Shown here one piece after another: positions 1-64,000 of a stretch of 64,000 nucleotides of DNA; position 1 is the first letter of the stretch; every line of letters starts with the position of its first letter. Position numbers and translations under genes: made by a program. This DNA is from Desulfosediminicola ganghwensis (GTDB lineage: Bacteria; Desulfobacterota; Desulfobulbia; Desulfobulbales; Desulfocapsaceae): positions 5,217,001 through 5,281,000 of the forward strand of contig NZ_CP050699.1 of the NCBI RefSeq assembly GCF_005116675.2, in the 5' to 3' direction. The notes under the pieces were generated by a model. The model was not told the DNA's origin, ran no database searches, and was given only the letters and a program-made list of their open reading frames with translations.

Positions 1-1132
1 TACTGGTGAGGTAAATCTCATCCGAGCCCTGGTGGTCGTCGGGACCGAACTGCAGGACAACACCTCCCAGATCAAAGCGCCCTACACTGTGCATGGTTTC
101 AATAAATTTTTCGCGGGTCAACGGCTGTGGGACTTCCCTGGCAATCATGGCAAAGAGTTTACCTGCGATATACCCTTCCAGGGAGGTAAAGCTTAACGGT
201 ACATCATGCTGGTATTTGCCCATTGCCCGCTCATACTCACGGACCAGGGGCAGTTTGTTATCGGTTGGAAGTGGCACTACCTGAGAAACGATCACGTTTT
301 TGCCGTATCCGCCCAGGGTCTCTTTGAGACTTTCCGTGCCAACAAAACTAATTGAGCCATAAATAAGCTCACCACTATATTTATTTTTGCTGAGCTTGAT
401 GAATTCAGCACAGGCCGAGTATGTACCGACCAGCACCACCGCTTCCGGCCTGGCTGCGTGAATCTCCTCAAGGCCGCCGATCACAGCTACGGTGTTACGT
501 TCGTAACTGGCGGTAGAAACCAGTTCCACCCCCCGTCTCTCAAGAGCAAGCTCAAGACCTTTCAAACCGGCATAGCCATAACTGTCATTCTGGTAGAAGC
601 ATGCTATCCTCTTGATACCTTTCACATTTACCAGGTAAGATGCGACCCGCTCTATCTCCTGATAATAACTGCCGCGAACATTGATCACATATCTGCGGAA
701 GGGAGATCTCAGCAAATCCGCACCACTGAATGGTGCGAAAAATGGTATCTCATACTTTTCAACCAGAGGAATAACAGCTTTGGAGGTCGGAGTGCCCACT
801 TCACCGATCAACATCAGCACGTGATCGGTATTGATAAGCTCCAGGGTATTTCGTATTGCCCGGTCCGGCTCATAGCCATCATCCCTGCTCAATAACCGAA
901 CCTCCCGGCCATGGACACCACCTTCCTCATTCACCTTGGAAAAGGCGGCAAGCAACCCCCCCCGAAGTTCAAGACCCAGATCCTTGGATGGGCCGGTCAA
1001 GGCACAGGACTGCCCAAGCACTATCGGGTATGGTTTCATCTTCCCCTCTGCCCTGACCTCGGTCAGCACACCACTGACCATCACAAAGGACAGCACAACC
1101 AGCAAACATGCAAAATATTGATTTTTTTTCAT
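1..1132 (-). CDS. ABC transporter solute-binding protein, branched-chain amino acid type (3' end outside window)
   Basis: The frame is open from an ATG at 1132 to the window edge, giving about 377 residues. The N-terminus is MKKNQYFACLLVV followed by a hydrophobic stretch and a likely signal cleavage near AEGK, so the product is exported. The body reads like the Peripla_BP_6/LivK family: a PIVLGQSCALTGPSKDLG start, a GGVHGREVRLLSRDDG segment and the IGEVGTPTSKAVIPL ligand-pocket region. Such proteins bind amino acids or related solutes for an ABC importer. The visible part is already close to a full binding protein, so the missing end could be only a few residues, or the domain could be the sensory half of a larger receptor; the missing sequence would decide. 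A run of eight C (956-963) lies inside the gene but the frame is intact. Confidence 0.85.
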   Translation of the reverse strand, partial: MKKNQYFACLLVVLSFVMVSGVLTEVRAEGKMKPYPIVLGQSCALTGPSKDLGLELRGGLLAAFSKVNEEGGVHGREVRLLSRDDGYEPDRAIRNTLELINTDHVLMLIGEVGTPTSKAVIPLVEKYEIPFFAPFSGADLLRSPFRRYVINVRGSYYQEIERVASYLVNVKGIKRIACFYQNDSYGYAGLKGLELALERRGVELVSTASYERNTVAVIGGLEEIHAARPEAVVLVGTYSACAEFIKLSKNKYSGELIYGSISFVGTESLKETLGGYGKNVIVSQVVPLPTDNKLPLVREYERAMGKYQHDVPLSFTSLEGYIAGKLFAMIAREVPQPLTREKFIETMHSVGRFDLGGVVLQFGPDDHQGSDEIYLTS

Positions 1133-1444
1133 ACTACAATTCACACCATACCCGGTCTTCAGCTTCCTGCCGTTCGTCCCCAAAGACGATGAATAAACGT
1201 AAAAGAAACACTATCGGCCATACCTGGAAATCTTCAGTGATCCTCTCAGCACTCCATCAAAAAAAGTAGTTAAGATTTCAATGAAAAGCAAGACCATTGA
1301 TGCTCACCACTCGCAACATAGTCCAATCTGTAATAGCCGGTGCACCAGATAACCGATTTAACCCCGATATCACATCGGCGGATACCATTGTGGCAATTGA
1401 CGAATCATAACTGCCCGACGATGAGTACTTTAGACAGATGCAGT

Positions 1445-1514
1445 TGTGTAATTACACATTGTTCATAAGAAATATGGGTTAACGGTTGAAATAATGCCAC
1501 ACTATCTATATTTT
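1445..1514 (+). promoter_or_regulatory. Putative CRP/FNR-like palindrome and sigma-70 promoter before fdhD
   Basis: The 431-base space between the binding-protein gene and fdhD holds a perfect 14-bp palindrome, TGTGTAATTACACA (1445-1458), of the TGTG-N6-CACA type recognised by CRP/FNR-family regulators. About 30 bp downstream is a possible promoter: TTGAAA (1486-1491), 17-bp spacer, TATTTT (1509-1514). If transcription starts near 1521 the palindrome is centred near -70, a usual activator position. I see nothing else in this space. Inference from sequence only. Confidence 0.4.
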
Positions 1515-1563
1515 GTAGCTTCTTTGCGTACCACTGCTATAACGAATACACTAGGGACACACT

Positions 1564-2358
1564 ATGTCAGACATGCGACCGACCCCTTCCACTCATACCA
1601 TGAGTCATTCCACCACCATTGTTACCCCCGACAGCAGGGTAGAACAATACGAGCAGGTGGCTATCGAGACTCCATATTCCATTGCCCTCAATGACGAAAC
1701 CATCGGTTCATCAATGGTCCTGCCCATAGGTCTTGAGGAATTCGGCGTGGGCTTTCTTTTTGGCCAGGGCTATATCTCATCGCCTGAAGAGGTGAAAGAG
1801 GTAATAGTTTGCCCCGAAGGAAGGATAGCAGTCTATGCTGACGTTGAACGCACTGAACCCAAAGAGGTCATCATCACCTCCGGTTGCGGCGGTACCGGAA
1901 AGATTTCGAGAGAGATGCTGGAAGGCGCCTTCGATCCTCTACAGGAAACCACAATTACCTTTCCTGAAGTCCGGCAGTTCATCAGACAGTCACTGCACTA
2001 CTCTACGCTGGGTAATGATACCCACTGCGTGCATGGTTGCGGCCTCTGGCAGGACAATTGCCTGAAAGTCTACTATGAAGATGTAGGACGACACAACGCT
2101 GTGGATAAAGTGATGGGAGCCATTCTACTCGGCAAGGCCACACCCCGCGCCGCAATCTACACCACCGGCCGCCTCACTTCAGACATGGTGTTGAAATGTG
2201 CCCGCATGGGTATTCCCATTATCATGTCACGCACCTCGCCATCTTCGCTGGGACTTGCTATTGCCCGTAGATCAGGGGCGACCCTTGCCGCCTACGCCCG
2301 GCCGGACAGGCTCAATGTCTTCAATGCTCCCGAGAGAATTATCAGCGAGGCAGAGTAA
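1564..2358 (+). CDS. fdhD: Formate dehydrogenase accessory sulfurtransferase FdhD
   Basis: The 264-residue product matches FdhD, the protein that passes sulfur from the cysteine desulfurase IscS to the molybdenum/tungsten bis-MGD cofactor of formate dehydrogenase. Family signatures seen are YEDVGRHNAVDKVMG, TTGRLTSDMVLKCARMG and SRTSPSSLGLAIA. The usual cysteine loop reads SGCGGTGK, so the first Cys of the E. coli CxxC pair is present and the second is replaced. Instead there is an unusual HCVHGCGLW segment where many family members have GG-x-H-small-small-L. The start ATG follows AGGG at good spacing. No formate dehydrogenase subunit is nearby, so it acts on an enzyme encoded elsewhere. It is a single gene on its strand. 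Confidence 0.93.
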   Translation: MSDMRPTPSTHTMSHSTTIVTPDSRVEQYEQVAIETPYSIALNDETIGSSMVLPIGLEEFGVGFLFGQGYISSPEEVKEVIVCPEGRIAVYADVERTEPKEVIITSGCGGTGKISREMLEGAFDPLQETTITFPEVRQFIRQSLHYSTLGNDTHCVHGCGLWQDNCLKVYYEDVGRHNAVDKVMGAILLGKATPRAAIYTTGRLTSDMVLKCARMGIPIIMSRTSPSSLGLAIARRSGATLAAYARPDRLNVFNAPERIISEAE

Positions 2359-2406
2359 GAGACTCCGCCCCGCTTGTTTTCCTGTGCAGACGAAAACTGC
2401 TGCCGG

Positions 2407-3348
2407 CTATTTTTTCTCCATACCAAGCTCAATCAACTTTTCTAGGAGGGCGGGGAAGTCCAGTCCATGAGCGGCGGCGGCCTGGGGGAACAGGCTGGTT
2501 TCTGTCATCCCCGGAATAGTATTGGTTTCAAGCAGGTAGAGATTTTCTTCTGAATCCATCAGCATGTCGGTACGGGAATAGCCTTTGAGCCTTAATACCT
2601 TATGGGCTCTGATCGCATAATCCTGTGCCTTACGGGAAATCTCCGCGCTCACCGGAGCCGGACAGATCTCCTCTGAAGCGCCCGGAACATATTTGGCGTT
2701 ATAATCAAAAAACTCAAAATCCTTACCGGGCACTATCTCTATCAACGGCAGCCCTTCGGGATCATCATTACCGAGAACTCCCACCGTCAATTCACGCCCT
2801 TCGATATATTGCTCCACCATGACCGATCGACCATGTGTCAGCGCGGTCTCAATTCCGGCTATCAACTCATTTTCTGTTCTGGCAATGGTCAAACCAAGAC
2901 TTGAGCCCTCGCGCACCGGTTTTACAACCAGGGGCAGCCCAAGATTTGCCACAAGTTCTCTGCCGCTTGGCACTTTCCGGGGAGTAACTACCTCCCACCG
3001 GGCAACAGGAAGCCCCTCCGTGAGATACAGATCTTTAGCCAGGTCCTTGTCCATGGCAATGGCACTGCCAAGTACCCCCGCACCCTGGTACGGTATATTC
3101 AGGAGCTCGAGATAGCCCTGCACGGTGCCGTCTTCGCCATTTTTGCCATGGAGAAGAATAAAAGCACAATCTATATTATCTTTTTCCTCAAACAATCGGC
3201 CGAGATCAGTCGCCGGATCGAAACGTAACACTTCGAAATTTCTTGCCAGTAAAGCCTTCTCAACCCCTGCCGCTCCTTTCAGCGACACTTCACGTTCACC
3301 AGAGGTCCCGCCAGCCAGCAAGGCAATTCGTAATTTTTGTTCTTGCAT
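2407..3348 (-). CDS. ddl: D-alanine--D-alanine ligase
   Basis: A 313-residue ATP-grasp ligase that joins two D-alanines for peptidoglycan precursors in the cytoplasm. Diagnostic segments are LAGGTSGEREVSLKG at the N-terminus (first D-Ala site), LLHGKNGEDGTVQG, the ATP-grasp stretch VVKPVREGSSLG and the C-terminal metal/D-Ala loop LLETNTIPGMTETSL. Length is typical of DdlB-type enzymes (about 300-320 residues). The ATG has GGAGAG a few bases upstream. It converges on fdhD with 48 bases between stop codons and stands apart from any mur-fts cluster, which is common for a stand-alone ddl. Confidence 0.95.
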   Translation of the reverse strand: MQEQKLRIALLAGGTSGEREVSLKGAAGVEKALLARNFEVLRFDPATDLGRLFEEKDNIDCAFILLHGKNGEDGTVQGYLELLNIPYQGAGVLGSAIAMDKDLAKDLYLTEGLPVARWEVVTPRKVPSGRELVANLGLPLVVKPVREGSSLGLTIARTENELIAGIETALTHGRSVMVEQYIEGRELTVGVLGNDDPEGLPLIEIVPGKDFEFFDYNAKYVPGASEEICPAPVSAEISRKAQDYAIRAHKVLRLKGYSRTDMLMDSEENLYLLETNTIPGMTETSLFPQAAAAHGLDFPALLEKLIELGMEKK

Positions 3349-3619
3349 TGGAATCTCTCCTTATGGTATTCGATCACGTTTCACAAATTACAATTGAGTT
3401 GTACCGTTGCACTTGAGACTGTACTGCACTATCTCTTTGTGACAGAGTAATTACAGAATCAGTTGAAGATGCGTATCGACACCTGGCCAGCCTCTTCAAC
3501 ACAGCGCATAGATGCGGTAATACTGTAAAAAGAAGTCAGCCAACAGCCGAAATAGGACAAAGACGAGTCACTTCAAGCCACTGAGCAATCACCGTGGCTT
3601 CTCGTACTCATCGTCATTC

Positions 3620-5011
3620 ATGGAAACGGAAATAATTCAAAAACTGCAAGCCATAGTCGGTTCAGAGCATTGTACAACCCGACTGGAAGATCTGCACTGT
3701 TATTCTTATGATGGCCGGGCCAACCCTTCTCTTCCTGAAGCGGTTGTATTCCCGGACTCCACAGAGCAGGTGAGTCAGATTATGAAGCTTGCAGGCAAAT
3801 ACCAGTTTCCCGTGGTTCCGCGCGGCGCCGGCACAGGCATGACCGGCGGGGCTATCCCGGTTGCAGGCGGGCTGGTCATGGCCATGACCCGCATGAACAG
3901 AATTATTGAGATCGATAGTGATAACCAGGTGGCCGTCGTTGAACCAGGTGTTATTACCATCGACCTGCAAAAAGCTGCAAAAAAGGTCGGGCTTTTTTAC
4001 CCTCCCGATCCTGCCAGCCTGAAATATTGCACCATTGGCGGTAACGCCGGAGAATGTGCAGGTGGACCTGCTGCGGTAAAGTATGGTGTGACCAAAGATT
4101 ACATAATGGGTCTTGAGGTGGTTTTACCCTCCGGAGAGGTCATCCACACCGGTACCCGTACCGAAAAAGGAGTCACCGGTTACGATCTCACCAGACTGTT
4201 TGTCGGCTGCGAAGGCACCCTGGGGATTATGACCCGGCTCTATTGCCGGCTAATACCAGCCCCGGAGGCAAAGGAAACATTTCTGATCAGTTCAGATTCA
4301 CTTTCGGCTATAACCGGGCTTGTTGCAAAGATTCTCAACAACAACATCCTGCCCTGCAAACTTGAATACATGGATCGCACTGCCATCAAGGTGGTCTCAG
4401 GTATCATGGCAGAACCACCAGGTGAAGATGTTGAGGCGTTGCTGATTGTCGAACTCGACGGAACCGGAGAATCTGTGGCCGAGCAAAAGCAAAGGCTCCT
4501 GGCAATGCTGCAGGTTTTAGATGAGTTCACGGTTCACCACGCCGCAACCAGTGAAGAGGTCAGTCAGCTCTGGCAGGCACGGCGCTCAATTTCACCTGCG
4601 ACATTGAATCTGAAGCCCCACAAAATCAGCGAGGATGTTGCCGTACCACGCAGTCGAATCCCTGAACTGGTAGCCCATTGCGAGACCCTCTCAGCCGAAC
4701 TCGGGTTGACCATCCTCAGCTATGGCCACGCAGGTGACGGTAATATTCACGTAAATATCATGCTCGATAAAACCAACCCACAGGAACTTAAAGCTGGGGA
4801 AGAGGCGAAAAAGCGACTCTTTGAATTCACCATCTCCATTGATGGAACACTCTCGGGTGAGCATGGTATTGGTATAACTAAGGCGCCCTATCTTGACCTC
4901 GAACTCAACGAGGCCACGATAGCAGTAATGAAACAGCTCAAAACGCTGTTTGATCCACTGAACATATTAAACCCTGGAAAAATTTTTCCACAGTCTCCGT
5001 CGAGGGGGTGA
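3620..5011 (+). CDS. FAD-linked oxidase, GlcD/D-lactate dehydrogenase family
   Basis: The 463-residue product has the FAD_binding_4 (PCMH) fold at residues about 40-220 and the FAD-linked oxidase C-terminal domain after it. Seen motifs are VPRGAGTGMTGGA and the PPDPAS-x(5)-TIGGNAGECAGG FAD loop in the first half, and ILSYGHAGDGNIHVNIM and SGEHGIGITK in the second. This family oxidises 2-hydroxy acids such as glycolate or D-lactate. No iron-sulfur partner (GlcF) or electron-transfer flavoprotein gene is adjacent, so substrate and acceptor cannot be assigned. No clear ribosome binding site precedes the ATG at 3620. The 271 bases before it hold no gene that I can see. Confidence 0.9.
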   Translation: METEIIQKLQAIVGSEHCTTRLEDLHCYSYDGRANPSLPEAVVFPDSTEQVSQIMKLAGKYQFPVVPRGAGTGMTGGAIPVAGGLVMAMTRMNRIIEIDSDNQVAVVEPGVITIDLQKAAKKVGLFYPPDPASLKYCTIGGNAGECAGGPAAVKYGVTKDYIMGLEVVLPSGEVIHTGTRTEKGVTGYDLTRLFVGCEGTLGIMTRLYCRLIPAPEAKETFLISSDSLSAITGLVAKILNNNILPCKLEYMDRTAIKVVSGIMAEPPGEDVEALLIVELDGTGESVAEQKQRLLAMLQVLDEFTVHHAATSEEVSQLWQARRSISPATLNLKPHKISEDVAVPRSRIPELVAHCETLSAELGLTILSYGHAGDGNIHVNIMLDKTNPQELKAGEEAKKRLFEFTISIDGTLSGEHGIGITKAPYLDLELNEATIAVMKQLKTLFDPLNILNPGKIFPQSPSRG

Positions 5012-5144
5012 ATTTCAATCACTTAGATCAACCAGAAAAAAAGAATAGCGGTAAAGTCAGTACATTCCTTGGCAATTGCAGCAGTTAAGGCTGTAAATTG
5101 CAGGCTACATCTTGCAGGATTTGTGCGCTTTTCCTACAAAGAGA

Positions 5145-5173
5145 TTGACAGAAAGGCAACTTCCTTTTATATA
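5145..5173 (+). promoter_or_regulatory. Sigma-70 promoter of rpsU-xerD
   Basis: TTGACA (5145-5150), a 17-bp spacer and TATATA (5168-5173) match the consensus closely. Transcription would begin about 95 bases before the rpsU ATG, leaving a fairly long leader. It is the best sigma-70 promoter in the window, fitting for a ribosomal protein gene. Confidence 0.75.
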
Positions 5174-5275
5174 AAAAAGGTTATGTTGTGTATTTGCCCC
5201 TTTTAGGCATTTATTGCGTTTAATTAATGCAACAGCCTGAAAACATATGAATATTTTCCATAAACGGAGCCAAAA

Positions 5276-5470
5276 ATGATAGAAGTTGAAGTTCGAGGAG
5301 ATCTCGAATATGCAATTCGCCAGCTGAAGAAAAAACTGCAGATTGACGGTATCAAAAGAGAACTCAAGCGTCGCGAATACTACGAGAAGCCAAGCGTAAA
5401 GAAACGCCGCAAGCAGGCTGAGGCCCGCAGAAAGCTCCGCAAGTTCAACCGTCTCAGAAGAGCGCATTAG
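5276..5470 (+). CDS. rpsU: 30S ribosomal protein S21
   Basis: A 64-residue, very basic protein with the bS21 pattern: a short N-terminal beta segment (IEVEVRGDLEYAIRQLKKKL), the REYYEKPSVKKRRK core and an arginine/lysine-rich helical tail. bS21 binds the small ribosomal subunit near the mRNA exit and helps initiation. A good ribosome binding site, CGGAG, lies eight bases before the ATG. The strong promoter 100 bases upstream probably serves both this gene and the recombinase 52 bases downstream. Length is normal for the family. Confidence 0.97.
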   Translation: MIEVEVRGDLEYAIRQLKKKLQIDGIKRELKRREYYEKPSVKKRRKQAEARRKLRKFNRLRRAH

Positions 5471-5522
5471 TCTTTTGTTTGAAAAGCCTTGCAATACGGC
5501 TTTTTGAATAGGGGCAGCACGT

Positions 5523-6458
5523 GTGACACGGCCTCCCGGAAATAACAAGCCGCCTCTTCTGCCGGAACAGTTCCTTGGCGCATATGAACTGTTCCTCCAA
5601 TATCTCATATCAGAAAGGCGGCTTGCCGAAAACAGCGTTGAGGCATACTCTGCCGACATCAACGGTTTTCTCACCTATCTCGCCCGCAAACGCAAGAAAA
5701 CGTTTGAAGAGGTAAATCTCAAGGTCATCCACAATTTTCTCCAGAACTGCCTTGAGAACAATATTTCCCATCGCAGCAACGCCAGACGTGTATCGGCGTT
5801 ACGCACCTTTTTCAATTTCCTTGTCCAGCGAAATCTGACAGCTGATAATCCGTTTGTTGCTGTCGATCTGCCGAAGAGCGGTAAAAAACTCCCCATCGCA
5901 CTTTCAGTTACTGAGGTCAGCAAACTGCTCAAGCCACCTGGACTGGTTACCCCCATAAGCCGTCGAGACACGGCAATGATCTTTCTCCTCTATTCTACCG
6001 GGCTACGGGTTTCCGAACTGGTCAACCTGCCACAATCCGCCGTCAACCTGACCTCCTGTTTCATCCGGGTACTCGGTAAAGGCAACAAAGAGCGCCTCAT
6101 TCCTTTTGGCCGGCAGGCTAAAGAGAAAATTGAAGAATATATCGACCTCGGTCGGCCAAGGATTCTCAACGGCAAACGATCCAACTACCTTTTTGTCACC
6201 AACCGGGGCAGTTGTATGACCCGACTCAGGTTCTGGCAAATCATCCGCAAAGTCGCCCTGGCAGTAGGAATTGACAAAGATATTTCACCGCACATGCTCA
6301 GGCATTCCTTCGCCACGCACCTGTTATCGCACGGTGCCGACCTGCGTGCGGTTCAGATGATGCTCGGTCATGCCGACATCTCGACCACTCAGGTTTATAC
6401 CCATGTCGACCAGGACAGATTGAAAACTATTCATAAAAAGTTTCATCCGAGGGGATGA
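5523..6458 (+). CDS. Tyrosine recombinase, XerC/XerD type
   Basis: A 311-residue site-specific recombinase with the SAM-like N-terminal DNA-binding domain (FLQYLISERRLAENSVEAY) and a C-terminal catalytic domain. All expected catalytic residues are visible: Arg162 in TGLRVSEL, Lys in GKGNKERLIPF, HMLRHSFATHLL (His-x-x-Arg), GHADIS (His) and the nucleophile Tyr292 in TTQVYTHV. This size and motif set fit XerC/XerD, which resolve chromosome dimers at dif with FtsK; the sequence does not tell XerC from XerD. The start is GTG at 5523. It probably shares the rpsU transcript. No dif-like site or integrated element is visible next to it, so a housekeeping role is more likely than a phage integrase. 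Confidence 0.93.
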   Translation: MTRPPGNNKPPLLPEQFLGAYELFLQYLISERRLAENSVEAYSADINGFLTYLARKRKKTFEEVNLKVIHNFLQNCLENNISHRSNARRVSALRTFFNFLVQRNLTADNPFVAVDLPKSGKKLPIALSVTEVSKLLKPPGLVTPISRRDTAMIFLLYSTGLRVSELVNLPQSAVNLTSCFIRVLGKGNKERLIPFGRQAKEKIEEYIDLGRPRILNGKRSNYLFVTNRGSCMTRLRFWQIIRKVALAVGIDKDISPHMLRHSFATHLLSHGADLRAVQMMLGHADISTTQVYTHVDQDRLKTIHKKFHPRG

Positions 6459-6583
6459 AATTGTGTACATATTGGCAATAGTAGGTAAAGCTACCCTGAG
6501 TAAATACCACAAATTGCCCAAAGCATAACTCCCCGACCGGAACATAGCATCTCGGGATTAAACACAACTGAGCGACCTGATTA

Positions 6584-9301
6584 ATGCGAGTAATCACTAC
6601 GCACCTTAACGCAGATTTCGACGGCATGGCCTCCATGGTGGCGGCCCACAAACTCTACCCTGATGCCGTTCTAGCCTTTTCCGGTTCCCAGGAGAAAAAC
6701 CTGCGCGATTTCATTTCGCAGTCCCTGCTTTATACTTATGATTTTAGGAAAACAAGCGATATAGATCTGGATCAGGTTGAGATGCTGATTATCGTCGACA
6801 CCCGCTCATCCTCCCGCATTGGTAATTTCTCCAAATGTCTGGAAGACAGTAAAATTCCGGTGCATATTTACGACCACCATCCGGAAAGCCCCAGTGATAT
6901 CGAGGCTGAGGTTGAGATTATCAAAAATGTCGGTGCCACCTCGACCATCTTCACCCAGCTGATCAAAGAACGGGACCTGGATATCACTCCGGATGAGGCG
7001 ACCATCCTCTGTCTCGGAATTTATGAAGACACCGGTTCGCTTACCCACCTGACGACCTCACCCGAAGATCTCGAGGCGGCCGCCTGGCTGGTACGAAAAG
7101 GGGCAAAGCTCGATATCGTTTCACAATTTATCACGTACGAGTTAACCACCCAGCAGGTAGAGTTGCTGCATGACCTGATGAAGTCAGCAACGCAGTACAC
7201 TATCCAGTCCATCCCCATCGTGGTGGTGACCCATTCGCTACAGAACTATGTTGACGATTTTGCCCTGATAGTCCGACGCTTCATGACCATGGAGAATCTG
7301 GATACACTTTTTGCTCTGGTCTCCATGGCAGGCAGGATTTATCTCATTGCCAGGAGCCGAATCCAGGATATCAACGTCGGCGCCATCGCCCGCGATATGG
7401 GGGGGGGCGGTCACTCCACCGCGGCATCTGCCACGGTCAAGGATATGACCCTGATTGAGGCCCATGAAAAGCTGATCCAGACCCTGCACCGTCACGTGCG
7501 GCCACAGCCCATAGCGAAAGAACTGATGTCAATGCCGGCCATCACGATACCGGCCGACATATCCCTGACCAACGCAGCTTTTTTGCTCAACCGCTATTCA
7601 ATCAACTCAGTTCCGGTTGAAGCCCCTGCAACGACTCGCATACAGGAATGCCCATTTCTGAATATCGTCGGCATTATCTCCCGCCAGGTTATTGAAAAGG
7701 CGCTGCACCATAATCTCGGTGAATTGCTGGTCAGCGACTATATGTCCACCGATATAGATTTTCTTTCGCTCAATGCAACCCTGGCCGATATTCAGGAATT
7801 GATCATAGAAAACCGCCAGCGCATCATCCCAATCATCCAGGATGGCAAACTGGAAGGAGTCATTACCCGTACTGATCTGCTCAACCATCTGGTTAATGAC
7901 CCGGCCCATCTGCCTAAGAATTTACTGCACGAGACCGAGTACCCATCACTTGAGCGCAAACGGAACCTGAACAAGCTGATGATCGACTGTCTCAACCGGG
8001 ACATGATTCAACTGCTTCATGTCATAGGTGAAGTAGCCGATCAGATTCGCTTCAATGCCTTTGCTGTTGGCGGTTTTGTCCGTGACCTGCTTTTAAAAAA
8101 GCGAAATCTCGATCTTGATATCGTAGTCGAAGGTGACGGTCTCATCTTCGCGCGACATCTCTCCGAACGGTTGGATGGCAGGTACAGAACCCATGAACGT
8201 TTTGGCACCGCCGTGGTAATGATGCCCAACGGCTTTAAGATCGACATCGCCACAGCCAGGCTTGAGTATTACGAATATCCAGCTGCCCTGCCCACCATTG
8301 AACTCTCTTCGATCAAGCTTGATCTCTATCGTCGGGACTTCACCATCAACGCCATGGCGGTCCAACTCAACCCAGGTCAGTTCGGTACCTTAATCGACTT
8401 CTTTAACTGCCAGAATGATCTCAAGCACCAGGAGATCAAGGTGCTGCATAATTTGAGTTTTGTCGAAGACCCAAGTCGAATTTTCAGGGCGATCCGCTTT
8501 GAAAAGAGAATGAATTTCCGCATCGCCCCCCATACCGCCCGGCTTATTAGAAATGCGGTGAAAATGAAACTTTTCGGCAAGGCAACCGATACCCGCCTGT
8601 TTTCAGAAATCCGCCAGATCCTCGCTGAAGAAAACCCCATTCCTGCCATTCAGCGTTTAGCCGAATTTAACCTTTTTCAATTCCTCTGGCCCGACCTGAG
8701 ACCGCACCTGAAAATCGATAGGCGGTTTATGCATATCCTAATACAGGCACAGAAGGCTATCAACTGGTACAAACTGCTCTACCTCAAAGAAGAATGTCCC
8801 TGTTGGATGGTCTACCTGCTTGCTATTATGGGCAGATCCCGGCTTGACGTGCTCGAGGCGTTCTGCCAGAGGTTTCTAGTTCCGCCGAAGGCCAAAGAGA
8901 CACTGCTGCGCCAGAAAGATCACGCTGACAAAACCGCCAACCTGCTGGCTCGCAGGAGGACACTGACCAACAGTGAGATTTACTGGCTACTTGAGGATTT
9001 TAACATTGAAGGCTTACTCTACCTGATGGCTATCGCTCGCAAGAGTTCCGTCAAAAAGGCAATATCCAAATACGTTACGGACTTGCGGCATGCCACGACC
9101 CTGATAAGCGGTCGCGACCTGAAAGCCATGGGCTATCAACCCGGCCCCGCCTTCAGGCAAATGCTCAATGGACTGCTGGAAAGCCGCCTAGACGGCGAAG
9201 TTGTCAGCAAAGAAGATGAGATCGCCTACATTCAAAGAAATTACCCGCTACCGACTACCTTATCCAGCAACGAGGTCCACGGTTCGGGTGAAGGAATCTA
9301 A
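6584..9301 (+). CDS. DHH-CBS-tRNA nucleotidyltransferase fusion (CCA-adding family)
   Basis: A 905-residue multidomain protein. Residues 1-150 form a DHH phosphoesterase domain (THLNADFDGMAS and IYDHHPES), followed by DHHA1 with GGGGHS near residue 272. Two CBS domains lie at about 312-455. From about 490 there is a class II nucleotidyltransferase/poly(A)-polymerase head (GGFVRDLLLK and NLDLDIVVEGDG, the catalytic Asp pair), RRDFTINAMA, the nucleotide-choosing EDPSRIFRAIRF helix near 627 and an RNA-binding tail. The family adds C and/or A residues to the tRNA 3' end; the fused front half is probably a nucleotide- or RNA-processing regulator. Species with this fusion may split CC- and A-addition between two enzymes; I cannot tell which this one performs. 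Nine Gs at 7399-7407 encode the GGGG motif. Confidence 0.9.
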   Translation: MRVITTHLNADFDGMASMVAAHKLYPDAVLAFSGSQEKNLRDFISQSLLYTYDFRKTSDIDLDQVEMLIIVDTRSSSRIGNFSKCLEDSKIPVHIYDHHPESPSDIEAEVEIIKNVGATSTIFTQLIKERDLDITPDEATILCLGIYEDTGSLTHLTTSPEDLEAAAWLVRKGAKLDIVSQFITYELTTQQVELLHDLMKSATQYTIQSIPIVVVTHSLQNYVDDFALIVRRFMTMENLDTLFALVSMAGRIYLIARSRIQDINVGAIARDMGGGGHSTAASATVKDMTLIEAHEKLIQTLHRHVRPQPIAKELMSMPAITIPADISLTNAAFLLNRYSINSVPVEAPATTRIQECPFLNIVGIISRQVIEKALHHNLGELLVSDYMSTDIDFLSLNATLADIQELIIENRQRIIPIIQDGKLEGVITRTDLLNHLVNDPAHLPKNLLHETEYPSLERKRNLNKLMIDCLNRDMIQLLHVIGEVADQIRFNAFAVGGFVRDLLLKKRNLDLDIVVEGDGLIFARHLSERLDGRYRTHERFGTAVVMMPNGFKIDIATARLEYYEYPAALPTIELSSIKLDLYRRDFTINAMAVQLNPGQFGTLIDFFNCQNDLKHQEIKVLHNLSFVEDPSRIFRAIRFEKRMNFRIAPHTARLIRNAVKMKLFGKATDTRLFSEIRQILAEENPIPAIQRLAEFNLFQFLWPDLRPHLKIDRRFMHILIQAQKAINWYKLLYLKEECPCWMVYLLAIMGRSRLDVLEAFCQRFLVPPKAKETLLRQKDHADKTANLLARRRTLTNSEIYWLLEDFNIEGLLYLMAIARKSSVKKAISKYVTDLRHATTLISGRDLKAMGYQPGPAFRQMLNGLLESRLDGEVVSKEDEIAYIQRNYPLPTTLSSNEVHGSGEGI

Positions 9302-9362
9302 GCATCCCATCACCTATTGAATAAATGACTTCCCCACTTTAACCTTTTCCCAATATTAGACG

Positions 9363-9998
9363 ATGTTTTCATTTGATCAGATTATCTTTAAGTTTGTTAT
9401 ATTAGCGCCACCCATCCTTTTGGCACTCACCCTGCACGAGGTAGCTCATGGCCTTACCGCCTACCGCCTCGGTGACCCCACCGCCCGCAATGCAGGCAGA
9501 TTAACCCTGAACCCGCTCAAACACCTTGACCCGCTTGGTACACTCATATTTTTTATAGCCAATTTCGGATGGGCCAAACCCGTCCCTGTCAATCCCCTCT
9601 ATTTTCGCAACGTCAAGCAGGGGATGCTCCTGGTCGCCCTCGCAGGGCCTGCCACCAACCTGGTATTGGCCGTGGCCAGCGCCATCATACTCAAAGTGCT
9701 GTTAGCCGCAGGAGTTGCCGGCAACCCGTCGATCATAGGTGCTATCTATCCTCTCATGCAGATGCTCGCAGCCAGTGTCTGGATTAATCTGGTACTTTGC
9801 GTATTGAACCTGCTGCCGATCCCCCCTCTTGACGGCAGCAAAATTCTTGCAGGCATATTGCCGAACGAATTAGCCAGTTCGTATATGAAGGTTGAACGTT
9901 ACGGCTTTATCATCCTGCTGGTTCTATTATTCAGCGGTCTGCTCAGCAAAGTAATTTTACCCATTGTCAGCTTTGCCAACGGCTTTTTACTCTCATAA
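9363..9998 (+). CDS. Site-2 protease family (M50) membrane metalloprotease
   Basis: A 211-residue integral membrane protein. The zinc motif HEVAHG is in the first transmembrane segment (about residues 26-31) and the third zinc ligand is in [15 protein letters not shown] near the middle, the standard M50B pattern. About five hydrophobic segments are visible. The short length without a PDZ domain places it with the YwhC/Rv0359-like compact members, whose substrates are mostly unknown, not with RseP. It starts 61 bases after the CCA polymerase gene and may share its transcript. It ends at a strong hairpin terminator. Confidence 0.9.
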
Positions 9999-10022
9999 CC
10001 GACTTCTAACGGTTTAAACGCA

Positions 10023-10059
10023 AAACGGGAGATTCACCATTGCGGCAAATCTCCCGTTT
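10023..10059. terminator. Bidirectional rho-independent terminator
   Basis: A perfect 12-bp stem, AAACGGGAGATT (10023-10034) against 10048-10059, has a 13-base loop and is followed by a T-rich tract. It separates the convergent M50 protease and acyl-CoA synthetase genes and can serve both. Confidence 0.85.
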
Positions 10060-10087
10060 CCTTTTTCAACTCAGCAGACAGACGCTT

Positions 10088-11785
10088 TTATAGCAGCGAT
10101 GTCCCTTCTGAATAGAGATAACGCTTGATCTTGTGAGTAGCTGTTTTTATAAACGGCTCACGACGCTCGAAAACCCTGGCAATTCGAGAAGCCGATGAGA
10201 GCTGGGTGTTTAACTGGTTTCGCATCTCTTCAAGCCTGGTCTCTATAAATTCACGGCGCTCCCCCCGCCCTTTGCCCTTGGTCTCCTCGTCTATCAACTC
10301 ATAATCCGGGTAGACCCAGGCCTCAAGCTGACCGCCGCTCTCAAGAACCAGACTCTCGACAACTAAGGGAAAACAGTTGATCTTGTGCTCGATTGCTTCA
10401 GGATAGACGTTTTCGCCATTTGCCATGACGATCACATTTTTAGAACGACCCCGAACGTGCAGGTTACCTTCCTCATCGACAAAACCGAGATCACCGGTGG
10501 CCAACCAGCCATCACTTGAAAGAACCTCGTCAGTGGCCTCCTGATCGCCATAATAGCCTTTCATCACATTTGGCCCTGTGGCGAGAATTTCACCAACACC
10601 GGTTACAGGATCAGGATCGACGATTTTCACCTCAACGCCAAACAGAGGTTTACCTGTAGATCCGGGAGCAATGGTGGCATCCCCAAAAGGACCACCAGCC
10701 AACAGTGGCGCCGCCTCGGTGAGGCCATATCCGATCAGGAACGGAAATTCCGCGTCGTGCAGAAAATCCTCAACCTCCGGATTCAATGCCGCGCCACCAA
10801 TTCCCATAAACTGGAGATTGCCACCAAAAAACTCCAACAGTTTCTGGCCTATTTTTTTATAAACCAGTTTACGGCCAAAATTGGTTTTGCATGCGATATT
10901 AAGCAGTTTTGAATTCTCAATCTGCGGCAAAACCCGTTTCTTGTAAATCTTCTCCAGGACAAGCGGCACTGCAAAAATAAAGTTCGGTTTTTCCACCTTG
11001 CAAAGCTTTTGCAAAATTGCGGGAGTCGGTGTTTTACCCGCATAGGCCACACGGGCTCCACTCAGGAGAGGCAGTATAAACCCGAGGGTAAACTCATAAG
11101 TGTGAGACATGGGCAGAATGGAAAGGAAAACACTTCCCACAGGAATTTCCTTCAGCCTTGAACTCGAATAAGCGTTGGAAGTGAGGTTCTTATGAGAGAG
11201 CATCACCGCCTTTGAATAACCGGAAGTACCTGAAGTATAGAGGATAGAGGCGATATCGTTCTCTTCGACTACCGGAAAATCCGGTGCCTCATCCAACGCC
11301 TTCAGATCATCTGTCGCCTGCTCAAGTAAATCACCAAAACCGATGACATTGATTACTGTCTGCTTGGCAGTCTGCTCATCAAGGGTAATAACCGGCCCGA
11401 CAAGTTCTTTTCGTAATTCGTATATTTTGTCAATCTGACGAGTAGTGGTAAAAAGGATTTTGACCTCCATTTCATTGAGGATGTGACGAACATCACTCTC
11501 AGGAAGGTCAGGGAGTATGGGAACAGCTATCGCACCAAGACGAACTATAGCAAAATAGGCTGTACCCCAGTTATGAGAATTTTCGGCCAGGATGGCCAGT
11601 CGATCACCTTTCTTGACACCCTCTTTCTGCAGACGACAGGCAAGAGCCATTACATTCTGATGAAACTCGTTATACGTAAGAGCCCTCTCAAGCGCCATCC
11701 CTATGGCTGGATTGTCTCCGAACTTGGCGCGGCTTGAATCGAGGATGTAATTGAGTGTCATCCGAACATCAGCTTCAACCACCAT
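10088..11785 (-). CDS. Long-chain acyl-CoA synthetase / AMP-binding ligase
   Basis: A 565-residue member of the ANL (AMP-binding) superfamily that activates a fatty or other carboxylic acid to acyl-AMP and then to the CoA or ACP thioester. The P-loop-like motif ILYTSGTSGYSKAVMLSH, the GYGLTEAAPLL motif and WLATGDLGFVDEEGNLHVRG are all present, and the C-terminal lysine region reads FIKTATHKIKRYL. The start at 11785 is preferred over one 18 codons earlier because AGAGGTG lies just before it. Substrate cannot be read from sequence; the layout is closest to FadD/LC-FACS. It stands alone on its strand. Confidence 0.88.
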   Translation of the reverse strand: MVVEADVRMTLNYILDSSRAKFGDNPAIGMALERALTYNEFHQNVMALACRLQKEGVKKGDRLAILAENSHNWGTAYFAIVRLGAIAVPILPDLPESDVRHILNEMEVKILFTTTRQIDKIYELRKELVGPVITLDEQTAKQTVINVIGFGDLLEQATDDLKALDEAPDFPVVEENDIASILYTSGTSGYSKAVMLSHKNLTSNAYSSSRLKEIPVGSVFLSILPMSHTYEFTLGFILPLLSGARVAYAGKTPTPAILQKLCKVEKPNFIFAVPLVLEKIYKKRVLPQIENSKLLNIACKTNFGRKLVYKKIGQKLLEFFGGNLQFMGIGGAALNPEVEDFLHDAEFPFLIGYGLTEAAPLLAGGPFGDATIAPGSTGKPLFGVEVKIVDPDPVTGVGEILATGPNVMKGYYGDQEATDEVLSSDGWLATGDLGFVDEEGNLHVRGRSKNVIVMANGENVYPEAIEHKINCFPLVVESLVLESGGQLEAWVYPDYELIDEETKGKGRGERREFIETRLEEMRNQLNTQLSSASRIARVFERREPFIKTATHKIKRYLYSEGTSLL

Positions 11786-12047
11786 ATATTCACCTCTGCG
11801 TAGTAGGTTTTGCAGCTTCAGACAACAGCGTAGAAACATCTACATACTATTGCATTCTGTGGTAATTATCGGCAAGGATATTACACAAAGTATGAGTGGT
11901 GGTCAATGGTGAAGAGAGAGCCTGTTTGCCGCAACCCCTGTATCTACTAGGAGAAGTCGCTTGACAAGGCTCTTGCGCTTTACTACAACAGTAGCACAAT
12001 ATTGACATGACTTCGCGCCCGAGATATCCCCTGCAGCACTTACTTAT

Positions 12048-13040
12048 ATGACCCATATTTTCGTTTCCACCATCCTGAATCACACTCTTCGCTCATCACT
12101 CTCCATGGTGATGTGTCTCACAATTTTTGCATTCTTTTCCCTGAACACTCCTCTGGTCGCCAGCGCTGCAGATTTGCCCGTTCTGGGAAGCCAGGGTAAT
12201 ATAGCCAAAGTTAAACGTTTCCCGGATGAGCTGAGTGAACTTCCGGTCTCCGTAAACACCCTGAACCGTATCTCAGCCCGCAGTGCAATTGTCATTGATG
12301 CACAAAATGACAGAGTACTCTTCGCCAAAGACCCCGATAACCCACGGCAACCTGCAAGCACCATCAAGGTACTCACCGGCACAATCGCCCTCAAATCCAT
12401 GACCGGCGATGAGTCGATCCCGGTAAGCCGGGAGGCAGCCTCCCGGCCCAGCTCCAAGATGTATCTTGACCCCAATAAGGAGTATCGCGCAGATGAATTG
12501 ATTACCGCGGTACTGCTCGCCTCATCCAACGACGCCAGCGTTGCCCTGGCCGAGATGCTGGCCGGAAGCGAAGAGGAATTTGCCAGGATCATGACCCTGC
12601 AGGCTGAACATTGGGGCGCCACCAACACCGATATAAAAACAGCCACCGGCCTGACCGCCAAGGGCCAAACCAGCACAGCCAGAGATCTGGCCCTGATTTT
12701 CCGGGAAGCCATGCAATATCCAGAGTTCGTTGCCAGAATTAAAATGCGGTCGATGAAAACCGACGAAGGTAATACCCTCTACAATCACAATAAGGCTTTA
12801 TGGCAGATTGATGGTACCGAAGGCGGCAAAACCGGCTACACCAACGCCGCGCGCCAGACCTACGTCGGACAGTTTACCAGGGACGGCAATACTATAATCG
12901 TTGCTGTTATGGGTAGTGAGACCATGTGGAACGATGTTAAATTCCTGGTGCAATACGGCTTTGGCCAGTATCGCTATATTTCACCCCATGAAGCTGAGCT
13001 TCATTCAGGCGACGAGACACTCCCCCAGGCTGACCACTGA
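12048..13040 (+). CDS. D-alanyl-D-alanine carboxypeptidase (DacA type, S11)
   Basis: A 330-residue penicillin-binding protein with a long N-terminal signal region ending near ASAAD (about 41). The three active-site motifs of family S11 are present: Ser104-x-x-Lys107 in PASTIKVL, SSN in LLASSNDAS, and KTG in GGKTGYTN. These enzymes trim the terminal D-Ala from peptidoglycan pentapeptides in the periplasm. The protein stops soon after the catalytic domain, without the extra C-terminal beta domain and amphipathic anchor of E. coli PBP5, so it may be soluble or held by an uncleaved N-terminal helix. It converges on dnaE2 with 14 bases between stops. Confidence 0.9.
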   Translation: MTHIFVSTILNHTLRSSLSMVMCLTIFAFFSLNTPLVASAADLPVLGSQGNIAKVKRFPDELSELPVSVNTLNRISARSAIVIDAQNDRVLFAKDPDNPRQPASTIKVLTGTIALKSMTGDESIPVSREAASRPSSKMYLDPNKEYRADELITAVLLASSNDASVALAEMLAGSEEEFARIMTLQAEHWGATNTDIKTATGLTAKGQTSTARDLALIFREAMQYPEFVARIKMRSMKTDEGNTLYNHNKALWQIDGTEGGKTGYTNAARQTYVGQFTRDGNTIIVAVMGSETMWNDVKFLVQYGFGQYRYISPHEAELHSGDETLPQADH

Positions 13041-13054
13041 TATTGCTCGCGTAA

Positions 13055-16000
13055 CTAACGTTTCTTCGCCTGGACCAACGGTTGAATGTTTTCAACTGTA
13101 AGCGTCACCGCACCATAATCCTCTTCCACCAGCCCGGTCAGGATATAGGCCCGTCCGCTCTGCAGCAGATGGGCTGCGCGCTTATAAACTTTTGGGAAAA
13201 AAGTAGTCTCCTGAATCCCCGTCTCATCTTCGAAGGTTAAGAATTCCATAGCTTCGCCGGTTTTGGTCGAGACGATCTTCCCGGTGAGCAACCAGCCCAC
13301 ACAGCGGATGCGCCGCCCCACATGAGCCGCGACCTCCTCCATTTTCACTACGCCCTGCGGTGCCCTGCCCATAAAGGTAATGGGGTGATGTCGACAGAGA
13401 AATCCAAGTAGTTCATATTCACGTCGCATCTGACTCCCCAGGTCCGGCGGTTGCAGAGCCGGTGGCGGCGGCAATTGCACCGGAAAAAGAGAGCTGGTCC
13501 TACTGAGAACCCTGCTTCTCTGGAAAGCCGCCCACTGCCAGAGCAATGCCGTCCTGTTGAGTTGCGGATCGAGGCTATCCATCGCCCCGGCATGAATCAA
13601 CGCTCTCCCCTCATCTTCTGCAGGTACCACCCGGTTCCAAAAATCAAGAGGACTGCTAAAATCCCCTTTGTTTCTCTCAACAAGGAGTCTGGTCACCAAT
13701 TTGTCAGATAGTCCATGGATCGCCTGCAGCCCCACCCGTATCTTCGTGCTGTTTCCCTGCCAGCGATACCTGCTGTGATTGACATCGGGATGCAAAATCT
13801 CCAAACCAAGTCGCTTAGCTTCGGAGACATAGGCCATAGTTGAGTAATAACCACCCTGGTTTGAGATCACTGCAGCCATGAACTCCGCCGGATGGTGATG
13901 TTTCAGGTACGCTGCCTGATATGAGACACGGGCATAAGAAGCTGAATGCGGCTTGCAAAACGAGTAGCCGGAAAAGCTCATGATCATCTCCCAGACCTGG
14001 TCGATATCCTTTTCCGCAATATCCCGCTCACGGCAGCCGCTGTAAAACCGCTCCCGATAATCGTGCAACCGAAGCTCCTTATCCTTTTTGGACATGACCT
14101 TTCGCAAACCGTCCGCCCGCGCATGACTGAAGCCCGCCAAGGCCACAGCGACCCTCGAAACATCCTCCTGATAGACCATCAGCCCGAACGTCTCATCCAG
14201 CACATCTCCCACCAGCGGATGCAAGGGTTGCCAGGCGCCACCATGCAGTCTGCGTACATATTCCCGAACAAAATCATTGGCCGCCGGCCTGATAATCGAT
14301 GACTGGATAACCAACTGCTCAAAGTCACCAGTCGCGGCTTTCTGCTGCAACAGGCGCATGGCCGGGCTTTCGATATAAAAGCAACCCATGGTGGTGCCAC
14401 GAGCCACACCGCTTCTGGTACGCACATCATCTTCAGGATTCCAGGTCATCTCATCAAGTTCGATACCACCTTCAGAGACCGACTGAACCGCATCACGAAT
14501 AACACCGAGACTACGATTGCCCAGGATGTCGATCTTCACCAGACCAGCCTCTTCGGTGGAGTCCTTCTCCCACTGGATGATCGGCACACCTTTGGCTGCA
14601 TACTGTACCGGTACATATTCGTTTATCGGCTTCGGAGTAATCACCACCCCGCCGGGATGCACCGAGAGATAGCGCGGCAAACCGACCAACTGCCCGGCAA
14701 GACTAAAAATCTCGGGCCAGGGATCGCTGAAATCCTGATCTTTTAGAGAGGGTAACGTACGGATACGCTCAATGATTGTATCTTCATTGCCCCCGTGCAG
14801 CCAGTGCAGCCGTTTGGTGAGTCGGGAGATCTCATAGCCCGGCATGCCGAAAGCCTTAGCCGTTTCTCGAATGGCCATGCGAGGCTGAAAAAAGATATGG
14901 TTGCAGACCATAGCGGAGTAACCGCTAAAATCACTCAACACCTCGTTAAGCACCTCATCCCGCTCATCCCAGGAAAAATCCACATCGATATCGGGCGGAT
15001 CACTTCTGCCCGGGTTGAGAAAACGCTCAAAATAGAGATTGTACTTCAACGGACAAACATTGGTGATCTCGAGGCAGTAGGCCACCAGCGAAGCAGCACC
15101 AGAGCCACGACCACAGATCCGGCGTTTTTTTCTGGTACCGTCCGGTCCTTTCCGATGGACAATATCGCGCACAACCAGGAAATAGGAAGAAAACCCCATC
15201 TCCTCTATCACCTTCAGCTCATGTTCCAGTCTTTCCACCACCGGTTCACCAAGGTCATCACCGTAACGAAGCCGGGCTCCCAGATAGGTTCGTGCCCGTA
15301 GTACAGTGGCAGCATCTCCAAGCTCCGGCTCACGCCAGGGCGGCATGACAATACCGAATTCCGGACCGGTAAAACGACAGCGGTCTGCCAGGACCTCTGT
15401 CGCCGTCAATACCTCCGGCCAGATACCAAAGCGCTGCCGATACTTTTCAACAGGTTCAAGGGCTGAGACATTTTCCAGGGACTCGAGTTGCTCCAATCGG
15501 CTCATACTGGTATTGGCGGCGATGGCCCGCAACAGCTGATAGAGCTGCCGCTCACCTTCATGCGCCAGACTGCTTTCCGCAGTTATTACCGCCGGGACAC
15601 CTGCACCATTTGCCCACTGCCGCAGCATGCGAGCCTGCTCTGTCGGCCTGGGGCCCAGATCAGCTGCCACTTCGACATTACGGTTCCGCAACTCATCCAG
15701 CAGACCGATATCACGCCCCAATATCAGCAAACCTGCACCAGCCCCGGGCAGTGCATCTTCAAAACAAAATTTTTTATTGCAATGACGACTGGTTATCAGC
15801 TTGCAGAGATTACTGTAGCCGGTATTGTTCTCCACCAGACAAACCACCAGCCTCTCACTGTCGGGTTCTGAAAGCTCCACCCCCACAATTGGCCTGAGCC
15901 CCTGCAGCTTTGCGCTTTTCAAAAAATTCCATAATCCGTAGAGATTATCGCGATCGGTAATGGCAAGGCCGCTATAGCCAAACCGCACTGCGAGTTCACA

Positions 16001-16066
16001 GAGAGTCTCAGGCATAGCGGTCGCCAGGGAAAGTGAATATGACGAGCGAACCCGCAGGCAAAACAT
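13055..16066 (-). CDS. dnaE2: Error-prone DNA polymerase III alpha subunit DnaE2
   Basis: A 1003-residue C-family polymerase, close to the usual DnaE2 length (about 1050) and shorter than replicative DnaE1. The N-terminal PHP domain begins LRVRSSYSLSLATAMP, where active PHP domains carry His residues, so any phosphatase/proofreading role is lost, as is typical for DnaE2. The palm aspartates are in DPPDIDVDFSWDERDEV; GRGSGAASLVAY precedes them. The C-terminal OB-fold starts near VGRRIRCVGWLL. DnaE2 performs lesion bypass during the SOS response with ImuB. The ATG follows AGAGGTAG. It is the last gene of the lexA-DUF72-imuB-dnaE2 array, and a 156-base spacer full of 7-bp repeats separates it from imuB. 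Confidence 0.93.
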   Translation of the reverse strand: MFCLRVRSSYSLSLATAMPETLCELAVRFGYSGLAITDRDNLYGLWNFLKSAKLQGLRPIVGVELSEPDSERLVVCLVENNTGYSNLCKLITSRHCNKKFCFEDALPGAGAGLLILGRDIGLLDELRNRNVEVAADLGPRPTEQARMLRQWANGAGVPAVITAESSLAHEGERQLYQLLRAIAANTSMSRLEQLESLENVSALEPVEKYRQRFGIWPEVLTATEVLADRCRFTGPEFGIVMPPWREPELGDAATVLRARTYLGARLRYGDDLGEPVVERLEHELKVIEEMGFSSYFLVVRDIVHRKGPDGTRKKRRICGRGSGAASLVAYCLEITNVCPLKYNLYFERFLNPGRSDPPDIDVDFSWDERDEVLNEVLSDFSGYSAMVCNHIFFQPRMAIRETAKAFGMPGYEISRLTKRLHWLHGGNEDTIIERIRTLPSLKDQDFSDPWPEIFSLAGQLVGLPRYLSVHPGGVVITPKPINEYVPVQYAAKGVPIIQWEKDSTEEAGLVKIDILGNRSLGVIRDAVQSVSEGGIELDEMTWNPEDDVRTRSGVARGTTMGCFYIESPAMRLLQQKAATGDFEQLVIQSSIIRPAANDFVREYVRRLHGGAWQPLHPLVGDVLDETFGLMVYQEDVSRVAVALAGFSHARADGLRKVMSKKDKELRLHDYRERFYSGCRERDIAEKDIDQVWEMIMSFSGYSFCKPHSASYARVSYQAAYLKHHHPAEFMAAVISNQGGYYSTMAYVSEAKRLGLEILHPDVNHSRYRWQGNSTKIRVGLQAIHGLSDKLVTRLLVERNKGDFSSPLDFWNRVVPAEDEGRALIHAGAMDSLDPQLNRTALLWQWAAFQRSRVLSRTSSLFPVQLPPPPALQPPDLGSQMRREYELLGFLCRHHPITFMGRAPQGVVKMEEVAAHVGRRIRCVGWLLTGKIVSTKTGEAMEFLTFEDETGIQETTFFPKVYKRAAHLLQSGRAYILTGLVEEDYGAVTLTVENIQPLVQAKKR

Positions 16067-16110
16067 AGCTACCTCTTGAATATGGCGTTAGGAGGGTGGA
16101 GATTAATTAA

Positions 16111-16213
16111 TTAGAAGTTAGAAGTCAGAAGCTAGAAGCTGGTGGCTGGGAGATTGAAGATAGAAAGAGAAAGACACATTCCGCGCCCTTCCCCTCTCAC
16201 CTCTCACCTCTAA
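16111..16213. repeat. Degenerate heptanucleotide arrays between imuB and dnaE2
   Basis: Eight consecutive 7-base units run from 16111 to 16166 with consensus YTAGAAG (units include TTAGAAG, TTAGAAG, TCAGAAG, CTAGAAG, CTGGTGG, CTGGGAG). After a 26-base gap there are three more units at 16193-16213: CCTCTCA, CCTCTCA, CCTCTAA, whose complement (TTAGAGG, TGAGAGG) resembles the first array. The two arrays therefore face each other and could pair imperfectly in the imuB-dnaE2 transcript. Origin unknown. Confidence 0.8.
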
Positions 16214-16222
16214 TCAACAGAT

Positions 16223-17422
16223 TCAGACAGCGAGACGCTCCACAGCCGGATTGGTCTGCCGGGCACCGCCGATGTTGATGAGACTGTGGCCAAACCGCGC
16301 CCGAATGGTATCCATAGCGCTGAGTACTTTTTCCTGACTCCGTTCTTTAACCGTGGTCTCCGGAAAAAGTGACAGTTGCGGAGACTGACGATGCAGCCGG
16401 TCACAGACAAGGCGCACACTGCGCAAGCGAGTACGACGTATCCATGCCCTCTTGAGCGCCAGCATAGCCAGTTGCCTTAACCCGAAATCACTGGAACTCC
16501 CCTGCTTCAGCGTTGCCTGTCGCACCACATGGCTTCCGTCTGAATAATGAATCCAGACCCCTATCCTCCTGGCGACCTGCCGACGATGGCGCAAGGTTAC
16601 AGCGGCCCGACTCACCAGATTGCCGACAATGCTCTCTACTTCCTGCTGATCGTTGGTATCAGTGGCGAAAAGATGTTCATGATCAATGGGGGCGGACTGC
16701 TGAGGGCCTCCCATAACCAGGCTGTTGTCCTGGCCATGGCTTGCCTGGTGAAGAAACTCACAGCGGCTGCCGAAAGGTACCATCAGCTGCGAGCGACTCA
16801 ACTCCGCCAACTGGCCGATAGTGGAAATATGAAATTCATGAAGACGACTCAACTCCTTTCCCTGTAAACCGGGCAGCAGGGACAGGGAAAGCGGCGCCAG
16901 GAACTCCTGCTCTTCACCGGTCGCCACGATGTATTCCCCCACCGGCTTCACCAATCGTGAAGATACCTTGGCCACCAACTTGTTCGAAGCGAGTGTCCAG
17001 ATGGGATTAATCCCCAGACCATCACGTACCTCACGGCGAACCCGCCAGCCAACATCGGGTGGCGGCCCGAACAACCGGTGCGTGCCGGTAAGATCAACAA
17101 AGAGATGGCCATCCTCCAGACCGTGTTCAATCAACGGCGAGTAACTCTGCACCCGTTTCAAAAAGGTGCCCATGGCCTTGCGATAGAGATCAGTGCGAGG
17201 CTGCACAACCTTCGAACCACGACAGAGACGGCTTGCCAGATTGAGTGCCATGCCTTTTCTGACCCCGCACTGGTACGCCTCTTCACTCATGTCATACACC
17301 ACAGCCCGGGCTGCCCCTAAAGGCGCCACAATCAGCGGTTTACTCCTGAGCGTGATGTCTGCCACCCGCTCAACCGCTACAGCAAAATCCGCCACATTGA
17401 AATGCAGAATCGATCGTTCCAT
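16223..17422 (-). CDS. imuB: ImuB-like Y-family polymerase homologue, probably catalytically inactive
   Basis: A 399-residue Y-family (DinB/UmuC-like) protein. The first catalytic block reads ILHFNVADFAVAVE, so both metal-binding Asp positions of the usual HVDMDAFFASVE are changed (Asn9 and Ala11). The second block reads LFVDLTGTHRLFG, keeping Asp110 but lacking the following Glu of S-x-DE. Loss of these residues is the hallmark of ImuB, which acts as a clamp-binding adaptor for DnaE2 and does not polymerise. A classical beta-clamp motif QLSLF is at 349-353. It lies between DUF72 and dnaE2. The ATG lacks a clear ribosome binding site and is preceded by an 8-bp hairpin. Confidence 0.85.
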   Translation of the reverse strand: MERSILHFNVADFAVAVERVADITLRSKPLIVAPLGAARAVVYDMSEEAYQCGVRKGMALNLASRLCRGSKVVQPRTDLYRKAMGTFLKRVQSYSPLIEHGLEDGHLFVDLTGTHRLFGPPPDVGWRVRREVRDGLGINPIWTLASNKLVAKVSSRLVKPVGEYIVATGEEQEFLAPLSLSLLPGLQGKELSRLHEFHISTIGQLAELSRSQLMVPFGSRCEFLHQASHGQDNSLVMGGPQQSAPIDHEHLFATDTNDQQEVESIVGNLVSRAAVTLRHRRQVARRIGVWIHYSDGSHVVRQATLKQGSSSDFGLRQLAMLALKRAWIRRTRLRSVRLVCDRLHRQSPQLSLFPETTVKERSQEKVLSAMDTIRARFGHSLINIGGARQTNPAVERLAV

Positions 17423-17432
17423 AATGTCATTA

Positions 17433-17457
17433 GTCTGGACCTCTCATCAGTCCAGAC
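17433..17457 (-). other. Hairpin in the imuB leader
   Basis: GTCTGGAC (17433-17440) and GTCCAGAC (17450-17457) form a perfect 8-bp stem with a 9-base loop, ten bases before the imuB ATG on the minus strand. There is no T tract, so it is not a terminator. It may affect imuB translation or protect the mRNA end, or be an operator. The rest of the 149-base DUF72-imuB spacer shows nothing else. Confidence 0.45.
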
Positions 17458-17571
17458 GGTACCCGGTTTGAAGTTCCCGGCAGTACAGAGGCAGGCTCAG
17501 ACTCCGGTAGTGGATTATCCTTTGACCGCTGAATAATTGAAGACAATGGGACGCAGCGGCTGGTTCCTGTG

Positions 17572-18426
17572 CTACGCCAAACTGCTGTTCCCCACTATCT
17601 TCTTCAACCGCTGGGCATTCCTGGGAGCCTGGCCGCGAACATGATTATTAAAATAAATCACCCCGCTTTTAGCCTGACGCACCAGTTTACCCAACCACTC
17701 TTCACTCCAGCCCCTTAACTCATCCTCGCTATAGTCATAATCGATTTTTTTCTGCATATTACCTGAACGCCAGCCTGAAATATTGCGACCGTGAAAACGC
17801 ACATAAAAAAGCTCGGGGTTAGTCACCACATCAAGCGTTGGGAAAAGACCTCCAATCTCAGGCTCATCTACGGTTACCAGGCTCACTTTACGCCGCTCAA
17901 GCTCCTGGAACACACTATCCACGGCCCAGCTGGCGTGACGAAACTCCACCGCCAACGGCAAACCGTGTAACCCGTCCAGAAGTTCCGCCAGATACCGCCT
18001 GTTGCTTAAAGTACGGTCGAAATCAGGTGGTAACTGAACCAGCACGGCCTGCAGCTGCTGCCCCAGAGGCGCTATACCTTCCCGGTAGAGCTTCAGTTGC
18101 TCCCGCCAGTCATCTGCCAGCTCGTGGGTCATGGTCCTGGTCAGCTTGGCGGAAAAACGAAAATGCGACGGGGCCTTGCGGACCATACGGGCCACAGCCT
18201 CTGCCCGGGCCATCTGGTACCAGGTGTAATTCAACTCGACTGTTGAAAAGGTATAACCATAAAAACTTAACATTTCCGAAGTCCTGGTTCCTGCCGGATA
18301 AAAGGTGCTGTCGACCCATTCGGTGTATGAATAGCCGCAGGTGCCGAACAGCACCCTGCAGTCACCAGCCAGGGTAAGCGCCCCCGGAATAGCGTGTATA
18401 TCTTGTCTGTCTGCCATCGGGTGCAC
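17572..18426 (-). CDS. DUF72 (YecE-like) family protein in SOS cassette
   Basis: A 284-residue TIM-barrel-like DUF72 protein. Recognised segments are LFGTCGYSYTEWVDSTFYP, STVELNYTWYQM, FRFSAKLTRTMTHE, LPLAVEFRHASW and FYVRFHGRN near the end, in the family order. Biochemical function is not established; several family members occur near DNA repair genes. Its start overlaps the lexA stop (TAGTG), so it is translated from the lexA message; a second possible start is ATG at 18417. It occupies the position that imuA holds in classical imuA-imuB-dnaE2 cassettes, although it shows no RecA-like P-loop. Confidence 0.88.
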   Translation of the reverse strand: MHPMADRQDIHAIPGALTLAGDCRVLFGTCGYSYTEWVDSTFYPAGTRTSEMLSFYGYTFSTVELNYTWYQMARAEAVARMVRKAPSHFRFSAKLTRTMTHELADDWREQLKLYREGIAPLGQQLQAVLVQLPPDFDRTLSNRRYLAELLDGLHGLPLAVEFRHASWAVDSVFQELERRKVSLVTVDEPEIGGLFPTLDVVTNPELFYVRFHGRNISGWRSGNMQKKIDYDYSEDELRGWSEEWLGKLVRQAKSGVIYFNNHVRGQAPRNAQRLKKIVGNSSLA

Positions 18427-19073
18427 TATCTTCCGTCAAAAACTCCGTTGTCGCCTCGCACCACACCAACCACTTTCCCCTGCACCAGCAACTCACTGAA
18501 CGGGTAACGCATCACCTGATAGTTTTCGTTTTCCGGTCGTAACTCGATATGATCACTGTGCAGGTAAAAGCGCTTGACCGTCGCCTCTTCGCCCTGTACC
18601 AGAACAGCTACGATCTCACCGTTTTCCGCATATTGCCGCGGCTCGCAAATTACCAGATCAGCGTTGAATATCCCGGCGTCACGCATGGAATCTCCCTTAA
18701 TCCGTAAACAAAACAGATTGTCACCAGGAAAAAGCTGACTATCAACCACCACAGTGCCTTCCCATTCCTGTTGGGCATACATGGGCAGACCGGCGGTCAC
18801 CTGACCGATGATCGGCAACTCCCGCCCCCGGATAAGCGCATCCCCTTGCTCCTGTTGCGACTCGCCCTCCGGCAGCAACCTGATCGTACGGCTGTAATGC
18901 CCCTCACGCTCCAGTACACCTTTTTTCTCCAACTGACCAATCAACTGGGCCACTGCGTTATGGCTCACCCCAAAATCCGCTGCTGCTTCCCGCAGGCTCG
19001 GAGCCCGCCCTTCCTCGTTGATGCGATCGGCAAGATAGTCGTAAAACCGCTTCTGTCTGCTGGTAAGTTCCAC
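18426..19073 (-). CDS. lexA: LexA repressor
   Basis: A 215-residue SOS repressor. The N-terminal winged helix-turn-helix spans residues 1-68 (APSLREAAADFGVSHNAV is the helix-turn-helix). The self-cleavage bond is Ala94-Gly95 in QVTAGLP. The catalytic dyad is Ser129 in KGDSMRDAGI and Lys167 in EATVKRFY. The start is GTG at 19073 behind a strong GAGGAGG. The first gene of the SOS cassette, it overlaps DUF72 by one base. Its own promoter contains a palindrome placed for autorepression. Confidence 0.95.
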   Translation of the reverse strand: MELTSRQKRFYDYLADRINEEGRAPSLREAAADFGVSHNAVAQLIGQLEKKGVLEREGHYSRTIRLLPEGESQQEQGDALIRGRELPIIGQVTAGLPMYAQQEWEGTVVVDSQLFPGDNLFCLRIKGDSMRDAGIFNADLVICEPRQYAENGEIVAVLVQGEEATVKRFYLHSDHIELRPENENYQVMRYPFSELLVQGKVVGVVRGDNGVFDGR

Positions 19074-19099
19074 ACGGCCTCCTCAGAATGCATGATATT

Positions 19100-19148
19100 T
19101 GTACATGTACATTTACCCTTATTGTACAATCACATCCAACATTGTCAA
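19100..19148 (-). promoter_or_regulatory. lexA promoter with palindromic candidate LexA operator
   Basis: On the minus strand TTGACA (complement of 19143-19148), a 16-base spacer and TACAAT (complement of 19121-19126) form a good sigma-70 promoter. Just downstream of the -10 box, around the expected start of transcription, is a perfect 12-bp palindrome TGTACATGTACA (19100-19111). This is where an autorepressor would bind, so I propose it as the LexA box of this organism. It does not look like the E. coli (CTG-N10-CAG) or Bacillus boxes. I did not find it before imuB or dnaE2. Confidence 0.6.
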
Positions 19149-19390
19149 TATACATTATATTGTAACACCTGCTGCAGCCAACGTAAAAAAACCTGATCAG
19201 GCATCATCTGTTTTCACGGTGTACCAGCCGCACAGTCACAGTGAGGCTGCACCTGGCAGCCGTTTTCCAACAAATAATTGCTGTGTTTCAACCTGATATT
19301 GTGTACTCTGATAAGAACAGCTGCCCCAACTTTTCCACGATCAAACTTCCTGTTGGCACCATTCCCCAGCAAAGCACACGCAGGTATCCT

Positions 19391-19855
19391 ATGTTCAGAA
19401 TTACCGATATTCATACCATTGCCATCCAGATTGAAAAAAACGGAGAAATCTCTTATCAACAGGCTGCAGCACACGCCACCAACCCGAAGATAAAGGCCGC
19501 ATTTGAAGGAATGGCCGAGGAAGAGCGTCGGCATCGCCATTGGTTCGAAGGATTTCAGGCCACTCACTCCTCGCCTCCCGAACATCAGGAGCTGGAAGCG
19601 ATGGGCAGGTCACTGCTGCAGAGCATGATCACTAACCAACCCTTTGGGCTGGATCAGAACAAACTCAACCAAGCCAAGACGATTGCTGAAATCATAACGC
19701 AGTCTAAAGCGTTTGAAGAAGATACCATCCTCTTCTATCAGTTTCTCAGGAGCATTATTGAAGAAGAGGACGTCGCCAGTCAGCTCGATACCATCATCGA
19801 GGAAGAGAAACTCCACGCTGAACGCCTGAAGGAACTGGTTGAAGCCTGCGCCTAG
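19391..19855 (+). CDS. Ferritin-like/rubrerythrin-type diiron protein
   Basis: A 154-residue, all-helical protein with two carboxylate helices arranged as in the ferritin-like superfamily: an early Glu (IEKNGE), EEERRHRHW (residues about 43-51) as the first E-x-x-H, and EEDVASQLDTIIEEEKLHAE as the second. No C-terminal rubredoxin domain (CxxC pairs) follows, so it resembles erythrin-vacuolar/half-rubrerythrin proteins involved in peroxide or iron handling. The ATG at 19391 is chosen because the homologous helix starts there; the open frame extends 50 codons further upstream without family similarity. The stop codon TAG is part of the CTAG flank of a mobile element. Confidence 0.75.
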   Translation: MFRITDIHTIAIQIEKNGEISYQQAAAHATNPKIKAAFEGMAEEERRHRHWFEGFQATHSSPPEHQELEAMGRSLLQSMITNQPFGLDQNKLNQAKTIAEIITQSKAFEEDTILFYQFLRSIIEEEDVASQLDTIIEEEKLHAERLKELVEACA

Positions 19856-19998
19856 GAGGCTGTCCGAAAATGCCCTTTTGCCCAAACTCTTCGGAATTTC
19901 AAAATAACAATGCTCGCAATATCATTCATATGGCTGTGCTTATTGTTTTTAAATTTCTCGATTTTGAACAAAATGCCTATTATCGGACAAGCTCCTAG
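19852..19998. mobile_element. MITE-like palindromic element, copy 1, with CTAG flanks
   Basis: A 139-bp element (19856-19994) lies between two CTAG tetramers (19852-19855 and 19995-19998). Its ends are inverted repeats: GAGGCTGTCCGA on the left and GAGCTTGTCCGA on the right strand. The centre holds AACAATGCTCGCAATATCA and CATATGGCT, shared with a second copy at 62274-62414. CTAG duplications and GAG-CTGTC-type ends resemble IS5-family insertions, so this is probably a non-autonomous derivative. There is no open frame inside. The left CTAG includes the stop codon of the ferritin-like gene. Confidence 0.8.
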
Positions 19999-20144
19999 GA
20001 GTGTCCCACAGCCTCCTGAAAAAACTGATTCGTAAAGACCCCATAGTAGAGTAGTCTGTAGCCATTTCGCAAAATGTGGACGGTTCGGTCAGAGAAAGTA
20101 GGCTGTGAACCACCTCCGCATCGACCATCAGAGGGGATACTGTT

Positions 20145-21500
20145 ATGACTGTTCTTGCAGGCAGGGATCTTGAGAGCTGGTGCAGGGACTTCCCGGTATT
20201 GCGCGAGCTGATTGCCTACCGGGAATGCTGCTGGTTCAACCCGCAACGTACAAATGCCCAAACCGGCCTGACTGCTACCGGGCTCACTGCGGCTGAGCAA
20301 CAGCTTGCAGCCGAACGCCTTGATCGTTTCAAACCATTCATTGCCAGGGTATTTCCGGAAACAGCCGCCGACCAGGGCCTCATCGAATCACCGCTCGTGG
20401 CAATTCCTTCCATGCGTCAGGCGCTGGGACAGCGTTCAGCTATTACGCTACCTGCCAAGCTGCTGCTCAAATGCGATAACCTGCTGCCCATCTCAGGTTC
20501 TGTAAAGGCCAGAGGCGGGATTTACGAAGTCTTGAAGCACGCTGAAACACTGGCTATCAAAAATGGTCTCCTGACTACCACCGACAACTACGCAATACTC
20601 GCTGAAAAACATTTTCGTACCTTTTTCAACGAGTACAAAATAGCTGTGGGTTCAACTGGCAACCTGGGACTCTCAATCGGCATAATGGGCGCGAAGTTCG
20701 GTTTTCAGGTCACGGTGCATATGTCCGCCGATGCCCGGAGATGGAAAAAGGATCTGCTCAAAAGCCATGGCGTCGAGGTTGTCGAGTACAGTTCAGATTA
20801 CGGTGCAGCGGTCACAGCAGGCCGTAGCCAGGCTGAAAGCGACCCGAACTGCCACTTCATCGATGACGAGAATTCCACCGACCTGTTCCTTGGCTACAGC
20901 GTGGCCGGGCAGCGGCTCGCCGCACAACTTTCCGCGATGAATATCGAAATCAACGGGCAGCAGCCACTTGTTGTCTACCTTCCCTGCGGTGTCGGGGGAG
21001 GACCCGGCGGCATTACCTTCGGGCTGAAACAGGTCTTTGGCGATAACGTGCACTGTTTTTTCGCCGAACCCACTCACTCGCCCTGCATGCTGGCCGGGCT
21101 CTGCACCGGTCTTCACGATACAATTTCCGTACGCGATCTGGGACTTGACAATATCACCGCCGCTGATGGGCTCGCAGTTGCGAGACCATCCGGATTTATC
21201 GGTCGCGTACTCGCTCCCTTAATTTCTGGTGTCTTCACTGTTGATGACCACGAACTATACCGCTTGCTGGCACTACTGGCTGACCTGGAACATATCTTTA
21301 TGGAGCCTTCGGCCCTGGCCGGCCTTCCCGGCATTGTCAAAATTACGCAAAATCGTGACAAACTTGCACCATCCCTTCAAGAACATTTTGATTCCGCTGT
21401 ACATGTCGCCTGGGGAACCGGAGGGAGTATGGTACCGGCGGAGGAAATAGCCGGGTACTATGGTAAGGGAAAAGAGTTGCTGGAAATGCGTAATGCGTGA
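20145..21500 (+). CDS. dsdA: D-serine ammonia-lyase (D-serine dehydratase)
   Basis: A 451-residue fold-type II PLP enzyme converting D-serine to pyruvate and ammonia, about the length of E. coli DsdA (442). The PLP lysine is in ISGSVKARGGIYEVL and the phosphate-binding glycine loop is VGSTGNLGLSIGIMGAKFGF. Further DsdA-like stretches are LPCGVGGGPGGITFGLKQVFG and HVAWGTGGSMVP near the C-terminus. The ATG has GAGGGG nine bases upstream. No DsdX transporter or DsdC regulator is adjacent, so regulation is unclear. A heptamer array and a terminator follow it. Confidence 0.93.
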   Translation: MTVLAGRDLESWCRDFPVLRELIAYRECCWFNPQRTNAQTGLTATGLTAAEQQLAAERLDRFKPFIARVFPETAADQGLIESPLVAIPSMRQALGQRSAITLPAKLLLKCDNLLPISGSVKARGGIYEVLKHAETLAIKNGLLTTTDNYAILAEKHFRTFFNEYKIAVGSTGNLGLSIGIMGAKFGFQVTVHMSADARRWKKDLLKSHGVEVVEYSSDYGAAVTAGRSQAESDPNCHFIDDENSTDLFLGYSVAGQRLAAQLSAMNIEINGQQPLVVYLPCGVGGGPGGITFGLKQVFGDNVHCFFAEPTHSPCMLAGLCTGLHDTISVRDLGLDNITAADGLAVARPSGFIGRVLAPLISGVFTVDDHELYRLLALLADLEHIFMEPSALAGLPGIVKITQNRDKLAPSLQEHFDSAVHVAWGTGGSMVPAEEIAGYYGKGKELLEMRNA

Positions 21501-21511
21501 GGAGTGAAACT

Positions 21512-21540
21512 GTGGACGGTGGACGGTGGACGGTGGACGG
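21512..21540. repeat. Tandem heptamer (GTGGACG), four copies
   Basis: Four exact copies plus one base of GTGGACG begin 12 bases after the dsdA stop. Read in another phase the unit is GGTGGAC, one base different from the GTTGGAC unit at 36976-37016. It lies between a stop codon and a terminator, the same context as that other array. Confidence 0.9.
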
Positions 21541-21576
21541 AATTTAGAATAAATGCCTGTGTTGTCAAAAGCTAAG

Positions 21577-21595
21577 GCCCGGTTTTTCACCGGGC
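21577..21595. terminator. Bidirectional terminator between dsdA and trpA
   Basis: A 7-bp GC-rich stem GCCCGGT / ACCGGGC encloses a 5-base loop (21584-21588); the downstream flank is CTTTAA on the plus strand and TTAGC on the minus strand. The T tracts are short, so termination strength is uncertain. It lies between convergent genes. Confidence 0.6.
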
Positions 21596-21632
21596 TTTAA
21601 CAAGAAAAACTCTCCAGGAATCTGTCCTACTC

Positions 21633-22394
21633 CTAGCGTAAAGACGAGATATAGTCACCAACGGCTTCCACGCCCTTGTCTTCGAGTACCCGGATAGCGC
21701 TGGAGCCGAGCACGGCGATATCAACCTTGCCACGCAGAAAATCAATATCGTCCTTGTCCTTGACACCAAACCCCAGCGCCAGAGGCAGGTCTGTTGCCTG
21801 GCGACAGCGGTCGAGATATCCATCCAGCTCGCTGGAGAAAGCGGTATTCTGACCGGTCACTCCCTTTCTGGCAACGCAGTAGATGAATCCGGATGCGTTC
21901 CCGGCCAGATAGCTCATCCGCTCATCCGTCGTTTTAGGGGTAAAAAGCTGGATCGGTGAGAGATTTCGTTCTCTTAACGCGGTTACATATTCCGGCGCCT
22001 CTTCGGGTGGTGCATCCGGTACTATCATTCCTTTAATGCCGTGCGCTGCCGCATCTTCGGCAAATCGGTCTACTCCATACTTGAACAGTATGTTGTAATA
22101 GCTCATATAAAGGAATGGAATATCCAGATTGGCGGTGATTTCCTGCGCCACCTGCTGGCACTGAGCGAGCCTGGCACCCGCTTTCAATGCCTCCTGATTG
22201 GCTTTCAAAATAACCGGACCGTCCGCGATGGGCTCTGAGAAGGGAATCTGCAGCTCCATCAGGTCAACCCCTGCCGCCACCATGGTGCGCGCCAGCTCAA
22301 GCGAAGTCTCAAAATCGGGATAGCCCAGAACGATATGGGTCATCAGCAGGATTTTCTTATTTTCCCGCTGCTTGCGAATATAGGACTCAAGCAT
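21633..22394 (-). CDS. trpA: Tryptophan synthase alpha subunit
   Basis: A 253-residue TIM-barrel subunit that splits indole-3-glycerol phosphate to indole and glyceraldehyde 3-phosphate. The two catalytic acids are in LMELQIPFSEPIADGPV (Glu and Asp of the usual ELGIPFSDPLADGP). GMIVPDAPPEE and GFGVKDKDDI are the phosphate-site segments. Gln for Gly and Glu for Asp in the first motif are slight departures from common TrpA. The start at 22394 is chosen because it overlaps the trpB stop and fits the family; an upstream extension in the same frame has no similarity. It is the last gene of gntR-trpB-trpA. Confidence 0.93.
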   Translation of the reverse strand: MLESYIRKQRENKKILLMTHIVLGYPDFETSLELARTMVAAGVDLMELQIPFSEPIADGPVILKANQEALKAGARLAQCQQVAQEITANLDIPFLYMSYYNILFKYGVDRFAEDAAAHGIKGMIVPDAPPEEAPEYVTALRERNLSPIQLFTPKTTDERMSYLAGNASGFIYCVARKGVTGQNTAFSSELDGYLDRCRQATDLPLALGFGVKDKDDIDFLRGKVDIAVLGSSAIRVLEDKGVEAVGDYISSLR

Positions 22395-23616
22395 TTTTGT
22401 ACTCCTCCGCTTTGTTGCAGATGAACTTCTCCCACTGGGGATCGCCGATGGCATCCGCCACAGTGAAGATATCCTTATCACCACGACCAGACTGATTGAT
22501 GATGATGCACTCGTCCCGGGAAAGCTCAGAGGCCTCCTTGAATGCCTGCACAAAGGCATGGGCGGACTCGAGCGCCGGGATAAGTCCTTCCTTTCTCATA
22601 CAGAGCTTGAGCGCTTCAACCACCTCTGTATCGGTGGCTGCGGCAAAACGCACCCTGCCGGTCTCACTCAAGTGAGCGAGAATCGGTGACACACCGACAT
22701 AATCAAGCCCCGCAGAGACGGAATGGGTCTCACGCATCTGGCCGTCATCATCCTGCAGAAAGTAGGTCTTATAGCCCTGGGCCACACCCACCGTGGCCTG
22801 ATCGGAAGCAAGGCGCGCGGCGTGCAGGCCGGACTCAAGCCCTTTACCACCCGCTTCAACACCAACCAGCTCCACCGGGTCATCCATGAAGCCACCGAAC
22901 AGCCCCATGGCGTTGGAACCGCCACCAACACAGGCGAAAACTCTGGCCGGCAGCTTTCCGGCATATTTCAGGATCTGCTCGCGGGCTTCCTGGCCGATGA
23001 TGGACTGGAAGTAAGACACCATCTCGGGGAACGGGTGAGGACCGGAAGCGGTGCCCAGCACATAGTGAGTGGAATCCATATTGGCCGCCCAATCACGAAA
23101 AGCTGCATTCATTGCATCTTTCAAAGTTCGGGAACCGTCTTTTACCGCCACCACCTTGGCACCGAGCTGCTCCATCCAGAACACGTTGGGACGCTGGCGC
23201 AGTACATCGACCTCACCCATATAAATGGTGCACTCAAAACCGTATTTTGCCGCCATGGTAGCTGTGGCCACACCGTGCTGGCCGGCACCGGTCTCGGCGA
23301 TAACCCGCCGCTTGCCCATCTTTTTCACCAAAAGCCCTTGCGCGATCACGTTGTTCGCCTTGTGAGCACCGGTATGATTCAGGTCTTCCCGCTTGATATA
23401 GATTTGCGCTCCTGCAAAATGCTTGGTCAGATTCTCAGCATAGGTCAGGGGTGTAGGTCGGCAGGAGTATGTGGACATGGTGTGCACATATTCTTTCCAG
23501 AAGCCTGGGTCGCTCTTGATACGTGCAAACTCTTGTTCCAGTTCTTTAAATGTGGGTATGAGTATCTCAGGAAGAAACGCTCCTCCATACTCCCCGTAAT
23601 ATCCGGTTTTAGCCAT
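22387..23616 (-). CDS. trpB: Tryptophan synthase beta subunit
   Basis: A 409-residue PLP enzyme that joins indole and serine to tryptophan. The PLP lysine is in KREDLNHTGAHKANN, the substrate carboxylate loop is ETGAGQHGVA, the phosphate loop CVGGGSNAMG and the C-terminal INQSGRGDKD. This is the TrpB1 type that pairs with TrpA. The ATG at 23616 follows GGGAGG and overlaps the gntR stop in ATGGCTAA; a longer frame reaching 23655 would overlap gntR more and is unlikely. The operon carries only trpB and trpA; the earlier pathway genes must be elsewhere. Confidence 0.96.
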   Translation of the reverse strand: MAKTGYYGEYGGAFLPEILIPTFKELEQEFARIKSDPGFWKEYVHTMSTYSCRPTPLTYAENLTKHFAGAQIYIKREDLNHTGAHKANNVIAQGLLVKKMGKRRVIAETGAGQHGVATATMAAKYGFECTIYMGEVDVLRQRPNVFWMEQLGAKVVAVKDGSRTLKDAMNAAFRDWAANMDSTHYVLGTASGPHPFPEMVSYFQSIIGQEAREQILKYAGKLPARVFACVGGGSNAMGLFGGFMDDPVELVGVEAGGKGLESGLHAARLASDQATVGVAQGYKTYFLQDDDGQMRETHSVSAGLDYVGVSPILAHLSETGRVRFAAATDTEVVEALKLCMRKEGLIPALESAHAFVQAFKEASELSRDECIIINQSGRGDKDIFTVADAIGDPQWEKFICNKAEEYKNA

Positions 23617-24349
23617 GCGACAAGCCTCCCAGGGATTGGCTGAAAATAAATTCATCCGTTCGACAGAAAAGATCCGAATAGATCGCGTTTTGTTGAAGGG
23701 ATGAGTCGAGAAATCTGTTAACCGCCAACAGGGGTGTGGACTTGCGAACGTCCAGTAGCTCTGTGAGGCGGGTATCGGGATAGGTTATGTTGAACTGCTG
23801 GGTTCCCCCAGTCAGAACGAAGTGGAAAGAATCTTCCACCAACTGTGAAAGTGAAATTCCTTCGAGTTTCATGTTTTCCAAACCTGCAAAGATTCTGGCA
23901 TCGAGATAGATATCCTCAACCAGCACCGGAGTCTCTTCAACCAGGGTGCGCCTGCTGAGATAGATGGCCTCAGTACCACTGAATGGATTGCTAATACCGC
24001 TGATAACCTTGGCACGACGCGGCGGCTCAACAAGAATCACCTTCGGTGCACGCTTACTGGCTTTGAACGATGCCATGGTACCCGCCAGGGAAAACAGGTC
24101 GACCCGCTCAGGAGTTTCAGCCACAAAGGTGCCGGAGCCACGCCTTCTGACAAGCAGTCTTTTACGCACCAGGCTGTCGATGGCCTGTCGAACTGTGGGC
24201 CTGCCTATTCTATAGAGATCGGCCAGAACATTTTCGGAAGGAATTTTTTCTCCGGACTGAAACCTGCCGCTACTAATCTCTTGCTGAAGTAATTCTGCAA
24301 GTTGATGGTACAGGGGCACTGGCGATGCTTTGTCGATTTTCGTTTCCAT
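23609..24349 (-). CDS. GntR-family (HutC subfamily) transcriptional regulator of trpBA
   Basis: A 246-residue regulator with a GntR winged helix at residues about 10-75 (DLYRIGRPTVRQAIDSLVRKRLL) and a C-terminal UTRA ligand domain. It is the first gene of a coupled gntR-trpB-trpA unit, so it very probably controls this operon and itself; the ligand could be tryptophan or a pathway intermediate, which is inference. GntR control of trpBA is unusual compared with TrpR, TRAP or attenuation. The ATG at 24349 has no ribosome binding site, and a large palindrome sits 13 bases upstream. Confidence 0.88.
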   Translation of the reverse strand: METKIDKASPVPLYHQLAELLQQEISSGRFQSGEKIPSENVLADLYRIGRPTVRQAIDSLVRKRLLVRRRGSGTFVAETPERVDLFSLAGTMASFKASKRAPKVILVEPPRRAKVISGISNPFSGTEAIYLSRRTLVEETPVLVEDIYLDARIFAGLENMKLEGISLSQLVEDSFHFVLTGGTQQFNITYPDTRLTELLDVRKSTPLLAVNRFLDSSLQQNAIYSDLFCRTDEFIFSQSLGGLSHG

Positions 24350-24362
24350 ACGTCACTGTTTA

Positions 24363-24406
24363 CCAGCCACCTGTCAAGTTGTCAAGACATCTTGACAGGT
24401 GGCTGG
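24363..24406 (-). promoter_or_regulatory. Large palindromic operator upstream of gntR-trpBA
   Basis: Perfect 16-bp inverted repeats, CCAGCCACCTGTCAAG (24363-24378) and its complement (24391-24406), enclose the 12-base centre TTGTCAAGACAT. The centre contains TGTCAAGACA, close to the TGTC-N2-GACA sites of HutC-type GntR proteins, and the arms repeat TGTCAAG, so there are several overlapping half-sites. On the minus strand these also give two TTGACA -35-like boxes. No T tract follows on either strand, arguing against a terminator. The sigma-54 activator gene ends 75 bases further upstream. Confidence 0.7.
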
Positions 24407-24481
24407 TTTCAGATCCCCATACTGCTCTCTACCGAAAAAAAAGCTACAGGCTCTGACTCTTTCCCGGTGCGGTCGCTACAA

Positions 24482-25903
24482 CTACCTTTTCCGTTTTTTG
24501 AAATCCTCTTTTCTGAGATCATATCTGCGCATCTTACTGTAGAGGCTTCGGGTTGTTATCCCCGCATGGTCCGCAGTTTTCCGGATACTCCCGCCATGCT
24601 CAGCCAGGACCCTGCACAGATATTCTTTCTCTGTATGCTCAACCATCAAAGAAACAACGTGCTGCAAAGTTTTAGCCTGCCAGTTACCGGCTAAATTTCC
24701 ATTCACCGGCTCCTCCACATTCTTGTCTGTGGCATAAAGAAAAGCACTTGGCAGGTTTTCCATTGTTATCTCACCACTCCGACTTAGGAGCATTGAACGT
24801 TCGATAACGTTCATCAACTCCCTGATATTGCCAGGCCACTCATAACTACAGAGCGCAGCCATTGCAGGTTCGGCAATCTGGCGAATATCCCTCCCTATCT
24901 TACACTTGAAATCCATGACAAAGCGTCTGGCCAGATGGGGAATATCTTCCCGACGCATCCTCAAGGGGGGAATGTTGAGCTTGATCACGCTCAAACGATA
25001 ATAGAGATCTTTTCGAAAATTACCGCTGTTCACCTCCTGCTCCAGATCCTTGTTGGTTGCGGCAATCACCCGCACATCAACCCATGATGATTTTTCTGCG
25101 CCTATGGGCTGTATTTCATATTCCTGCAGAACACGGAGCAGCTTTGCCTGAAGGTGCAGCGGCATCTCTCCAATTTCATCTAGAAATATAGTCCCGCCAT
25201 GCGCCTGTTCGAATGCCCCGCGCCGCGAACGGGTTGCCCCGGTAAAGGCCCCCTGCTTATGACCAAAAAGCTCACTCTCTAAAAGTTGCTCAGGCAAAGC
25301 TGCTGTATTCACGGCAACAAATGGCCCTGAAGCGCGGGGACTTTCACCATGAATTACTTTAGCCAGATGCTCCTTGCCGACTCCGGTTTCTCCCATGATC
25401 ATCAAAACCGAATCACTGGGAGCCACCAGTTGTACCTCGTTCATGAAGAGCTGCATCACTTCACTATTCGTGGTAAAGTCGGAAATTTTCGGCACACTTC
25501 TGCCTCGCCGATCCAACCGGTCGCGCATCATAGCCAGCCTGCGGCTCTCAATGGTGCCTTCCAGTGCCTTGATCATACGTTCCCTGGAAATACCTGAATA
25601 GAGAGAGGAATGAGCTCCTGCGGCTATATAGCCAGCCTGCAATTCGGCAGAATGCTCAGTCTGCAGAACCATGATCGTCGGATTCTCAGGCAACCCGGCA
25701 AGCAAGCCTATACCGCCAGCCACAGGGGCAGGAATCATGCTGTCACTGATGACGATAACATCCGCACAACTCCGAACGACCTGTCGCCAGCTGTCGGCCT
25801 CCCCGGTCAACCCCTCGACCTCAATTTCAGCCAGCCCGATCTGCTCTTCAAGCCCTCTCTGCAACTCCCGGTCTCCAAGCGCCAATACCACCCTGATCAG
25901 CAT
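24482..25903 (-). CDS. Sigma-54-dependent activator with receiver-like N-terminal domain
   Basis: A 473-residue bacterial enhancer-binding protein. Residues 1-120 resemble a receiver domain: Asp11, the phospho-acceptor-like Asp54 in [10 protein letters not shown] and a Thr near 81 are present, but the conserved Lys is missing, so it may not be phosphorylated. The AAA+ domain (about 145-385) has GETGVGKE (Walker A), the sigma-54 contact loop GAFTGA and [12 protein letters not shown] (Walker B). A Fis-type helix-turn-helix, [20 protein letters not shown], is near the C-terminus. It is divergent from citrate synthase, which has a sigma-54 promoter, so that gene is its likely target. No partner kinase is adjacent. 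Confidence 0.92.
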
Positions 25904-26233
25904 ATTTCACCAGTAATTAAGAAATTGTTTTCCGATAATCCCCCCGTTACGATTTCAGCAACCGCACAATCGGAAAATACTTTCTTTTTTATTCCGGCGC
26001 AAGCTTGTTGTTCAACATCGCCCCACCGCCTCTCGGCGACTTTGCCCAGGTCATTAACGCCAACAATCAGACCAGTTAGGCAGATTACCATTCAGCATTC
26101 TGGGCCGTATCGTTAGAACATACTGAAGTGAATTCATAAAACACCCCAGCAAAAAGGAAATCTATTTCTTTTTTTTAAGAAAAACTTCACCAACCCCTCT
26201 CTCGATATCAGATTATCTTTATTGTTTTCATAT

Positions 26234-26271
26234 ACTTGTGGATACAAGTCAGATACGGCATAGATTTTGCC
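26234..26271 (+). promoter_or_regulatory. Sigma-54 (-24/-12) promoter of citrate synthase with adjacent inverted repeat
   Basis: In the 409-base divergent region, CGGCATAGATTTTGCC contains GG (26257-26258) and GC (26269-26270) exactly ten bases apart, matching the sigma-54 form YTGGCAC-N5-TTGC well. Transcription would start near 26282, about 30 bases before the GTG start. ACTTGT-GGAT-ACAAGT (26234-26249) is an inverted repeat immediately upstream of the -24 element, rather close for an enhancer site and possibly a repressor or second activator site. No gene is seen in the rest of the region. Confidence 0.7.
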
Positions 26272-26312
26272 TCTGGTCTTGAACATCATTATAATAACAG
26301 GGAGGAGTATCT

Positions 26313-27461
26313 GTGACCAAATCATGCCTTACCGCTTCAAAACAATCAGAAGCCGGACTCGCGGACATTGTTGCCTGCGACTCTGAAATTTGTCTTATCG
26401 ACGGAATAGATGGACGACTGCTTTACCGCGGTTATGATGCCCTTGAGCTTGCAGGAAACAGCACCTTCGAAGAAACCGCCTATCTGCTCTGGTATGGTTG
26501 TCTTCCCCGGCCCACTGAATTCAAGGCATTTCTCTCGGGCTTCATCGGCTCCATGGCTCTGCCTGTAGAGACCGTGATGATTCTCAGGATGTTTCCGAAA
26601 GTCGCCACTCCCATGGAGGTAATTCGCACCGCCGTATCCTCTTTAGGTCACTGGGACCCCGATAGCGGAAACACCGGGCTCGATGCCTGCCTGCGCAAAG
26701 CACAACGCCTCACTTTCCGCATCCCTCTGCTCATTGCCGCTCACCAGCGTCTTCGCCAGGGGCTGGAACCCATAAAGCCCGAACCTGGTCGCGGCATCGC
26801 TTACAACTTTCTCTATACCTTGCAGGGAAAAGCGCCAGACCCGATTCTTGAGCGTGCATTCGATGTGGCTCTTATCCTTCACGCAGACCATGAGCTGAAT
26901 GCATCAACTTTCGCGGCGCGTGTGACTGCCGCTACCATGTCAGATATCTATTCTTCGGTCACCTCAGCCATTGGAGCCCTGAAAGGGCCTCTACACGGTG
27001 GAGCGAATATGGAAGTGATGCAGCTTATCGAAGAAATCGGCACACCGGATAAAGCTGAGCGAATCATTCTCGGAAAGCTGGCAAACAAAATGAAAATTCC
27101 GGGATTCGGTCATCGTGTCTACCGCTGCGAAGACCCACGGGTACGCATGCTCAGGGATTATGCCGACCAGGTTACCAGTTACACCGGCAACACAGTTCAA
27201 TTCGAAATCACCAGGGAAATAGAACGAGTCGTGCGACGTGAAACAATGGTTTTCCCCAACGTCGACCTGTATACAGCCTCACTCTACAACGCCATGGGAC
27301 TACCGCAGGAACTATTTACCCCCATTTTTGCCATCAGCCGGACTGTGGGCTGGACCTCCCATATCCTCGAACAGTGGGCCAACAACAGGCTCATCAGACC
27401 ACGTGCCGAATATACCGGTCACAACAACCTCAATTACATCCTGATGGAGGAGCGCTCATAA
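26313..27461 (+). CDS. Citrate synthase (type II-like, short form)
   Basis: A 382-residue citrate synthase that condenses oxaloacetate and acetyl-CoA. The catalytic residues are in GALKGPLHGGANMEVM (His), GFGHRVYR (His) and FPNVDLYTASLYN (Asp); LHADHELNAST is the adjacent conserved helix. Length matches the 370-390 residue bacterial class. The start is GTG at 26313 after a strong GGAGGAG. A methylcitrate synthase cannot be excluded, since the families are close. Sigma-54 control of citrate synthase is unusual and suggests expression tied to a specific signal. Confidence 0.92.
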   Translation: MTKSCLTASKQSEAGLADIVACDSEICLIDGIDGRLLYRGYDALELAGNSTFEETAYLLWYGCLPRPTEFKAFLSGFIGSMALPVETVMILRMFPKVATPMEVIRTAVSSLGHWDPDSGNTGLDACLRKAQRLTFRIPLLIAAHQRLRQGLEPIKPEPGRGIAYNFLYTLQGKAPDPILERAFDVALILHADHELNASTFAARVTAATMSDIYSSVTSAIGALKGPLHGGANMEVMQLIEEIGTPDKAERIILGKLANKMKIPGFGHRVYRCEDPRVRMLRDYADQVTSYTGNTVQFEITREIERVVRRETMVFPNVDLYTASLYNAMGLPQELFTPIFAISRTVGWTSHILEQWANNRLIRPRAEYTGHNNLNYILMEERS

Positions 27462-27474
27462 CCCTCCTGACGAC

Positions 27475-27505
27475 ACTGCGGCTCCCTGATAACGGATGCC
27501 GCAGT
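27475..27505 (+). other. Hairpin between citrate synthase and the ATP-grasp gene
   Basis: ACTGCGGC (27475-27482) pairs perfectly with GCCGCAGT (27498-27505) across a 15-base loop. No T tract follows, so it more likely stabilises or processes the mRNA than terminates it, which would let citrate synthase and the next three genes share a transcript. Confidence 0.5.
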
Positions 27506-27536
27506 ACTCCGTTGCAAGTAACATATCGAGCATTTT

Positions 27537-29009
27537 ATGAACTCAGTACTCGTCATTATCGACAGCATCGAACAGTGGGAGCCATACTACAAAACTCAAA
27601 GCATCACCACCGCACTGGATTATCTGCAGAGCGAGAATCCCGATCAACATTCTCACCTGATTATTAATCTCTGCAATAACCTCTCGTACCATTCCGAAGG
27701 CTATTATTGCTCACTACTGGCGCAAGCTCGTAAACACAAGGTCATTCCCAGCATCGACACCTTAAACATGCTGGAGGCCGATATTCCGGCAAAGCTGGAA
27801 AGTTCCCTCGTCCGTCATTGTAAATGCAACGGTGAGCTGCCAACCAACCCGATAAACGGCCTGCTGCAGCTCGACATTTATTTCGGCACCTGCGAAGACC
27901 CGCGATTTGAAAAGCTGGCACGCACTATCTTCGACCGCTATCCAGCACCGCTTTTAAGAGCGGAGTTCAGTGCAAACCAGCACTCACATCTCTGTAGCCT
28001 CCGCACTCTGAACCTCGAAGAACTGACAGATCATCAGCAGGACCTTTTCGCCAACGCTCTGGATGCATTCAACAAAAAAGTCTGGAGGGAACCTCGCAGC
28101 AAAAAACCAGCTCGCTATGACCTTGCTATATTCCATGACCCGGAAGAACAATTTCCGCCCAGCAACCGCGCCGCACTCAATTTGTTTATCAATGAAGCAA
28201 AAAAGATGAACATCAACGCGGAACTCATCACCGAAAGGGAATCTTCACGCCTCATGGAGTTTGATGCACTCTTCATCCGACAGACGACTGCGGTAAACCA
28301 CGTCACATACCGCCTCGCCCAGTCTGCCCAGCATGCTGACATGGTGGTTATAGACGATCCGTCGTCCATCATTCGCTGCACCAACAAGGTATTCCTCAAA
28401 GAATTGCTTGATCGTTTTGGAGTCCCGGCACCTCGCTCATGCCTGCTTTTTCGTACCAACTCTTTAAATTATCAGGGCGTTGCGAACCAGCTTGGCCAGA
28501 CAATGGTACTGAAAATCCCCGATGGTTCTTTTTCCGTTGGGGTGAGCAAGGTCGAATGTGAACACGAGTTTAACACCATGCTTGATACGCTCTTCACCCG
28601 CTCCTCAATCATCCTGGCCCAGGAGTTCCTGCCCACAGAGTTTGACTGGCGTATCGGTGTGCTGAATGGTGAACCGATTTTCGCCTGCAAATATTACATG
28701 GCACGTGGCCACTGGCAGATTTACCACCACAAGGCCGGTTGTTCCACCCGCTCCGGCCGGGTCATGACTGTTCCTGTCCATGAGGCACCAAGAAATGTCA
28801 TCCGGCTGGCTTCAAAAGTAGCAGGGGCAATCGGCAAGGGATTATACGGTGTCGACATTAAAACTGTAAAATCCACAGCTGTCGTTATAGAGGTAAATGA
28901 CAACCCCTCCATTGACCACACCATAGAAGATAAAATTCTTGGTAATGAACTCTACCGGATCATCCTTCGCGAGTTTGTTCGACGTCTTAACGCCAAGCGC
29001 AGAGGGTAA
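27537..29009 (+). CDS. RimK-like ATP-grasp ligase with RLAN N-terminal domain
   Basis: A 490-residue protein. The first about 190 residues resemble the RimK-like ATP-grasp N-terminal (RLAN) region; the second half is an ATP-grasp amidoligase. Seen there are NKVFLKELLDRFGVPAPRS (start of the lid), MVLKIPDGSFSVGVSKV (nucleotide-binding lysine and loop), AQEFLPTEFDWRIGVLNGE and the metal-binding end VVIEVNDNPSIDHTIED. Such enzymes join amino acids to peptides or proteins through acyl-phosphate intermediates. The gene is two bases upstream of a GNAT gene, which overlaps a SET gene. In other proteobacteria RLAN ligases often neighbour acetyltransferases; the substrate here is unknown. Confidence 0.85.
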   Translation: MNSVLVIIDSIEQWEPYYKTQSITTALDYLQSENPDQHSHLIINLCNNLSYHSEGYYCSLLAQARKHKVIPSIDTLNMLEADIPAKLESSLVRHCKCNGELPTNPINGLLQLDIYFGTCEDPRFEKLARTIFDRYPAPLLRAEFSANQHSHLCSLRTLNLEELTDHQQDLFANALDAFNKKVWREPRSKKPARYDLAIFHDPEEQFPPSNRAALNLFINEAKKMNINAELITERESSRLMEFDALFIRQTTAVNHVTYRLAQSAQHADMVVIDDPSSIIRCTNKVFLKELLDRFGVPAPRSCLLFRTNSLNYQGVANQLGQTMVLKIPDGSFSVGVSKVECEHEFNTMLDTLFTRSSIILAQEFLPTEFDWRIGVLNGEPIFACKYYMARGHWQIYHHKAGCSTRSGRVMTVPVHEAPRNVIRLASKVAGAIGKGLYGVDIKTVKSTAVVIEVNDNPSIDHTIEDKILGNELYRIILREFVRRLNAKRRG

Positions 29010-29011
29010 TC

Positions 29012-29476
29012 ATGCTTCGTGTCCTACCAGCCACCATTGTTGACCTCGATGCTTTGGAGTCTCTTGAAATGCAGGTGTTTGACCATGATCGTTTTTCGCG
29101 CAGACAATTCAGGCATCTGCTGACCAAAGCTCATGGAATTACCCTGAAGGCCCAGAAACAAAACAATATCATCGGCTACATGACCCTGCTCACCAGAACC
29201 TGTAACCACACCATGAAAATCCACTCCCTTGCCGTGGATAAAAACTCACAGAAATGCGGCGTTGGTACCCTTCTCCTGAGACAGGCTGAACAGGTTGCTG
29301 CAGACTATGAGCGGACAAGTCTGAAACTGGAAGTCTCTGAAGATAACCCGATAGCTTGCCGGCTGTACCTTTCCCATGGCTATACTCTTCAGGGCAGACG
29401 TCCTCACTATTATCAAAATGGCAGCGCCGCGCTTATTATGAAGAAAAACCTCGCCAACCTGGAGCACCAGCCATGA
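29012..29476 (+). CDS. GNAT-family N-acetyltransferase
   Basis: A 154-residue acetyltransferase with the GNAT core: IHSLAVDKNSQKCGVGTLLL is motif A, where the usual Q/R-x-x-G-x-G/A acetyl-CoA loop reads QKCGVG, and NPIACRLYLSHGYTLQGRRPHYY is motif B. It resembles RimI-type enzymes that acetylate protein or peptide N-termini. AGAGGG lies before the ATG, inside the end of the ATP-grasp gene, and the stop overlaps the next start (ATGA), so the three genes are translationally coupled. The natural acceptor is not known. Confidence 0.85.
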   Translation: MLRVLPATIVDLDALESLEMQVFDHDRFSRRQFRHLLTKAHGITLKAQKQNNIIGYMTLLTRTCNHTMKIHSLAVDKNSQKCGVGTLLLRQAEQVAADYERTSLKLEVSEDNPIACRLYLSHGYTLQGRRPHYYQNGSAALIMKKNLANLEHQP

Positions 29477-30060
29477 TCCACCCGAACACTGAAGTGAGAT
29501 ATATTAGCGATAATATAGGATTCGGCCTTTTTGCAACTCACAGAATCCCCATGGGCACCATCACCTGGACCCTTGATCATCTCGATCGCATATTCACCCA
29601 AAAGGAGATGGACGCTCATGATGGACGCTATCAAGAGATTCTGATGAAATACTCTTTCCGCAATAAAAAAGGGGAATACGTGTTCTGCTGGGACAATGGC
29701 AAATTCATAAACCACAGCTTCAACTCAAACTGTTGTTTGACACCATATAACTTCGAAATTGCCATTCGTGACATCGAAAAAGACGAAGAGCTAACGGACG
29801 ACTATGGTTACCTCAACATCATCGAGCCATTTGAGGCGTTGCCCGAAGGCGGGGAGCGTAAAATGGTCTACCCGGACGACCTGCTCCGATATGCAGATAG
29901 ATGGGATAAAAAACTGCGGGCGGCCTTCCCGCTCATAGACAACGTGAGTCAACCGCTCTATCGCTATATTGAAAGTGATATCCGTAATCAGCTTACAGAT
30001 ATCAGAAATGAACAAAGGGAACTGCTCTCAATCATGGAGTGTTACTATCCGGGAGGCTGA
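29473..30060 (+). CDS. SET-domain protein (lysine methyltransferase family)
   Basis: A 195-residue SET-domain protein. The first motif is IGFGLFATHRIPMG, the pseudoknot motif is GKFINHSFNSNC (NHS plus following Cys) and the last is DEELTDDYGYLN, where Asp replaces the usual Tyr of ELTYDY. A C-terminal tail of about 70 residues with two helices follows. SET domains transfer methyl groups from S-adenosylmethionine to lysines. The start is the ATG within ATGA at the GNAT stop; a longer upstream frame overlaps GNAT and lacks similarity. Coupling to an amidoligase and an acetyltransferase suggests a protein or peptide modification pathway. Confidence 0.83.
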   Translation: MIHPNTEVRYISDNIGFGLFATHRIPMGTITWTLDHLDRIFTQKEMDAHDGRYQEILMKYSFRNKKGEYVFCWDNGKFINHSFNSNCCLTPYNFEIAIRDIEKDEELTDDYGYLNIIEPFEALPEGGERKMVYPDDLLRYADRWDKKLRAAFPLIDNVSQPLYRYIESDIRNQLTDIRNEQRELLSIMECYYPGG

Positions 30061-30074
30061 TATCTCCCCCAAAG

Positions 30075-30115
30075 AATGCATGAGCCGCTTCAGCAACTGA
30101 AACGACTCATGCATT
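30075..30115. terminator. Terminator after the ATP-grasp/GNAT/SET operon
   Basis: AATGCATGAG (30075-30084) pairs with CTCATGCATT (30106-30115); the loop contains a small internal pairing CTTCAG/CTGAA. The sequence then continues TTATGTATTT. It lies between convergent genes. Confidence 0.7.
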
Positions 30116-30146
30116 TTATGTATTTATCGAAATAACACCACTGCCG

Positions 30147-31088
30147 TCAGCCAAGGGAACGGACCAGACGCCCAAATCCACCAGGGATTGTGCCGGAAGA
30201 CCAGAATGCACGCCCCTGTTTGAAATCGACAAACCAATACCCGCCAGGTTTCCTTCTTGCCATTACAAAGATGAACGGCTGCTTTTTAGAAAAACAGGGG
30301 TGCAGATGTACACCCTTGTCATTCACCTCAGTCTCCATCAATGACATTGCTTCTTCGAGAGTCGGCAGTCGCCAGTCGTGATAACCGGCAAAGCCATCCA
30401 TGTTCAGTTGCTCAATTTCTTTTCTCTGATGGCGGATAGAATTGATGTCCAAGCCTTCACGCTGCCACATCAACCGGGTCTTCAGATCGATGACCGTATG
30501 CTCGTTACCGCATTCCACCAGGCAGTTATCGAAACGACCGGAAGGATTATGCTCGCTATCATAGAAATTCCATTTCCTGATCAACCCGGCGACATCCTCT
30601 TCCTGGAGATACTCCAGCTCAACAGGCAGATGCACTTTCTCACCACCATAACCGGTGACGCTTACATCCGGCAACGCAGGTCCCATATCCTCAATCTCAT
30701 TCTGGTCAATAACCGGAATGACCAGCGATGAGTTCTTATCATCAAGCACATTCGCTATAAGCCAATCACGGAGCTGCTGGTTGATAGCGAAACTCTGCTC
30801 AAAAAGGGCAACGCTGCCCTGCTCTGAAACACATTTTTTCATCATCTCCATGGGAGCCTTGATTTCAGCTACCACCTTAGCGTGTTTCACGGCCCGCTCC
30901 ATCAGACACAATTTAGGTTCATCACCCCAATCGTCGATAAAGAAGTAATACACGCACTCGCTGTTGTTTCGAACACGTTCACGTCCGCCCCAGGACTCAA
31001 AGGTACCAAAGGTTAACTCTGGCCTCATTTCCCAATCTATTGGACTGATCACCCTGTCTCCGACTGTAACCTTATGAAACATTCCCAT
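30147..31088 (-). CDS. DUF1566 (Lcl C-terminal domain) protein
   Basis: A 313-residue protein without signal peptide. The C-terminal half (about 200-313) is a DUF1566/Lcl_C domain: TVIDLKTRLMWQREG, FAGYHDWRLPTLEEAMSL and the closing WSSGTIPGGFGRLVRSLG are diagnostic. The N-terminal 190 residues show no family I recognise. DUF1566 domains are lectin- or FGE-like folds of unsettled role, often in surface or sensory proteins; here the lack of an export signal points to the cytoplasm. AGGAGGG precedes the ATG at ideal spacing. The gene stands alone, convergent with the SET operon. Confidence 0.8.
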   Translation of the reverse strand: MGMFHKVTVGDRVISPIDWEMRPELTFGTFESWGGRERVRNNSECVYYFFIDDWGDEPKLCLMERAVKHAKVVAEIKAPMEMMKKCVSEQGSVALFEQSFAINQQLRDWLIANVLDDKNSSLVIPVIDQNEIEDMGPALPDVSVTGYGGEKVHLPVELEYLQEEDVAGLIRKWNFYDSEHNPSGRFDNCLVECGNEHTVIDLKTRLMWQREGLDINSIRHQRKEIEQLNMDGFAGYHDWRLPTLEEAMSLMETEVNDKGVHLHPCFSKKQPFIFVMARRKPGGYWFVDFKQGRAFWSSGTIPGGFGRLVRSLG

Positions 31089-31245
31089 AATCCCTCCTAT
31101 ATACAGGTAAAAGTTTAACCTGTTTTTTCACGCTCCCTATGCCTTCAAATTCAATACATGGATGCGCTATACTAACTGTATTCAGTTGTCCATTCTGGTG
31201 ATAACCATTTCGACCTGGAAATGATTCTAATAATTATTCTCAACT

Positions 31246-33351
31246 ATGTCCAAAAAAAATTTACCCTGGGAAATAAAAAGAGGCTATCCACTGCCGCTGG
31301 GGGTGACGACCCTGAGTGAAGGAGTCAATTTCGCCCTGTTTTCGCGAAATGCAAGTACGGTTACTCTGGTTCTGGAGAGCGCATGCCAAGAAGGATCAGA
31401 AACACGTTATGAGCTGCAGCTTACTCCCTCAGAACACAAGACCGGCGATGTCTGGCATATCCTGCTTGAAACCCACGAGTGCGATTTTACCTATGGCTAC
31501 CGGGTCGATAGCGATAAGCCTGCTTCCGGCTCTTGTTTTACCCATGCAGATATTCTGATAGACCCCTACTGCCACGCCCTGTCTCCACGCGCCTGGGGGA
31601 CCAGAGCACAGTACGGCAAAGCGCCGTGCTGCAAAATCATTAGTCACGACTTTGACTGGCAGGATGATCGCCCACTCAAAACCCCTCTTTCCGAAACCAT
31701 CATTTATGAACTGCATATTCGTGGCTTCACCAAACAACTGGCAGAAAACCAGGCGGCGGCTGGTAGTTATGAAGGGTTGATGAAGCAGATCCCATATCTC
31801 AAGCAGCTCGGCGTGACAGCTGTTGAGCTTATGCCCATTACCGAATTCGATGAAAACGACAATGACTTTGTAAACCCTGAGACGGGAGAGAAGCTCAAGA
31901 ATTTCTGGGGCTATAACCCGGTATCCTTTTTCGCCCTGAAATCAGGCTATGCCATTGATCCTGAGAATCATATCAACGAATTCAAGACGCTGGTCAGAGA
32001 ATTGCACCATGCCAACATAGAAGTCATCCTCGATATTGTTTACAACCACAGCGGCGAGGGCGGTTATGACGGCACCACCAGCAGTTTCAGGGGCATAGAT
32101 AACTCAGTCTATTATCTGCTTGATCCAGAAGATCAGAGTTATCTCAACTTCTCAGGCTGCGGCAACACCCTGAACTGTAACCACCCGGTCGTTCGCTCCC
32201 TTATCATTAACTCCCTGCGCTACTGGGTTATTGAAATGCACGTGGACGGCTTTCGCTTTGACCTCGCCTCAATCCTTGGTCGCGACCAGGACGGGAACGT
32301 ACTTGCAAACCCACCGATGATCGAGCAGATAGCGGAAGACCCTGTACTACGGGACACTAAAATCATCGCGGAAGCATGGGACGCGGCCGGCCTGTACCAG
32401 GTTGGCAGCTTTTCCAATGATACCCGCTGGGGAGAATGGAATGGGCGTTTCAGAGACGACGTACGGGCCTTTATGGCAGGCCACGGCGGAATGGTCTCAC
32501 GACTCGCCAGTCGCTTTGCCGGCAGTTCCGATCTCTATCAGGCCAGTAGGCGTGGTCCATTGAGTTCCATTAATTTTTTAACCAGTCACGACGGTTTTTC
32601 GCTCTACGATCTGGTCAGCTATAACCGCAAGCACAACCTGATGAACGGAGAAAACAACCGGGACGGTGACAACCATAACCTCAGCTGGAATAGCGGCCGT
32701 GAAGGCACACCAGTCTCTCCGAAAGTTGAAGAACTGCGGCTGAGACGCATTCGCAGTATGCTGACCATCCTCATGTTTTCCCAGGGAGTGCCAATGATCT
32801 GCGCCGGAGACGAGTTTGCCAAGACCCAGTCCGGCAACAACAACGCCTGGTGTCAGGATAACCCCATCAGCTGGCTCGACTGGCAACTTATGGAACACAA
32901 CAGGGACCTGTTGAGATTTTTTCAGCTCTGCATTGCCCTGCGCCGGAATCACCCGGTTTTTCGGCGGGAAAACTTCTTTGCTACCACAGACTCCAGTACA
33001 CCCAATGTGCCGGAGGAGATTGAATGGCAATACCTCACCCCCGGCGAACAAAACTGGTCAGCTGACTGTCACGGCTTGGGTGTGCTGATCCATGGCAAAC
33101 GTCAACACCTGAGTCGTGACGATGATTTTTTCATCATGATGAACGGTAACATCGAAAAAAAACTTCATTTCATTCCCCCCGATGTACCACCGAATAATAA
33201 CAACAGAAGCTGGTCAAAAATAATTGATACCGCGGCTGTTCCCCCCAAAGATATCATCCCCCGCGGTACTCCGCTTGATAGTGGAATCCGTTCCATTAGA
33301 GTGGCCAACCTGGCAGTGGTCGTCCTGCAGTCTTTGCCGGAGGTCTTGTAA
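31246..33351 (+). CDS. glgX: Glycogen debranching enzyme (isoamylase type, GlgX)
   Basis: A 701-residue GH13 enzyme cleaving alpha-1,6 branches of glycogen. The N-terminal CBM48 starts near residue 15 (GYPLPLGVTTLSEGVNFALFSRNA). GH13 conserved regions follow: DIVYNHSGEG, DGFRFDLASILG (nucleophile Asp), KIIAEAWDAAGLYQ (acid/base Glu) and FLTSHDGFSLYDL. Length matches GlgX/TreX (about 690-720). No ribosome binding site is evident before the ATG. The other glycogen genes are not adjacent, though a GH15 enzyme is 11 kb away. Confidence 0.94.
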   Translation: MSKKNLPWEIKRGYPLPLGVTTLSEGVNFALFSRNASTVTLVLESACQEGSETRYELQLTPSEHKTGDVWHILLETHECDFTYGYRVDSDKPASGSCFTHADILIDPYCHALSPRAWGTRAQYGKAPCCKIISHDFDWQDDRPLKTPLSETIIYELHIRGFTKQLAENQAAAGSYEGLMKQIPYLKQLGVTAVELMPITEFDENDNDFVNPETGEKLKNFWGYNPVSFFALKSGYAIDPENHINEFKTLVRELHHANIEVILDIVYNHSGEGGYDGTTSSFRGIDNSVYYLLDPEDQSYLNFSGCGNTLNCNHPVVRSLIINSLRYWVIEMHVDGFRFDLASILGRDQDGNVLANPPMIEQIAEDPVLRDTKIIAEAWDAAGLYQVGSFSNDTRWGEWNGRFRDDVRAFMAGHGGMVSRLASRFAGSSDLYQASRRGPLSSINFLTSHDGFSLYDLVSYNRKHNLMNGENNRDGDNHNLSWNSGREGTPVSPKVEELRLRRIRSMLTILMFSQGVPMICAGDEFAKTQSGNNNAWCQDNPISWLDWQLMEHNRDLLRFFQLCIALRRNHPVFRRENFFATTDSSTPNVPEEIEWQYLTPGEQNWSADCHGLGVLIHGKRQHLSRDDDFFIMMNGNIEKKLHFIPPDVPPNNNNRSWSKIIDTAAVPPKDIIPRGTPLDSGIRSIRVANLAVVVLQSLPEVL

Positions 33352-33535
33352 TCACAACACCTTTTTTAAGGGTTCGTTCGCCATTGCTTCCCCCTGACAG
33401 TCTGAAAACTCTTTGGCATCAGTTGCCTGCTGTGTTAAGATCCGGCTTCTATTAGATATTTTCTTTTTTTTCTCGCTGTCTGGAAAACATTTGATTTTCG
33501 GCTGGCTCCAATCCACATCCACTGAAATTACCATC

Positions 33536-34087
33536 ATGTCCGCAACTCCCCCGAGAAACAACAACGTAAAGCCCCCTTTCCTGATGATCGGAGATTCCCT
33601 GGTAGCCGGATTCGACTGGCAGAACCGATTGCCTGCCTTTGAGGTATTGAATTTCGGTATTCCAGGATTCACCACCGGTGAACTGCTCACCTCGCTGCCT
33701 CAGATTCAGAAAAAATGCTCCTCGCCCAAACTTATCCTGGTGATGATCGGTACCAACGACTTCCTGATGGGAAATCATGATTTCACGGAAGATCTGAAAA
33801 AAATTGTGGTCTGGCTGAGCAATAGCTACCCGGCAGCGGAGACAATGGTCAATAGCCTGCTGCCGATCCGATGTCCCCATGACCATGAAGCAATAATTGA
33901 GATAAATCGAATAATTGCAGGCATCTGCAGAGACACTGCCAGCTGCTATATAGATGTCTACAGTCGATTTACCAAATCAGATATCGAGCTCTTTGAGACG
34001 GACGGTGTTCACCTCACGGACGCCGGATATGAACTGTGGACAAGAACCCTTTTTGAGTACGTTGCCTTTCTCATGGAAAATGATTAA
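33536..34087 (+). CDS. SGNH/GDSL-family hydrolase
   Basis: A 183-residue cytoplasmic esterase-like protein. Block I is MIGDSLVAGFDW (Ser nucleophile), block II is NFGIPGFTTGEL, block III MIGTNDFLMG (Asn) and block V DGVHLTDAGYELW (Asp and His), so all four oxyanion/catalytic blocks are present. Substrate unknown; the family includes lysophospholipases and carbohydrate esterases. The start at 33536 is chosen because the GDSL fold begins soon after; an upstream frame of 41 codons is in a T-rich region and unlikely. A second, lipoprotein SGNH enzyme is at 53203-53946. Confidence 0.82.
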   Translation: MSATPPRNNNVKPPFLMIGDSLVAGFDWQNRLPAFEVLNFGIPGFTTGELLTSLPQIQKKCSSPKLILVMIGTNDFLMGNHDFTEDLKKIVVWLSNSYPAAETMVNSLLPIRCPHDHEAIIEINRIIAGICRDTASCYIDVYSRFTKSDIELFETDGVHLTDAGYELWTRTLFEYVAFLMEND

Positions 34088-34133
34088 TCTGTCGCGCGAT
34101 GTATAATCAAATATTCGTCCAACAGGAGATCAT

Positions 34134-34937
34134 ATGCAAAGAAAATCCGTACTCTACATAGCAGCCGCATGCATACTTGGCCTGTCTGCCCTGACACCAC
34201 CCAAAACCCAGGCCCAGGAAGTTGCAGGCATAGTCCTGGAAACCATGAACGCTGCGGGCTATACCTATCTTCAAGTTGATAATGGCTCCACCAAAGATTG
34301 GGTAGCCGTACCAGAGACCCAGGTACAAATTGGAGATCACGTAACATACAACAGCGGTATGGAGATGAGTGACTTCCACTCCAAGACCCTGGATCGCACC
34401 TTCCCATCCATTATTTTTGCCGGTGCACTGATTAATGGTACCGACCTCGGTGATGTTCCCGCACAACCTGTCGTAGCCGCAGTAGAGCCGGCACCTTCTA
34501 AAAGCTCTTTCGCAGATGCCGTCGCCCGCGAACAAAACAAGGCTACTGATGCACAGGATGTTCAGGGGGAAGCCAGCCCTGGCAGTACCGGTGCTATCGT
34601 CCCTTTCACTGACATCAAGGTCGAGAAAGCAACCAGCGAAAAAGGATACAGCGTAGAAGAGATATTTGCCAAGGCCAAGGAACTCAATGGCCAGACCGTA
34701 CATGTTCGTGGCAAGGTAGTGAAATTCAACCCTAATATCATGGGCCGGAACTGGGTACATCTGCAGGATGGCACAGGAAACCCCATGCAGAATACCCATG
34801 ACCTGGTCGTTACCACCAGTGATACACCTGATCAGGACTCTATCATTCTCATCGAGGGCAAGCTCTCCGCCAATAAAGACTTCGGCGCCGGTTATAAATA
34901 CGAAGTGATTATCGAAGAAGCACGAATCGTTCAATAA
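34134..34937 (+). CDS. Exported OB-fold protein (NrfJ-like)
   Basis: A 267-residue protein with a signal peptide (cleavage near TQAQE, residue 28). The N-terminal part (VLETMNAAGYTYLQVDN to about 80) and the C-terminal part (VHVRGKVVKFNPNIMGRNWVHLQDGTG) are both OB-like, the latter resembling NrfJ and bacterial OB-fold tDNA-binding-like periplasmic proteins; a Pro/Ala-rich linker lies between them. The function of this group is unsettled; links to c-type cytochrome metabolism are known for some relatives. AGGAGATC precedes the ATG. It may form a transcript with panE 25 bases downstream. Confidence 0.7.
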   Translation: MQRKSVLYIAAACILGLSALTPPKTQAQEVAGIVLETMNAAGYTYLQVDNGSTKDWVAVPETQVQIGDHVTYNSGMEMSDFHSKTLDRTFPSIIFAGALINGTDLGDVPAQPVVAAVEPAPSKSSFADAVAREQNKATDAQDVQGEASPGSTGAIVPFTDIKVEKATSEKGYSVEEIFAKAKELNGQTVHVRGKVVKFNPNIMGRNWVHLQDGTGNPMQNTHDLVVTTSDTPDQDSIILIEGKLSANKDFGAGYKYEVIIEEARIVQ

Positions 34938-34962
34938 TCATTTATCAGGCGGGAGCATTATC

Positions 34963-35919
34963 ATGCATTTCGTTCTTGTCGGGCCTGGCGCCCTGGGCTG
35001 CCTGCTGGCGTCCAGGCTCGCAACTGCCTCGAAAAAGAGGCAGCACCGGTTCACCCTTATTGACCACAACTCCACACGAGCTCAACAGCTCAATCAGCGC
35101 GGTATACTCTACAGCCACAAGGATCGGCGGGAGACTACACACATCCCGGTTTCGTCCTCTCCCACTGAGACAGGTCGAGCCGATGTGGTAATACTCTGCG
35201 TAAAATCATACGATATCGAAAACTGTCTGCGCTTTTGCAGCCCGCTGATCGGTGAAGGTACCATTCTCTTATTTATGCAGAACGGTATTTCCCATATCGG
35301 AGTCCGGTTGCCAGTCAGAAATTGTCTCGCCCTCTATGGTACTACCACCGAAGGGGCTACGCTTACTGGTGCGGGTGAAGTGTTTCATGCCGGTAAAGGC
35401 CTCACCCAGGTTGGCTTCCTTGAAAAGCCCGCATCTCCGGATGCCATGGAGAACCTTGATCAACTACAGCAACTTTTTAACAGTTCCGGCCTTAAAACCC
35501 GAGTTGTGGATGATATCCTCTCCCGGTTGTGGACCAAGCTGTTGGTAAATACAGGAATCAACGGGCTTACGGCAACACTGAACTGCACCAACGGAGAGTT
35601 GCTTACGCTCCCTGGCCTCCCTGAACGCATGGAGCGACTGGTGGCCGAAGCCTATCAGATAGCCCATGGTTCCGGCATACACGTGCCAGAGGATTCGTTT
35701 GAGATAACCAAGGGGGTCTGCGTTAAGACTTCCGGCAATATATCGTCCATGCTGCAAGATGTCCGAAAGAAGCGACGCACCGAGATCGAAGCCATCAATG
35801 GTGCGGTGGTCACCGCTGCCAAAAAGCTGGGGATTGACGCCCCGGAAAACCAACGCATCGTCAGAGAAGTGAAGCAGCTGGAACGTCAATACCTGCAACA
35901 CGCTGGAATATCAATATGA
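34963..35919 (+). CDS. panE: 2-dehydropantoate 2-reductase (PanE/ApbA family)
   Basis: A 318-residue NADPH-dependent reductase that makes pantoate for coenzyme A. The nucleotide loop VGPGALGCLLA is at the N-terminus, and the catalytic lysine/glutamate region is in LSRLWTKLLVNTGINGLTA. MLQDVRKKRRTEIEAINGA is the substrate-contact helix. Typical length is about 300. GGGAG lies before the ATG. The gene overlaps the HAD gene by four bases (ATGA). Paralogues of this family act on other ketoacids, so the symbol is probable, not certain. Confidence 0.88.
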   Translation: MHFVLVGPGALGCLLASRLATASKKRQHRFTLIDHNSTRAQQLNQRGILYSHKDRRETTHIPVSSSPTETGRADVVILCVKSYDIENCLRFCSPLIGEGTILLFMQNGISHIGVRLPVRNCLALYGTTTEGATLTGAGEVFHAGKGLTQVGFLEKPASPDAMENLDQLQQLFNSSGLKTRVVDDILSRLWTKLLVNTGINGLTATLNCTNGELLTLPGLPERMERLVAEAYQIAHGSGIHVPEDSFEITKGVCVKTSGNISSMLQDVRKKRRTEIEAINGAVVTAAKKLGIDAPENQRIVREVKQLERQYLQHAGISI

Positions 35920-36500
35920 AAACCGATTTTAAAATACTCCCCCACGAGCTTGGGTTCGATCTTGACGGTGTTATTGCCGATACCGCCGCAGCCTTTTTGA
36001 AAATTGCCTGTGAAGAGCATAACTACTGCTCATTCACCCTCGAGGACATAACCAATTTCGAACTCGAACACTGTATCGGCATGCCGAAGGACACAGTGGA
36101 AAAGATATTTCTCGACATCCTTAAAGATTCGCTGGCAACAGGCTTGCAACCCATGCCGGGCGCGATACCGGTATTAAACGAGCTCGCCGCCAAAGGACCA
36201 GTCACCGTTATCACCGCCCGCCCCATAAAGCAGCCGGTTATAGACTGGTTCGATACGTTCCTGCCACTCCCCACGCAAAAGGCCATCAAACTGGTAGCAA
36301 CCGGCGACCACGACGATAAACTGCGCTACATCAAGGAACATAAGCTGAAATACTTCATCGATGATCGGGCGGAGACCTGCAAAGAGTTGGCCAGGGAGAT
36401 TATTCCCCTTGTGTACAGCCACCCATGGAACAGGAACCGCCACGACCTGGCAACCGTGGAAAACTGGCAGGAAATCCGTGAGCTGATTGTTCTGGATTGA
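35916..36500 (+). CDS. HAD-superfamily phosphatase, 5'(3')-deoxyribonucleotidase-like
   Basis: A 194-residue HAD hydrolase. Motif I is LGFDLDGVIADT, motif II is TVITARP, and the late acidic motif is KYFIDDRAETC. The small alpha-helical cap after motif I and the overall size fit the NT5C-like/YorS group that dephosphorylates nucleotides, but the substrate is uncertain. Translation is coupled to panE (ATGA overlap), and a Nudix gene begins 42 bases later, so this small operon may deal with cofactor and nucleotide housekeeping. Confidence 0.8.
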   Translation: MKTDFKILPHELGFDLDGVIADTAAAFLKIACEEHNYCSFTLEDITNFELEHCIGMPKDTVEKIFLDILKDSLATGLQPMPGAIPVLNELAAKGPVTVITARPIKQPVIDWFDTFLPLPTQKAIKLVATGDHDDKLRYIKEHKLKYFIDDRAETCKELAREIIPLVYSHPWNRNRHDLATVENWQEIRELIVLD

Positions 36501-36542
36501 AGTACCTGCTTCATGCCCTTTCGCCCCAAGCTGGAGACCTCA

Positions 36543-36974
36543 ATGAAATGTCCACACTGCAGCAAAGAGATCGCTGTATACCGCAATCCTGTGCCCACCG
36601 TAGATATCATCATTGAGGTTGACGACAGAATCGTCTTGATAGAACGAAAGAATCCCCCTTATGGCTGGGCGCTCCCCGGTGGTTTCGTAGACTATGGCGA
36701 ATCTTTTGAGCTAGCGGCAGTACGAGAAGCAGAAGAGGAAACCGGACTTGCGGTACGTGGCCTAGCGCAATTTCGCACCTACTCGGACCCGGAACGCGAT
36801 CCACGCCAACATACCGTCTCAACGGTTTTCATCGTCCAGGCCGACGGACAACCTGTAGCTGGCGATGATGCGGGCAAGGCGGAACTTTTCGACCGTGACA
36901 ACCTGCCTGAACTGGCCTTTGATCACGCCAGGATTCTGGCTGATTATTATCGGTTTAAAAACGGAGAGAGATAG
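36543..36974 (+). CDS. Nudix hydrolase with N-terminal zinc-ribbon motif
   Basis: A 143-residue Nudix enzyme. The Nudix box is [20 protein letters not shown] followed by ETGL, with all required Gly, Glu and Arg residues. A short N-terminal CPHCSKEI pair hints at half a zinc ribbon, as seen in ADP-ribose/NADH-type Nudix proteins. The start at 36543 follows GGAGA; an in-frame ATG 10 codons earlier lies in the spacer after the HAD gene. Likely substrate is a nucleoside diphosphate derivative. The stop is one base before a heptamer array. Confidence 0.88.
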
Positions 36975-36975
36975 A

Positions 36976-37016
36976 ACGTTGGACGTTGGACGTTGGACGT
37001 TGGACGTTGGACGTTG
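36976..37016. repeat. Tandem heptamer (ACGTTGG), almost six copies
   Basis: Five exact copies plus six bases of ACGTTGG start one base after the Nudix stop codon and run into the A tract of the next terminator. Phase-shifted the unit is GTTGGAC, differing at one base from the GGTGGAC array behind dsdA. Such arrays can change copy number by slippage. Confidence 0.93.
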
Positions 37017-37018
37017 AA

Positions 37019-37060
37019 AAAAAAAGGTGCACCTGGAAATTTCCAGATGCACCTTTTTTT
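37019..37060. terminator. Bidirectional terminator, Nudix / typA operon
   Basis: GGTGCA-c-CTGGAAATTTCCAG-a-TGCACC forms a 13-bp stem with one mismatch, flanked by seven or more A on the left and seven T on the right. It can stop transcription from both directions: the panE-HAD-Nudix unit and the typA unit. Confidence 0.9.
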
Positions 37061-37220
37061 ATTTAAGCAGAGTTTGCAGAATCATGAAAGCAACCAGACC
37101 CGCCCCGACGGATCCATAGAGCAGGGCTCAGGGGATGCAGTCGCTTCCGAACTTTCTGGAGATAAGAAAGAAGGTTGAAATTCCAACTACTCCGGATATC
37201 AGCAGGATAAGCAGGTCCAT
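37059..37220 (-). CDS. Candidate small membrane selenoprotein with CxPU motif (in-frame TGA)
   Basis: Nine bases after the typA stop, AAGGTG precedes an ATG at 37220. The frame encodes 30 residues, a TGA at 37128-37130, then 22 more residues and TAA. Read through, the 53-residue product has two hydrophobic helices (about residues 3-20 and 32-52) joined by a short loop SRKFGSDCIP-U, placing the TGA codon as the last residue of a Cys28-Ile-Pro-x31 motif like the CGPC of thioredoxins. A hairpin 12 bases after TGA is a plausible SECIS. The sequence after TGA stays in frame and membrane-like right up to the terminator. Alternatives are a 30-residue protein or a nonsense-mutated gene. I do not recognise the family. 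Confidence 0.5.
37096..37115 (-). promoter_or_regulatory. Candidate bacterial SECIS hairpin
   Basis: On the minus strand GGATCCG (37115-37109) pairs with CGGGTCT (37102-37096), seven pairs including two G-U, around the loop TCGGGG. The stem begins 12 bases and the loop 19 bases after the in-frame TGA, inside the range expected for bacterial SECIS elements (loop about 16-37 bases from the UGA). If the closing G-C pair opens, the loop starts with G, as most do. Confidence 0.45.
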
Positions 37221-37229
37221 GTCTTCACC

Positions 37230-39029
37230 TTAAATCTTGATTCTGGTACCCGTCCTTTTGCGAAGTCTGATCGACTTGGGAGTTACCTCAACCAGTTCAT
37301 CATCATTGATGTAGGCAATGCAATCCTCAAGGGACATAATGGTCGCCGGGGTGAGAACAACCGCATCGTCGGTACCTGAAGCACGGACGTTGGTGAGTTT
37401 CTTGCCCTTACCGGGATTGACCACCATATCGGCGGGACGAGCATTCTCACCGATAATCTGCCCCGCATAAAGCGGTAAGCCTGCTCCTACAAAGAGTTTA
37501 CCGCGATCCTGCAGGTTAAAAAGCGCATAGGCTACGGAAGTGCACGGCTCTTTTACCAGCATCACACCGTTGACGCGGTTGATGATATCACCTGCATATG
37601 GGCCATACTCATGGAAGACATAGGCCATCATACCCATTCCTTTGGTATCGGTCATGAACTGGGAACGATAACCGAGCAAACCGCGGGTCGGAATGTGAAA
37701 CACCATACGAACCATGCCGTTGTTGGTGCTCATCTCTTCTATGGTACCTCTCAGCTTGCCGAGCTTTTCGATAACCGGACCCTGGAATTCCTCGTCCACA
37801 TCGATGGTCAGTTCCTCGTAGGGCTCCATCAGCTTGCCGTCCTCTTCACGCATGATGACCTGAGGGCGGGTGACCTGAAATTCATAATCTTCGCGACGCA
37901 TCTTCTCAATCAGAATAGAGAGATGCAGCTCACCTCGACCGCTCACTTTAAAACCAACTGCATCGGTCAGCGGCTCGTACTGCAATGCCACGTCAGCGAG
38001 AATCTCGCGCTTGAGACGGTCCTCGATATGACGGGAAGTAACGAACTTACCCTCTTTACCGGCAAACGGAGAATCGTTAGGGATAAAGTTCATGGAGATA
38101 GTCGGCGGATCAATGGTGATCAATGGCAACGGCTTAGGATTATCAGCGTCGGTAAAAGTAACACCAACGGTTACATCCTCCATACCGGCAATGGCCACAA
38201 TCTCACCTACACCAGCCTCTTCGACCGCAACCTTTTCATCACGCTCGAAGCGAAAAATCTTGGATATACGGATCGGCTTAATAGAACCGTCACGGCGAGC
38301 AACAGCAATGGGTTGGTTAATCTTCATCCTGCCGTTTACAACCTTACCAATACCGAGACGTCCAAGGTACGGAGAATAGTCGATGGTACCCACCTGCATC
38401 TGCAACTCGGCCCCTTCATCGCCCACCGGAGCAGGGATATGGTCTATGACCATCCTGGAGATCGGGTCCATATTGCCGCCGTCCACGCGCTCATCGCCGA
38501 GCTCGAACAGGCTGTATCCTTCTTTGGCAGAAGCATAAACCACAGGGAAATCAAGAATATCGTCAGGCGCATTGAGTTTTACGAAAAGATCGAACACCTG
38601 ATCGACAACCCAGTCACAGCGAGCTGCGGGTTTGTCTATCTTGTTAATCACCACGATGACAGGCAGATTGTTCTCCAGTGCCTTTTTCAGAACGAAATAG
38701 GTCTGAGGCATCGGGCCTTCCTGGGCATCAACCAGCAGCAGCGCGCCGTCTGCCATACGCAATACACGCTCCACCTGCCCGCCAAAATCGGCGTGACCGG
38801 GGGTGTCGATGATATTAATCCAGTGATCAGCAAAGGCATAGGAACCGTTTTTGGACGTAATGGTGATGCCACGCTCACGTTCAAGATCCATGGAGTCCAT
38901 CAATCGTTCCGAGACCTGCTGATTATCTCGGTACATTCCGGACTGTTTGAAAAGTTGGTCAACCAGGGTGGTTTTACCGTGGTCAACGTGGGCGATAATT
39001 GCCACATTACGTATTTTGCTCTGTTCCAT
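37230..39029 (-). CDS. typA: GTP-binding protein TypA/BipA
   Basis: A 599-residue translational GTPase. G1 is AHVDHGKTT, the switch region RGITITSKN, G3 DTPGHADF and G4 NKIDKPAARCD. Domains follow the EF-G-like order: G domain to about 200, beta barrel to about 300, domains III and V, then the TypA-specific C-terminal domain with GKGKKLTNVRASGTDDA. TypA binds the ribosome and aids 50S assembly and stress adaptation. GAGGAAA precedes the ATG. A small UGA-containing gene follows in the same transcript. Confidence 0.97.
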   Translation of the reverse strand: MEQSKIRNVAIIAHVDHGKTTLVDQLFKQSGMYRDNQQVSERLMDSMDLERERGITITSKNGSYAFADHWINIIDTPGHADFGGQVERVLRMADGALLLVDAQEGPMPQTYFVLKKALENNLPVIVVINKIDKPAARCDWVVDQVFDLFVKLNAPDDILDFPVVYASAKEGYSLFELGDERVDGGNMDPISRMVIDHIPAPVGDEGAELQMQVGTIDYSPYLGRLGIGKVVNGRMKINQPIAVARRDGSIKPIRISKIFRFERDEKVAVEEAGVGEIVAIAGMEDVTVGVTFTDADNPKPLPLITIDPPTISMNFIPNDSPFAGKEGKFVTSRHIEDRLKREILADVALQYEPLTDAVGFKVSGRGELHLSILIEKMRREDYEFQVTRPQVIMREEDGKLMEPYEELTIDVDEEFQGPVIEKLGKLRGTIEEMSTNNGMVRMVFHIPTRGLLGYRSQFMTDTKGMGMMAYVFHEYGPYAGDIINRVNGVMLVKEPCTSVAYALFNLQDRGKLFVGAGLPLYAGQIIGENARPADMVVNPGKGKKLTNVRASGTDDAVVLTPATIMSLEDCIAYINDDELVEVTPKSIRLRKRTGTRIKI

Positions 39030-39253
39030 CGTGTTTCCTCAGTGATCCTGCCGGCTGTCGACGCTACCGGGACCCGGTAACAATATGCACTGCACATGCA
39101 GTTGAAAATAAAAAAGCAACGGGAGTGATTGTGTTGGCAGCTTTGTGCGCAAAAAATACTTTATGCACATTGCAAAAAGATGCAGAACATACCCGATTTG
39201 AGACCGGGACGCAAACTATTCCGCACAGACGGACCTTTATGCGGTCATTTTTT

Positions 39254-40621
39254 TCACATATTCTGAAAAACAGCTCTGCGGATATTTGCCGAACGGTTCA
39301 GGGTTGAAACCGCCTCGTCCACATAATCGAATACCCTCGCCTGCTTGTTGGCTGCGGGACGCATAATCCGCCCGATCACCTGCAGCAATCTGCCTTCGAA
39401 GGTTATAGGAGTGGTCAGGAAAAGAGTCGACAAGCCCGGGCAGTCAAAACCTTCGGAGATGAGTTGCAGGGTCGCCACAAGCACCTGCACCTCTCCTCTT
39501 TGCACCGCTGCTACTATCTCAGCCCTGCGCTCAGGCCCGATCTGACCTGTCAGCAGCTCTACCCCCACTCCCCGCTCACCAAGCAGCCTGGCAAAGAGTT
39601 CGCAATGGCTGACCCGGTCTGAAACGACCAGCACCGTGCCTGGCTCCTGTTCCTGTACAACCTTATGGATATCCTCGGTAATCTGCATATTGCGGCCCTG
39701 ATGCAGCACAAGTGCTTTGATCAGCGCCTGGTAGTCACCACGATAACCATAATTGAAGTCTGTCACTCTGCGAATAATTTGCGGCCTGACAATGGCACCT
39801 GTTGCCTGCAACTCTCCCTGATCAACCTTGTGAATACGATCGCCCATAAAATAGTAAATGAGCCTGGTCAAGCCATCATCATTGCGGAACGCGGTGGCCG
39901 ACAAGCCGAGCAGATAGTGACAGTCAAACTTTGAAACCACATCGGTAAAAAGAGCAGCCGGAACCCGGTGGCATTCATCCACCACCAGATGGCCGAAATG
40001 TTCAATCAACTCCTCCGCCCTTTTCCTGGCCGTGTTGACAATGGCTATGGTGAGCGGTGACAGGGTAAACTTTCCATCCCCGATCAGACCCGCTTTAACC
40101 CCAAGAAACTCTTCTGCCCGATCCCGCCACTGATAGAGCAACTCTTTTGTGTGGACAATTACCAGAGTGGGTTGTTTTCTGGCAGCGATTGCCGCCAAAG
40201 CCATGACTGTCTTGCCACTGCCGGTACCGGCTTCCAACACTCCGAACGAGCGACCGGATACCTGCTCCAAAGCTTCATGCTGATAGCCCCTCAGCTTCCC
40301 GGAAAATTCAAAATCGACCTCAGGCAACAATCTTCTGTTATCTAGAATTTCTGGAGACTGGGCGGTAATCTCACGGCAGAGAATCACGGCCTGATTGGAA
40401 AATCCCCTTGGAAACCGCAAGCCATTCTCCCCGGGCACCTCGGTATAATAGGTGAGCTTGGGCTTGAGCGATTTGCCAATCCAGCGTCCGTACTTCTTCG
40501 CCGCCTGATATTTGGGGTTGTCTATGGTCAACCGATTTTTCAGTTCTGCTTCGAGCGCACCATCAATCCCGGTGAGCAGGCAATCCGATGTAACGTTGAG
40601 TGTTGGTAAGGTTGCAGACAT
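39254..40621 (-). CDS. SF2 DEAD/DEAH-box helicase (XPB-like)
   Basis: A 455-residue superfamily 2 helicase. A short N-terminal region of about 100 residues precedes the motor. Seen motifs: Q-like RGYQHEALEQV, Walker A LEAGTGSGKTVMA, DECH box VVDECHRV, motif III GLSATAFRNDDG, and in the second RecA domain VLVVSDRVSHCE, ATLQLISEGFDCPGL and QVIGRIMRPA (motif VI). This resembles XPB/ResIII-type enzymes that handle duplex nucleic acid, including those carried by mobile regions, but nothing mobile is adjacent. The ATG lacks a ribosome binding site. Target is unknown. Confidence 0.9.
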   Translation of the reverse strand: MSATLPTLNVTSDCLLTGIDGALEAELKNRLTIDNPKYQAAKKYGRWIGKSLKPKLTYYTEVPGENGLRFPRGFSNQAVILCREITAQSPEILDNRRLLPEVDFEFSGKLRGYQHEALEQVSGRSFGVLEAGTGSGKTVMALAAIAARKQPTLVIVHTKELLYQWRDRAEEFLGVKAGLIGDGKFTLSPLTIAIVNTARKRAEELIEHFGHLVVDECHRVPAALFTDVVSKFDCHYLLGLSATAFRNDDGLTRLIYYFMGDRIHKVDQGELQATGAIVRPQIIRRVTDFNYGYRGDYQALIKALVLHQGRNMQITEDIHKVVQEQEPGTVLVVSDRVSHCELFARLLGERGVGVELLTGQIGPERRAEIVAAVQRGEVQVLVATLQLISEGFDCPGLSTLFLTTPITFEGRLLQVIGRIMRPAANKQARVFDYVDEAVSTLNRSANIRRAVFQNM

Positions 40622-41094
40622 GCGTGAGATATAAACAGGTTAAATTACGATAAGATCGATCAAATCCGAATAGTAACAAAGGAAAAAAAACGATTGTAGA
40701 TCAGCCTGAACACCTTATCTTTCTTTTCAGGTTCAAGTTCAAACCAATATATTGCTAAAATCTACAGTTCCAGGTACCAACGTTGTATAAGGCTCTTTTC
40801 ATTGCACTTCTGATAGCCATCCCGCTCAGCAATAACTGCTTAGGAGTCAGATATCAGGCGGCAGGCATATAGACAGGGTCCGTTGGATCAATATGCTGAT
40901 CAGATGATCTATTATACCTGCCTTTTGTTATATCCGCTATCTTGTCGCAATAACCTGAATAGTTATCGACCCAGGTTCACGCAGCTGGTATCACCCTGTT
41001 TTTGTGAGGTTACAGCTTGCATTTATCCTGTAATCGATAATACTTGACTGCAGCGTTCGGTCTCCCAATCAATCTTCACCAGACTCAATTACCC
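40622..41094. other. Intergenic region without recognisable gene
   Basis: A 473-base divergent space between the helicase and a secreted-protein gene. It is AT-rich and no frame has a believable start and codon pattern. GATCAGATGATC at about 40910 is near-palindromic but I cannot tie it to a regulator. Promoters for both genes must be here, but none stands out. Confidence 0.5.
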
Positions 41095-41733
41095 ATGTAC
41101 ACAAAAATAATGCCCAAAGCGATTCTGTTTCTCACCGCCGTGCTCATCTCTATGGCAATAACCTGCACAACCGCATCTGCCGCCGATGATGAGATCACCC
41201 TGAACCTGCCGGAAAAGGTGCTGGCCGAGACTCTCACCAAATTGCTGCCAATGGAATTCCCAGCTGATTCAAGCTCTCTGAAGGGAAAGATCATTATCAA
41301 AAAGGTGAGTGATGTCCAGCTGCTGGATCAGCATCTTCGCTGTCGCCTCCATCTTATCGGAGATCAGCTCAAGGTGCTCACAGAACTTGCCGGGAACAGT
41401 ATAAGTCTCAATGTAGGGACCATAGAGCTGGATTTCACAGCCAAGGCCAGATTACGTTTCGATCCGGAAAGCCAAATTCTTTACGTGACTCCGGTGGTGG
41501 ATGAAATCAATAACAAACAGGACGCGGCCGGAGGGGATATCGGCCAGACCCTGCTTGCCCTCTTTAACGGCCAGGAATTTCCCATCTCCATGAGAGATCT
41601 CGACCCGATCGTGACCAGAGCCGGTACCAAAACTGTAACAATCGACACCTGGATAGCCGACATTCAAGCCTATCCCCAACGACTGCAACTCTCCCTGAAA
41701 CCCAGGATAACAGCCAGCAGCAGCGGCAGCTGA
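41095..41733 (+). CDS. Exported protein of unknown function
   Basis: A 212-residue protein with a typical signal peptide (hydrophobic ILFLTAVLISMAI, Ala-rich cleavage ASAADDE near residue 32). The mature part is mostly beta strand by pattern and contains IIIKKVSDVQLL, NSISLNVGTIELDFTAKARLRFDPES and IDTWIADIQAY. This layout loosely recalls YceB/DUF1439-like lipid-binding proteins, but there is no lipobox Cys and I cannot assign a family. An alternative start is ATG at 41110. It stands alone and ends at a very strong terminator. Confidence 0.75.
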   Translation: MYTKIMPKAILFLTAVLISMAITCTTASAADDEITLNLPEKVLAETLTKLLPMEFPADSSSLKGKIIIKKVSDVQLLDQHLRCRLHLIGDQLKVLTELAGNSISLNVGTIELDFTAKARLRFDPESQILYVTPVVDEINNKQDAAGGDIGQTLLALFNGQEFPISMRDLDPIVTRAGTKTVTIDTWIADIQAYPQRLQLSLKPRITASSSGS

Positions 41734-41751
41734 ATGCGACCACTTCAGCAA

Positions 41752-41795
41752 AAACAAAAAGGCTGGACTTCTCATGAAGTCCAGCCTTTTTGTTT
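41752..41795. terminator. Strong bidirectional terminator
   Basis: A perfect 20-bp stem begins AAACAAAAAGGCTGGACTTC (41752-41771); the loop is four bases (TCAT) and the other arm is 41776-41795, ending in TTTTTGTTT. It separates the exported-protein gene from convergent DUF2058. Confidence 0.93.
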
Positions 41796-41809
41796 AACTG
41801 TTTCAATGA

Positions 41810-42358
41810 TTACCACATCAAATCATCCGGCACTTCATAACCGGCATACGGATCATCTTCTTCCGTTTCACCTTTTGGCGCCGGCTTATTCATCATTACC
41901 ACAACGCTCTTGTCCAACTCGGCTATCTTTTGCACCGCCTTGGCTGGACACACCTCGTACTGGTCGCCAAGCCGGACAATGCCGACACCGCCCCGACTGA
42001 GGCTGTCGACAAGCTCCTGGCTGATGAAAATCCGAAACACTTTCTTTCGGTCAACGAAGCGATAGGCAACGCCGTCCTCTTGTTTCGGCAGACGGCTGCT
42101 CTCAATCAACTGCCTGATGCGCGCCGCCTCTTCGCGCTTTTTGAGCTTCTCCTCACGCTCCTGATTCAGCTGTCTCGCCCGCTCTTTCTTCTTGGCCAGT
42201 GCCTGTTCGGCGAGGAGTTTATTCTCATCCACCTTCGGCTGCACGTTTTTCGCAATCTTTGTTTTGCGACTCTTGTGCTGCTTCTTCTTGGTCTTTTCGA
42301 CCTGTTTCTTGTCGACCAATCCCAGCTTCAAAAGCTGATCCTGAAACGAACTGCCCAT
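41810..42358 (-). CDS. DUF2058 (YaiL-like) protein
   Basis: A 182-residue, strongly basic protein. The N-terminus SSFQDQLLKLGLVDKKQ and the following long Lys/Arg/Glu-rich helix are typical of DUF2058; the C-terminal half has GVAYRFVDRKKVFRIFIS and GDQYEVCPAKAVQKI. The family is annotated as nucleoprotein or polynucleotide-associated, possibly a modulator of polynucleotide enzymes, without firm function. AGGAGATTAGG precedes the ATG. No operon partners. Confidence 0.88.
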   Translation of the reverse strand: MGSSFQDQLLKLGLVDKKQVEKTKKKQHKSRKTKIAKNVQPKVDENKLLAEQALAKKKERARQLNQEREEKLKKREEAARIRQLIESSRLPKQEDGVAYRFVDRKKVFRIFISQELVDSLSRGGVGIVRLGDQYEVCPAKAVQKIAELDKSVVVMMNKPAPKGETEEDDPYAGYEVPDDLMW

Positions 42359-42549
42359 CGTTACCTAATCTCCTGTTAACTTCACGGCATACTGCAACAC
42401 GCATTATCCAGCGCGTTCATCAAGTTTGCCAACCACGATTTTAAGAAGAACTAACCCTTCATAAATACAAGATCAACTGCCAAGATCTCTATATTACGCT
42501 GTCATCCAGTTTTTTGCAAAAGATCCGGCCATCATCGTAGTGGATCAAA

Positions 42550-44079
42550 TCAATTTCCTGAACCTACCTTGCGGTATTCGCTCTGTGCCTGGCTGGTAGT
42601 ATCACCCCGTTCCGCCACATGCCCGGCAGGAAAGGCACGTACAACATTTGTTCGGCCGCGCTCGAAAGCCAGCACATCTTTACCGGTTGCGACCACCTCC
42701 GCCAGAAAGGAATCGATTTCGGCGATGCCTATGTTGGTGTTGGTGACAAGCAACCTCATGGCCAGATGTTCTTTAATATATGCAAGGCCCACCAGAGCGG
42801 CACCTTTTTTATAGATTCTGGTGCGAATTTCCTCGGTCAGCCTGTTTACCTGCTCCCTGCTGCAGTTTTCAGGAGCTTTAAACCGAAAGCAGATGTTGAA
42901 CGAAGTTCTCTCCGACACCAGTTCCAATTCAGGTATCGCCTGAACCCGTTGTTCCGCATATTCACAAAGCTCAAGATACTTTTCTATGCGCTCTGCAAAT
43001 CCCGACTTCCCGTAATATTTCCAGTCCAGGAACCATTTCAGGCTATCGACCCTACGTCCACACTGTAGCGAAACATTACCAAGGTCATCAACTTCAGTAT
43101 CATCAGTATCACGGAACAGATAACTGCCGTCACCTGCGGCAAGCACTTTGCCAAAAATATGCTCACTGCGATTTATAAGCAGGATATTACACATCAGCGA
43201 TGAACCGAGCATTTTATGAAAATCACAAGTAAAAGAGTTCGCTTCTGCAAGTCGCGGCAGATATTTCCCGCGCAACCTGTCACTCATTACCGCTGCCCCG
43301 CCCCAGGCTCCATCCACATGCAGCCAGAATTTATATTTGTCACGCAGTGCGAGTATCGGCTCAATTGGGTCGTAAGCACCACGAACGGTTGTACCAGCGG
43401 TGGCTGCAACAAAAAACGGCACTCCACCTCCGCGAACGACTTTTTCTATCTCAGCTTCCAGCTTTTCTGCTATCATCTCGCCACGCTCGTTCACCTCAAC
43501 TTTGATAAGATGATCAGAGCCAATGCCAAGAATATTGGAAGCCTTATCCATTGAATAATGTGCTTCGCCGTTGACAAAACCAAAAAGCTCCCGCTGGCCA
43601 AACAGGCCCTGCTGCTTCACCTGCTGCGCGGCTGTATTCCTCGCACACATCATGGCGATCATGTTGGCATTGCTCGAACCGGTGGTCATTTGCCCTTCAC
43701 CATCAACAAAGCCGACCAGATCGAGCATCTCCTGAATCATATGTCGCTCGAAGAGAGTTGAAACCGGTGCCGACTCATACGTGCAGGCGGAGGTGTTCGA
43801 CAGTGCGGTAACCATTTCCGCCAACATGGAAGGCATATTGGCACCCGCCCACATCCGATTCATAAAAGAGGGGTGTGAAGTTTTGACGCCGTACTCGAGA
43901 TATTGCTCAATCCATTTGAAAGTCCTGTCCCAATCGCCTTCACTGCCCGGTTCATCGAGGGCAAGAAGTTTTTGCAGATCGGCAGGAGAAGTGTATTTGA
44001 CAAATACACCTTCATTTCTGGTGGCAAAATATTGCTCTAAAACGGCAAAAATCCGCTGGAGCACTTCGTTTTCATTCAT
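42550..44079 (-). CDS. PLP-dependent group II decarboxylase (glutamate/aromatic amino acid type)
   Basis: A 509-residue fold-type I decarboxylase. The PLP lysine is in SFTCDFHKMLGSSLMC, the PLP-stacking region is in MTTGSSNANMIAMM, and VDGAWGGAAVMSD carries the pyridine-contacting Asp. TSHPSFMNRMWAGANM is the typical N-terminal signature. Close relatives decarboxylate glutamate, cysteine sulfinate or aromatic amino acids; the sequence does not say which. The start at 44079 is preferred over one 18 codons upstream, with AGGT before it. The gene is monocistronic on the evidence of wide spacers. Confidence 0.87.
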   Translation of the reverse strand: MNENEVLQRIFAVLEQYFATRNEGVFVKYTSPADLQKLLALDEPGSEGDWDRTFKWIEQYLEYGVKTSHPSFMNRMWAGANMPSMLAEMVTALSNTSACTYESAPVSTLFERHMIQEMLDLVGFVDGEGQMTTGSSNANMIAMMCARNTAAQQVKQQGLFGQRELFGFVNGEAHYSMDKASNILGIGSDHLIKVEVNERGEMIAEKLEAEIEKVVRGGGVPFFVAATAGTTVRGAYDPIEPILALRDKYKFWLHVDGAWGGAAVMSDRLRGKYLPRLAEANSFTCDFHKMLGSSLMCNILLINRSEHIFGKVLAAGDGSYLFRDTDDTEVDDLGNVSLQCGRRVDSLKWFLDWKYYGKSGFAERIEKYLELCEYAEQRVQAIPELELVSERTSFNICFRFKAPENCSREQVNRLTEEIRTRIYKKGAALVGLAYIKEHLAMRLLVTNTNIGIAEIDSFLAEVVATGKDVLAFERGRTNVVRAFPAGHVAERGDTTSQAQSEYRKVGSGN

Positions 44080-44195
44080 TAAATCTACCTGTGGAGAGCT
44101 GTGAAAATTTCCAGATGTTTCCCATGGGAACAATGGGAGGAATAATGGAATGTCACTACTTTGACAAGGATTATTTCATTTTCGTTATTATTTTC

Positions 44196-44216
44196 AACTG
44201 TTACGGAAGAACAGTT
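44196..44216 (-). promoter_or_regulatory. Inverted repeat in the decarboxylase upstream region
   Basis: AACTGTT (44196-44202) and AACAGTT (44210-44216) form an inverted repeat with a 7-base centre, 117 bases before the decarboxylase start, a reasonable operator position. A weak TTGTCA-17-TATTCC promoter lies between it and the gene. The rest of the 404-base spacer down to the GH15 stop shows no gene. Confidence 0.35.
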
Positions 44217-44483
44217 CAGACAACCAGCCAAGCGTTGTGCCAGTAATGCAATTCGACCCCAAAGCCTGGATATTGTTGTTTTGCGGGGACAGCCCTGCTC
44301 ACCCCATCAAAGCCTTTAGTTTATAAGTTACCATCCCTATACTATACATTTTTTACGCGTTCACCAACCGATGTTGTTCTCCTCTGGCAGTTCCGTTTTT
44401 CTTCTTCCACCAAAAGTCTTATTTAAAGTGAAGTTTCTGTACATTAGCAAGAAAATCTTGATGATCTATTTCACTGGGTTTTC

Positions 44484-46475
44484 TTACCTGTTCGATCGCG
44501 AAGCGAGTTCGGTCTCTTTTTTCAGAAATTCATTAATGGTCATCACTAAGGTCGCATGACTCCAGGTCAGCGGGCTGACGGAAATCGGCACATTCGTGTA
44601 GGGGTCGACCTGTTCAGCCATCACCCCACTCTCAAGTGCCCGATCCGCACACCACTCAATCAATGTCAGCGACTGGTCAAGATCGGCTGAAATTTTTGCC
44701 GTGGCGATCTGCCACTGGGCAAGCCACAGAGTACATATAAACCAGGGATTACCCGGTACATTGGCCAAGTCACTGCTCACCTGGTGGTAATAGTCGCTTT
44801 CATAGCGGGCCATGCCGCCAACACTGGTTTTGACCCAGAGCTTGTCTTTAAGGGCTTCCATAGTTGCAACAATTTTTGCATCATCCGGGTCAAACATACC
44901 AAAATACCATAAGCCTATGATAGACGAGTCCATCACCCGATCTTTTCTATATTTGCGTCCTGTCCCCTTGTCACAGCTTCGACAGAAACGCTTTTCATCA
45001 TCCAGCCAGAGATGCTTAACCACAGCTTTTTTCATCCTTGCCGCCACCTCGCGATACCTCGCGGCCAATACCGTTTCGCCGAAGGCTTCAGCAAAGTTGG
45101 CCGCACCCTGCAGCCCACCCCAGACTGCCCCCACAGTCCAGCCATGTACACCATGACGCTCCTCCCATAAATCCCACGAGGCGAGGGGCAGCAAGGTATC
45201 AGGACAGCGGTATTCCATCAGCCAGTTAGCTGCCCTGATCACCAGGCCACGATAGTGTTTTTTCACAAATTCAATATCTCTAAACTTCTTGAAATGTTTC
45301 CATAATGCCCAGATCACCAGCGCTGTCTCATCTTCCTGCACAGGCAGCTCCTGCTCGCCGTCAACCAACCAGCCATGCCAGCTTGAGGCGAGGGAGCCAT
45401 CCGGGTTGTACTTGTGCAGCATGAACCCCTCATTGGTAATCACCCGGTGGCAAAAATCGAAAAAGCGTCTGCTGACCTCCGAATAGCCACTGTCAATGAG
45501 ACCTGCTGCAACCAGCGCTCCATCTCTTGGCCACATATACGAATAGGTGTCCCGGTTGAAAGCAGCGATATCAAAGTCATTTGCCGCCAGGATCGCTCCC
45601 CGGTTATCTATCTGGGTGCGTAATATCAATAAACTGCGCCGATACAGTCTACAAAGCTTCTCCGAAATACAGGCAAAATGATGGGCCTCCTTATTCGCCC
45701 ACAACTTCCAGTAATACTTCGTTCTCTCCATTAACAATTCCGGCCTTTTTGAACAGACCATATCGCTCAGTTCACACACTTCCTGAAAATTCACCCCCAC
45801 CGTAAACCAGTGCATCCCTGTTTCACGCTGGCCCGGTGCAATCTTTAAATGCAGCCCGATGGTGGAGTCCACCGACCCCTGCGCTACGCCATGCCCGGAA
45901 AGTTCGCCGTCCTCAGCATCCCGCCAGGTCCCTTCCTTACCCCTGGTATTCTTGACACCAACCGCCCACTGGTCAGCTCCGCACGCCAGTTCATCATCTA
46001 CCATCCTCGCCACATGCACGCTGAACCAGCTCTTTTCCTTATAATGGAAAAGGCAGCGTCGCTCAGGCTCAAAATAGGCTGAATCACCGACGCTATGCCC
46101 ATTAATGGAAAGATCCATACACCAGAACAGGCGCACCTCCTGTTCGGTATCACTCCGGTTTTCAACTTCAACTATTCGAAGGTACACATCACGATGGAAA
46201 TCAACACAGTCCCGGCAGCGCAGAACCACGGGTAATTCTGAATGCTCAAGCGTCACCTCTGTTACCAGTGTGTCTTCCTGGTAGGTAAGTTTGCGCCTCC
46301 AGCCATCATCTCCAAGCCACTTGAATCGGTCATTCACCCACACACCAAAACGACAGATCCCCCCAGTTGTGTGATTCTGCTGCCCCACATGGGGCCAGTA
46401 GATATCCCTCAACTGGTAACTTTCGTCAAAATTCACTAACAAAGAGCCATTTCCAACAGGAATATTTCTTGGCAT
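44484..46475 (-). CDS. Glycoside hydrolase family 15 glucoamylase-like enzyme
   Basis: A 663-residue protein with an N-terminal beta-sandwich (about 1-260, starting PRNIPVGNGSLLVNFDESYQ) and a C-terminal (alpha/alpha)6 barrel. The catalytic acid is in LASWDLWEERHGVHGWT and the base in GVMAEQVDPYTNVP; YMWPRDGALVAAGLID is the substrate loop. GH15 enzymes release glucose from starch, glycogen or trehalose ends. No signal peptide is present, so it probably acts on internal glycogen together with GlgX. The start at 46475 follows AGAGGTG; a start six codons upstream would lie over that site. Confidence 0.9.
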   Translation of the reverse strand: MPRNIPVGNGSLLVNFDESYQLRDIYWPHVGQQNHTTGGICRFGVWVNDRFKWLGDDGWRRKLTYQEDTLVTEVTLEHSELPVVLRCRDCVDFHRDVYLRIVEVENRSDTEQEVRLFWCMDLSINGHSVGDSAYFEPERRCLFHYKEKSWFSVHVARMVDDELACGADQWAVGVKNTRGKEGTWRDAEDGELSGHGVAQGSVDSTIGLHLKIAPGQRETGMHWFTVGVNFQEVCELSDMVCSKRPELLMERTKYYWKLWANKEAHHFACISEKLCRLYRRSLLILRTQIDNRGAILAANDFDIAAFNRDTYSYMWPRDGALVAAGLIDSGYSEVSRRFFDFCHRVITNEGFMLHKYNPDGSLASSWHGWLVDGEQELPVQEDETALVIWALWKHFKKFRDIEFVKKHYRGLVIRAANWLMEYRCPDTLLPLASWDLWEERHGVHGWTVGAVWGGLQGAANFAEAFGETVLAARYREVAARMKKAVVKHLWLDDEKRFCRSCDKGTGRKYRKDRVMDSSIIGLWYFGMFDPDDAKIVATMEALKDKLWVKTSVGGMARYESDYYHQVSSDLANVPGNPWFICTLWLAQWQIATAKISADLDQSLTLIEWCADRALESGVMAEQVDPYTNVPISVSPLTWSHATLVMTINEFLKKETELASRSNR

Positions 46476-46789
46476 ATCGACACCTCTCTGCAAGGCTTAG
46501 CAATCAGGCCCGGACAATGTGGAATGACACGTCTATCCAACGGATTCTGCAATCTTCGGGAGTCCCGCAATGCTCGCTAACCCATGCTATTCAAGGTATT
46601 GAAAAGAGATGGCTTCGTTCAAAGAACTCAGAGACCATTATCTGCAGAACTTTTATCCCACTTATTCTGTTACACCAACTGGACAGGGAAAATTCAAGGG
46701 GAATAACAAAATATACTGTTCCTATGATCCCCTGGGACTGGATGGGAATATAATTGGCAAGCAGGAAGGGGGTACGAATGCAGAAAAAA

Positions 46790-46825
46790 AACCCCGTATC
46801 AAGTCTATTTGACCGATACGGGGTT
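46790..46825 (-). terminator. Terminator of the NifU-like gene
   Basis: On the minus strand an 11-bp stem AACCCCGTATC / GATACGGGGTT with a 14-base loop is followed by eight T, so it stops transcription from the cluster to the right. The 397-base space between the NifU-like and GH15 genes holds nothing else firm; a 67-codon plus-strand frame runs into this terminator and is doubtful. Confidence 0.88.
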
Positions 46826-46872
46826 ACGAACAGGCCTGACCTGACCTGTGTGCTTGGTTCTCTTCTGTACTG

Positions 46873-47385
46873 CTAATGGGGATACTGTGAGTGAGTTGTA
46901 CTGCGACCTACAGCGATGAACTGTGGTTTACTCTTTTTTATCGGTACAGGCGGTTTATCTCCCTTTATGTAACGATAATTCTCCAGAGCCTTGTGCAGAC
47001 CCTCAATGGCAAGCAGAGCACTCTGCTCTACCCCGGAGCCATTTCTAGCTATTCGTTTAATAACATCAGAGACCCTGAGATTCATCATCTCGCGAACAGT
47101 TTTGCCAATCGCCATCTCAGTAACACATGATCCGCACATCGAAGCTGTACTATCTCCATCGGTGAGATACGAAGCAGATTGCACCCTGTTCCTATCAAAC
47201 TTCAGATATATCTCCATCGCCTCACCACTACTCTTGGTTACACAAGCGGCAGCATCGGCGCCTCGCATCCGTCCTTTGCGCAGAGAAAAACGCAAATGCT
47301 GAAAAGTTTCATCAGCAAACTTCTGTTCCGCTTCGGCCACAACATTTTTTTGTATGCGTTCCAGCAGCAATTGTACGTCGTCCAT
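46873..47385 (-). CDS. NifU/IscU-N-like protein
   Basis: A 170-residue protein whose central part resembles the Fe-S scaffold fold: ADAAACVTKSSGEAMEIYLKF, then DGDSTASMCGSCVTEMAIGK and TVREMMNLRVSDVIKRI, matching the G-x-x-x-A-S-S-x-x-TE-x-x-GK pattern of NifU N-domains. Cysteines are at ACV and MCGSC; the usual scaffold set of three spaced Cys is not clearly conserved, so it may bind another metal or act as a carrier. It is the last gene near the NifX/MinD cluster but has its own promoter and 339 bases of upstream space. Confidence 0.65.
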   Translation of the reverse strand: MDDVQLLLERIQKNVVAEAEQKFADETFQHLRFSLRKGRMRGADAAACVTKSSGEAMEIYLKFDRNRVQSASYLTDGDSTASMCGSCVTEMAIGKTVREMMNLRVSDVIKRIARNGSGVEQSALLAIEGLHKALENYRYIKGDKPPVPIKKSKPQFIAVGRSTTHSQYPH

Positions 47386-47413
47386 TAGGCCCCCTTCAAT
47401 CTGGTTTCACGGC

Positions 47414-47443
47414 AGTATATCGCAAAAACATTCCGTAATCCAA
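47414..47443 (-). promoter_or_regulatory. Putative promoter of the NifU-like gene
   Basis: On the minus strand TTGGAT (47443-47438), an 18-base spacer and TATACT (47419-47414) lie about 25 bases before the start codon. The -10 is good, the -35 moderate. The rest of the 339-base spacer back to 47724 has no gene that I can support. Confidence 0.4.
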
Positions 47444-47724
47444 GATAGAAGTGAAATTATTTTTCCGGGATAACCATCACAATTTCATAGACATCCTGCA
47501 ACCACTACACCTTTTTGCCAATATTGATCATGAAAAACATTCATGTATTCCATATATTTTCTTCATGAACAATTATAGCGAAAGCAGAATAACGGACGAT
47601 ACTCACTTTTCCCTTACTTCATGCACAACGCCTGTACATTTCACCTCATTTCATCTCAATCCGTTACAAATTGCCTGCCCGTTCCTCTCTATTACAACCA
47701 ACTCGCAGCACAATCTGAAAATGA

Positions 47725-48087
47725 CTACCAATGTCCATCCGTGTTCGGCTGTTCACTGTACTGCACATCACCACGTGCAAATGTTGCCAACGCCTCCGCA
47801 ACTGTTCCTGTTACATCATTGACGACCTGAACACCTGCCGCCTTGAGGGTTGTGAAAGCATTGGGCCCGCAATAGCCTGTGAGCAGCACCTTCGCTCCCT
47901 TATCACTCACCATGGTCGCCGCCTGTATGCCGGCACCCTTAAATGCTTGTATATTTTTCATATTATCGACAGCTTCAACCACTTCCCGGGTCTGCTGGTC
48001 GATGATAAGGATATACGCTGCCCTGCCAAACCTTGGATCAACGAGATCTTCCAATCCCGGCCCCTGCGCCGTAACAGCAATCTTCAT
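47725..48087 (-). CDS. NifX/NifB-type dinitrogenase iron-molybdenum cofactor domain protein
   Basis: A 120-residue DIMC-fold protein (MKIAVTAQGPGLEDLVDPRFGRA, then LLTGYCGPNAFTTLKAAGVQV). The domain binds FeMo-co-like or other metal-sulfur clusters in NifX, NifY and the NifB C-terminus; in genomes without nitrogenase its cargo is unknown. The start at 48087 follows GAGGACAA, whereas the open frame extends further upstream without similarity. It ends the sigma-54-driven part of the cluster, 74 bases after a second NifX-like gene. Confidence 0.88.
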   Translation of the reverse strand: MKIAVTAQGPGLEDLVDPRFGRAAYILIIDQQTREVVEAVDNMKNIQAFKGAGIQAATMVSDKGAKVLLTGYCGPNAFTTLKAAGVQVVNDVTGTVAEALATFARGDVQYSEQPNTDGHW

Positions 48088-48161
48088 TGTCTTGTCCTCA
48101 ATATTTTCTATTCCAGCTCTCCGATCTGGTTGCATGGGGCGTTTGCCGCCCCATGAAGTAC

Positions 48162-48545
48162 TTACTGGCCGCCACCGCCGCCACACACCTGATTTTCCTG
48201 AATCATTGGGATATTTCCCGCGATCATATCGTTTACCACAGGACGGATCTCGCGGGTTTCCCCTTCGTGATAGACATCGATACCAACCTGGCGAAACCCC
48301 ATCAGTGGACGCATCCCGATGCCACCGACGATAAGGACATCAACGTTATGACTTGCCAGCAAATTCACAGGTACCATACATCCGCCCTGAACATGGGACA
48401 CATTCTCAACGGTTGAGACCGAATCAATCTCACCATTCACCAGATCGACAAAGGTAAAAACATCACAATGCCCAAAATGTCCGGCCCTCACTCCATCCAG
48501 ACCACCTTCACCCTCTGACGGTATTGCAATTCTTACTCGTGACAT
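48162..48545 (-). CDS. NifX-like protein with glycine-rich C-terminus
   Basis: A 127-residue DIMC-fold protein: RIAIPSEGEGGLDGVRAGHFGHC at the start, HVQGGCMVPVNLLASHNVDVLIVGGIGMRP in the middle. The tail ends CGGGGGQ, a Cys followed by five Gly, as in other DIMC proteins that neighbour MinD ATPases. AGGAGA lies before the ATG. It is part of the minus-strand cluster that begins at 51565. Confidence 0.88.
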   Translation of the reverse strand: MSRVRIAIPSEGEGGLDGVRAGHFGHCDVFTFVDLVNGEIDSVSTVENVSHVQGGCMVPVNLLASHNVDVLIVGGIGMRPLMGFRQVGIDVYHEGETREIRPVVNDMIAGNIPMIQENQVCGGGGGQ

Positions 48546-48579
48546 GTGTTACATTCTCCTGTCATAATGATTTCGGTCG

Positions 48580-49485
48580 TTATTTGACCACCGCAGCAAA
48601 ATCCCTGATACCAGCCACATTCATGGCGGGGGACCCAATAATCTTTTCCCATGCCTCCCGGACAAGTTCGGCTGTCTCGCCTTCCGGGGCGTATTCGACG
48701 ACATTCTGGCCTGCGACCATGGCATGAACAAAGTCCGGATCGAATGGTATCCGACCAAGCACTGCCATATTGCGTTCAGTTGCACGTTCCTCTATGATTG
48801 ATGCAACTTCGCTATTCAGATCATGTTTATTGATCAGCACCATCCCCGGCACCCTGAAATGCGCGGCTAGATCTATCACCCTGTTCATATCGTGCAAACC
48901 AGACATGGTCGGCTCAACCACCACCACCAGCAGTGTCGCCCCACTGAGGGAGGCTATGACCGGACAACCGATCCCTGGCGGGCCGTCGGTAATAATCAGC
49001 TCAATCCTTTTGCGGAGGGCGAGTTCCCTCGCCTCTTTCCGGACCAGGCTTACCAGCTTTCCTGAATTCTCTTCTCCTATGCCTAGTTGGGCGTGTACCA
49101 TTGCACCAGCGCGGGTTGAGGAAACAAACCACTCCCCGCATTTCTGGATAGGGAAGTCAATGGCCTGCTCAGGACAAAGATCCACACAAACTCCGCATCC
49201 TTCGCAACCAATCGGATCAACCGCAAAATCTTCTGAGATCGCGTCAAATTTACAGAGTTCCAGACATCTGCCACATTCACTGCAGCGTGCCGGATCTATC
49301 TCGGCGCAGCCTCCTCCCATGAAATCCGATTTTTGGTTGATTTGAGGTGTTAAAAGCAGATGCAGGTCGGCCGCATCCACGTCTGCGTCACAAACAACAT
49401 TTTTCTCAGCCAGCATGGCAAATGCTGCGGTCAAACTCGTCTTGCCCGTACCGCCCTTGCCGCTGATTACCACGATTTCTCTCAT
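48580..49485 (-). CDS. MinD-superfamily ATPase with inserted ferredoxin domain (copy A)
   Basis: A 301-residue P-loop ATPase: deviant Walker A VISGKGGTGKTSLT at the N-terminus and DGPPGIGCPVIASLSGA as switch II. A two-[4Fe-4S] ferredoxin domain is inserted at residues about 65-110: CSECGRCLELC and CEGCGVCVDLC, each followed by a distant Cys-Pro-type ligand. These proteins relate to Mrp/NBP35 Fe-S carriers. The start at 49485 follows AAGGGG. It is about 34% of the cluster's unit with its paralogue, placed 16 bases downstream, which suggests a heterodimer. Confidence 0.9.
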   Translation of the reverse strand: MREIVVISGKGGTGKTSLTAAFAMLAEKNVVCDADVDAADLHLLLTPQINQKSDFMGGGCAEIDPARCSECGRCLELCKFDAISEDFAVDPIGCEGCGVCVDLCPEQAIDFPIQKCGEWFVSSTRAGAMVHAQLGIGEENSGKLVSLVRKEARELALRKRIELIITDGPPGIGCPVIASLSGATLLVVVVEPTMSGLHDMNRVIDLAAHFRVPGMVLINKHDLNSEVASIIEERATERNMAVLGRIPFDPDFVHAMVAGQNVVEYAPEGETAELVREAWEKIIGSPAMNVAGIRDFAAVVK

Positions 49486-49501
49486 TGTTTTCCCCTTGCA
49501 C

Positions 49502-50341
49502 TCAGCATGCGGCAAGTATCTCTATCCTGTCGCGGACACCGATGAATACATCCTTCCACCCACCGTCCATATCCACCAGCATCTGACCCCGTGAATATGC
49601 TTCGGCAATCTTCCGGTCAAAAGGAATCTCGAGCAGTATCGGTAATCCTTCACGCCGGGCATATTCCTGCACCTTGTCGTCGCCCAAATCGGCACGGTTG
49701 ATAACAAGCCCACACTGAATCCCAAGCACTTTCACCCCCTCCACAGCAAGCTTCAGATCATGCAAACCAAATGGTGTCGGCTCAGTCACCAGAACCACAA
49801 AATCAACTCCGCGCATTGAGGCAATAACCGGACAGGAGGTCCCCGGGGGAGCATCTATAATGTTGTCTATGCTCTCATCTGCTTTCAGCCTTACTGCCCT
49901 GATCAACGGCGGTGCCATGGCCTCACCTATTCGCAGACGGCCATGAATAAATCCCGTTTCTTTACTTTGGCCTGCTTCAAGAACACCAATCTCCCTTTTC
50001 CCCTCCATGATCGCACCGTCTTCACATACTTCCAGGCAACCGCCACAGGCATGACAGAGTGCAGGAAATACCAGGACCTTGCCGCCAACTACTGTGATCG
50101 CTGAATACCTGCAGATATCTGCACATTTCCGGCAACCTGAACAACGTTCACCGTCAATTTCAGGCACAAAAGTGTAGATCGTCTCCGATTCGTCAATCTT
50201 CGGATTTAAAAACAGATGAGCATTTGGCTCCTCGACGTCGCAATCAAGTAACTGGGCCGAAGAGCCTAGTGCAGTGGCGAGATTCGTCGCGAAGGTGGTC
50301 TTGCCTGTCCCACCTTTTCCGCTGGCTACGCTGATTATCAT
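49502..50341 (-). CDS. MinD-superfamily ATPase with inserted ferredoxin domain (copy B)
   Basis: A 279-residue paralogue of the next gene, with VASGKGGTGKTTFATNLA as Walker A, an inserted ferredoxin (CSGCRKCADIC and CHACGGCLEVC) and DAPPGTSCPVIASMRGVDF as switch II. The start at 50341 follows GAGGGAGA. It lies 32 bases after the receiver-like gene in the same operon. Probable role: ATP-dependent binding and transfer of a metal-sulfur cluster, jointly with copy A and the NifX-like proteins. This is inferred from the fold and neighbours. Confidence 0.9.
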   Translation of the reverse strand: MIISVASGKGGTGKTTFATNLATALGSSAQLLDCDVEEPNAHLFLNPKIDESETIYTFVPEIDGERCSGCRKCADICRYSAITVVGGKVLVFPALCHACGGCLEVCEDGAIMEGKREIGVLEAGQSKETGFIHGRLRIGEAMAPPLIRAVRLKADESIDNIIDAPPGTSCPVIASMRGVDFVVLVTEPTPFGLHDLKLAVEGVKVLGIQCGLVINRADLGDDKVQEYARREGLPILLEIPFDRKIAEAYSRGQMLVDMDGGWKDVFIGVRDRIEILAAC

Positions 50342-50373
50342 TTCTCTCCCTCGATGGTAGACCAATTCCGACT

Positions 50374-50790
50374 TCAACAAACTTTGGCCGCAAAAGCCTT
50401 TTCCATATGCTGCAGCACCTTCAGTGCAGCACTCTCATCGGGTGCCTCAGGCAGACGCATCAAGACTCCCAACCCCTCCGTCTGCTCATGGAAGTCTGCT
50501 TCAGAGGCATCGCTTACCAGCACGCTTGAGACAAAGGGGTGGAACTGAGCAACTGTTTTAGCAACTTCCAGACCACCCATATCTGTCACAACCTGATCAA
50601 TAGCAATCAGGTCAATGCGCTGATCGGCCAGAAACTGCAATGCTTCCTCTCCGGAGTCAGCCTGAAAAATCTCCACCTCCGCATGTGCGGCAAGTCCTCT
50701 TTTAAAATCAGCCATCCGGTCACTCAGCCTGCTCGCCAGCACGACCCTGAGTGGATCATTGTCGTGAATGGAGGTATATCTCTTGCCCAT
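50374..50790 (-). CDS. Receiver-domain-like protein
   Basis: A 138-residue single-domain protein with the CheY-like alternation: VVLASRLSDRMADF, phospho-acceptor-like Asp in LIAIDQVVTDMGGLEV, SVLVSDASEAD (Ser/Thr position) and GVLMRLPEAPD. The last contains Arg where response regulators have Lys, so phosphorylation is uncertain. It has no output domain. Lying inside the cluster, three bases after DUF5320, it probably regulates or docks with the ATPases. Confidence 0.75.
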   Translation of the reverse strand: MGKRYTSIHDNDPLRVVLASRLSDRMADFKRGLAAHAEVEIFQADSGEEALQFLADQRIDLIAIDQVVTDMGGLEVAKTVAQFHPFVSSVLVSDASEADFHEQTEGLGVLMRLPEAPDESAALKVLQHMEKAFAAKVC

Positions 50791-50793
50791 CCC

Positions 50794-51114
50794 TTACTCC
50801 TTACCCTTCTGATAATTTTGCTCTGGCTCCCCGGCAATATCTCTCTCTGCTTGCTCAGGAGGTTGATTCACCATAAATCGCCTGCCAAAGCCTCTCCCGG
50901 CGCCACGTCCCATAAAGGCATTCGCCATTTCTCCCATCGCGCACCACATTCCCCGGCCTCTACCTTGCCTGCCTGCTCCACCGCTTCTGCCACCCCGGCC
51001 CGACATCCTACCGGTCTCCACGGCTTGCCCATCAACGTCTCTTCGACACTTTCCACGGCCACCGCCAGTCGCTGGCCCCATTCCCTGTGGTCCTGATTTA
51101 TCAAATCCCGGCAT
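50794..51114 (-). CDS. DUF5320-type Gly/Arg/Met-rich protein
   Basis: A 106-residue low-complexity protein starting MPGFDKSGPQGMGPATGGGRGKCR, typical of DUF5320 proteins that accompany DIMC and MinD-ferredoxin genes in anaerobes. The middle is Gly/Arg-rich with a WCAMGE segment; one Cys pair (Cys23 and that in WCAM) could bind metal. Function unknown. It lies 80 bases after the first NifX-like gene of the operon and nearly touches the receiver-like gene. Confidence 0.8.
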   Translation of the reverse strand: MPGFDKSGPQGMGPATGGGRGKCRRDVDGQAVETGRMSGRGGRSGGAGRQGRGRGMWCAMGEMANAFMGRGAGRGFGRRFMVNQPPEQAERDIAGEPEQNYQKGKE

Positions 51115-51193
51115 TTCGCTACCTCCTGTTCCAGTTCACTGATCTCAATGATCTCAAACCTGGCCTGACCTGCGATTTACTTTAGGACTCAAA

Positions 51194-51565
51194 TCACCGG
51201 CCCCGGCATTTCCTGCTGCGACCATTGCGCCCTCCACACCACCCCGGCATCCTGCAACCGGTTAATGATTTACCTTCCAGAAAATCTGCAAGAACATGAT
51301 CCACTCTGCCGGCAACAAAAGGGATCAGCCTGACCCCTGCAGCCTCCAGGCTATCAGCCGCTTCACGGCAAATTGCTCCGGTTATGAGCACCTCTATATC
51401 TGCAGCCCGCAAAGTTCTGATGACTCCCGCAGTGTTTTCACAAATACACTTCAAAAAAGTCCCGCCCCGCTGAACGCCATTATCCACCTCCACGATCAGC
51501 AAAGTGCTCGCTGCATCAAATACAGGTGATATGCGTTTTCCCCAAACGGTTACGGCAACTTTCAT
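51194..51565 (-). CDS. NifX-like protein, first gene of the sigma-54 operon
   Basis: A 123-residue DIMC-fold protein (KVAVTVWGKRISPVFDAASTLLIVEV; VLITGAICREAADSLEAAGV). The tail after residue 100 is Cys/Gly/Arg-rich (CRMPGWCGGRNGRSRKCRG), giving three extra Cys that could hold metal or RNA. The ATG follows GAGGAGGG. It sits directly behind the -24/-12 promoter. Confidence 0.87.
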   Translation of the reverse strand: MKVAVTVWGKRISPVFDAASTLLIVEVDNGVQRGGTFLKCICENTAGVIRTLRAADIEVLITGAICREAADSLEAAGVRLIPFVAGRVDHVLADFLEGKSLTGCRMPGWCGGRNGRSRKCRGR

Positions 51566-51598
51566 CTCAATCCCTCCTCTTGGTCTTCACTCTGTATG

Positions 51599-51615
51599 TA
51601 GCAAAGACCATTCCA
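51599..51615 (-). promoter_or_regulatory. Sigma-54 promoter of the NifX/MinD cluster
   Basis: On the minus strand TGGAATGGTCTTTGCTA has GG and GC ten bases apart and TTGCTA at -12, a good sigma-54 match. It lies 34 bases before the first gene's ATG and downstream of a sigma-54 activator gene. Confidence 0.75.
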
Positions 51616-51739
51616 TAATCTGACATATGCACACAAAAACAACGTAAGACATTGTTTCCAGTGAATTAATCCAGAGATGAGAGTAGCAAATTTTTTCTGG
51701 TAGAATCAGTCTACAGACGCATAAATGCAACAGAACACC

Positions 51740-51775
51740 GTCGCATATTCAAGCAGACAGTCGCACTATTGCGAC
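51740..51775 (-). promoter_or_regulatory. Candidate upstream activator site
   Basis: GTCGCA-CTAT-TGCGAC (51760-51775) is a perfect inverted repeat, with another GTCGCA half-site 20 bp away at 51740, two helical turns. It lies about 150 bp upstream of the -24/-12 promoter, the usual enhancer distance, and overlaps the last codons of the activator gene. Confidence 0.6.
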
Positions 51776-53178
51776 GATACGAGAGAGTGACCTGTTCGGC
51801 CATCTTGTTCAGGAAGGGCAAGATTCAACTTACGTATCTTGCGATAGAGGGTGGATTTGTGCATGCCAAGTTCAGCGGCAGCCTTGGTTCTATTCATAGA
51901 ATTGCGCTCAAGCGCAGCCAGAATGGCCTCCTCCTCGGTGCTGTTCACAGTTTCACTCAAAGAGGCTTTCCGGAGTCCGGGCTGTTGACAACTCTGTTTT
52001 TTGACATGCTCAGCTGGCTTTCGCAAGTACGGCGGCAGATGATCCGGGCTGATTTCACCACTACGACAGAGCACAAAACAGTGTTCAATAATATTTTCCA
52101 GTTCCCTGATATTACCTGGATAATCATGGTTCAAGAGCAGGGTCATCGCCTCCGGCGTCACACCTCGTATCTCAAGACCACTACGCAACTTCATTCGTTC
52201 AATAAAACGTTCTATGAGCAGTGGGACGTCTTCAAGCCTTTCCCGCAAGGGCGGCAACCGAAGGCGAAGAATGTTAATACGATAGTAGAGATCCCGTCTG
52301 AAGTCTCCGGTGTCGATCATATCCTCCAGATCCCGGTTTGTGGCGGCAATAACACGCACTGATGTCGGCACTGTTTCCACCCCGCCAAGTGGCTGGAATT
52401 CACGTTCTTCAAGTACCCGTAACAGGCGTACCTGAAACGCGGCGCTGGTATCGCCTATTTCATCAAGAAGAATGGTACCTGACTCTGCTGCGGCAAAAAG
52501 CCCGGGCTTGTCTTTCTCCGCCCCGGTGAAAGCACCGGCTTTGTAGCCAAACAACTCAGATTCAAGCAGGTTATCCGGAAGCGCTCCGCAATTTATTGCA
52601 ATAAAGGAGTTCTCTTTTCTCTTTGAAAGCGAATGAATAGCCCGGGCCAGCAGCTCCTTGCCTGTACCGGTCTCCCCCTGGATGAGAACAGTGCTGTCAC
52701 TTTCAGCCAACTGGGGCAAAATAGTAAAAATTTTGTTCATCGCCTGGGAGCGACTGACCATATCACCCATCTGATATTGACCGCTCAGCTCACGGCGCAA
52801 TTCCTCAACCAGGCTATGGTCCCGAAAGGTCTCCACGCCACCCAGGATTTCTCCCTCCGCATTAACCAACTGGGCTGTCGAAACCGTTATGGGTACACGT
52901 TCTTCCCGGCCATTAATGATGTAGGTTGATGAGCTGATAAACGACTTCCCTTCCTGCATGGTGCGCTTCAGGGCACAGTTGCTCTCGCACATATTGGCCC
53001 TGAACACTTCCCAGCAATAGCGGCCTATGGCCTCCTGCCGGGAGATACCGGTGATCTCTTCAGCCGCCCGGTTAAAGGACATAATCCGCCAGTTGTGATC
53101 CACAGTAAACACTCCGTCAGAGATACTCTCCAGAATCACCTTCTGCGCTGAATCACTGAAATTATTATCAACCGTCAT
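51766..53178 (-). CDS. PAS-domain sigma-54-dependent activator
   Basis: A 470-residue enhancer-binding protein. An N-terminal PAS domain (about 10-120) contains the Cys-rich ANMCESNCALKRT insertion, which could sense redox state or metal. The AAA+ domain (about 145-380) has GETGTGKE, the GAFTGA loop and GTILLDEIGD. The Fis-type helix-turn-helix near 430 is NRTKAAAELGMHKSTLYRKI. It is followed by its candidate binding site and a sigma-54 promoter, so it almost surely drives the downstream cluster. It is transcribed in the same direction, ending 166 bases before that promoter. Confidence 0.93.
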   Translation of the reverse strand: MTVDNNFSDSAQKVILESISDGVFTVDHNWRIMSFNRAAEEITGISRQEAIGRYCWEVFRANMCESNCALKRTMQEGKSFISSSTYIINGREERVPITVSTAQLVNAEGEILGGVETFRDHSLVEELRRELSGQYQMGDMVSRSQAMNKIFTILPQLAESDSTVLIQGETGTGKELLARAIHSLSKRKENSFIAINCGALPDNLLESELFGYKAGAFTGAEKDKPGLFAAAESGTILLDEIGDTSAAFQVRLLRVLEEREFQPLGGVETVPTSVRVIAATNRDLEDMIDTGDFRRDLYYRINILRLRLPPLRERLEDVPLLIERFIERMKLRSGLEIRGVTPEAMTLLLNHDYPGNIRELENIIEHCFVLCRSGEISPDHLPPYLRKPAEHVKKQSCQQPGLRKASLSETVNSTEEEAILAALERNSMNRTKAAAELGMHKSTLYRKIRKLNLALPEQDGRTGHSLVSSQ

Positions 53179-53202
53179 AGTTCATTGTGCCTATAGCTGC
53201 CA

Positions 53203-53946
53203 TTACTCGGGGGAGACGACCTCGGCCTGCTCCGGTTCCCCTGGTTGTGTCTCCTGCCGCCTTTTTTCCAACACCTGTATTGCTTCAATAACATACGGAT
53301 AAAGATTTTCCACTACCACCGCGTATCCTTTTGCATTTGGATGGATTCCATCTTGCTCATTCAGTTCCGCTACCGCCGCAACTCCCTGCAGAAAAAACGG
53401 CATGAAAACCACGTCATAATCTTTCGCCAGGGCCGGATAGATGGCGTTGAATTCAGAGGTATACTGCGGCCCGAGATTCCAGACCATGTTCATTCCCGTA
53501 AGTACGGTAACAACACCTTGGTCCTCCAGTTTCTTGAGTATTTTTGAAATATTTTCACGTGGTACCGATAATTCAAGGCCGCGAAGCCCGTCGTTTGCAC
53601 CTGTTTCAAGGATTACGATATCCGGCTGCTGGGTAAGAATCCAATTCAGGCGGGAAAGAGTTCCACTGGTGGTCTCCCCGCTCACTCCGGCATTAATCAC
53701 CTCATATTTTCTACCATCCTCCAGCAGCTTTTGCTGGAGTTGAGCAGGATACGCGTCACCCTCATCAAGACCGTATCCTGCGGTGAGACTGTCACCCACC
53801 GCAACGATCGTGCCGATATACGTTTCTTCTTCGACCTGTTCAACTTCTTCCGCTTCCCGCTCACAACCCACGAGCAGGAATGCAACCAGCAAACTGCTGG
53901 CCAGTACCGGCACATATTTTCTTAAAAAAATGATTGTATCACTCAA
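53203..53946 (-). CDS. tesA: SGNH esterase lipoprotein (TesA-like)
   Basis: A 247-residue exported lipoprotein: hydrophobic segment, lipobox LLVGC at about residue 28, then an acidic linker. The SGNH blocks are VAVGDSLTAGYGL, NAGVSGETTSG, LETGANDGLRG and DGIHPNAKGY. TesA-like enzymes are lysophospholipase/thioesterases of the envelope. The start is TTG at 53946 after GGGAG, overlapping the permease stop by eight bases. tesA next to ybbA-ybbP is a conserved pairing also seen in E. coli (divergent there). Confidence 0.88.
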   Translation of the reverse strand: MSDTIIFLRKYVPVLASSLLVAFLLVGCEREAEEVEQVEEETYIGTIVAVGDSLTAGYGLDEGDAYPAQLQQKLLEDGRKYEVINAGVSGETTSGTLSRLNWILTQQPDIVILETGANDGLRGLELSVPRENISKILKKLEDQGVVTVLTGMNMVWNLGPQYTSEFNAIYPALAKDYDVVFMPFFLQGVAAVAELNEQDGIHPNAKGYAVVVENLYPYVIEAIQVLEKRRQETQPGEPEQAEVVSPE

Positions 53947-56440
53947 CGGATTGCTCCCGTAAAAAAATTCCAGGCTTCTGACGGATGATGGAGATCGAGC
54001 TGAACATTCCCACTCCGACCACCATCATCAGGGTAACACCAACCAAAGCCAGGGACACAGGCCAGTTTGGCTCATACCCGATATCAAAAAGATAATGACA
54101 TAGAGCCCAACCCCCCGCCTGGGCCAAAGCAACGCCAAGGCAGGCACTCAAAAAACCCAACAGTAAATTTTCATAGAAAAAAACTGAGATAACAAATTTT
54201 GATCCCCCACCCAGGATCTTGTAATACACAGCTTCCCGGGTCCGCGCCAGGCGCGTAGCAAGCACTGAACTGATAATAATCAAGGCTCCGGCAAAGATAG
54301 AAAAGAAAGCAAAGAAATTCACTATCCCCGACAACTTCCCCATCACCTCCCCCAACTCTTCTGCAGTTCTGGCCATGTTGATAATAGAGACATTAGGGAA
54401 TCGCGACACCACCTCCCCCTCAAAACTGGTGATCTCACTCTCCTCCACGTGCATTGCGGCAAAGAGTGTCTGGGGCGCCTCCTTGAGGTACTGCTCTGGA
54501 AAGACGAAATAGAAAAACGGAAACAGCATTGACTTGGTTCTGGTGCGTATGCTCGTCACCTCTGCTTTTATCGGTACACCCTGGATATTAAAGTCAAGCA
54601 TATCGCCCAACCTCATACTGCCCATCTCAGCAACCGTATCAAGAATGGAGACCTGCAAGTAAGGATTACCTTTCCCATCCAGCTTGTATAAAGCTTCACC
54701 CTTTTCCACTACCTCATCTTCCAGTAACGCATCACGATAGGTGAGATTGAACTCACGGCTTAAGCTGTCGCTGAACCGGCTGCGTCGTTCCCCACGCTTG
54801 ACCGGCTCTCCATTTATGGCCCGCAATCTTGCCCGGATAATCGGATAGAGTTGCACGTCATCGCCAACCAACTCAACAAAGTCGACCCTTTGCGAAGGCT
54901 GAATATCCACCAGAAAAAGATTTGGTGCCTCCTCGGGATAGGACTCCACATAATTTCGGTGAAGGTTGTACTCCAGCAGAAAGATAGCCAATAATACTGA
55001 AATGGCAGAGGCCAGGGTCACCACCACTGAACGGGTAGAGTTACCCGGGCGAAGCAGAGAACGCACTGCCTGCCTTCCTTTCAGACCTTTTATCGGCAGT
55101 TTTGCCACAATCAGAAGCAGCAGCCTTGCCAGCAGGGCAACCAGCACAATAAGGCCTATCATCCCGGCCATGAAATAGACGCCAATCCTGATATCCTGCA
55201 ACTGCACGACAACCAGTGCGCCCAGCAGAGCAAGCCCGATCACGACAAAAAAATAAAACACCGCCCCCCGTCTTGACTCTGCCGACTCACTACGAAAAAT
55301 CACATTTGGTTTCACGTCGCGCAAACGATAGAGCGGCAGGAAGGTAAAAAAACAGACCACAGCCAACCCGAGAAGCATGCCGTTAACCACTTCCCGCACT
55401 CCCAGGCCGCCGATATTTTCCGCCGGGATAAGACCGGCAAAAAGCGCGGGGAAAGAGTGTTTTATGGCCACACCGGCAAGAATGCCAAGCACGCTGCCAA
55501 CAGAACCATAAAGCAACACCAACAGCAGGTAATGACTTAATAAAAATTTCTGGGTAGCCCCCAGGGCGCGAGTGATGGCCAGACTCTTTTCCTTTTCCCG
55601 AAGAAGAGCAGCAAGAGAACTCTGCATGCCTACGCCGGCCAGCAACAGAGTAAAAATTGAAATTAAAGAGAGGAAAAACAGGAGATTGTCAAAGAAACGC
55701 TTCAAGCCGGAACGTGCATTCTGATAGGTGGCAACCCGTTCCTGTCCAGATACAGCTCCGGCAATAAGAGCAGTCTCGACCGCAGACATCTGAGCCGGGT
55801 CAGCTACCTTCAACAGCCACTCATATTCCACCCGACTACCCGGTTTAACCAGATCAAGCTGCTCCAGGTCGGCCGCGGCCACAAACACCCTGGGACCGAA
55901 ATTAAACACGTCAATCGGCCTGCTCGACTCGCGAACCACCACATCGGTTATCCTGAGCAACTCGTCCCCCACCTGCAGGGAGGCCCCCACAGTCAGACCA
56001 AGTATCTCCAGGAGCTCCGGTGCCACCACAGTGGTTCCCGGCTGCAATTGTGCAGAAAGCTCTTTACCTGACTGCAGTGTGACCTCACCGTAAAGCGGAT
56101 ATCCAGGCTCAACAACCAGAATATTGCTGAAACGGGTCGCTTCCGTTACCGGATTGCGCACCACCGAATAAAATTCCCAACTACGGGTCTGGGCCGCAAT
56201 ACTGCTCTCCTGCCGGGCCACGGCCTCTACCAGGCCCGGTGAAAACTCATAGTGAGAATGGAGGATAATATCTCCACCATGTAACGCCCTGGCATCTCCG
56301 GTGATGGTTTGGTTCACATCATGCTTGAAACTATTGAGGGCCACCATGGTGGCGATTGAAAGTGCTACGCAAAGGGTAAAAATTCCCGCCTGGTTACGTG
56401 ACTGCACCAATTCGCGTAGTAAAAAATTGAAATGAATCAT
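53939..56440 (-). CDS. ybbP: FtsX-like ABC permease (YbbP family)
   Basis: An 833-residue membrane protein with the FtsX/MacB-type layout duplicated: one TM segment at about 20-40, a large periplasmic domain, TM segments around 255-420, a second external domain from about 500, and three TM segments at about 700-820. Relatives work with an ABC ATPase in mechanotransmission instead of solute import. Its start overlaps the ATPase stop (ATGA), making ybbA-ybbP-tesA one translation-coupled operon. Probable task: handling lipids or lipoproteins with TesA; this is inferred. Confidence 0.88.
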   Translation of the reverse strand: MIHFNFLLRELVQSRNQAGIFTLCVALSIATMVALNSFKHDVNQTITGDARALHGGDIILHSHYEFSPGLVEAVARQESSIAAQTRSWEFYSVVRNPVTEATRFSNILVVEPGYPLYGEVTLQSGKELSAQLQPGTTVVAPELLEILGLTVGASLQVGDELLRITDVVVRESSRPIDVFNFGPRVFVAAADLEQLDLVKPGSRVEYEWLLKVADPAQMSAVETALIAGAVSGQERVATYQNARSGLKRFFDNLLFFLSLISIFTLLLAGVGMQSSLAALLREKEKSLAITRALGATQKFLLSHYLLLVLLYGSVGSVLGILAGVAIKHSFPALFAGLIPAENIGGLGVREVVNGMLLGLAVVCFFTFLPLYRLRDVKPNVIFRSESAESRRGAVFYFFVVIGLALLGALVVVQLQDIRIGVYFMAGMIGLIVLVALLARLLLLIVAKLPIKGLKGRQAVRSLLRPGNSTRSVVVTLASAISVLLAIFLLEYNLHRNYVESYPEEAPNLFLVDIQPSQRVDFVELVGDDVQLYPIIRARLRAINGEPVKRGERRSRFSDSLSREFNLTYRDALLEDEVVEKGEALYKLDGKGNPYLQVSILDTVAEMGSMRLGDMLDFNIQGVPIKAEVTSIRTRTKSMLFPFFYFVFPEQYLKEAPQTLFAAMHVEESEITSFEGEVVSRFPNVSIINMARTAEELGEVMGKLSGIVNFFAFFSIFAGALIIISSVLATRLARTREAVYYKILGGGSKFVISVFFYENLLLGFLSACLGVALAQAGGWALCHYLFDIGYEPNWPVSLALVGVTLMMVVGVGMFSSISIIRQKPGIFLREQSVE

Positions 56441-57126
56441 GACGCAACCACCAGTCGCCCATCGTGCAGCCTGATATTTCTATCAGCACGCAGGGCCACC
56501 TCAGGACTGTGCGTTGCCATCAAGAGGGTAGTGCTATGTTCCCGGTGCAACTCCATCAACAGTTCTATAATTGCCTGGGAATTTTCCGAGTCAAGGTTAC
56601 CGGTAGGTTCATCGGCAAAGACAATTTTCGGATTATTGATCAGCGCCCGGCAGATGGCAACCCTCTGTTTTTCACCACCCGACAGTTGCTGGGGAAAATT
56701 CTGCCTGCGGCCCCAGAGGCCGACTCTCTCAAGCAGCTGCGCCGCCTTTTCTGCGGCACCACTATCACCTTTCAGCTCGGCGGGGAACATCACATTTTCA
56801 TAGGCATTCAAGGAAGGTATCAGATGAAAAGCCTGAAAGACAAAACCTGTCAATTCGTTGCGCACTGGCGCCAGCTGATCCTCTCCTAAATCTGTTATGT
56901 CGCGTCCCGCCAGCACAATCTGCCCGCTGCTGGGCCGGTCAAGGCCTGAAAGGAGGCTGAGCAGGGTTGTCTTACCGCTCCCACTGCTGCCGGTAATGAC
57001 TACGCATTCACCAGCTCCAACCTGCAGCGAAATATCTTCGACAACCGATTCCTGCCTGTCACCGATGATATATAGCTTGGACAAATGCTTCGCTTCCAGA
57101 ATCACTTCTCTCATGGACGTTTCCAT
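56437..57126 (-). CDS. ybbA: ABC transporter ATPase (YbbA family)
   Basis: A 229-residue ATPase of the MacB/LolD type: Walker A GSSGSGKTTLL, signature LSGGEKQRVAICRAL, Walker B IVFADEPTGNLD and the switch His in ATHSPEVA. The ATG at 57126 (or the next, 57114, after TGGAAAC) begins the operon; neither has a strong ribosome binding site. It powers YbbP. A GC-rich hairpin at 57128-57165 lies in the leader on this strand. Confidence 0.92.
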   Translation of the reverse strand: METSMREVILEAKHLSKLYIIGDRQESVVEDISLQVGAGECVVITGSSGSGKTTLLSLLSGLDRPSSGQIVLAGRDITDLGEDQLAPVRNELTGFVFQAFHLIPSLNAYENVMFPAELKGDSGAAEKAAQLLERVGLWGRRQNFPQQLSGGEKQRVAICRALINNPKIVFADEPTGNLDSENSQAIIELLMELHREHSTTLLMATHSPEVALRADRNIRLHDGRLVVAS

Positions 57127-57354
57127 CAAGGCGCCGGCGGGTTTATAGTTTTGCCTGTAGCGCCGCCGGGAGCCGGCCGGGGCAGCGCCAAAAGCATTTC
57201 CGCAAAACCATAATCATCTGCAGGGATTTGTAAAAGATTTCCGGAGTTCACTGTTATTTTCCGCCTTTCATTCCGCTTGGGTTTCGCAGCTTTGTCTGTT
57301 ATACCTGAAGTTGATAATTCAAGAACGACATTGACACAGCAAAGAGCAAAAAAC

Positions 57355-59154
57355 GTGACCAGAGCGACTCCAAAAGATTCCAACAACAGTCAAAACACGC
57401 GTTGGCGACAATTACTTGAACTGGTCACTCCTTCCTTTAAAGTGCATAGGTTACGTCTGGCCTGGGGCTTTTTCGCGCTCGTCGTCGTCGATTTTCTGCA
57501 ACTTGTAATTCCAAGAATCACCAAGTACGCGGTCGATGGTCTGGCTGCCGGGCAGACTACCAGCACCGATCTACTCCATCTGGCAGGGTTTATCCTCCTG
57601 ATTGCCGCCATCGTTGCCTGCCTCAGATTCTGTTGGCGCTATCTGATTATCGGTTTTTCCCGTCTGCTTGAACGATCAATTCGCAACAGGCTCTTCAGCC
57701 ACATTCTGAAGATGGATGCCCCCTTCTTCGAGCAGCACACCACCGGCGATTTGATGGCCAGGTCAAGTAACGACCTGAATGCCATCCAGATGGCCTGCGG
57801 CATGGGCTTGGTTGCCGCCATAGATGCTTCGGTGATGTCAGTGGCCGCCATCTGTTTTATGCTGCACATTCATGTCAAGCTCACCCTGCTGGCATTGCTA
57901 CCCATGCCCTTTCTCGCCTTTTTCACCAAGATGCTCTCTGCCAAGCTGCACTTGCGCTTCAACACAGTGCAGGAACAGTTTTCATTGCTGACAGAGTTTG
58001 CACGCTCCACCCTGGTATCGATCAGACTGATCAAGGCCTACACCAGTGAAGAGTTTCAGAGCGGCCGCTTCGACACTCTTGGAAAGAAATATGTAAAGAG
58101 CAATCTACGGGTCGCATTTATCCAGGGGTTGATATTCCCCATTGCCACCCTGATGGGCAACCTCGGTATGCTGCTGGTCCTCTGGTTTGGCGGCACCCTC
58201 GTCATCCGGAATGAAATCACCATTGGTGATTTTGTTGCTTTTGTCAGCTATCTCTATATGTTGATCTGGCCAATGATGGCCATAGGCTGGGTTACTAATC
58301 TGGTGCAGCGAGGTCTTACCTCTCTGGGCAGAATTCGTTCTGTGGTCACCCACCCTCCAACACTGCCCGTGGTCGAGGATACCGGCCTGGCAATGGTGGA
58401 TCGACCTTCCTACCGTTTGAACCAACTCAACTTTTCATACAGTGGCAGCGCCAACCCTGCGCTGGACAGCATCGATCTTGATCTCGGCCCGGGCATCCAT
58501 GGTATTACCGGCAGAACCGGCAGTGGCAAATCGACTCTATGCAAACTTCTGGCCCGGCTCTATCCGGTCAATGACGGAGAACTTTTTTTCGATGGGCTGG
58601 ACGTCAATCATCTGCCCCTGGACTATCTGCGATCCCATATAGCCTACGTCGGCCAGGAGCCGATACTGTTTTCAGACAGTATCAGCGCCAATATTGCCCT
58701 GGGATCCCCGGACGCCAGCCAGGAAGATATCGAACGTGCCGCACGCCATGCAGCCATACACAACGACATCATGGAACTTCCTAATGGGTATCAGACAATG
58801 ATCGGTGAGCGTGGTGTAAAACTTTCCGGCGGGCAACGCCAGCGCCTCGCCCTGGCCAGGGCACTGATCTGCGACCGGCCCCTGTTACTCATTGACGACG
58901 GCCTCTCCGCCGTTGATGTAGCCACCGAACACGAAGTGTTCCAGGGATTGCAGCAGAGGCTGGCCGGCAAGACCGTGGTCATTGTCTCCAACCGTATCAA
59001 ACTGCTCTCCATGACCGACAGGATCCTGATTTTCGAGGAAGGCAGGATCGCCTATGCCGGGGAACACGAGCAACTCCTGCAGCAGAGCGCTTTATACCGC
59101 TCGATGTACGATAAGCAGACGAGACAAAACCTGAACGGGGAGCCGGCATCATGA
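57355..59154 (+). CDS. ABC exporter half-transporter with degenerate ATP site (MdlA-like)
   Basis: A 599-residue type IV ABC exporter: six TM segments (about 30-310) and a nucleotide-binding domain from about 345. Walker A is GRTGSGKSTLC and the signature is canonical LSGGQRQRLALARA. The catalytic Glu after Walker B is Asp (LLLIDDGLSAVD) and the switch His is Asn (VSNRI), so its own ATP site is non-canonical. The start GTG at 57355 is one choice; an in-frame TTG at 57277 is also possible. It overlaps the next gene by four bases; together they form a heterodimer. Confidence 0.9.
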   Translation: MTRATPKDSNNSQNTRWRQLLELVTPSFKVHRLRLAWGFFALVVVDFLQLVIPRITKYAVDGLAAGQTTSTDLLHLAGFILLIAAIVACLRFCWRYLIIGFSRLLERSIRNRLFSHILKMDAPFFEQHTTGDLMARSSNDLNAIQMACGMGLVAAIDASVMSVAAICFMLHIHVKLTLLALLPMPFLAFFTKMLSAKLHLRFNTVQEQFSLLTEFARSTLVSIRLIKAYTSEEFQSGRFDTLGKKYVKSNLRVAFIQGLIFPIATLMGNLGMLLVLWFGGTLVIRNEITIGDFVAFVSYLYMLIWPMMAIGWVTNLVQRGLTSLGRIRSVVTHPPTLPVVEDTGLAMVDRPSYRLNQLNFSYSGSANPALDSIDLDLGPGIHGITGRTGSGKSTLCKLLARLYPVNDGELFFDGLDVNHLPLDYLRSHIAYVGQEPILFSDSISANIALGSPDASQEDIERAARHAAIHNDIMELPNGYQTMIGERGVKLSGGQRQRLALARALICDRPLLLIDDGLSAVDVATEHEVFQGLQQRLAGKTVVIVSNRIKLLSMTDRILIFEEGRIAYAGEHEQLLQQSALYRSMYDKQTRQNLNGEPAS

Positions 59155-60962
59155 GAAATTACGGCTACGACGAGGGCGGCCCCACCGTCTCAATGAGTGA
59201 TTTTAAACTCTGGCGACGAATCGCAGGCTACAGTTCCAGTCACTGGCTGCTGTTTAGCTGCGCCGTCATTCTCTCCATCGGTGTCACCGCAGCAACGCTC
59301 GCCCAGCCCTGGCTGATGCAACAAGCCATAGATCAGTTCATAACAGATACCAGTCTTGAACCGATAATCCGCGCTTCGGGCCTGTCGCAAATTGCACTTT
59401 ATTACGGCGGTCTGGTGATCTCGGTCTTTTTTCTCTCGTTTTTACAGGTGGTACTGCTGGAATATATCGGCCAGTCGATCATGCATTATGTAAGGCAGGA
59501 TCTGTTTAAGCATATGCTGCGACTCGATCTGCCTTTTTTCAACGCCAACCCCACCGGCAGACTTGTCACGCGGTTGACCAATGATATCCAGAACATGCAT
59601 GAGATGTTCACCTCCGTCATGGTCACCATGTTCAACGACCTGCTGCGGATCATCGGCATTTTAATCATCCTGTTCATGATGAACACCAGGTTAGCCCTAT
59701 TGCTCTCCCTGCTGGTGCCTGTCTCGTTGGCCATGACCATCCTTTTTGCCCGGCTCGCCCGTGAACGGTTCCGGGCTATCAGGACCCAGCTTGCCCGACT
59801 CAACTCCTTTCTCTCTGAAGCCATTGCAGGCATCTCCATCCTCCAGCTCTTTGGCAGGCAACGGGTTACCAGGGAAAACTTTGAAGAGTTGAGTAAAGGA
59901 TATTTACACCGAACACTTGCCCAGATCAGACTGTTTGGTGCCTTCATGCCACTCACCGAGCTCCTGAGTTCCGCTGCCCTGGCGCTCATTATCTGGTATG
60001 GCGGCGGTGAAATCATTCGTCAGCGACTGACCATCGGTGAACTGGTTGCCTTTATCTCGTATATGCGACTCTTCTTCCAGCCGTTGCGAGAACTCAGTCA
60101 GAAATATTCCATTGTTCAATCCGCCATGGCATCGGCAGAACGGATATTCCAGCTTCTTGATACCAAACCGACCCTTGCGGACAGTGGTACGATTGACCTC
60201 ATGGAAAACCTGCAAGGTGACCTTGCCTTTAATAACATCACCTTTGGCTACAGCGCCGACCAGCCTGTACTGCACGATGTCTCCCTGCATGTTCAACCCG
60301 GGCAGACGGTGGCCCTGGTCGGCACCACCGGCTCGGGCAAAACCACCCTGGTCAACCTGCTGCTACGTTTTTATGACCCTCAACAAGGTGAAATCACCAT
60401 TGATCAGCGCCCGATTTCCGACTTCAGCCTTCACCGGCTTCGCAACATTATCGGTGTCGTGCTGCAGGATGTACTTATCCTGCAGGATACTCTTTTTACA
60501 AATATCGTAATGGATACAGGGCTTGAAAGACCCAGGGTCGAGGAGATCATGGTCCAGACAGGCATGCAGCGCTTTATTGATCGTCTCCCTGAGGGACTTG
60601 ACACCATGATAGGCGAAGGCGGTCAGGAACTCTCGACCGGAGAAAAGCAGTTACTATCTTTCGCCAGGGTTCTCTGCAGAAATCCGCATATCCTGATCCT
60701 CGATGAAGCCACCGCAGCGATAGACACCCAATCGGAAAACATCCTGGAAGAAGCACTTGATGATGTTTTCGCCAAACGTACCTCGATCATCATCGCCCAT
60801 CGGCTATCCACCATCCGCCGGGCGGACCAGATTGTAGTCATGGAGAATGGCCGTGCTATTGAACGTGGCAACCATGACCAGCTCATGGCTCTCGATGGCC
60901 ATTACGCAAAACTGGTTGCCCTGGACCATGAAAACAGTGTTGACGAATTTTCATCCCAATAG
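59151..60962 (+). CDS. ABC exporter half-transporter with canonical ATP site (MdlB-like)
   Basis: A 603-residue partner of the previous gene, with six TM segments and a nucleotide-binding domain. Walker A is GTTGSGKTTLV, Walker B/Glu LILDEATAAID and the switch IIAHRLS are canonical, but the signature is LSTGEKQLLSFARV. In a heterodimer this signature faces the degenerate Walker site of the partner, and the partner's LSGGQ faces this canonical site, as in TM287/288 and BmrCD. Start ATGA overlaps the partner's stop. Likely exports a lipid or drug-like molecule. Confidence 0.92.
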   Translation: MRNYGYDEGGPTVSMSDFKLWRRIAGYSSSHWLLFSCAVILSIGVTAATLAQPWLMQQAIDQFITDTSLEPIIRASGLSQIALYYGGLVISVFFLSFLQVVLLEYIGQSIMHYVRQDLFKHMLRLDLPFFNANPTGRLVTRLTNDIQNMHEMFTSVMVTMFNDLLRIIGILIILFMMNTRLALLLSLLVPVSLAMTILFARLARERFRAIRTQLARLNSFLSEAIAGISILQLFGRQRVTRENFEELSKGYLHRTLAQIRLFGAFMPLTELLSSAALALIIWYGGGEIIRQRLTIGELVAFISYMRLFFQPLRELSQKYSIVQSAMASAERIFQLLDTKPTLADSGTIDLMENLQGDLAFNNITFGYSADQPVLHDVSLHVQPGQTVALVGTTGSGKTTLVNLLLRFYDPQQGEITIDQRPISDFSLHRLRNIIGVVLQDVLILQDTLFTNIVMDTGLERPRVEEIMVQTGMQRFIDRLPEGLDTMIGEGGQELSTGEKQLLSFARVLCRNPHILILDEATAAIDTQSENILEEALDDVFAKRTSIIIAHRLSTIRRADQIVVMENGRAIERGNHDQLMALDGHYAKLVALDHENSVDEFSSQ

Positions 60963-61134
60963 GTGATACGAAGAAGCCGCATCTTCTAACCGAATTTTCT
61001 TTATCAACCACTGCCGCAACAGCCGAATCCACACTGTACCTATCCCCCCGAGTATCCGGAAATACCTATTTTCCCATGGCTCAAATCGCAACAACAACCG
61101 CCTTCAGTTTCGCTCGCTTTAGCCAATTAGTAGC

Positions 61135-61164
61135 TTGAATTATCACCTGCGGCTGGCATATACT
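61135..61164 (+). promoter_or_regulatory. Promoter of the outer-membrane protein gene
   Basis: TTGAAT (61135-61140), 18-base spacer, TATACT (61159-61164), about 40 bases before the ATG. The 243-base space after the ABC exporter shows nothing else. Confidence 0.55.
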
Positions 61165-61205
61165 CTAACAAACGAAAGGCTTCATAAAATTCTCTCCAAC
61201 TCCCT

Positions 61206-62273
61206 ATGAACAAATCGACAAAGGCGATACAGCGCTGGTGGATGCAGGGACTGATACTCCTTGTTTTCACCTCACCTCCTCTCTACCCGGCAACGGAGAT
61301 AGCCTTCGCCGATAGTGAATATTCGATATGGGACGAACAGGCAGAGCGCTTAGAAGATGTAGAAGGCGACCTGGGGGATATTGATCTGGAAATCGATGAA
61401 CTGGTGGATGACACCCAGGAGCAAGCCAGTCATGTACTTCTCTCGGCCGCCACCTGGTTTGACGATTTTTTTGACGATACCCGCTTTATTGCAGAAGAAA
61501 ACAAGACACGCGCTAAAATCCGTCTTGAAACAAGTTATCACGAAGAGGACGGTTTCGATATCAGCCCTTCTGTTCGCTGGCGTATTCACCTGCCTAAACT
61601 CGAGGAAAAACTCAATCTCGTCATTTTCGCTGCTGACGATGGCGATGACCCGTCAGATAGCAATATCTCCTCCGACCTGAGTTCTGCCAATACCACTCGT
61701 AGTGACCTTACAGCCGCCCTGCAGTATTTTGTTAAAACCACCGATAAATATAATATATCCACCACAGCCGGTGGCTCGTTCGATTATCTCTATGTTGGCG
61801 CACGCTTCAGGTATTTCAAAAGTTTCAAGAGATGGCAGGGGCGATTTATCGAACGCCTTCGTTATTACACAGACGACGGTTGGGAGAACTACAACTCCCT
61901 CGATTTTGAGCGTGAATTCCTCGAAAAGTTTCTTTTCAGAAACACCACTTCTCTCTACGTCCGCGAAGATGAAGACAGCCTCGATCATTCCATCAGCTTC
62001 AGTCTCTTTCAGTTCCTCACCGACACAAGGGCACTCGCCTATGAGTGGACGAACAATTTTGAGACAGACCCATCCCATCGACTGGCAGACCTTATCCTGC
62101 GCCTCCGCTACAGGCAACAGGGACACCGGGAATGGCTGATGTATGAAGTCTCACCGTGGGTCAATTTCCCCGAAGAGGACGGTTATGAGGCTCAATTTGG
62201 TCTCCGTTTTACCCTTGAGGCAAAATTCGGCTACTCTGACAGCACCAAGCTCAAAAACATCTTTCATTTCTAG
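61206..62273 (+). CDS. Predicted outer-membrane beta-barrel protein
   Basis: A 355-residue exported protein. Signal peptide with cleavage near IAFADSE (about residue 36), then a 50-residue acidic helical part (ERLEDVEGDLGDIDLEIDEL), then alternating beta strands such as ARFRYFKSFKRWQGRF and YVREDEDSLDHSISFSL to the end. The last residues are KNIFHF: a terminal Phe is the classical signal for the Bam machinery. Ten to twelve strands seem likely. I do not recognise a family. The stop codon TAG is part of a mobile-element CTAG flank. Confidence 0.75.
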   Translation: MNKSTKAIQRWWMQGLILLVFTSPPLYPATEIAFADSEYSIWDEQAERLEDVEGDLGDIDLEIDELVDDTQEQASHVLLSAATWFDDFFDDTRFIAEENKTRAKIRLETSYHEEDGFDISPSVRWRIHLPKLEEKLNLVIFAADDGDDPSDSNISSDLSSANTTRSDLTAALQYFVKTTDKYNISTTAGGSFDYLYVGARFRYFKSFKRWQGRFIERLRYYTDDGWENYNSLDFEREFLEKFLFRNTTSLYVREDEDSLDHSISFSLFQFLTDTRALAYEWTNNFETDPSHRLADLILRLRYRQQGHREWLMYEVSPWVNFPEEDGYEAQFGLRFTLEAKFGYSDSTKLKNIFHF

Positions 62274-62418
62274 GAGACTGTCGGACTAAGCCCTTTTCAA
62301 CCAATTCATCGTTATCGAAGGAAAAACAATGCTCGCAATATCAGACATATGGCTCCGCTTATTTTTCCTTCGATGCCTCGATTTGAGTAAAAATCACAAT
62401 AGGCCGACAGGCTCCTAG
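62270..62418. mobile_element. MITE-like palindromic element, copy 2, with CTAG flanks
   Basis: A 141-bp element (62274-62414) between CTAG tetramers (62270-62273, 62415-62418). Ends are GAGACTGTCGGACTA on the left and GAGCCTGTCGGCCTA on the right strand. An internal perfect 13-bp inverted repeat ATCGAAGGAAAAA (left and right of the core) folds around AACAATGCTCGCAATATCA, the part shared with copy 1. In copy 1 the matching stem has different bases but still pairs. No protein is coded. The left CTAG includes the stop of the barrel-protein gene. The remaining 175 bases before 62594 show nothing. Confidence 0.82.
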
Positions 62419-62593
62419 AAGCGCAACCTGAAATGCTCACAGTCATTTACCACTCTTCCGGTTAAGCCCTTGTAATTCACCATCCCAGTAATAAATTCCT
62501 TGCCAATATCGTTGTCAGCAAGCAGATTATGTGCTGGCAAAGCCTACTGGTTGCAAATCTGTCAGAGTTACTATTTTAAACTACGGAACTATT

Positions 62594-62986
62594 ATGAACG
62601 AAGTGGATGATGCAGAATTAAAAAAGGTGATGGCTGATTTCCTGGAGTTAGGCCACGTTGAAAACATCATCGCCATGTATCGCCACGACCCCAGGTATTA
62701 TGACTGGACCGGCGAGATACTCGACGATGAGCGCTTTGCAGTTCGCATCGGGGTGTCTGTGCTTTTTGAAGAATTGACCAGGCTGGAGCCGGAACAAACC
62801 CAACGCGCTGTTCCCTCCCTGGCTGTCTTGCTGCAGTCTGAATCTGCTAACATTCGCGGTGAGGCGATCGGTGTTCTTGGCATTATTGGCGGTGAAAAAG
62901 CAATTTCTCAGATCCGCGCAATGGAAAACGACCCAAGCCCCCAGGTTCGGGAGATGGTCGATCTGGTATTGGAGGAATCAGCATGA
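62594..62986 (+). CDS. HEAT-repeat protein
   Basis: A 130-residue, all-alpha protein. The C-terminal half contains two HEAT/armadillo-like units: VPSLAVLLQSESANIRGEAIGVLGII and GEKAISQIRAMENDPSPQVREMV, with the Asp/Pro-Val-Arg pattern. The N-terminal half (FLELGHVENIIAMYRHDPRYYDW) is also helical. Such short proteins act as protein-protein adaptors. The start at 62594 is chosen from the repeat layout; the upstream frame crosses non-coding sequence. The stop overlaps the next start (ATGA). Confidence 0.75.
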   Translation: MNEVDDAELKKVMADFLELGHVENIIAMYRHDPRYYDWTGEILDDERFAVRIGVSVLFEELTRLEPEQTQRAVPSLAVLLQSESANIRGEAIGVLGIIGGEKAISQIRAMENDPSPQVREMVDLVLEESA

Positions 62987-63234
62987 CCCGATTTCCCTGG
63001 TGGGGCTCTGTTATATTGGCAATTATCGGATATCTCGGTTTGAAGTACGGCACCCCGCAACTGCTTGATCCGGAAAACCACCTCAGCAATCTGTTACCCC
63101 AATTTGCACCGGTTTTCGCCATGGGCTTTTTGCTGCTCGCAGCCAAACAGCTTTACGATGACGATCCAAATGAAAATGTGGATCATGATGAACAAGAGTC
63201 AGGTAAAAGTCGAGACGACCAGAAGCGGGACTGA
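62983..63234 (+). CDS. Small membrane protein, coupled to HEAT-repeat gene
   Basis: An 83-residue protein with two predicted TM helices (about 7-20 and 43-60) and a 23-residue hydrophilic, acidic and basic tail (DDDPNENVDHDEQESGKS). Translation is coupled to the HEAT protein by ATGA, so the two probably work together, with this one as membrane anchor. No family recognised. It converges on the GGDEF gene. Confidence 0.7.
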   Translation: MTRFPWWGSVILAIIGYLGLKYGTPQLLDPENHLSNLLPQFAPVFAMGFLLLAAKQLYDDDPNENVDHDEQESGKSRDDQKRD

Positions 63235-63246
63235 GGCTCAACAGGG

Positions 63247-64000
63247 TCACTGGCGATAACGCTCCAAGCAGTTTTCAGCATACCAGGATTCTTTAGCCTG
63301 AAACATTCGGGAATCTGCCAGGTCCAGCATCTCTTCCGCGCCCCGCTCAGTAGAGCAGGAAACACCGAAACTGATCCGCACCTGTTCACGGCTCTTTTCG
63401 CCAGTCAGTTCATCAACACAATCAATAACAGCATTCACAAGCATACCATTGATGCGATCCACTAGTTTATCTGCCTCTTCACGAAAGGCGTTAGGACAGA
63501 GAATTATAATCTCATCCCCACCAAACCTAAAAACCAGGTCAGAACTCCTGACGTTTTTCACCAGCAAGGCCGCTGCCGTCCTTATCAGCAGGTCACCGGC
63601 CTTATGGCCATACGTATCGTTGACCCGTTTCAAGCCGTTGATATCACCAAAGACCAGTGAGAACGCAGTCTCAGGACGCGCCTTGGCACACCATTCAGCA
63701 AATATCCGCTCGAAATACTTCCGGTTGAACAGCCCCGTGAGGTGGTCGGTGTTGGACAACCGTTCAAGCTCCCGAGCCTGAATGCGGGAGCGTGAAATAC
63801 CGCGAATCGTCTCCAGAAAAACCTCCATAGTCCGTCGCTCGGCTTCATCCAGCTTTGTGCCTTTAATAAAGAGTTTAAAGCAATAAACCGCCAAGCCCTG
63901 GGTGGAAGCCGAATAAATACCACCGCCAAATACCTGCCAGCCTGCGCTGGCAACTGAAGAAATAGTCTCATCGCCCTTGCGCCTGCTCACAATCTCATAG
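63247..64000 (-). CDS. GGDEF-domain protein (5' end outside window)
   Basis: The frame is open to the right edge; about 250 C-terminal residues are seen. A GGDEF domain starts near LERLSNTDHLTGLFNRKYFE, with VFGDINGLKRVNDTYGHKAGD and the signature RFGGDEIIIL, so the fifth residue is Ile where active diguanylate cyclases have Phe/Tyr; activity is uncertain. The part before it (SSVASAGWQVFGGGIYSAS) suggests a sensor region such as GAF. A GTG near 63990 is not the real start. No RxxD inhibitory site is evident upstream of the signature. Confidence 0.85.
   Translation of the reverse strand, partial: YEIVSRRKGDETISSVASAGWQVFGGGIYSASTQGLAVYCFKLFIKGTKLDEAERRTMEVFLETIRGISRSRIQARELERLSNTDHLTGLFNRKYFERIFAEWCAKARPETAFSLVFGDINGLKRVNDTYGHKAGDLLIRTAAALLVKNVRSSDLVFRFGGDEIIILCPNAFREEADKLVDRINGMLVNAVIDCVDELTGEKSREQVRISFGVSCSTERGAEEMLDLADSRMFQAKESWYAENCLERYRQ

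Follow-up and report, generated by a model that had tools for sequence, protein, structure and literature searches.

An apparently new, widely kept family of small membrane selenoproteins with a Cys-x-Pro-Sec motif in Desulfosediminicola ganghwensis and its relatives

Introduction

Behind the typA gene of Desulfosediminicola ganghwensis lies a short hydrophobic frame interrupted by a TGA codon, and the question raised by this locus is whether that codon ends a 30-residue peptide or is read as selenocysteine (Sec) within a longer protein and, in the latter case, what such a protein could do in the membrane. The frame was noticed in a stretch of 64,000 nucleotides (contig NZ_CP050699.1, positions 5,217,001 to 5,281,000 of the forward strand), hereafter the window. 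The original prediction, made from the sequence alone, took its product for an undescribed two-helix membrane selenoprotein of redox function.

The gene and its surroundings

Several parts of that prediction can be read directly from the sequence, namely a small frame behind typA with its own AAGGTG ribosome binding site (37231-37226, overlapping the typA stop) and a TGA as codon 31 in the context Cys-Ile-Pro-TGA, with 53 residues in total. The encoded protein is MDLLILLISGVVGISTFFLISRKFGSDCIPU-ALLYGSVGAGLVAFMILQTLLK; on the minus strand its ATG begins at 37220, the TGA occupies 37130-37128 and the TAA 37061-37059, and 9 nt separate the end of typA from the ATG. The frame was also said to stop at a terminator, and a hairpin of -28.3 kcal/mol (z -8.4) does abut the TAA, although the output of a simple consensus terminator scan does not contain it (37019..37060). 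The features of the locus are as follows.

37230..39029, minus strand: typA, upstream on the same strand (TIGR01394, 853 bits)
37226..37231, minus strand: ribosome binding site AAGGTG, overlapping the typA stop (sequence reading)
37059..37220, minus strand: predicted selenoprotein gene, 53 residues, Sec at 31, stop TAA (sequence reading and homologues)
37152..37214, minus strand: first predicted membrane helix, residues 3-23 (AlphaFold2 model with Cys replacing Sec, pLDDT 70)
37065..37136, minus strand: second predicted membrane helix, residues 29-52, with CIPU at its N-terminal end (AlphaFold2 model with Cys replacing Sec)
37128..37139, minus strand: putative CIPU redox motif, Cys28-Ile-Pro-Sec31 (C-x-x-U in 145 of 145 Sec homologues)
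37128..37130, minus strand: UGA codon 31, almost certainly read as selenocysteine (UGA in 145 of 147 distinct proteins, Cys in the other 2)
37116..37118, minus strand: Tyr35, at Sec+4, the position of VKORC1 Tyr139 (Tyr in 145 of 145 Sec homologues; VKOR alignment; Tyr139 from PMC4555120)
37096..37115, minus strand: SECIS-like hairpin of 8 bp with apical loop CGGG, 20 nt after the UGA (folding; family-wide pairing and covariation)
37019..37060, minus strand: terminator hairpin after the stop (fold -28.3 kcal/mol, z -8.4)

By eye, about five tandem copies of a seven-base repeat of GGACGTT type are also seen at 36975-37016, behind a Nudix gene and just before the terminator.

Homologues and distribution

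The read-through protein matched 50 of 58 genomes (its own and 57 relatives) at E up to 1; the frame has exactly one TGA in 48 of these genomes and takes a Cys form in 2, and the other 8 gave no match. Because homologues carry the same frame, a chance origin of the window frame is excluded. With a profile built from 41 sequences (A1), the family was found in 127 of 146 sampled genomes of the same order, or 99 of 109 among the better genomes; the 19 genomes without a match to A1 include several incomplete drafts. A second order, that of genome G096, which we take to be Desulfovibrionales, carries the family in 47 of 199 genomes according to profile A3, with one TGA in all 51 match rows and no match to A3 in the remaining 152 genomes. 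Twenty loci of this order (19 distinct proteins) were examined, and C-x-P-U and Tyr at +4 are present in 20 of 20. In a whole-phylum sample, A3 was positive in 16 of 395 genomes (15 of the own order and G096), and the corresponding search with A1 was positive in 15 of 297, the second order being understated by A1 alone. Three of these A1 hits, in G082, G124 and G324 (L081, L079 and L080), and a second match in G292 (L082) were examined and rejected as chance.

Reduction to distinct proteins left a set of 147, of which 145 are Sec and 2 are Cys forms; the 145 include one protein from the second order (L078), one start-less fragment that was kept (L186) and one cut at a contig end (L121). Their motif reads CIPU in 58, CTPU in 21, CPSU in 15, CLPU and CMPU in 10 each, CPPU in 9 and CPAU in 7, the rarer variants being CSPU (6), CVPU (4), CPTU (2) and CPQU, CAPU and CSSU (1 each).

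A motif-based pattern run over GTDB genomes yielded at least 117 stretches, where about two chance matches are expected by base count. Among the matches listed, 115 are complete frames of 50-56 residues; of the two incomplete ones, L266 is truncated at the edge of its stretch, and L276 agrees with the family around the motif and beyond it, with no start codon in the range tested. Since Cys, UGA, Tyr and two Gly are fixed by the pattern, these residues are not independent evidence in this set, and the open hydrophobic frame is. The carriers among the matches listed include the cultured strains Desulfopila aestuarii DSM 18488, Desulforhopalus singaporensis DSM 12130 and Desulfofustis glycolicus DSM 9705, together with Desulfopila sp. 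IMCC35008, Desulfogranum mediterraneum, D. marinum and Desulfoprunum benzoelyticum.

Some genomes hold several copies of the selenoprotein gene (G015 with L040, L187 and L188; G379 with L153 and L158; and G505). A record titled Altiarchaeales archaeon IMC4 (L303) encodes a protein identical to a Desulfocapsa copy (L192) and is probably a mis-assigned contig. Another, titled Myxococcota (L263), has a family member, and the family may extend beyond Desulfobacterota unless that contig is mis-binned.

Decoding of the UGA codon

The original prediction had called for homologues with Cys or TGA at the site and had named Trp or Arg there, or a universal end at residue 30, as the outcome that would speak against it. 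Among the 147 distinct proteins the site is UGA in 145 and Cys in 2, and Trp, Arg or an end of the frame occurs in none. The natural Cys forms, CPMC in L066 (G037) and CPAC in L065 (G050), place Cys exactly at the UGA site. Both belong to family f2 and are without the Tyr at +4 and without GxG, so the loss of Sec goes with a wider change. Profile A1 held Cys at the Sec column, and Cys forms should therefore be found equally well. The frame extends 19-25 codons past the UGA in all 145 distinct Sec homologues (L121 being cut by the contig end), and in 187 pairs of 75-95% nucleotide identity the differences at codon positions 1/2/3 number 361/149/737 after the UGA, against 805/483/1742 before it. 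This third-position bias of the changes after the UGA indicates that coding selection continues past it.

It is scarcely credible, given these data, that the UGA is a true stop, leaving either a 30-residue single-helix peptide or a gene broken by a nonsense mutation: TGA is read so by the standard code and the table-11 ORF has 30 aa, but the comparative data already refute this reading, as the frame runs on in 145 of 145 Sec homologues with a third-position bias, no other stop occurs at the site and two relatives have Cys there.

Of the machinery for Sec insertion, whose selA, selB, selC and selD genes the original prediction proposed to look for, a SelB of 384.7 bits and a tRNA-Sec of 75.4 bits, both over their cut-offs, are present in the genome. 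In the own order, SelB exceeds its cut-off in 126 of 146 genomes. A rescan of the 20 genomes below it found 8 with SelB fragments, as judged by match positions (G046, G353, G398, G405, G428, G431, G436 and G447), and eight of the remaining 12 genomes have a clear tRNA-Sec of 69-74 bits, in a search that scored only 150 candidates per genome at a cut-off of 47 bits. In the genus g251 (three genomes sampled, G404, G445 and G448), no SelB exceeds the cut-off and the small selenoprotein is also absent; the best tRNA-Sec candidates there score 47.1 bits in G404 and 45.9 and 46.6 bits in G445 and G448, around the cut-off of 47 and far from the 69-74 bits of the clear ones. One genome counts against the Sec reading, because in G402 the UGA form is present and neither a SelB over the cut-off nor a tRNA-Sec was found, in a draft that is 92% complete and with 150 of 263 tRNA candidates scored. 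No match to selA or selD was found within the window and about nine loci.

Read-through of UGA occurs in bacteria, and the codon might thus be read as another residue, such as Trp by near-cognate reading or by a suppressor tRNA. We give this next to no credence: across 147 distinct proteins a sense codon occupies the site only twice and is Cys both times, the genome has SelB and tRNA-Sec, a SECIS signal lies downstream and Cys stands at -3 in 145 of 145. Judging from these comparisons, we regard it as close to certain that this is a real, conserved selenoprotein gene, and the small protein almost certainly carries selenocysteine. In vivo, codon 31 would be decoded by SelB and tRNA-Sec, aided by the hairpin just downstream.

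A SECIS-like hairpin in the coding region

A 7-bp hairpin had been predicted 12 bases after the TGA, in the position of a bacterial SECIS. The hairpin (37115-37096) does begin 12 nt after the UGA; it folds as 8 bp, or 9 by an exhaustive stem search. The hairpin fits the SECIS geometry (loop CGGG, spacing 20), a criterion taken from section 5 of the review PMC13188914, yet it is equalled or bettered in stability by 87 of 200 shuffles, and a different hairpin wins when other segments of the same sequence are folded. On these grounds the window hairpin alone would prove nothing and the case rests on the family. The folding of the bases after the TGA, which the prediction had suggested as a check, thus yields a signal across the family, and for the single window sequence nothing better than shuffles.

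In the first register (counting the T of UGA as 1), nucleotides 16-23 pair with 28-35, and the loop has GG at 25-26 in 143 of 145 sequences. Over the 145-row alignment (142 distinct rows), 82.2% of cells pair, against 75.9% in shuffled and at most 56% in slid versions. Covariation reaches 0.307 against 0.202 in shuffles, with 0 of 500 attaining it, although related sequences can beat shuffles without any structure, and slid versions and the synonymous-codon test are better controls. At third bases, the pairs 18-33, 24-27 and 21-30 exceed all 2000 shuffles and four other pairs do not (144 sequences). When the codons are replaced by redrawn synonymous ones, nucleotides 13-39 rise in mean energy from -8.75 kcal/mol in the real sequences to -5.34; the mean z is -1.40 for the hairpin region versus -0.16 to -0.65 for control stretches, and the published bacterial SECIS geometry is found in 85 of 145 sequences where 21 are expected.

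Another group uses a second register, in which nucleotides 24-30 pair with 36-42 (covariation 0.325 versus 0.245). By strict counts over the 145, the first register only is found in 81, the second only in 34, both in 5 and neither in 25. Judged from these alignments, the change of register is an evolutionary shift of a putative recoding element inside one gene. In the second-register group (34 of 145; L050, L054, L055, L077, L104 and others) the hairpin lies about 7 nt further downstream and reads GGTATG-GGTCT-CATATC. When both orders were searched exhaustively, a qualifying ungapped stem was present in 115 of 165 sequences against 45 expected (range 32-55). The other 50 have no ungapped SECIS stem of the required kind in this search, which excluded bulged stems, and may use bulged ones.

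Protein architecture and conserved residues

The two-helix membrane protein that had been predicted is also what AlphaFold2 returns (74-row alignment of the window protein and named records, Cys in place of Sec): helices at residues 3-23 and 29-52, with a pLDDT of 70 and a pTM of 0.34. In this hairpin of modest model confidence, helix 2 has Cys at its edge and holds Sec in its first turn. The 145 Sec proteins, a set found without the pattern, all have Cys at -3, Tyr at +4 and Gly at +10; Gly at +8 and an aromatic residue at +14 are each present in 143, and Pro at -1 in 119. We consider that the product is very probably a membrane hairpin of about 6 kDa whose second helix begins with a Cys-x-Pro-Sec pair.

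The likening of this pair to the thioredoxin-type motif turned out to be loose. An alpha/beta thioredoxin fold around the CxxC was considered and set aside, the predicted structure being two helices only, and the closest motif found is the CxxC-xxx-Tyr helix end of VKOR. A Foldseek search of the model against the PDB gave nothing useful (one irrelevant hit), and a PDB sequence search with the family profile gave no match. In 176 of 186 members the loop is richer in Lys/Arg than either end, and the positive-inside rule would accordingly place the motif at the cytoplasmic face. We do not rely on this charge-based sidedness because most VKORs of the relatives also carry a Lys just before their CxxC.

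Relation to known selenoproteins

That the protein is not a described one agrees with the databases, in which no fitting family was found in Pfam, in NCBIfam or in the catalogue of the 2026 review PMC13188914, as far as its Table 1 describes the families. In hmmscan against NCBIfam and Pfam, no match of the window protein exceeded a cut-off. For 41 members, the best single-member hits were NF002552 (DsbB) at E 4.7e-4 and PF22282 (CydS) at 0.002, the Pfam results covering the best 25 of 34 families. Judged by the descriptions in Table 1 of PMC13188914, which lists 119 prokaryotic selenoprotein families and subfamilies, none is a membrane protein of two helices and about 53 residues, and no NCBIfam or Pfam model of a listed family turned up for the window protein. 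Among the new families that the 2025 deep-Sep work (PMC12013277) predicted in genomes of Desulfosediminicola and Desulfosarcina, none in the text examined corresponds to this selenoprotein by name or model. With the known prokaryotic families the present one shares a single Sec, the frequent CxxU arrangement and a bacterial SECIS downstream.

In the open-licence full-text literature, we found no report of this protein, of a VKOR with selenocysteine or of a half-VKOR; subscription papers and supplements may differ. The eukaryotic selenoproteins K and S are likewise small membrane selenoproteins, with their Sec near the C-terminus, outside the membrane. It is very likely that these membrane hairpins make up a new selenoprotein family, which was probably overlooked because its product is so small and the UGA shortens the apparent gene to 30 codons.

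Comparison with VKOR and DsbB

The window protein reads CIPUALLYG at the start of its second helix, and the last-helix motifs of VKORs from relatives read CLLCLASYG, CILCIFSYG and CIMCLLSYS; the residue four after the second Cys is Tyr in five and His in two of seven such VKORs. An hhalign comparison of the family with VKOR aligned this same stretch over 25 columns (probability 41, E 2.8e-4). Its score of 25.2 was reached by 0 of 200 column shuffles that keep the CxxC (mean 11.0, maximum 23.0) and falls to 20.5 when the Tyr column is masked. In human VKOR the quinone-reacting residue is Cys135, the second Cys of the CXXC (PMC7895805), and Tyr139 is critical to catalysis (PMC4555120). In the alignment, Sec stands at the position of Cys135 and the conserved Tyr at that of Tyr139.

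The hairpin thus resembles the last helical hairpin of VKOR (PF07884) in its short loop, in a CxxC or CxxU that opens a membrane helix and in the Tyr four residues later. VKOR differs in having four helices instead of two and a second Cys pair in an outer loop, whereas the window protein has one Cys and one Sec only; the selenoprotein, for its part, has a GSxGxG in the second helix and Sec in place of the quinone-attacking Cys. The VKOR motif faces outward, to the ER lumen in the human enzyme (PMC7895805), while that of the selenoprotein would be cytoplasmic by loop charge. The window protein has no match to PF07884 at E up to 10, and PF07884 is absent from the best 25 of 34 Pfam families for 41 members. 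With no PF07884 match seen, two helices and no second Cys pair, we do not claim membership in VKOR. The own genome has no VKOR or DsbB match, and of the 58 genomes 10 and 9, respectively, have one.

DsbB (PF02600), a quinone-linked membrane protein, also has its CxxC at a helix start, and a DsbB-type rather than a VKOR-type half-unit would draw on weak single-member hits, each from 1 of 41 members, to NF002552 (E 4.7e-4), NF003354 (E 0.055) and PF02600 (E 0.068). Most DsbB of the relatives, however, read CVLCWYQR, and the profile comparison was negative, with a probability of 0.3 against the DsbB of relatives versus 41 for VKOR; we therefore rejected DsbB as the closest relative and regard a half-unit of its type as very unlikely.

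A possible partner hairpin in one clade

Directly upstream of the Sec gene in a Pseudodesulfovibrio-like clade lies a gene for a further two-helix protein, about 62 residues long and lacking the Cys-Sec pair. It is present in 10 of the 20 second-order loci examined and in L291 (L331, L332, L334, L335, L338, L341-L344, L346 and L291), with a spacing from a 4-nt overlap to a 52-nt gap, and its C-terminal end is YYILNVVFGSGRTGWP or close to it. For two of these hairpins, Pfam and NCBIfam scans returned no match over a cut-off. A profile built from 9 of the 11 (leaving out L335, identical to L334, and L341, which is longer and diverged) aligned with the selenoprotein over 53 ungapped columns in hhalign (probability 92, E 5.7e-7, 0 of 200 within-segment shuffles), a result to be read with the caution that hydrophobic hairpins can score falsely high and that within-segment shuffles control for this in part. 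A similar, inactive hairpin beside an active one is what would be expected from a two-hairpin, four-helix assembly, and this sequence likeness suggests that the upstream hairpin may be a partner of the selenoprotein.

Proposed function and rival explanations

The selenoprotein probably passes electrons within the membrane, and a quinone-linked "half-VKOR" is the best mechanism we can offer, one that we put forward tentatively. Two hairpins would come together, in the manner of half-VKOR units, as a four-helix bundle; the selenolate would attack a membrane quinone beside the conserved Tyr, the upstream Cys would resolve the intermediate as a Cys-Sec bond, and a thiol partner would recycle that bond, so that the protein would couple the quinone pool to thiol chemistry. 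The dimer, the quinone, the direction of electron flow and the side of the membrane are all conjectural parts of this scheme. Carried further, the family may represent the first selenium-dependent quinone-thiol enzyme of the VKOR/DsbB kind built from one hairpin, in which two 53-residue hairpins, or one of these and a hairpin lacking the Cys-Sec pair, form the quinone site with Sec for the quinone-attacking Cys; we consider this bolder version rather doubtful.

Among the alternatives, a membrane selenol peroxidase or thiol reductase acting without quinone survives best and is possible, if on the unlikely side. Here the CxPU would reduce lipid peroxides or protein disulfides and a soluble thioredoxin would recycle it, for which the CxxU at the helix start and the cytoplasm-facing loop (by charge) would be suited, and redox functions are thought to be served by most uncharacterised selenoproteins (PMC13188914); the conserved Tyr at +4 and the VKOR-like register would be left unexplained. 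The hairpin could instead transfer a metal, selenium or sulfur ligand in the manner of small mercury transport proteins, its Cys-Sec pair binding a soft ion with no electron cycling. A mercuric transport selenoprotein with C/SxxU stands in the published list (Table 1 of PMC13188914) and the small two-helix size would fit, but PF02411 is absent from the best 25 of 34 Pfam families for 41 members and no metal-resistance gene was recognised by eye among the neighbours examined, which makes this reading clearly unlikely.

The neighbouring genes bear on a further alternative. The survey covered 190 distinct proteins, the 147 together with 43 added from the pattern matches listed. Directly upstream of 100 of them lies typA, directly downstream of 65 lies mtnA (S-methyl-5-thioribose-1-phosphate isomerase, on the same strand as the selenoprotein gene, e.g., in L047, L050 and L066), and 25 have neither, 8 of these being near the end of a sequence stretch and 8 outside the own order. 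In the 20 second-order loci, no match to typA or mtnA was found within 1.5 kb flanks; 8 of the 20 have, downstream and on the opposite strand, a gene judged MazG-like by eye. The adjacency of mtnA was considered as a functional clue and yielded no mechanism. The linkage to typA that the original prediction proposed therefore stands for the window and for 100 of 190 distinct members and fails as a general rule, and typA is probably not a functional partner, because 65 members precede mtnA and 25 are beside neither. A TypA-dependent translation-stress peptide, functionally tied to typA, would be in keeping with those 100 loci, but with the 65, the 25 and the 20 second-order loci against it we set a functional link aside and hold such a peptide to be highly improbable. 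A metallo-beta-lactamase-like hydrolase (by eye) was seen to start 10 nt after the selenoprotein gene in two loci of f6 genomes (L142 and L146).

Significance

The selenoprotein family is real, apparently new and widely kept, and it adds one family to the 119 listed in Table 1 of PMC13188914. The near-fixation of Sec, in 145 of 147 distinct proteins, suggests that Cys cannot easily replace it, and the family is well suited to the question of what selenium can do and sulfur cannot. The quinone-linked half-VKOR reading, if right, would tie the use of selenium in these bacteria to their respiratory membrane and offer a model with two helices for how VKOR and DsbB originated. Should the bolder version, with Sec taking the place of the quinone-attacking Cys, also be true, these proteins would count among the smallest redox enzymes that are coupled to the quinone pool of respiration, and would serve as a living model for the way in which the four-helix VKOR and DsbB could have arisen from duplicated hairpins.
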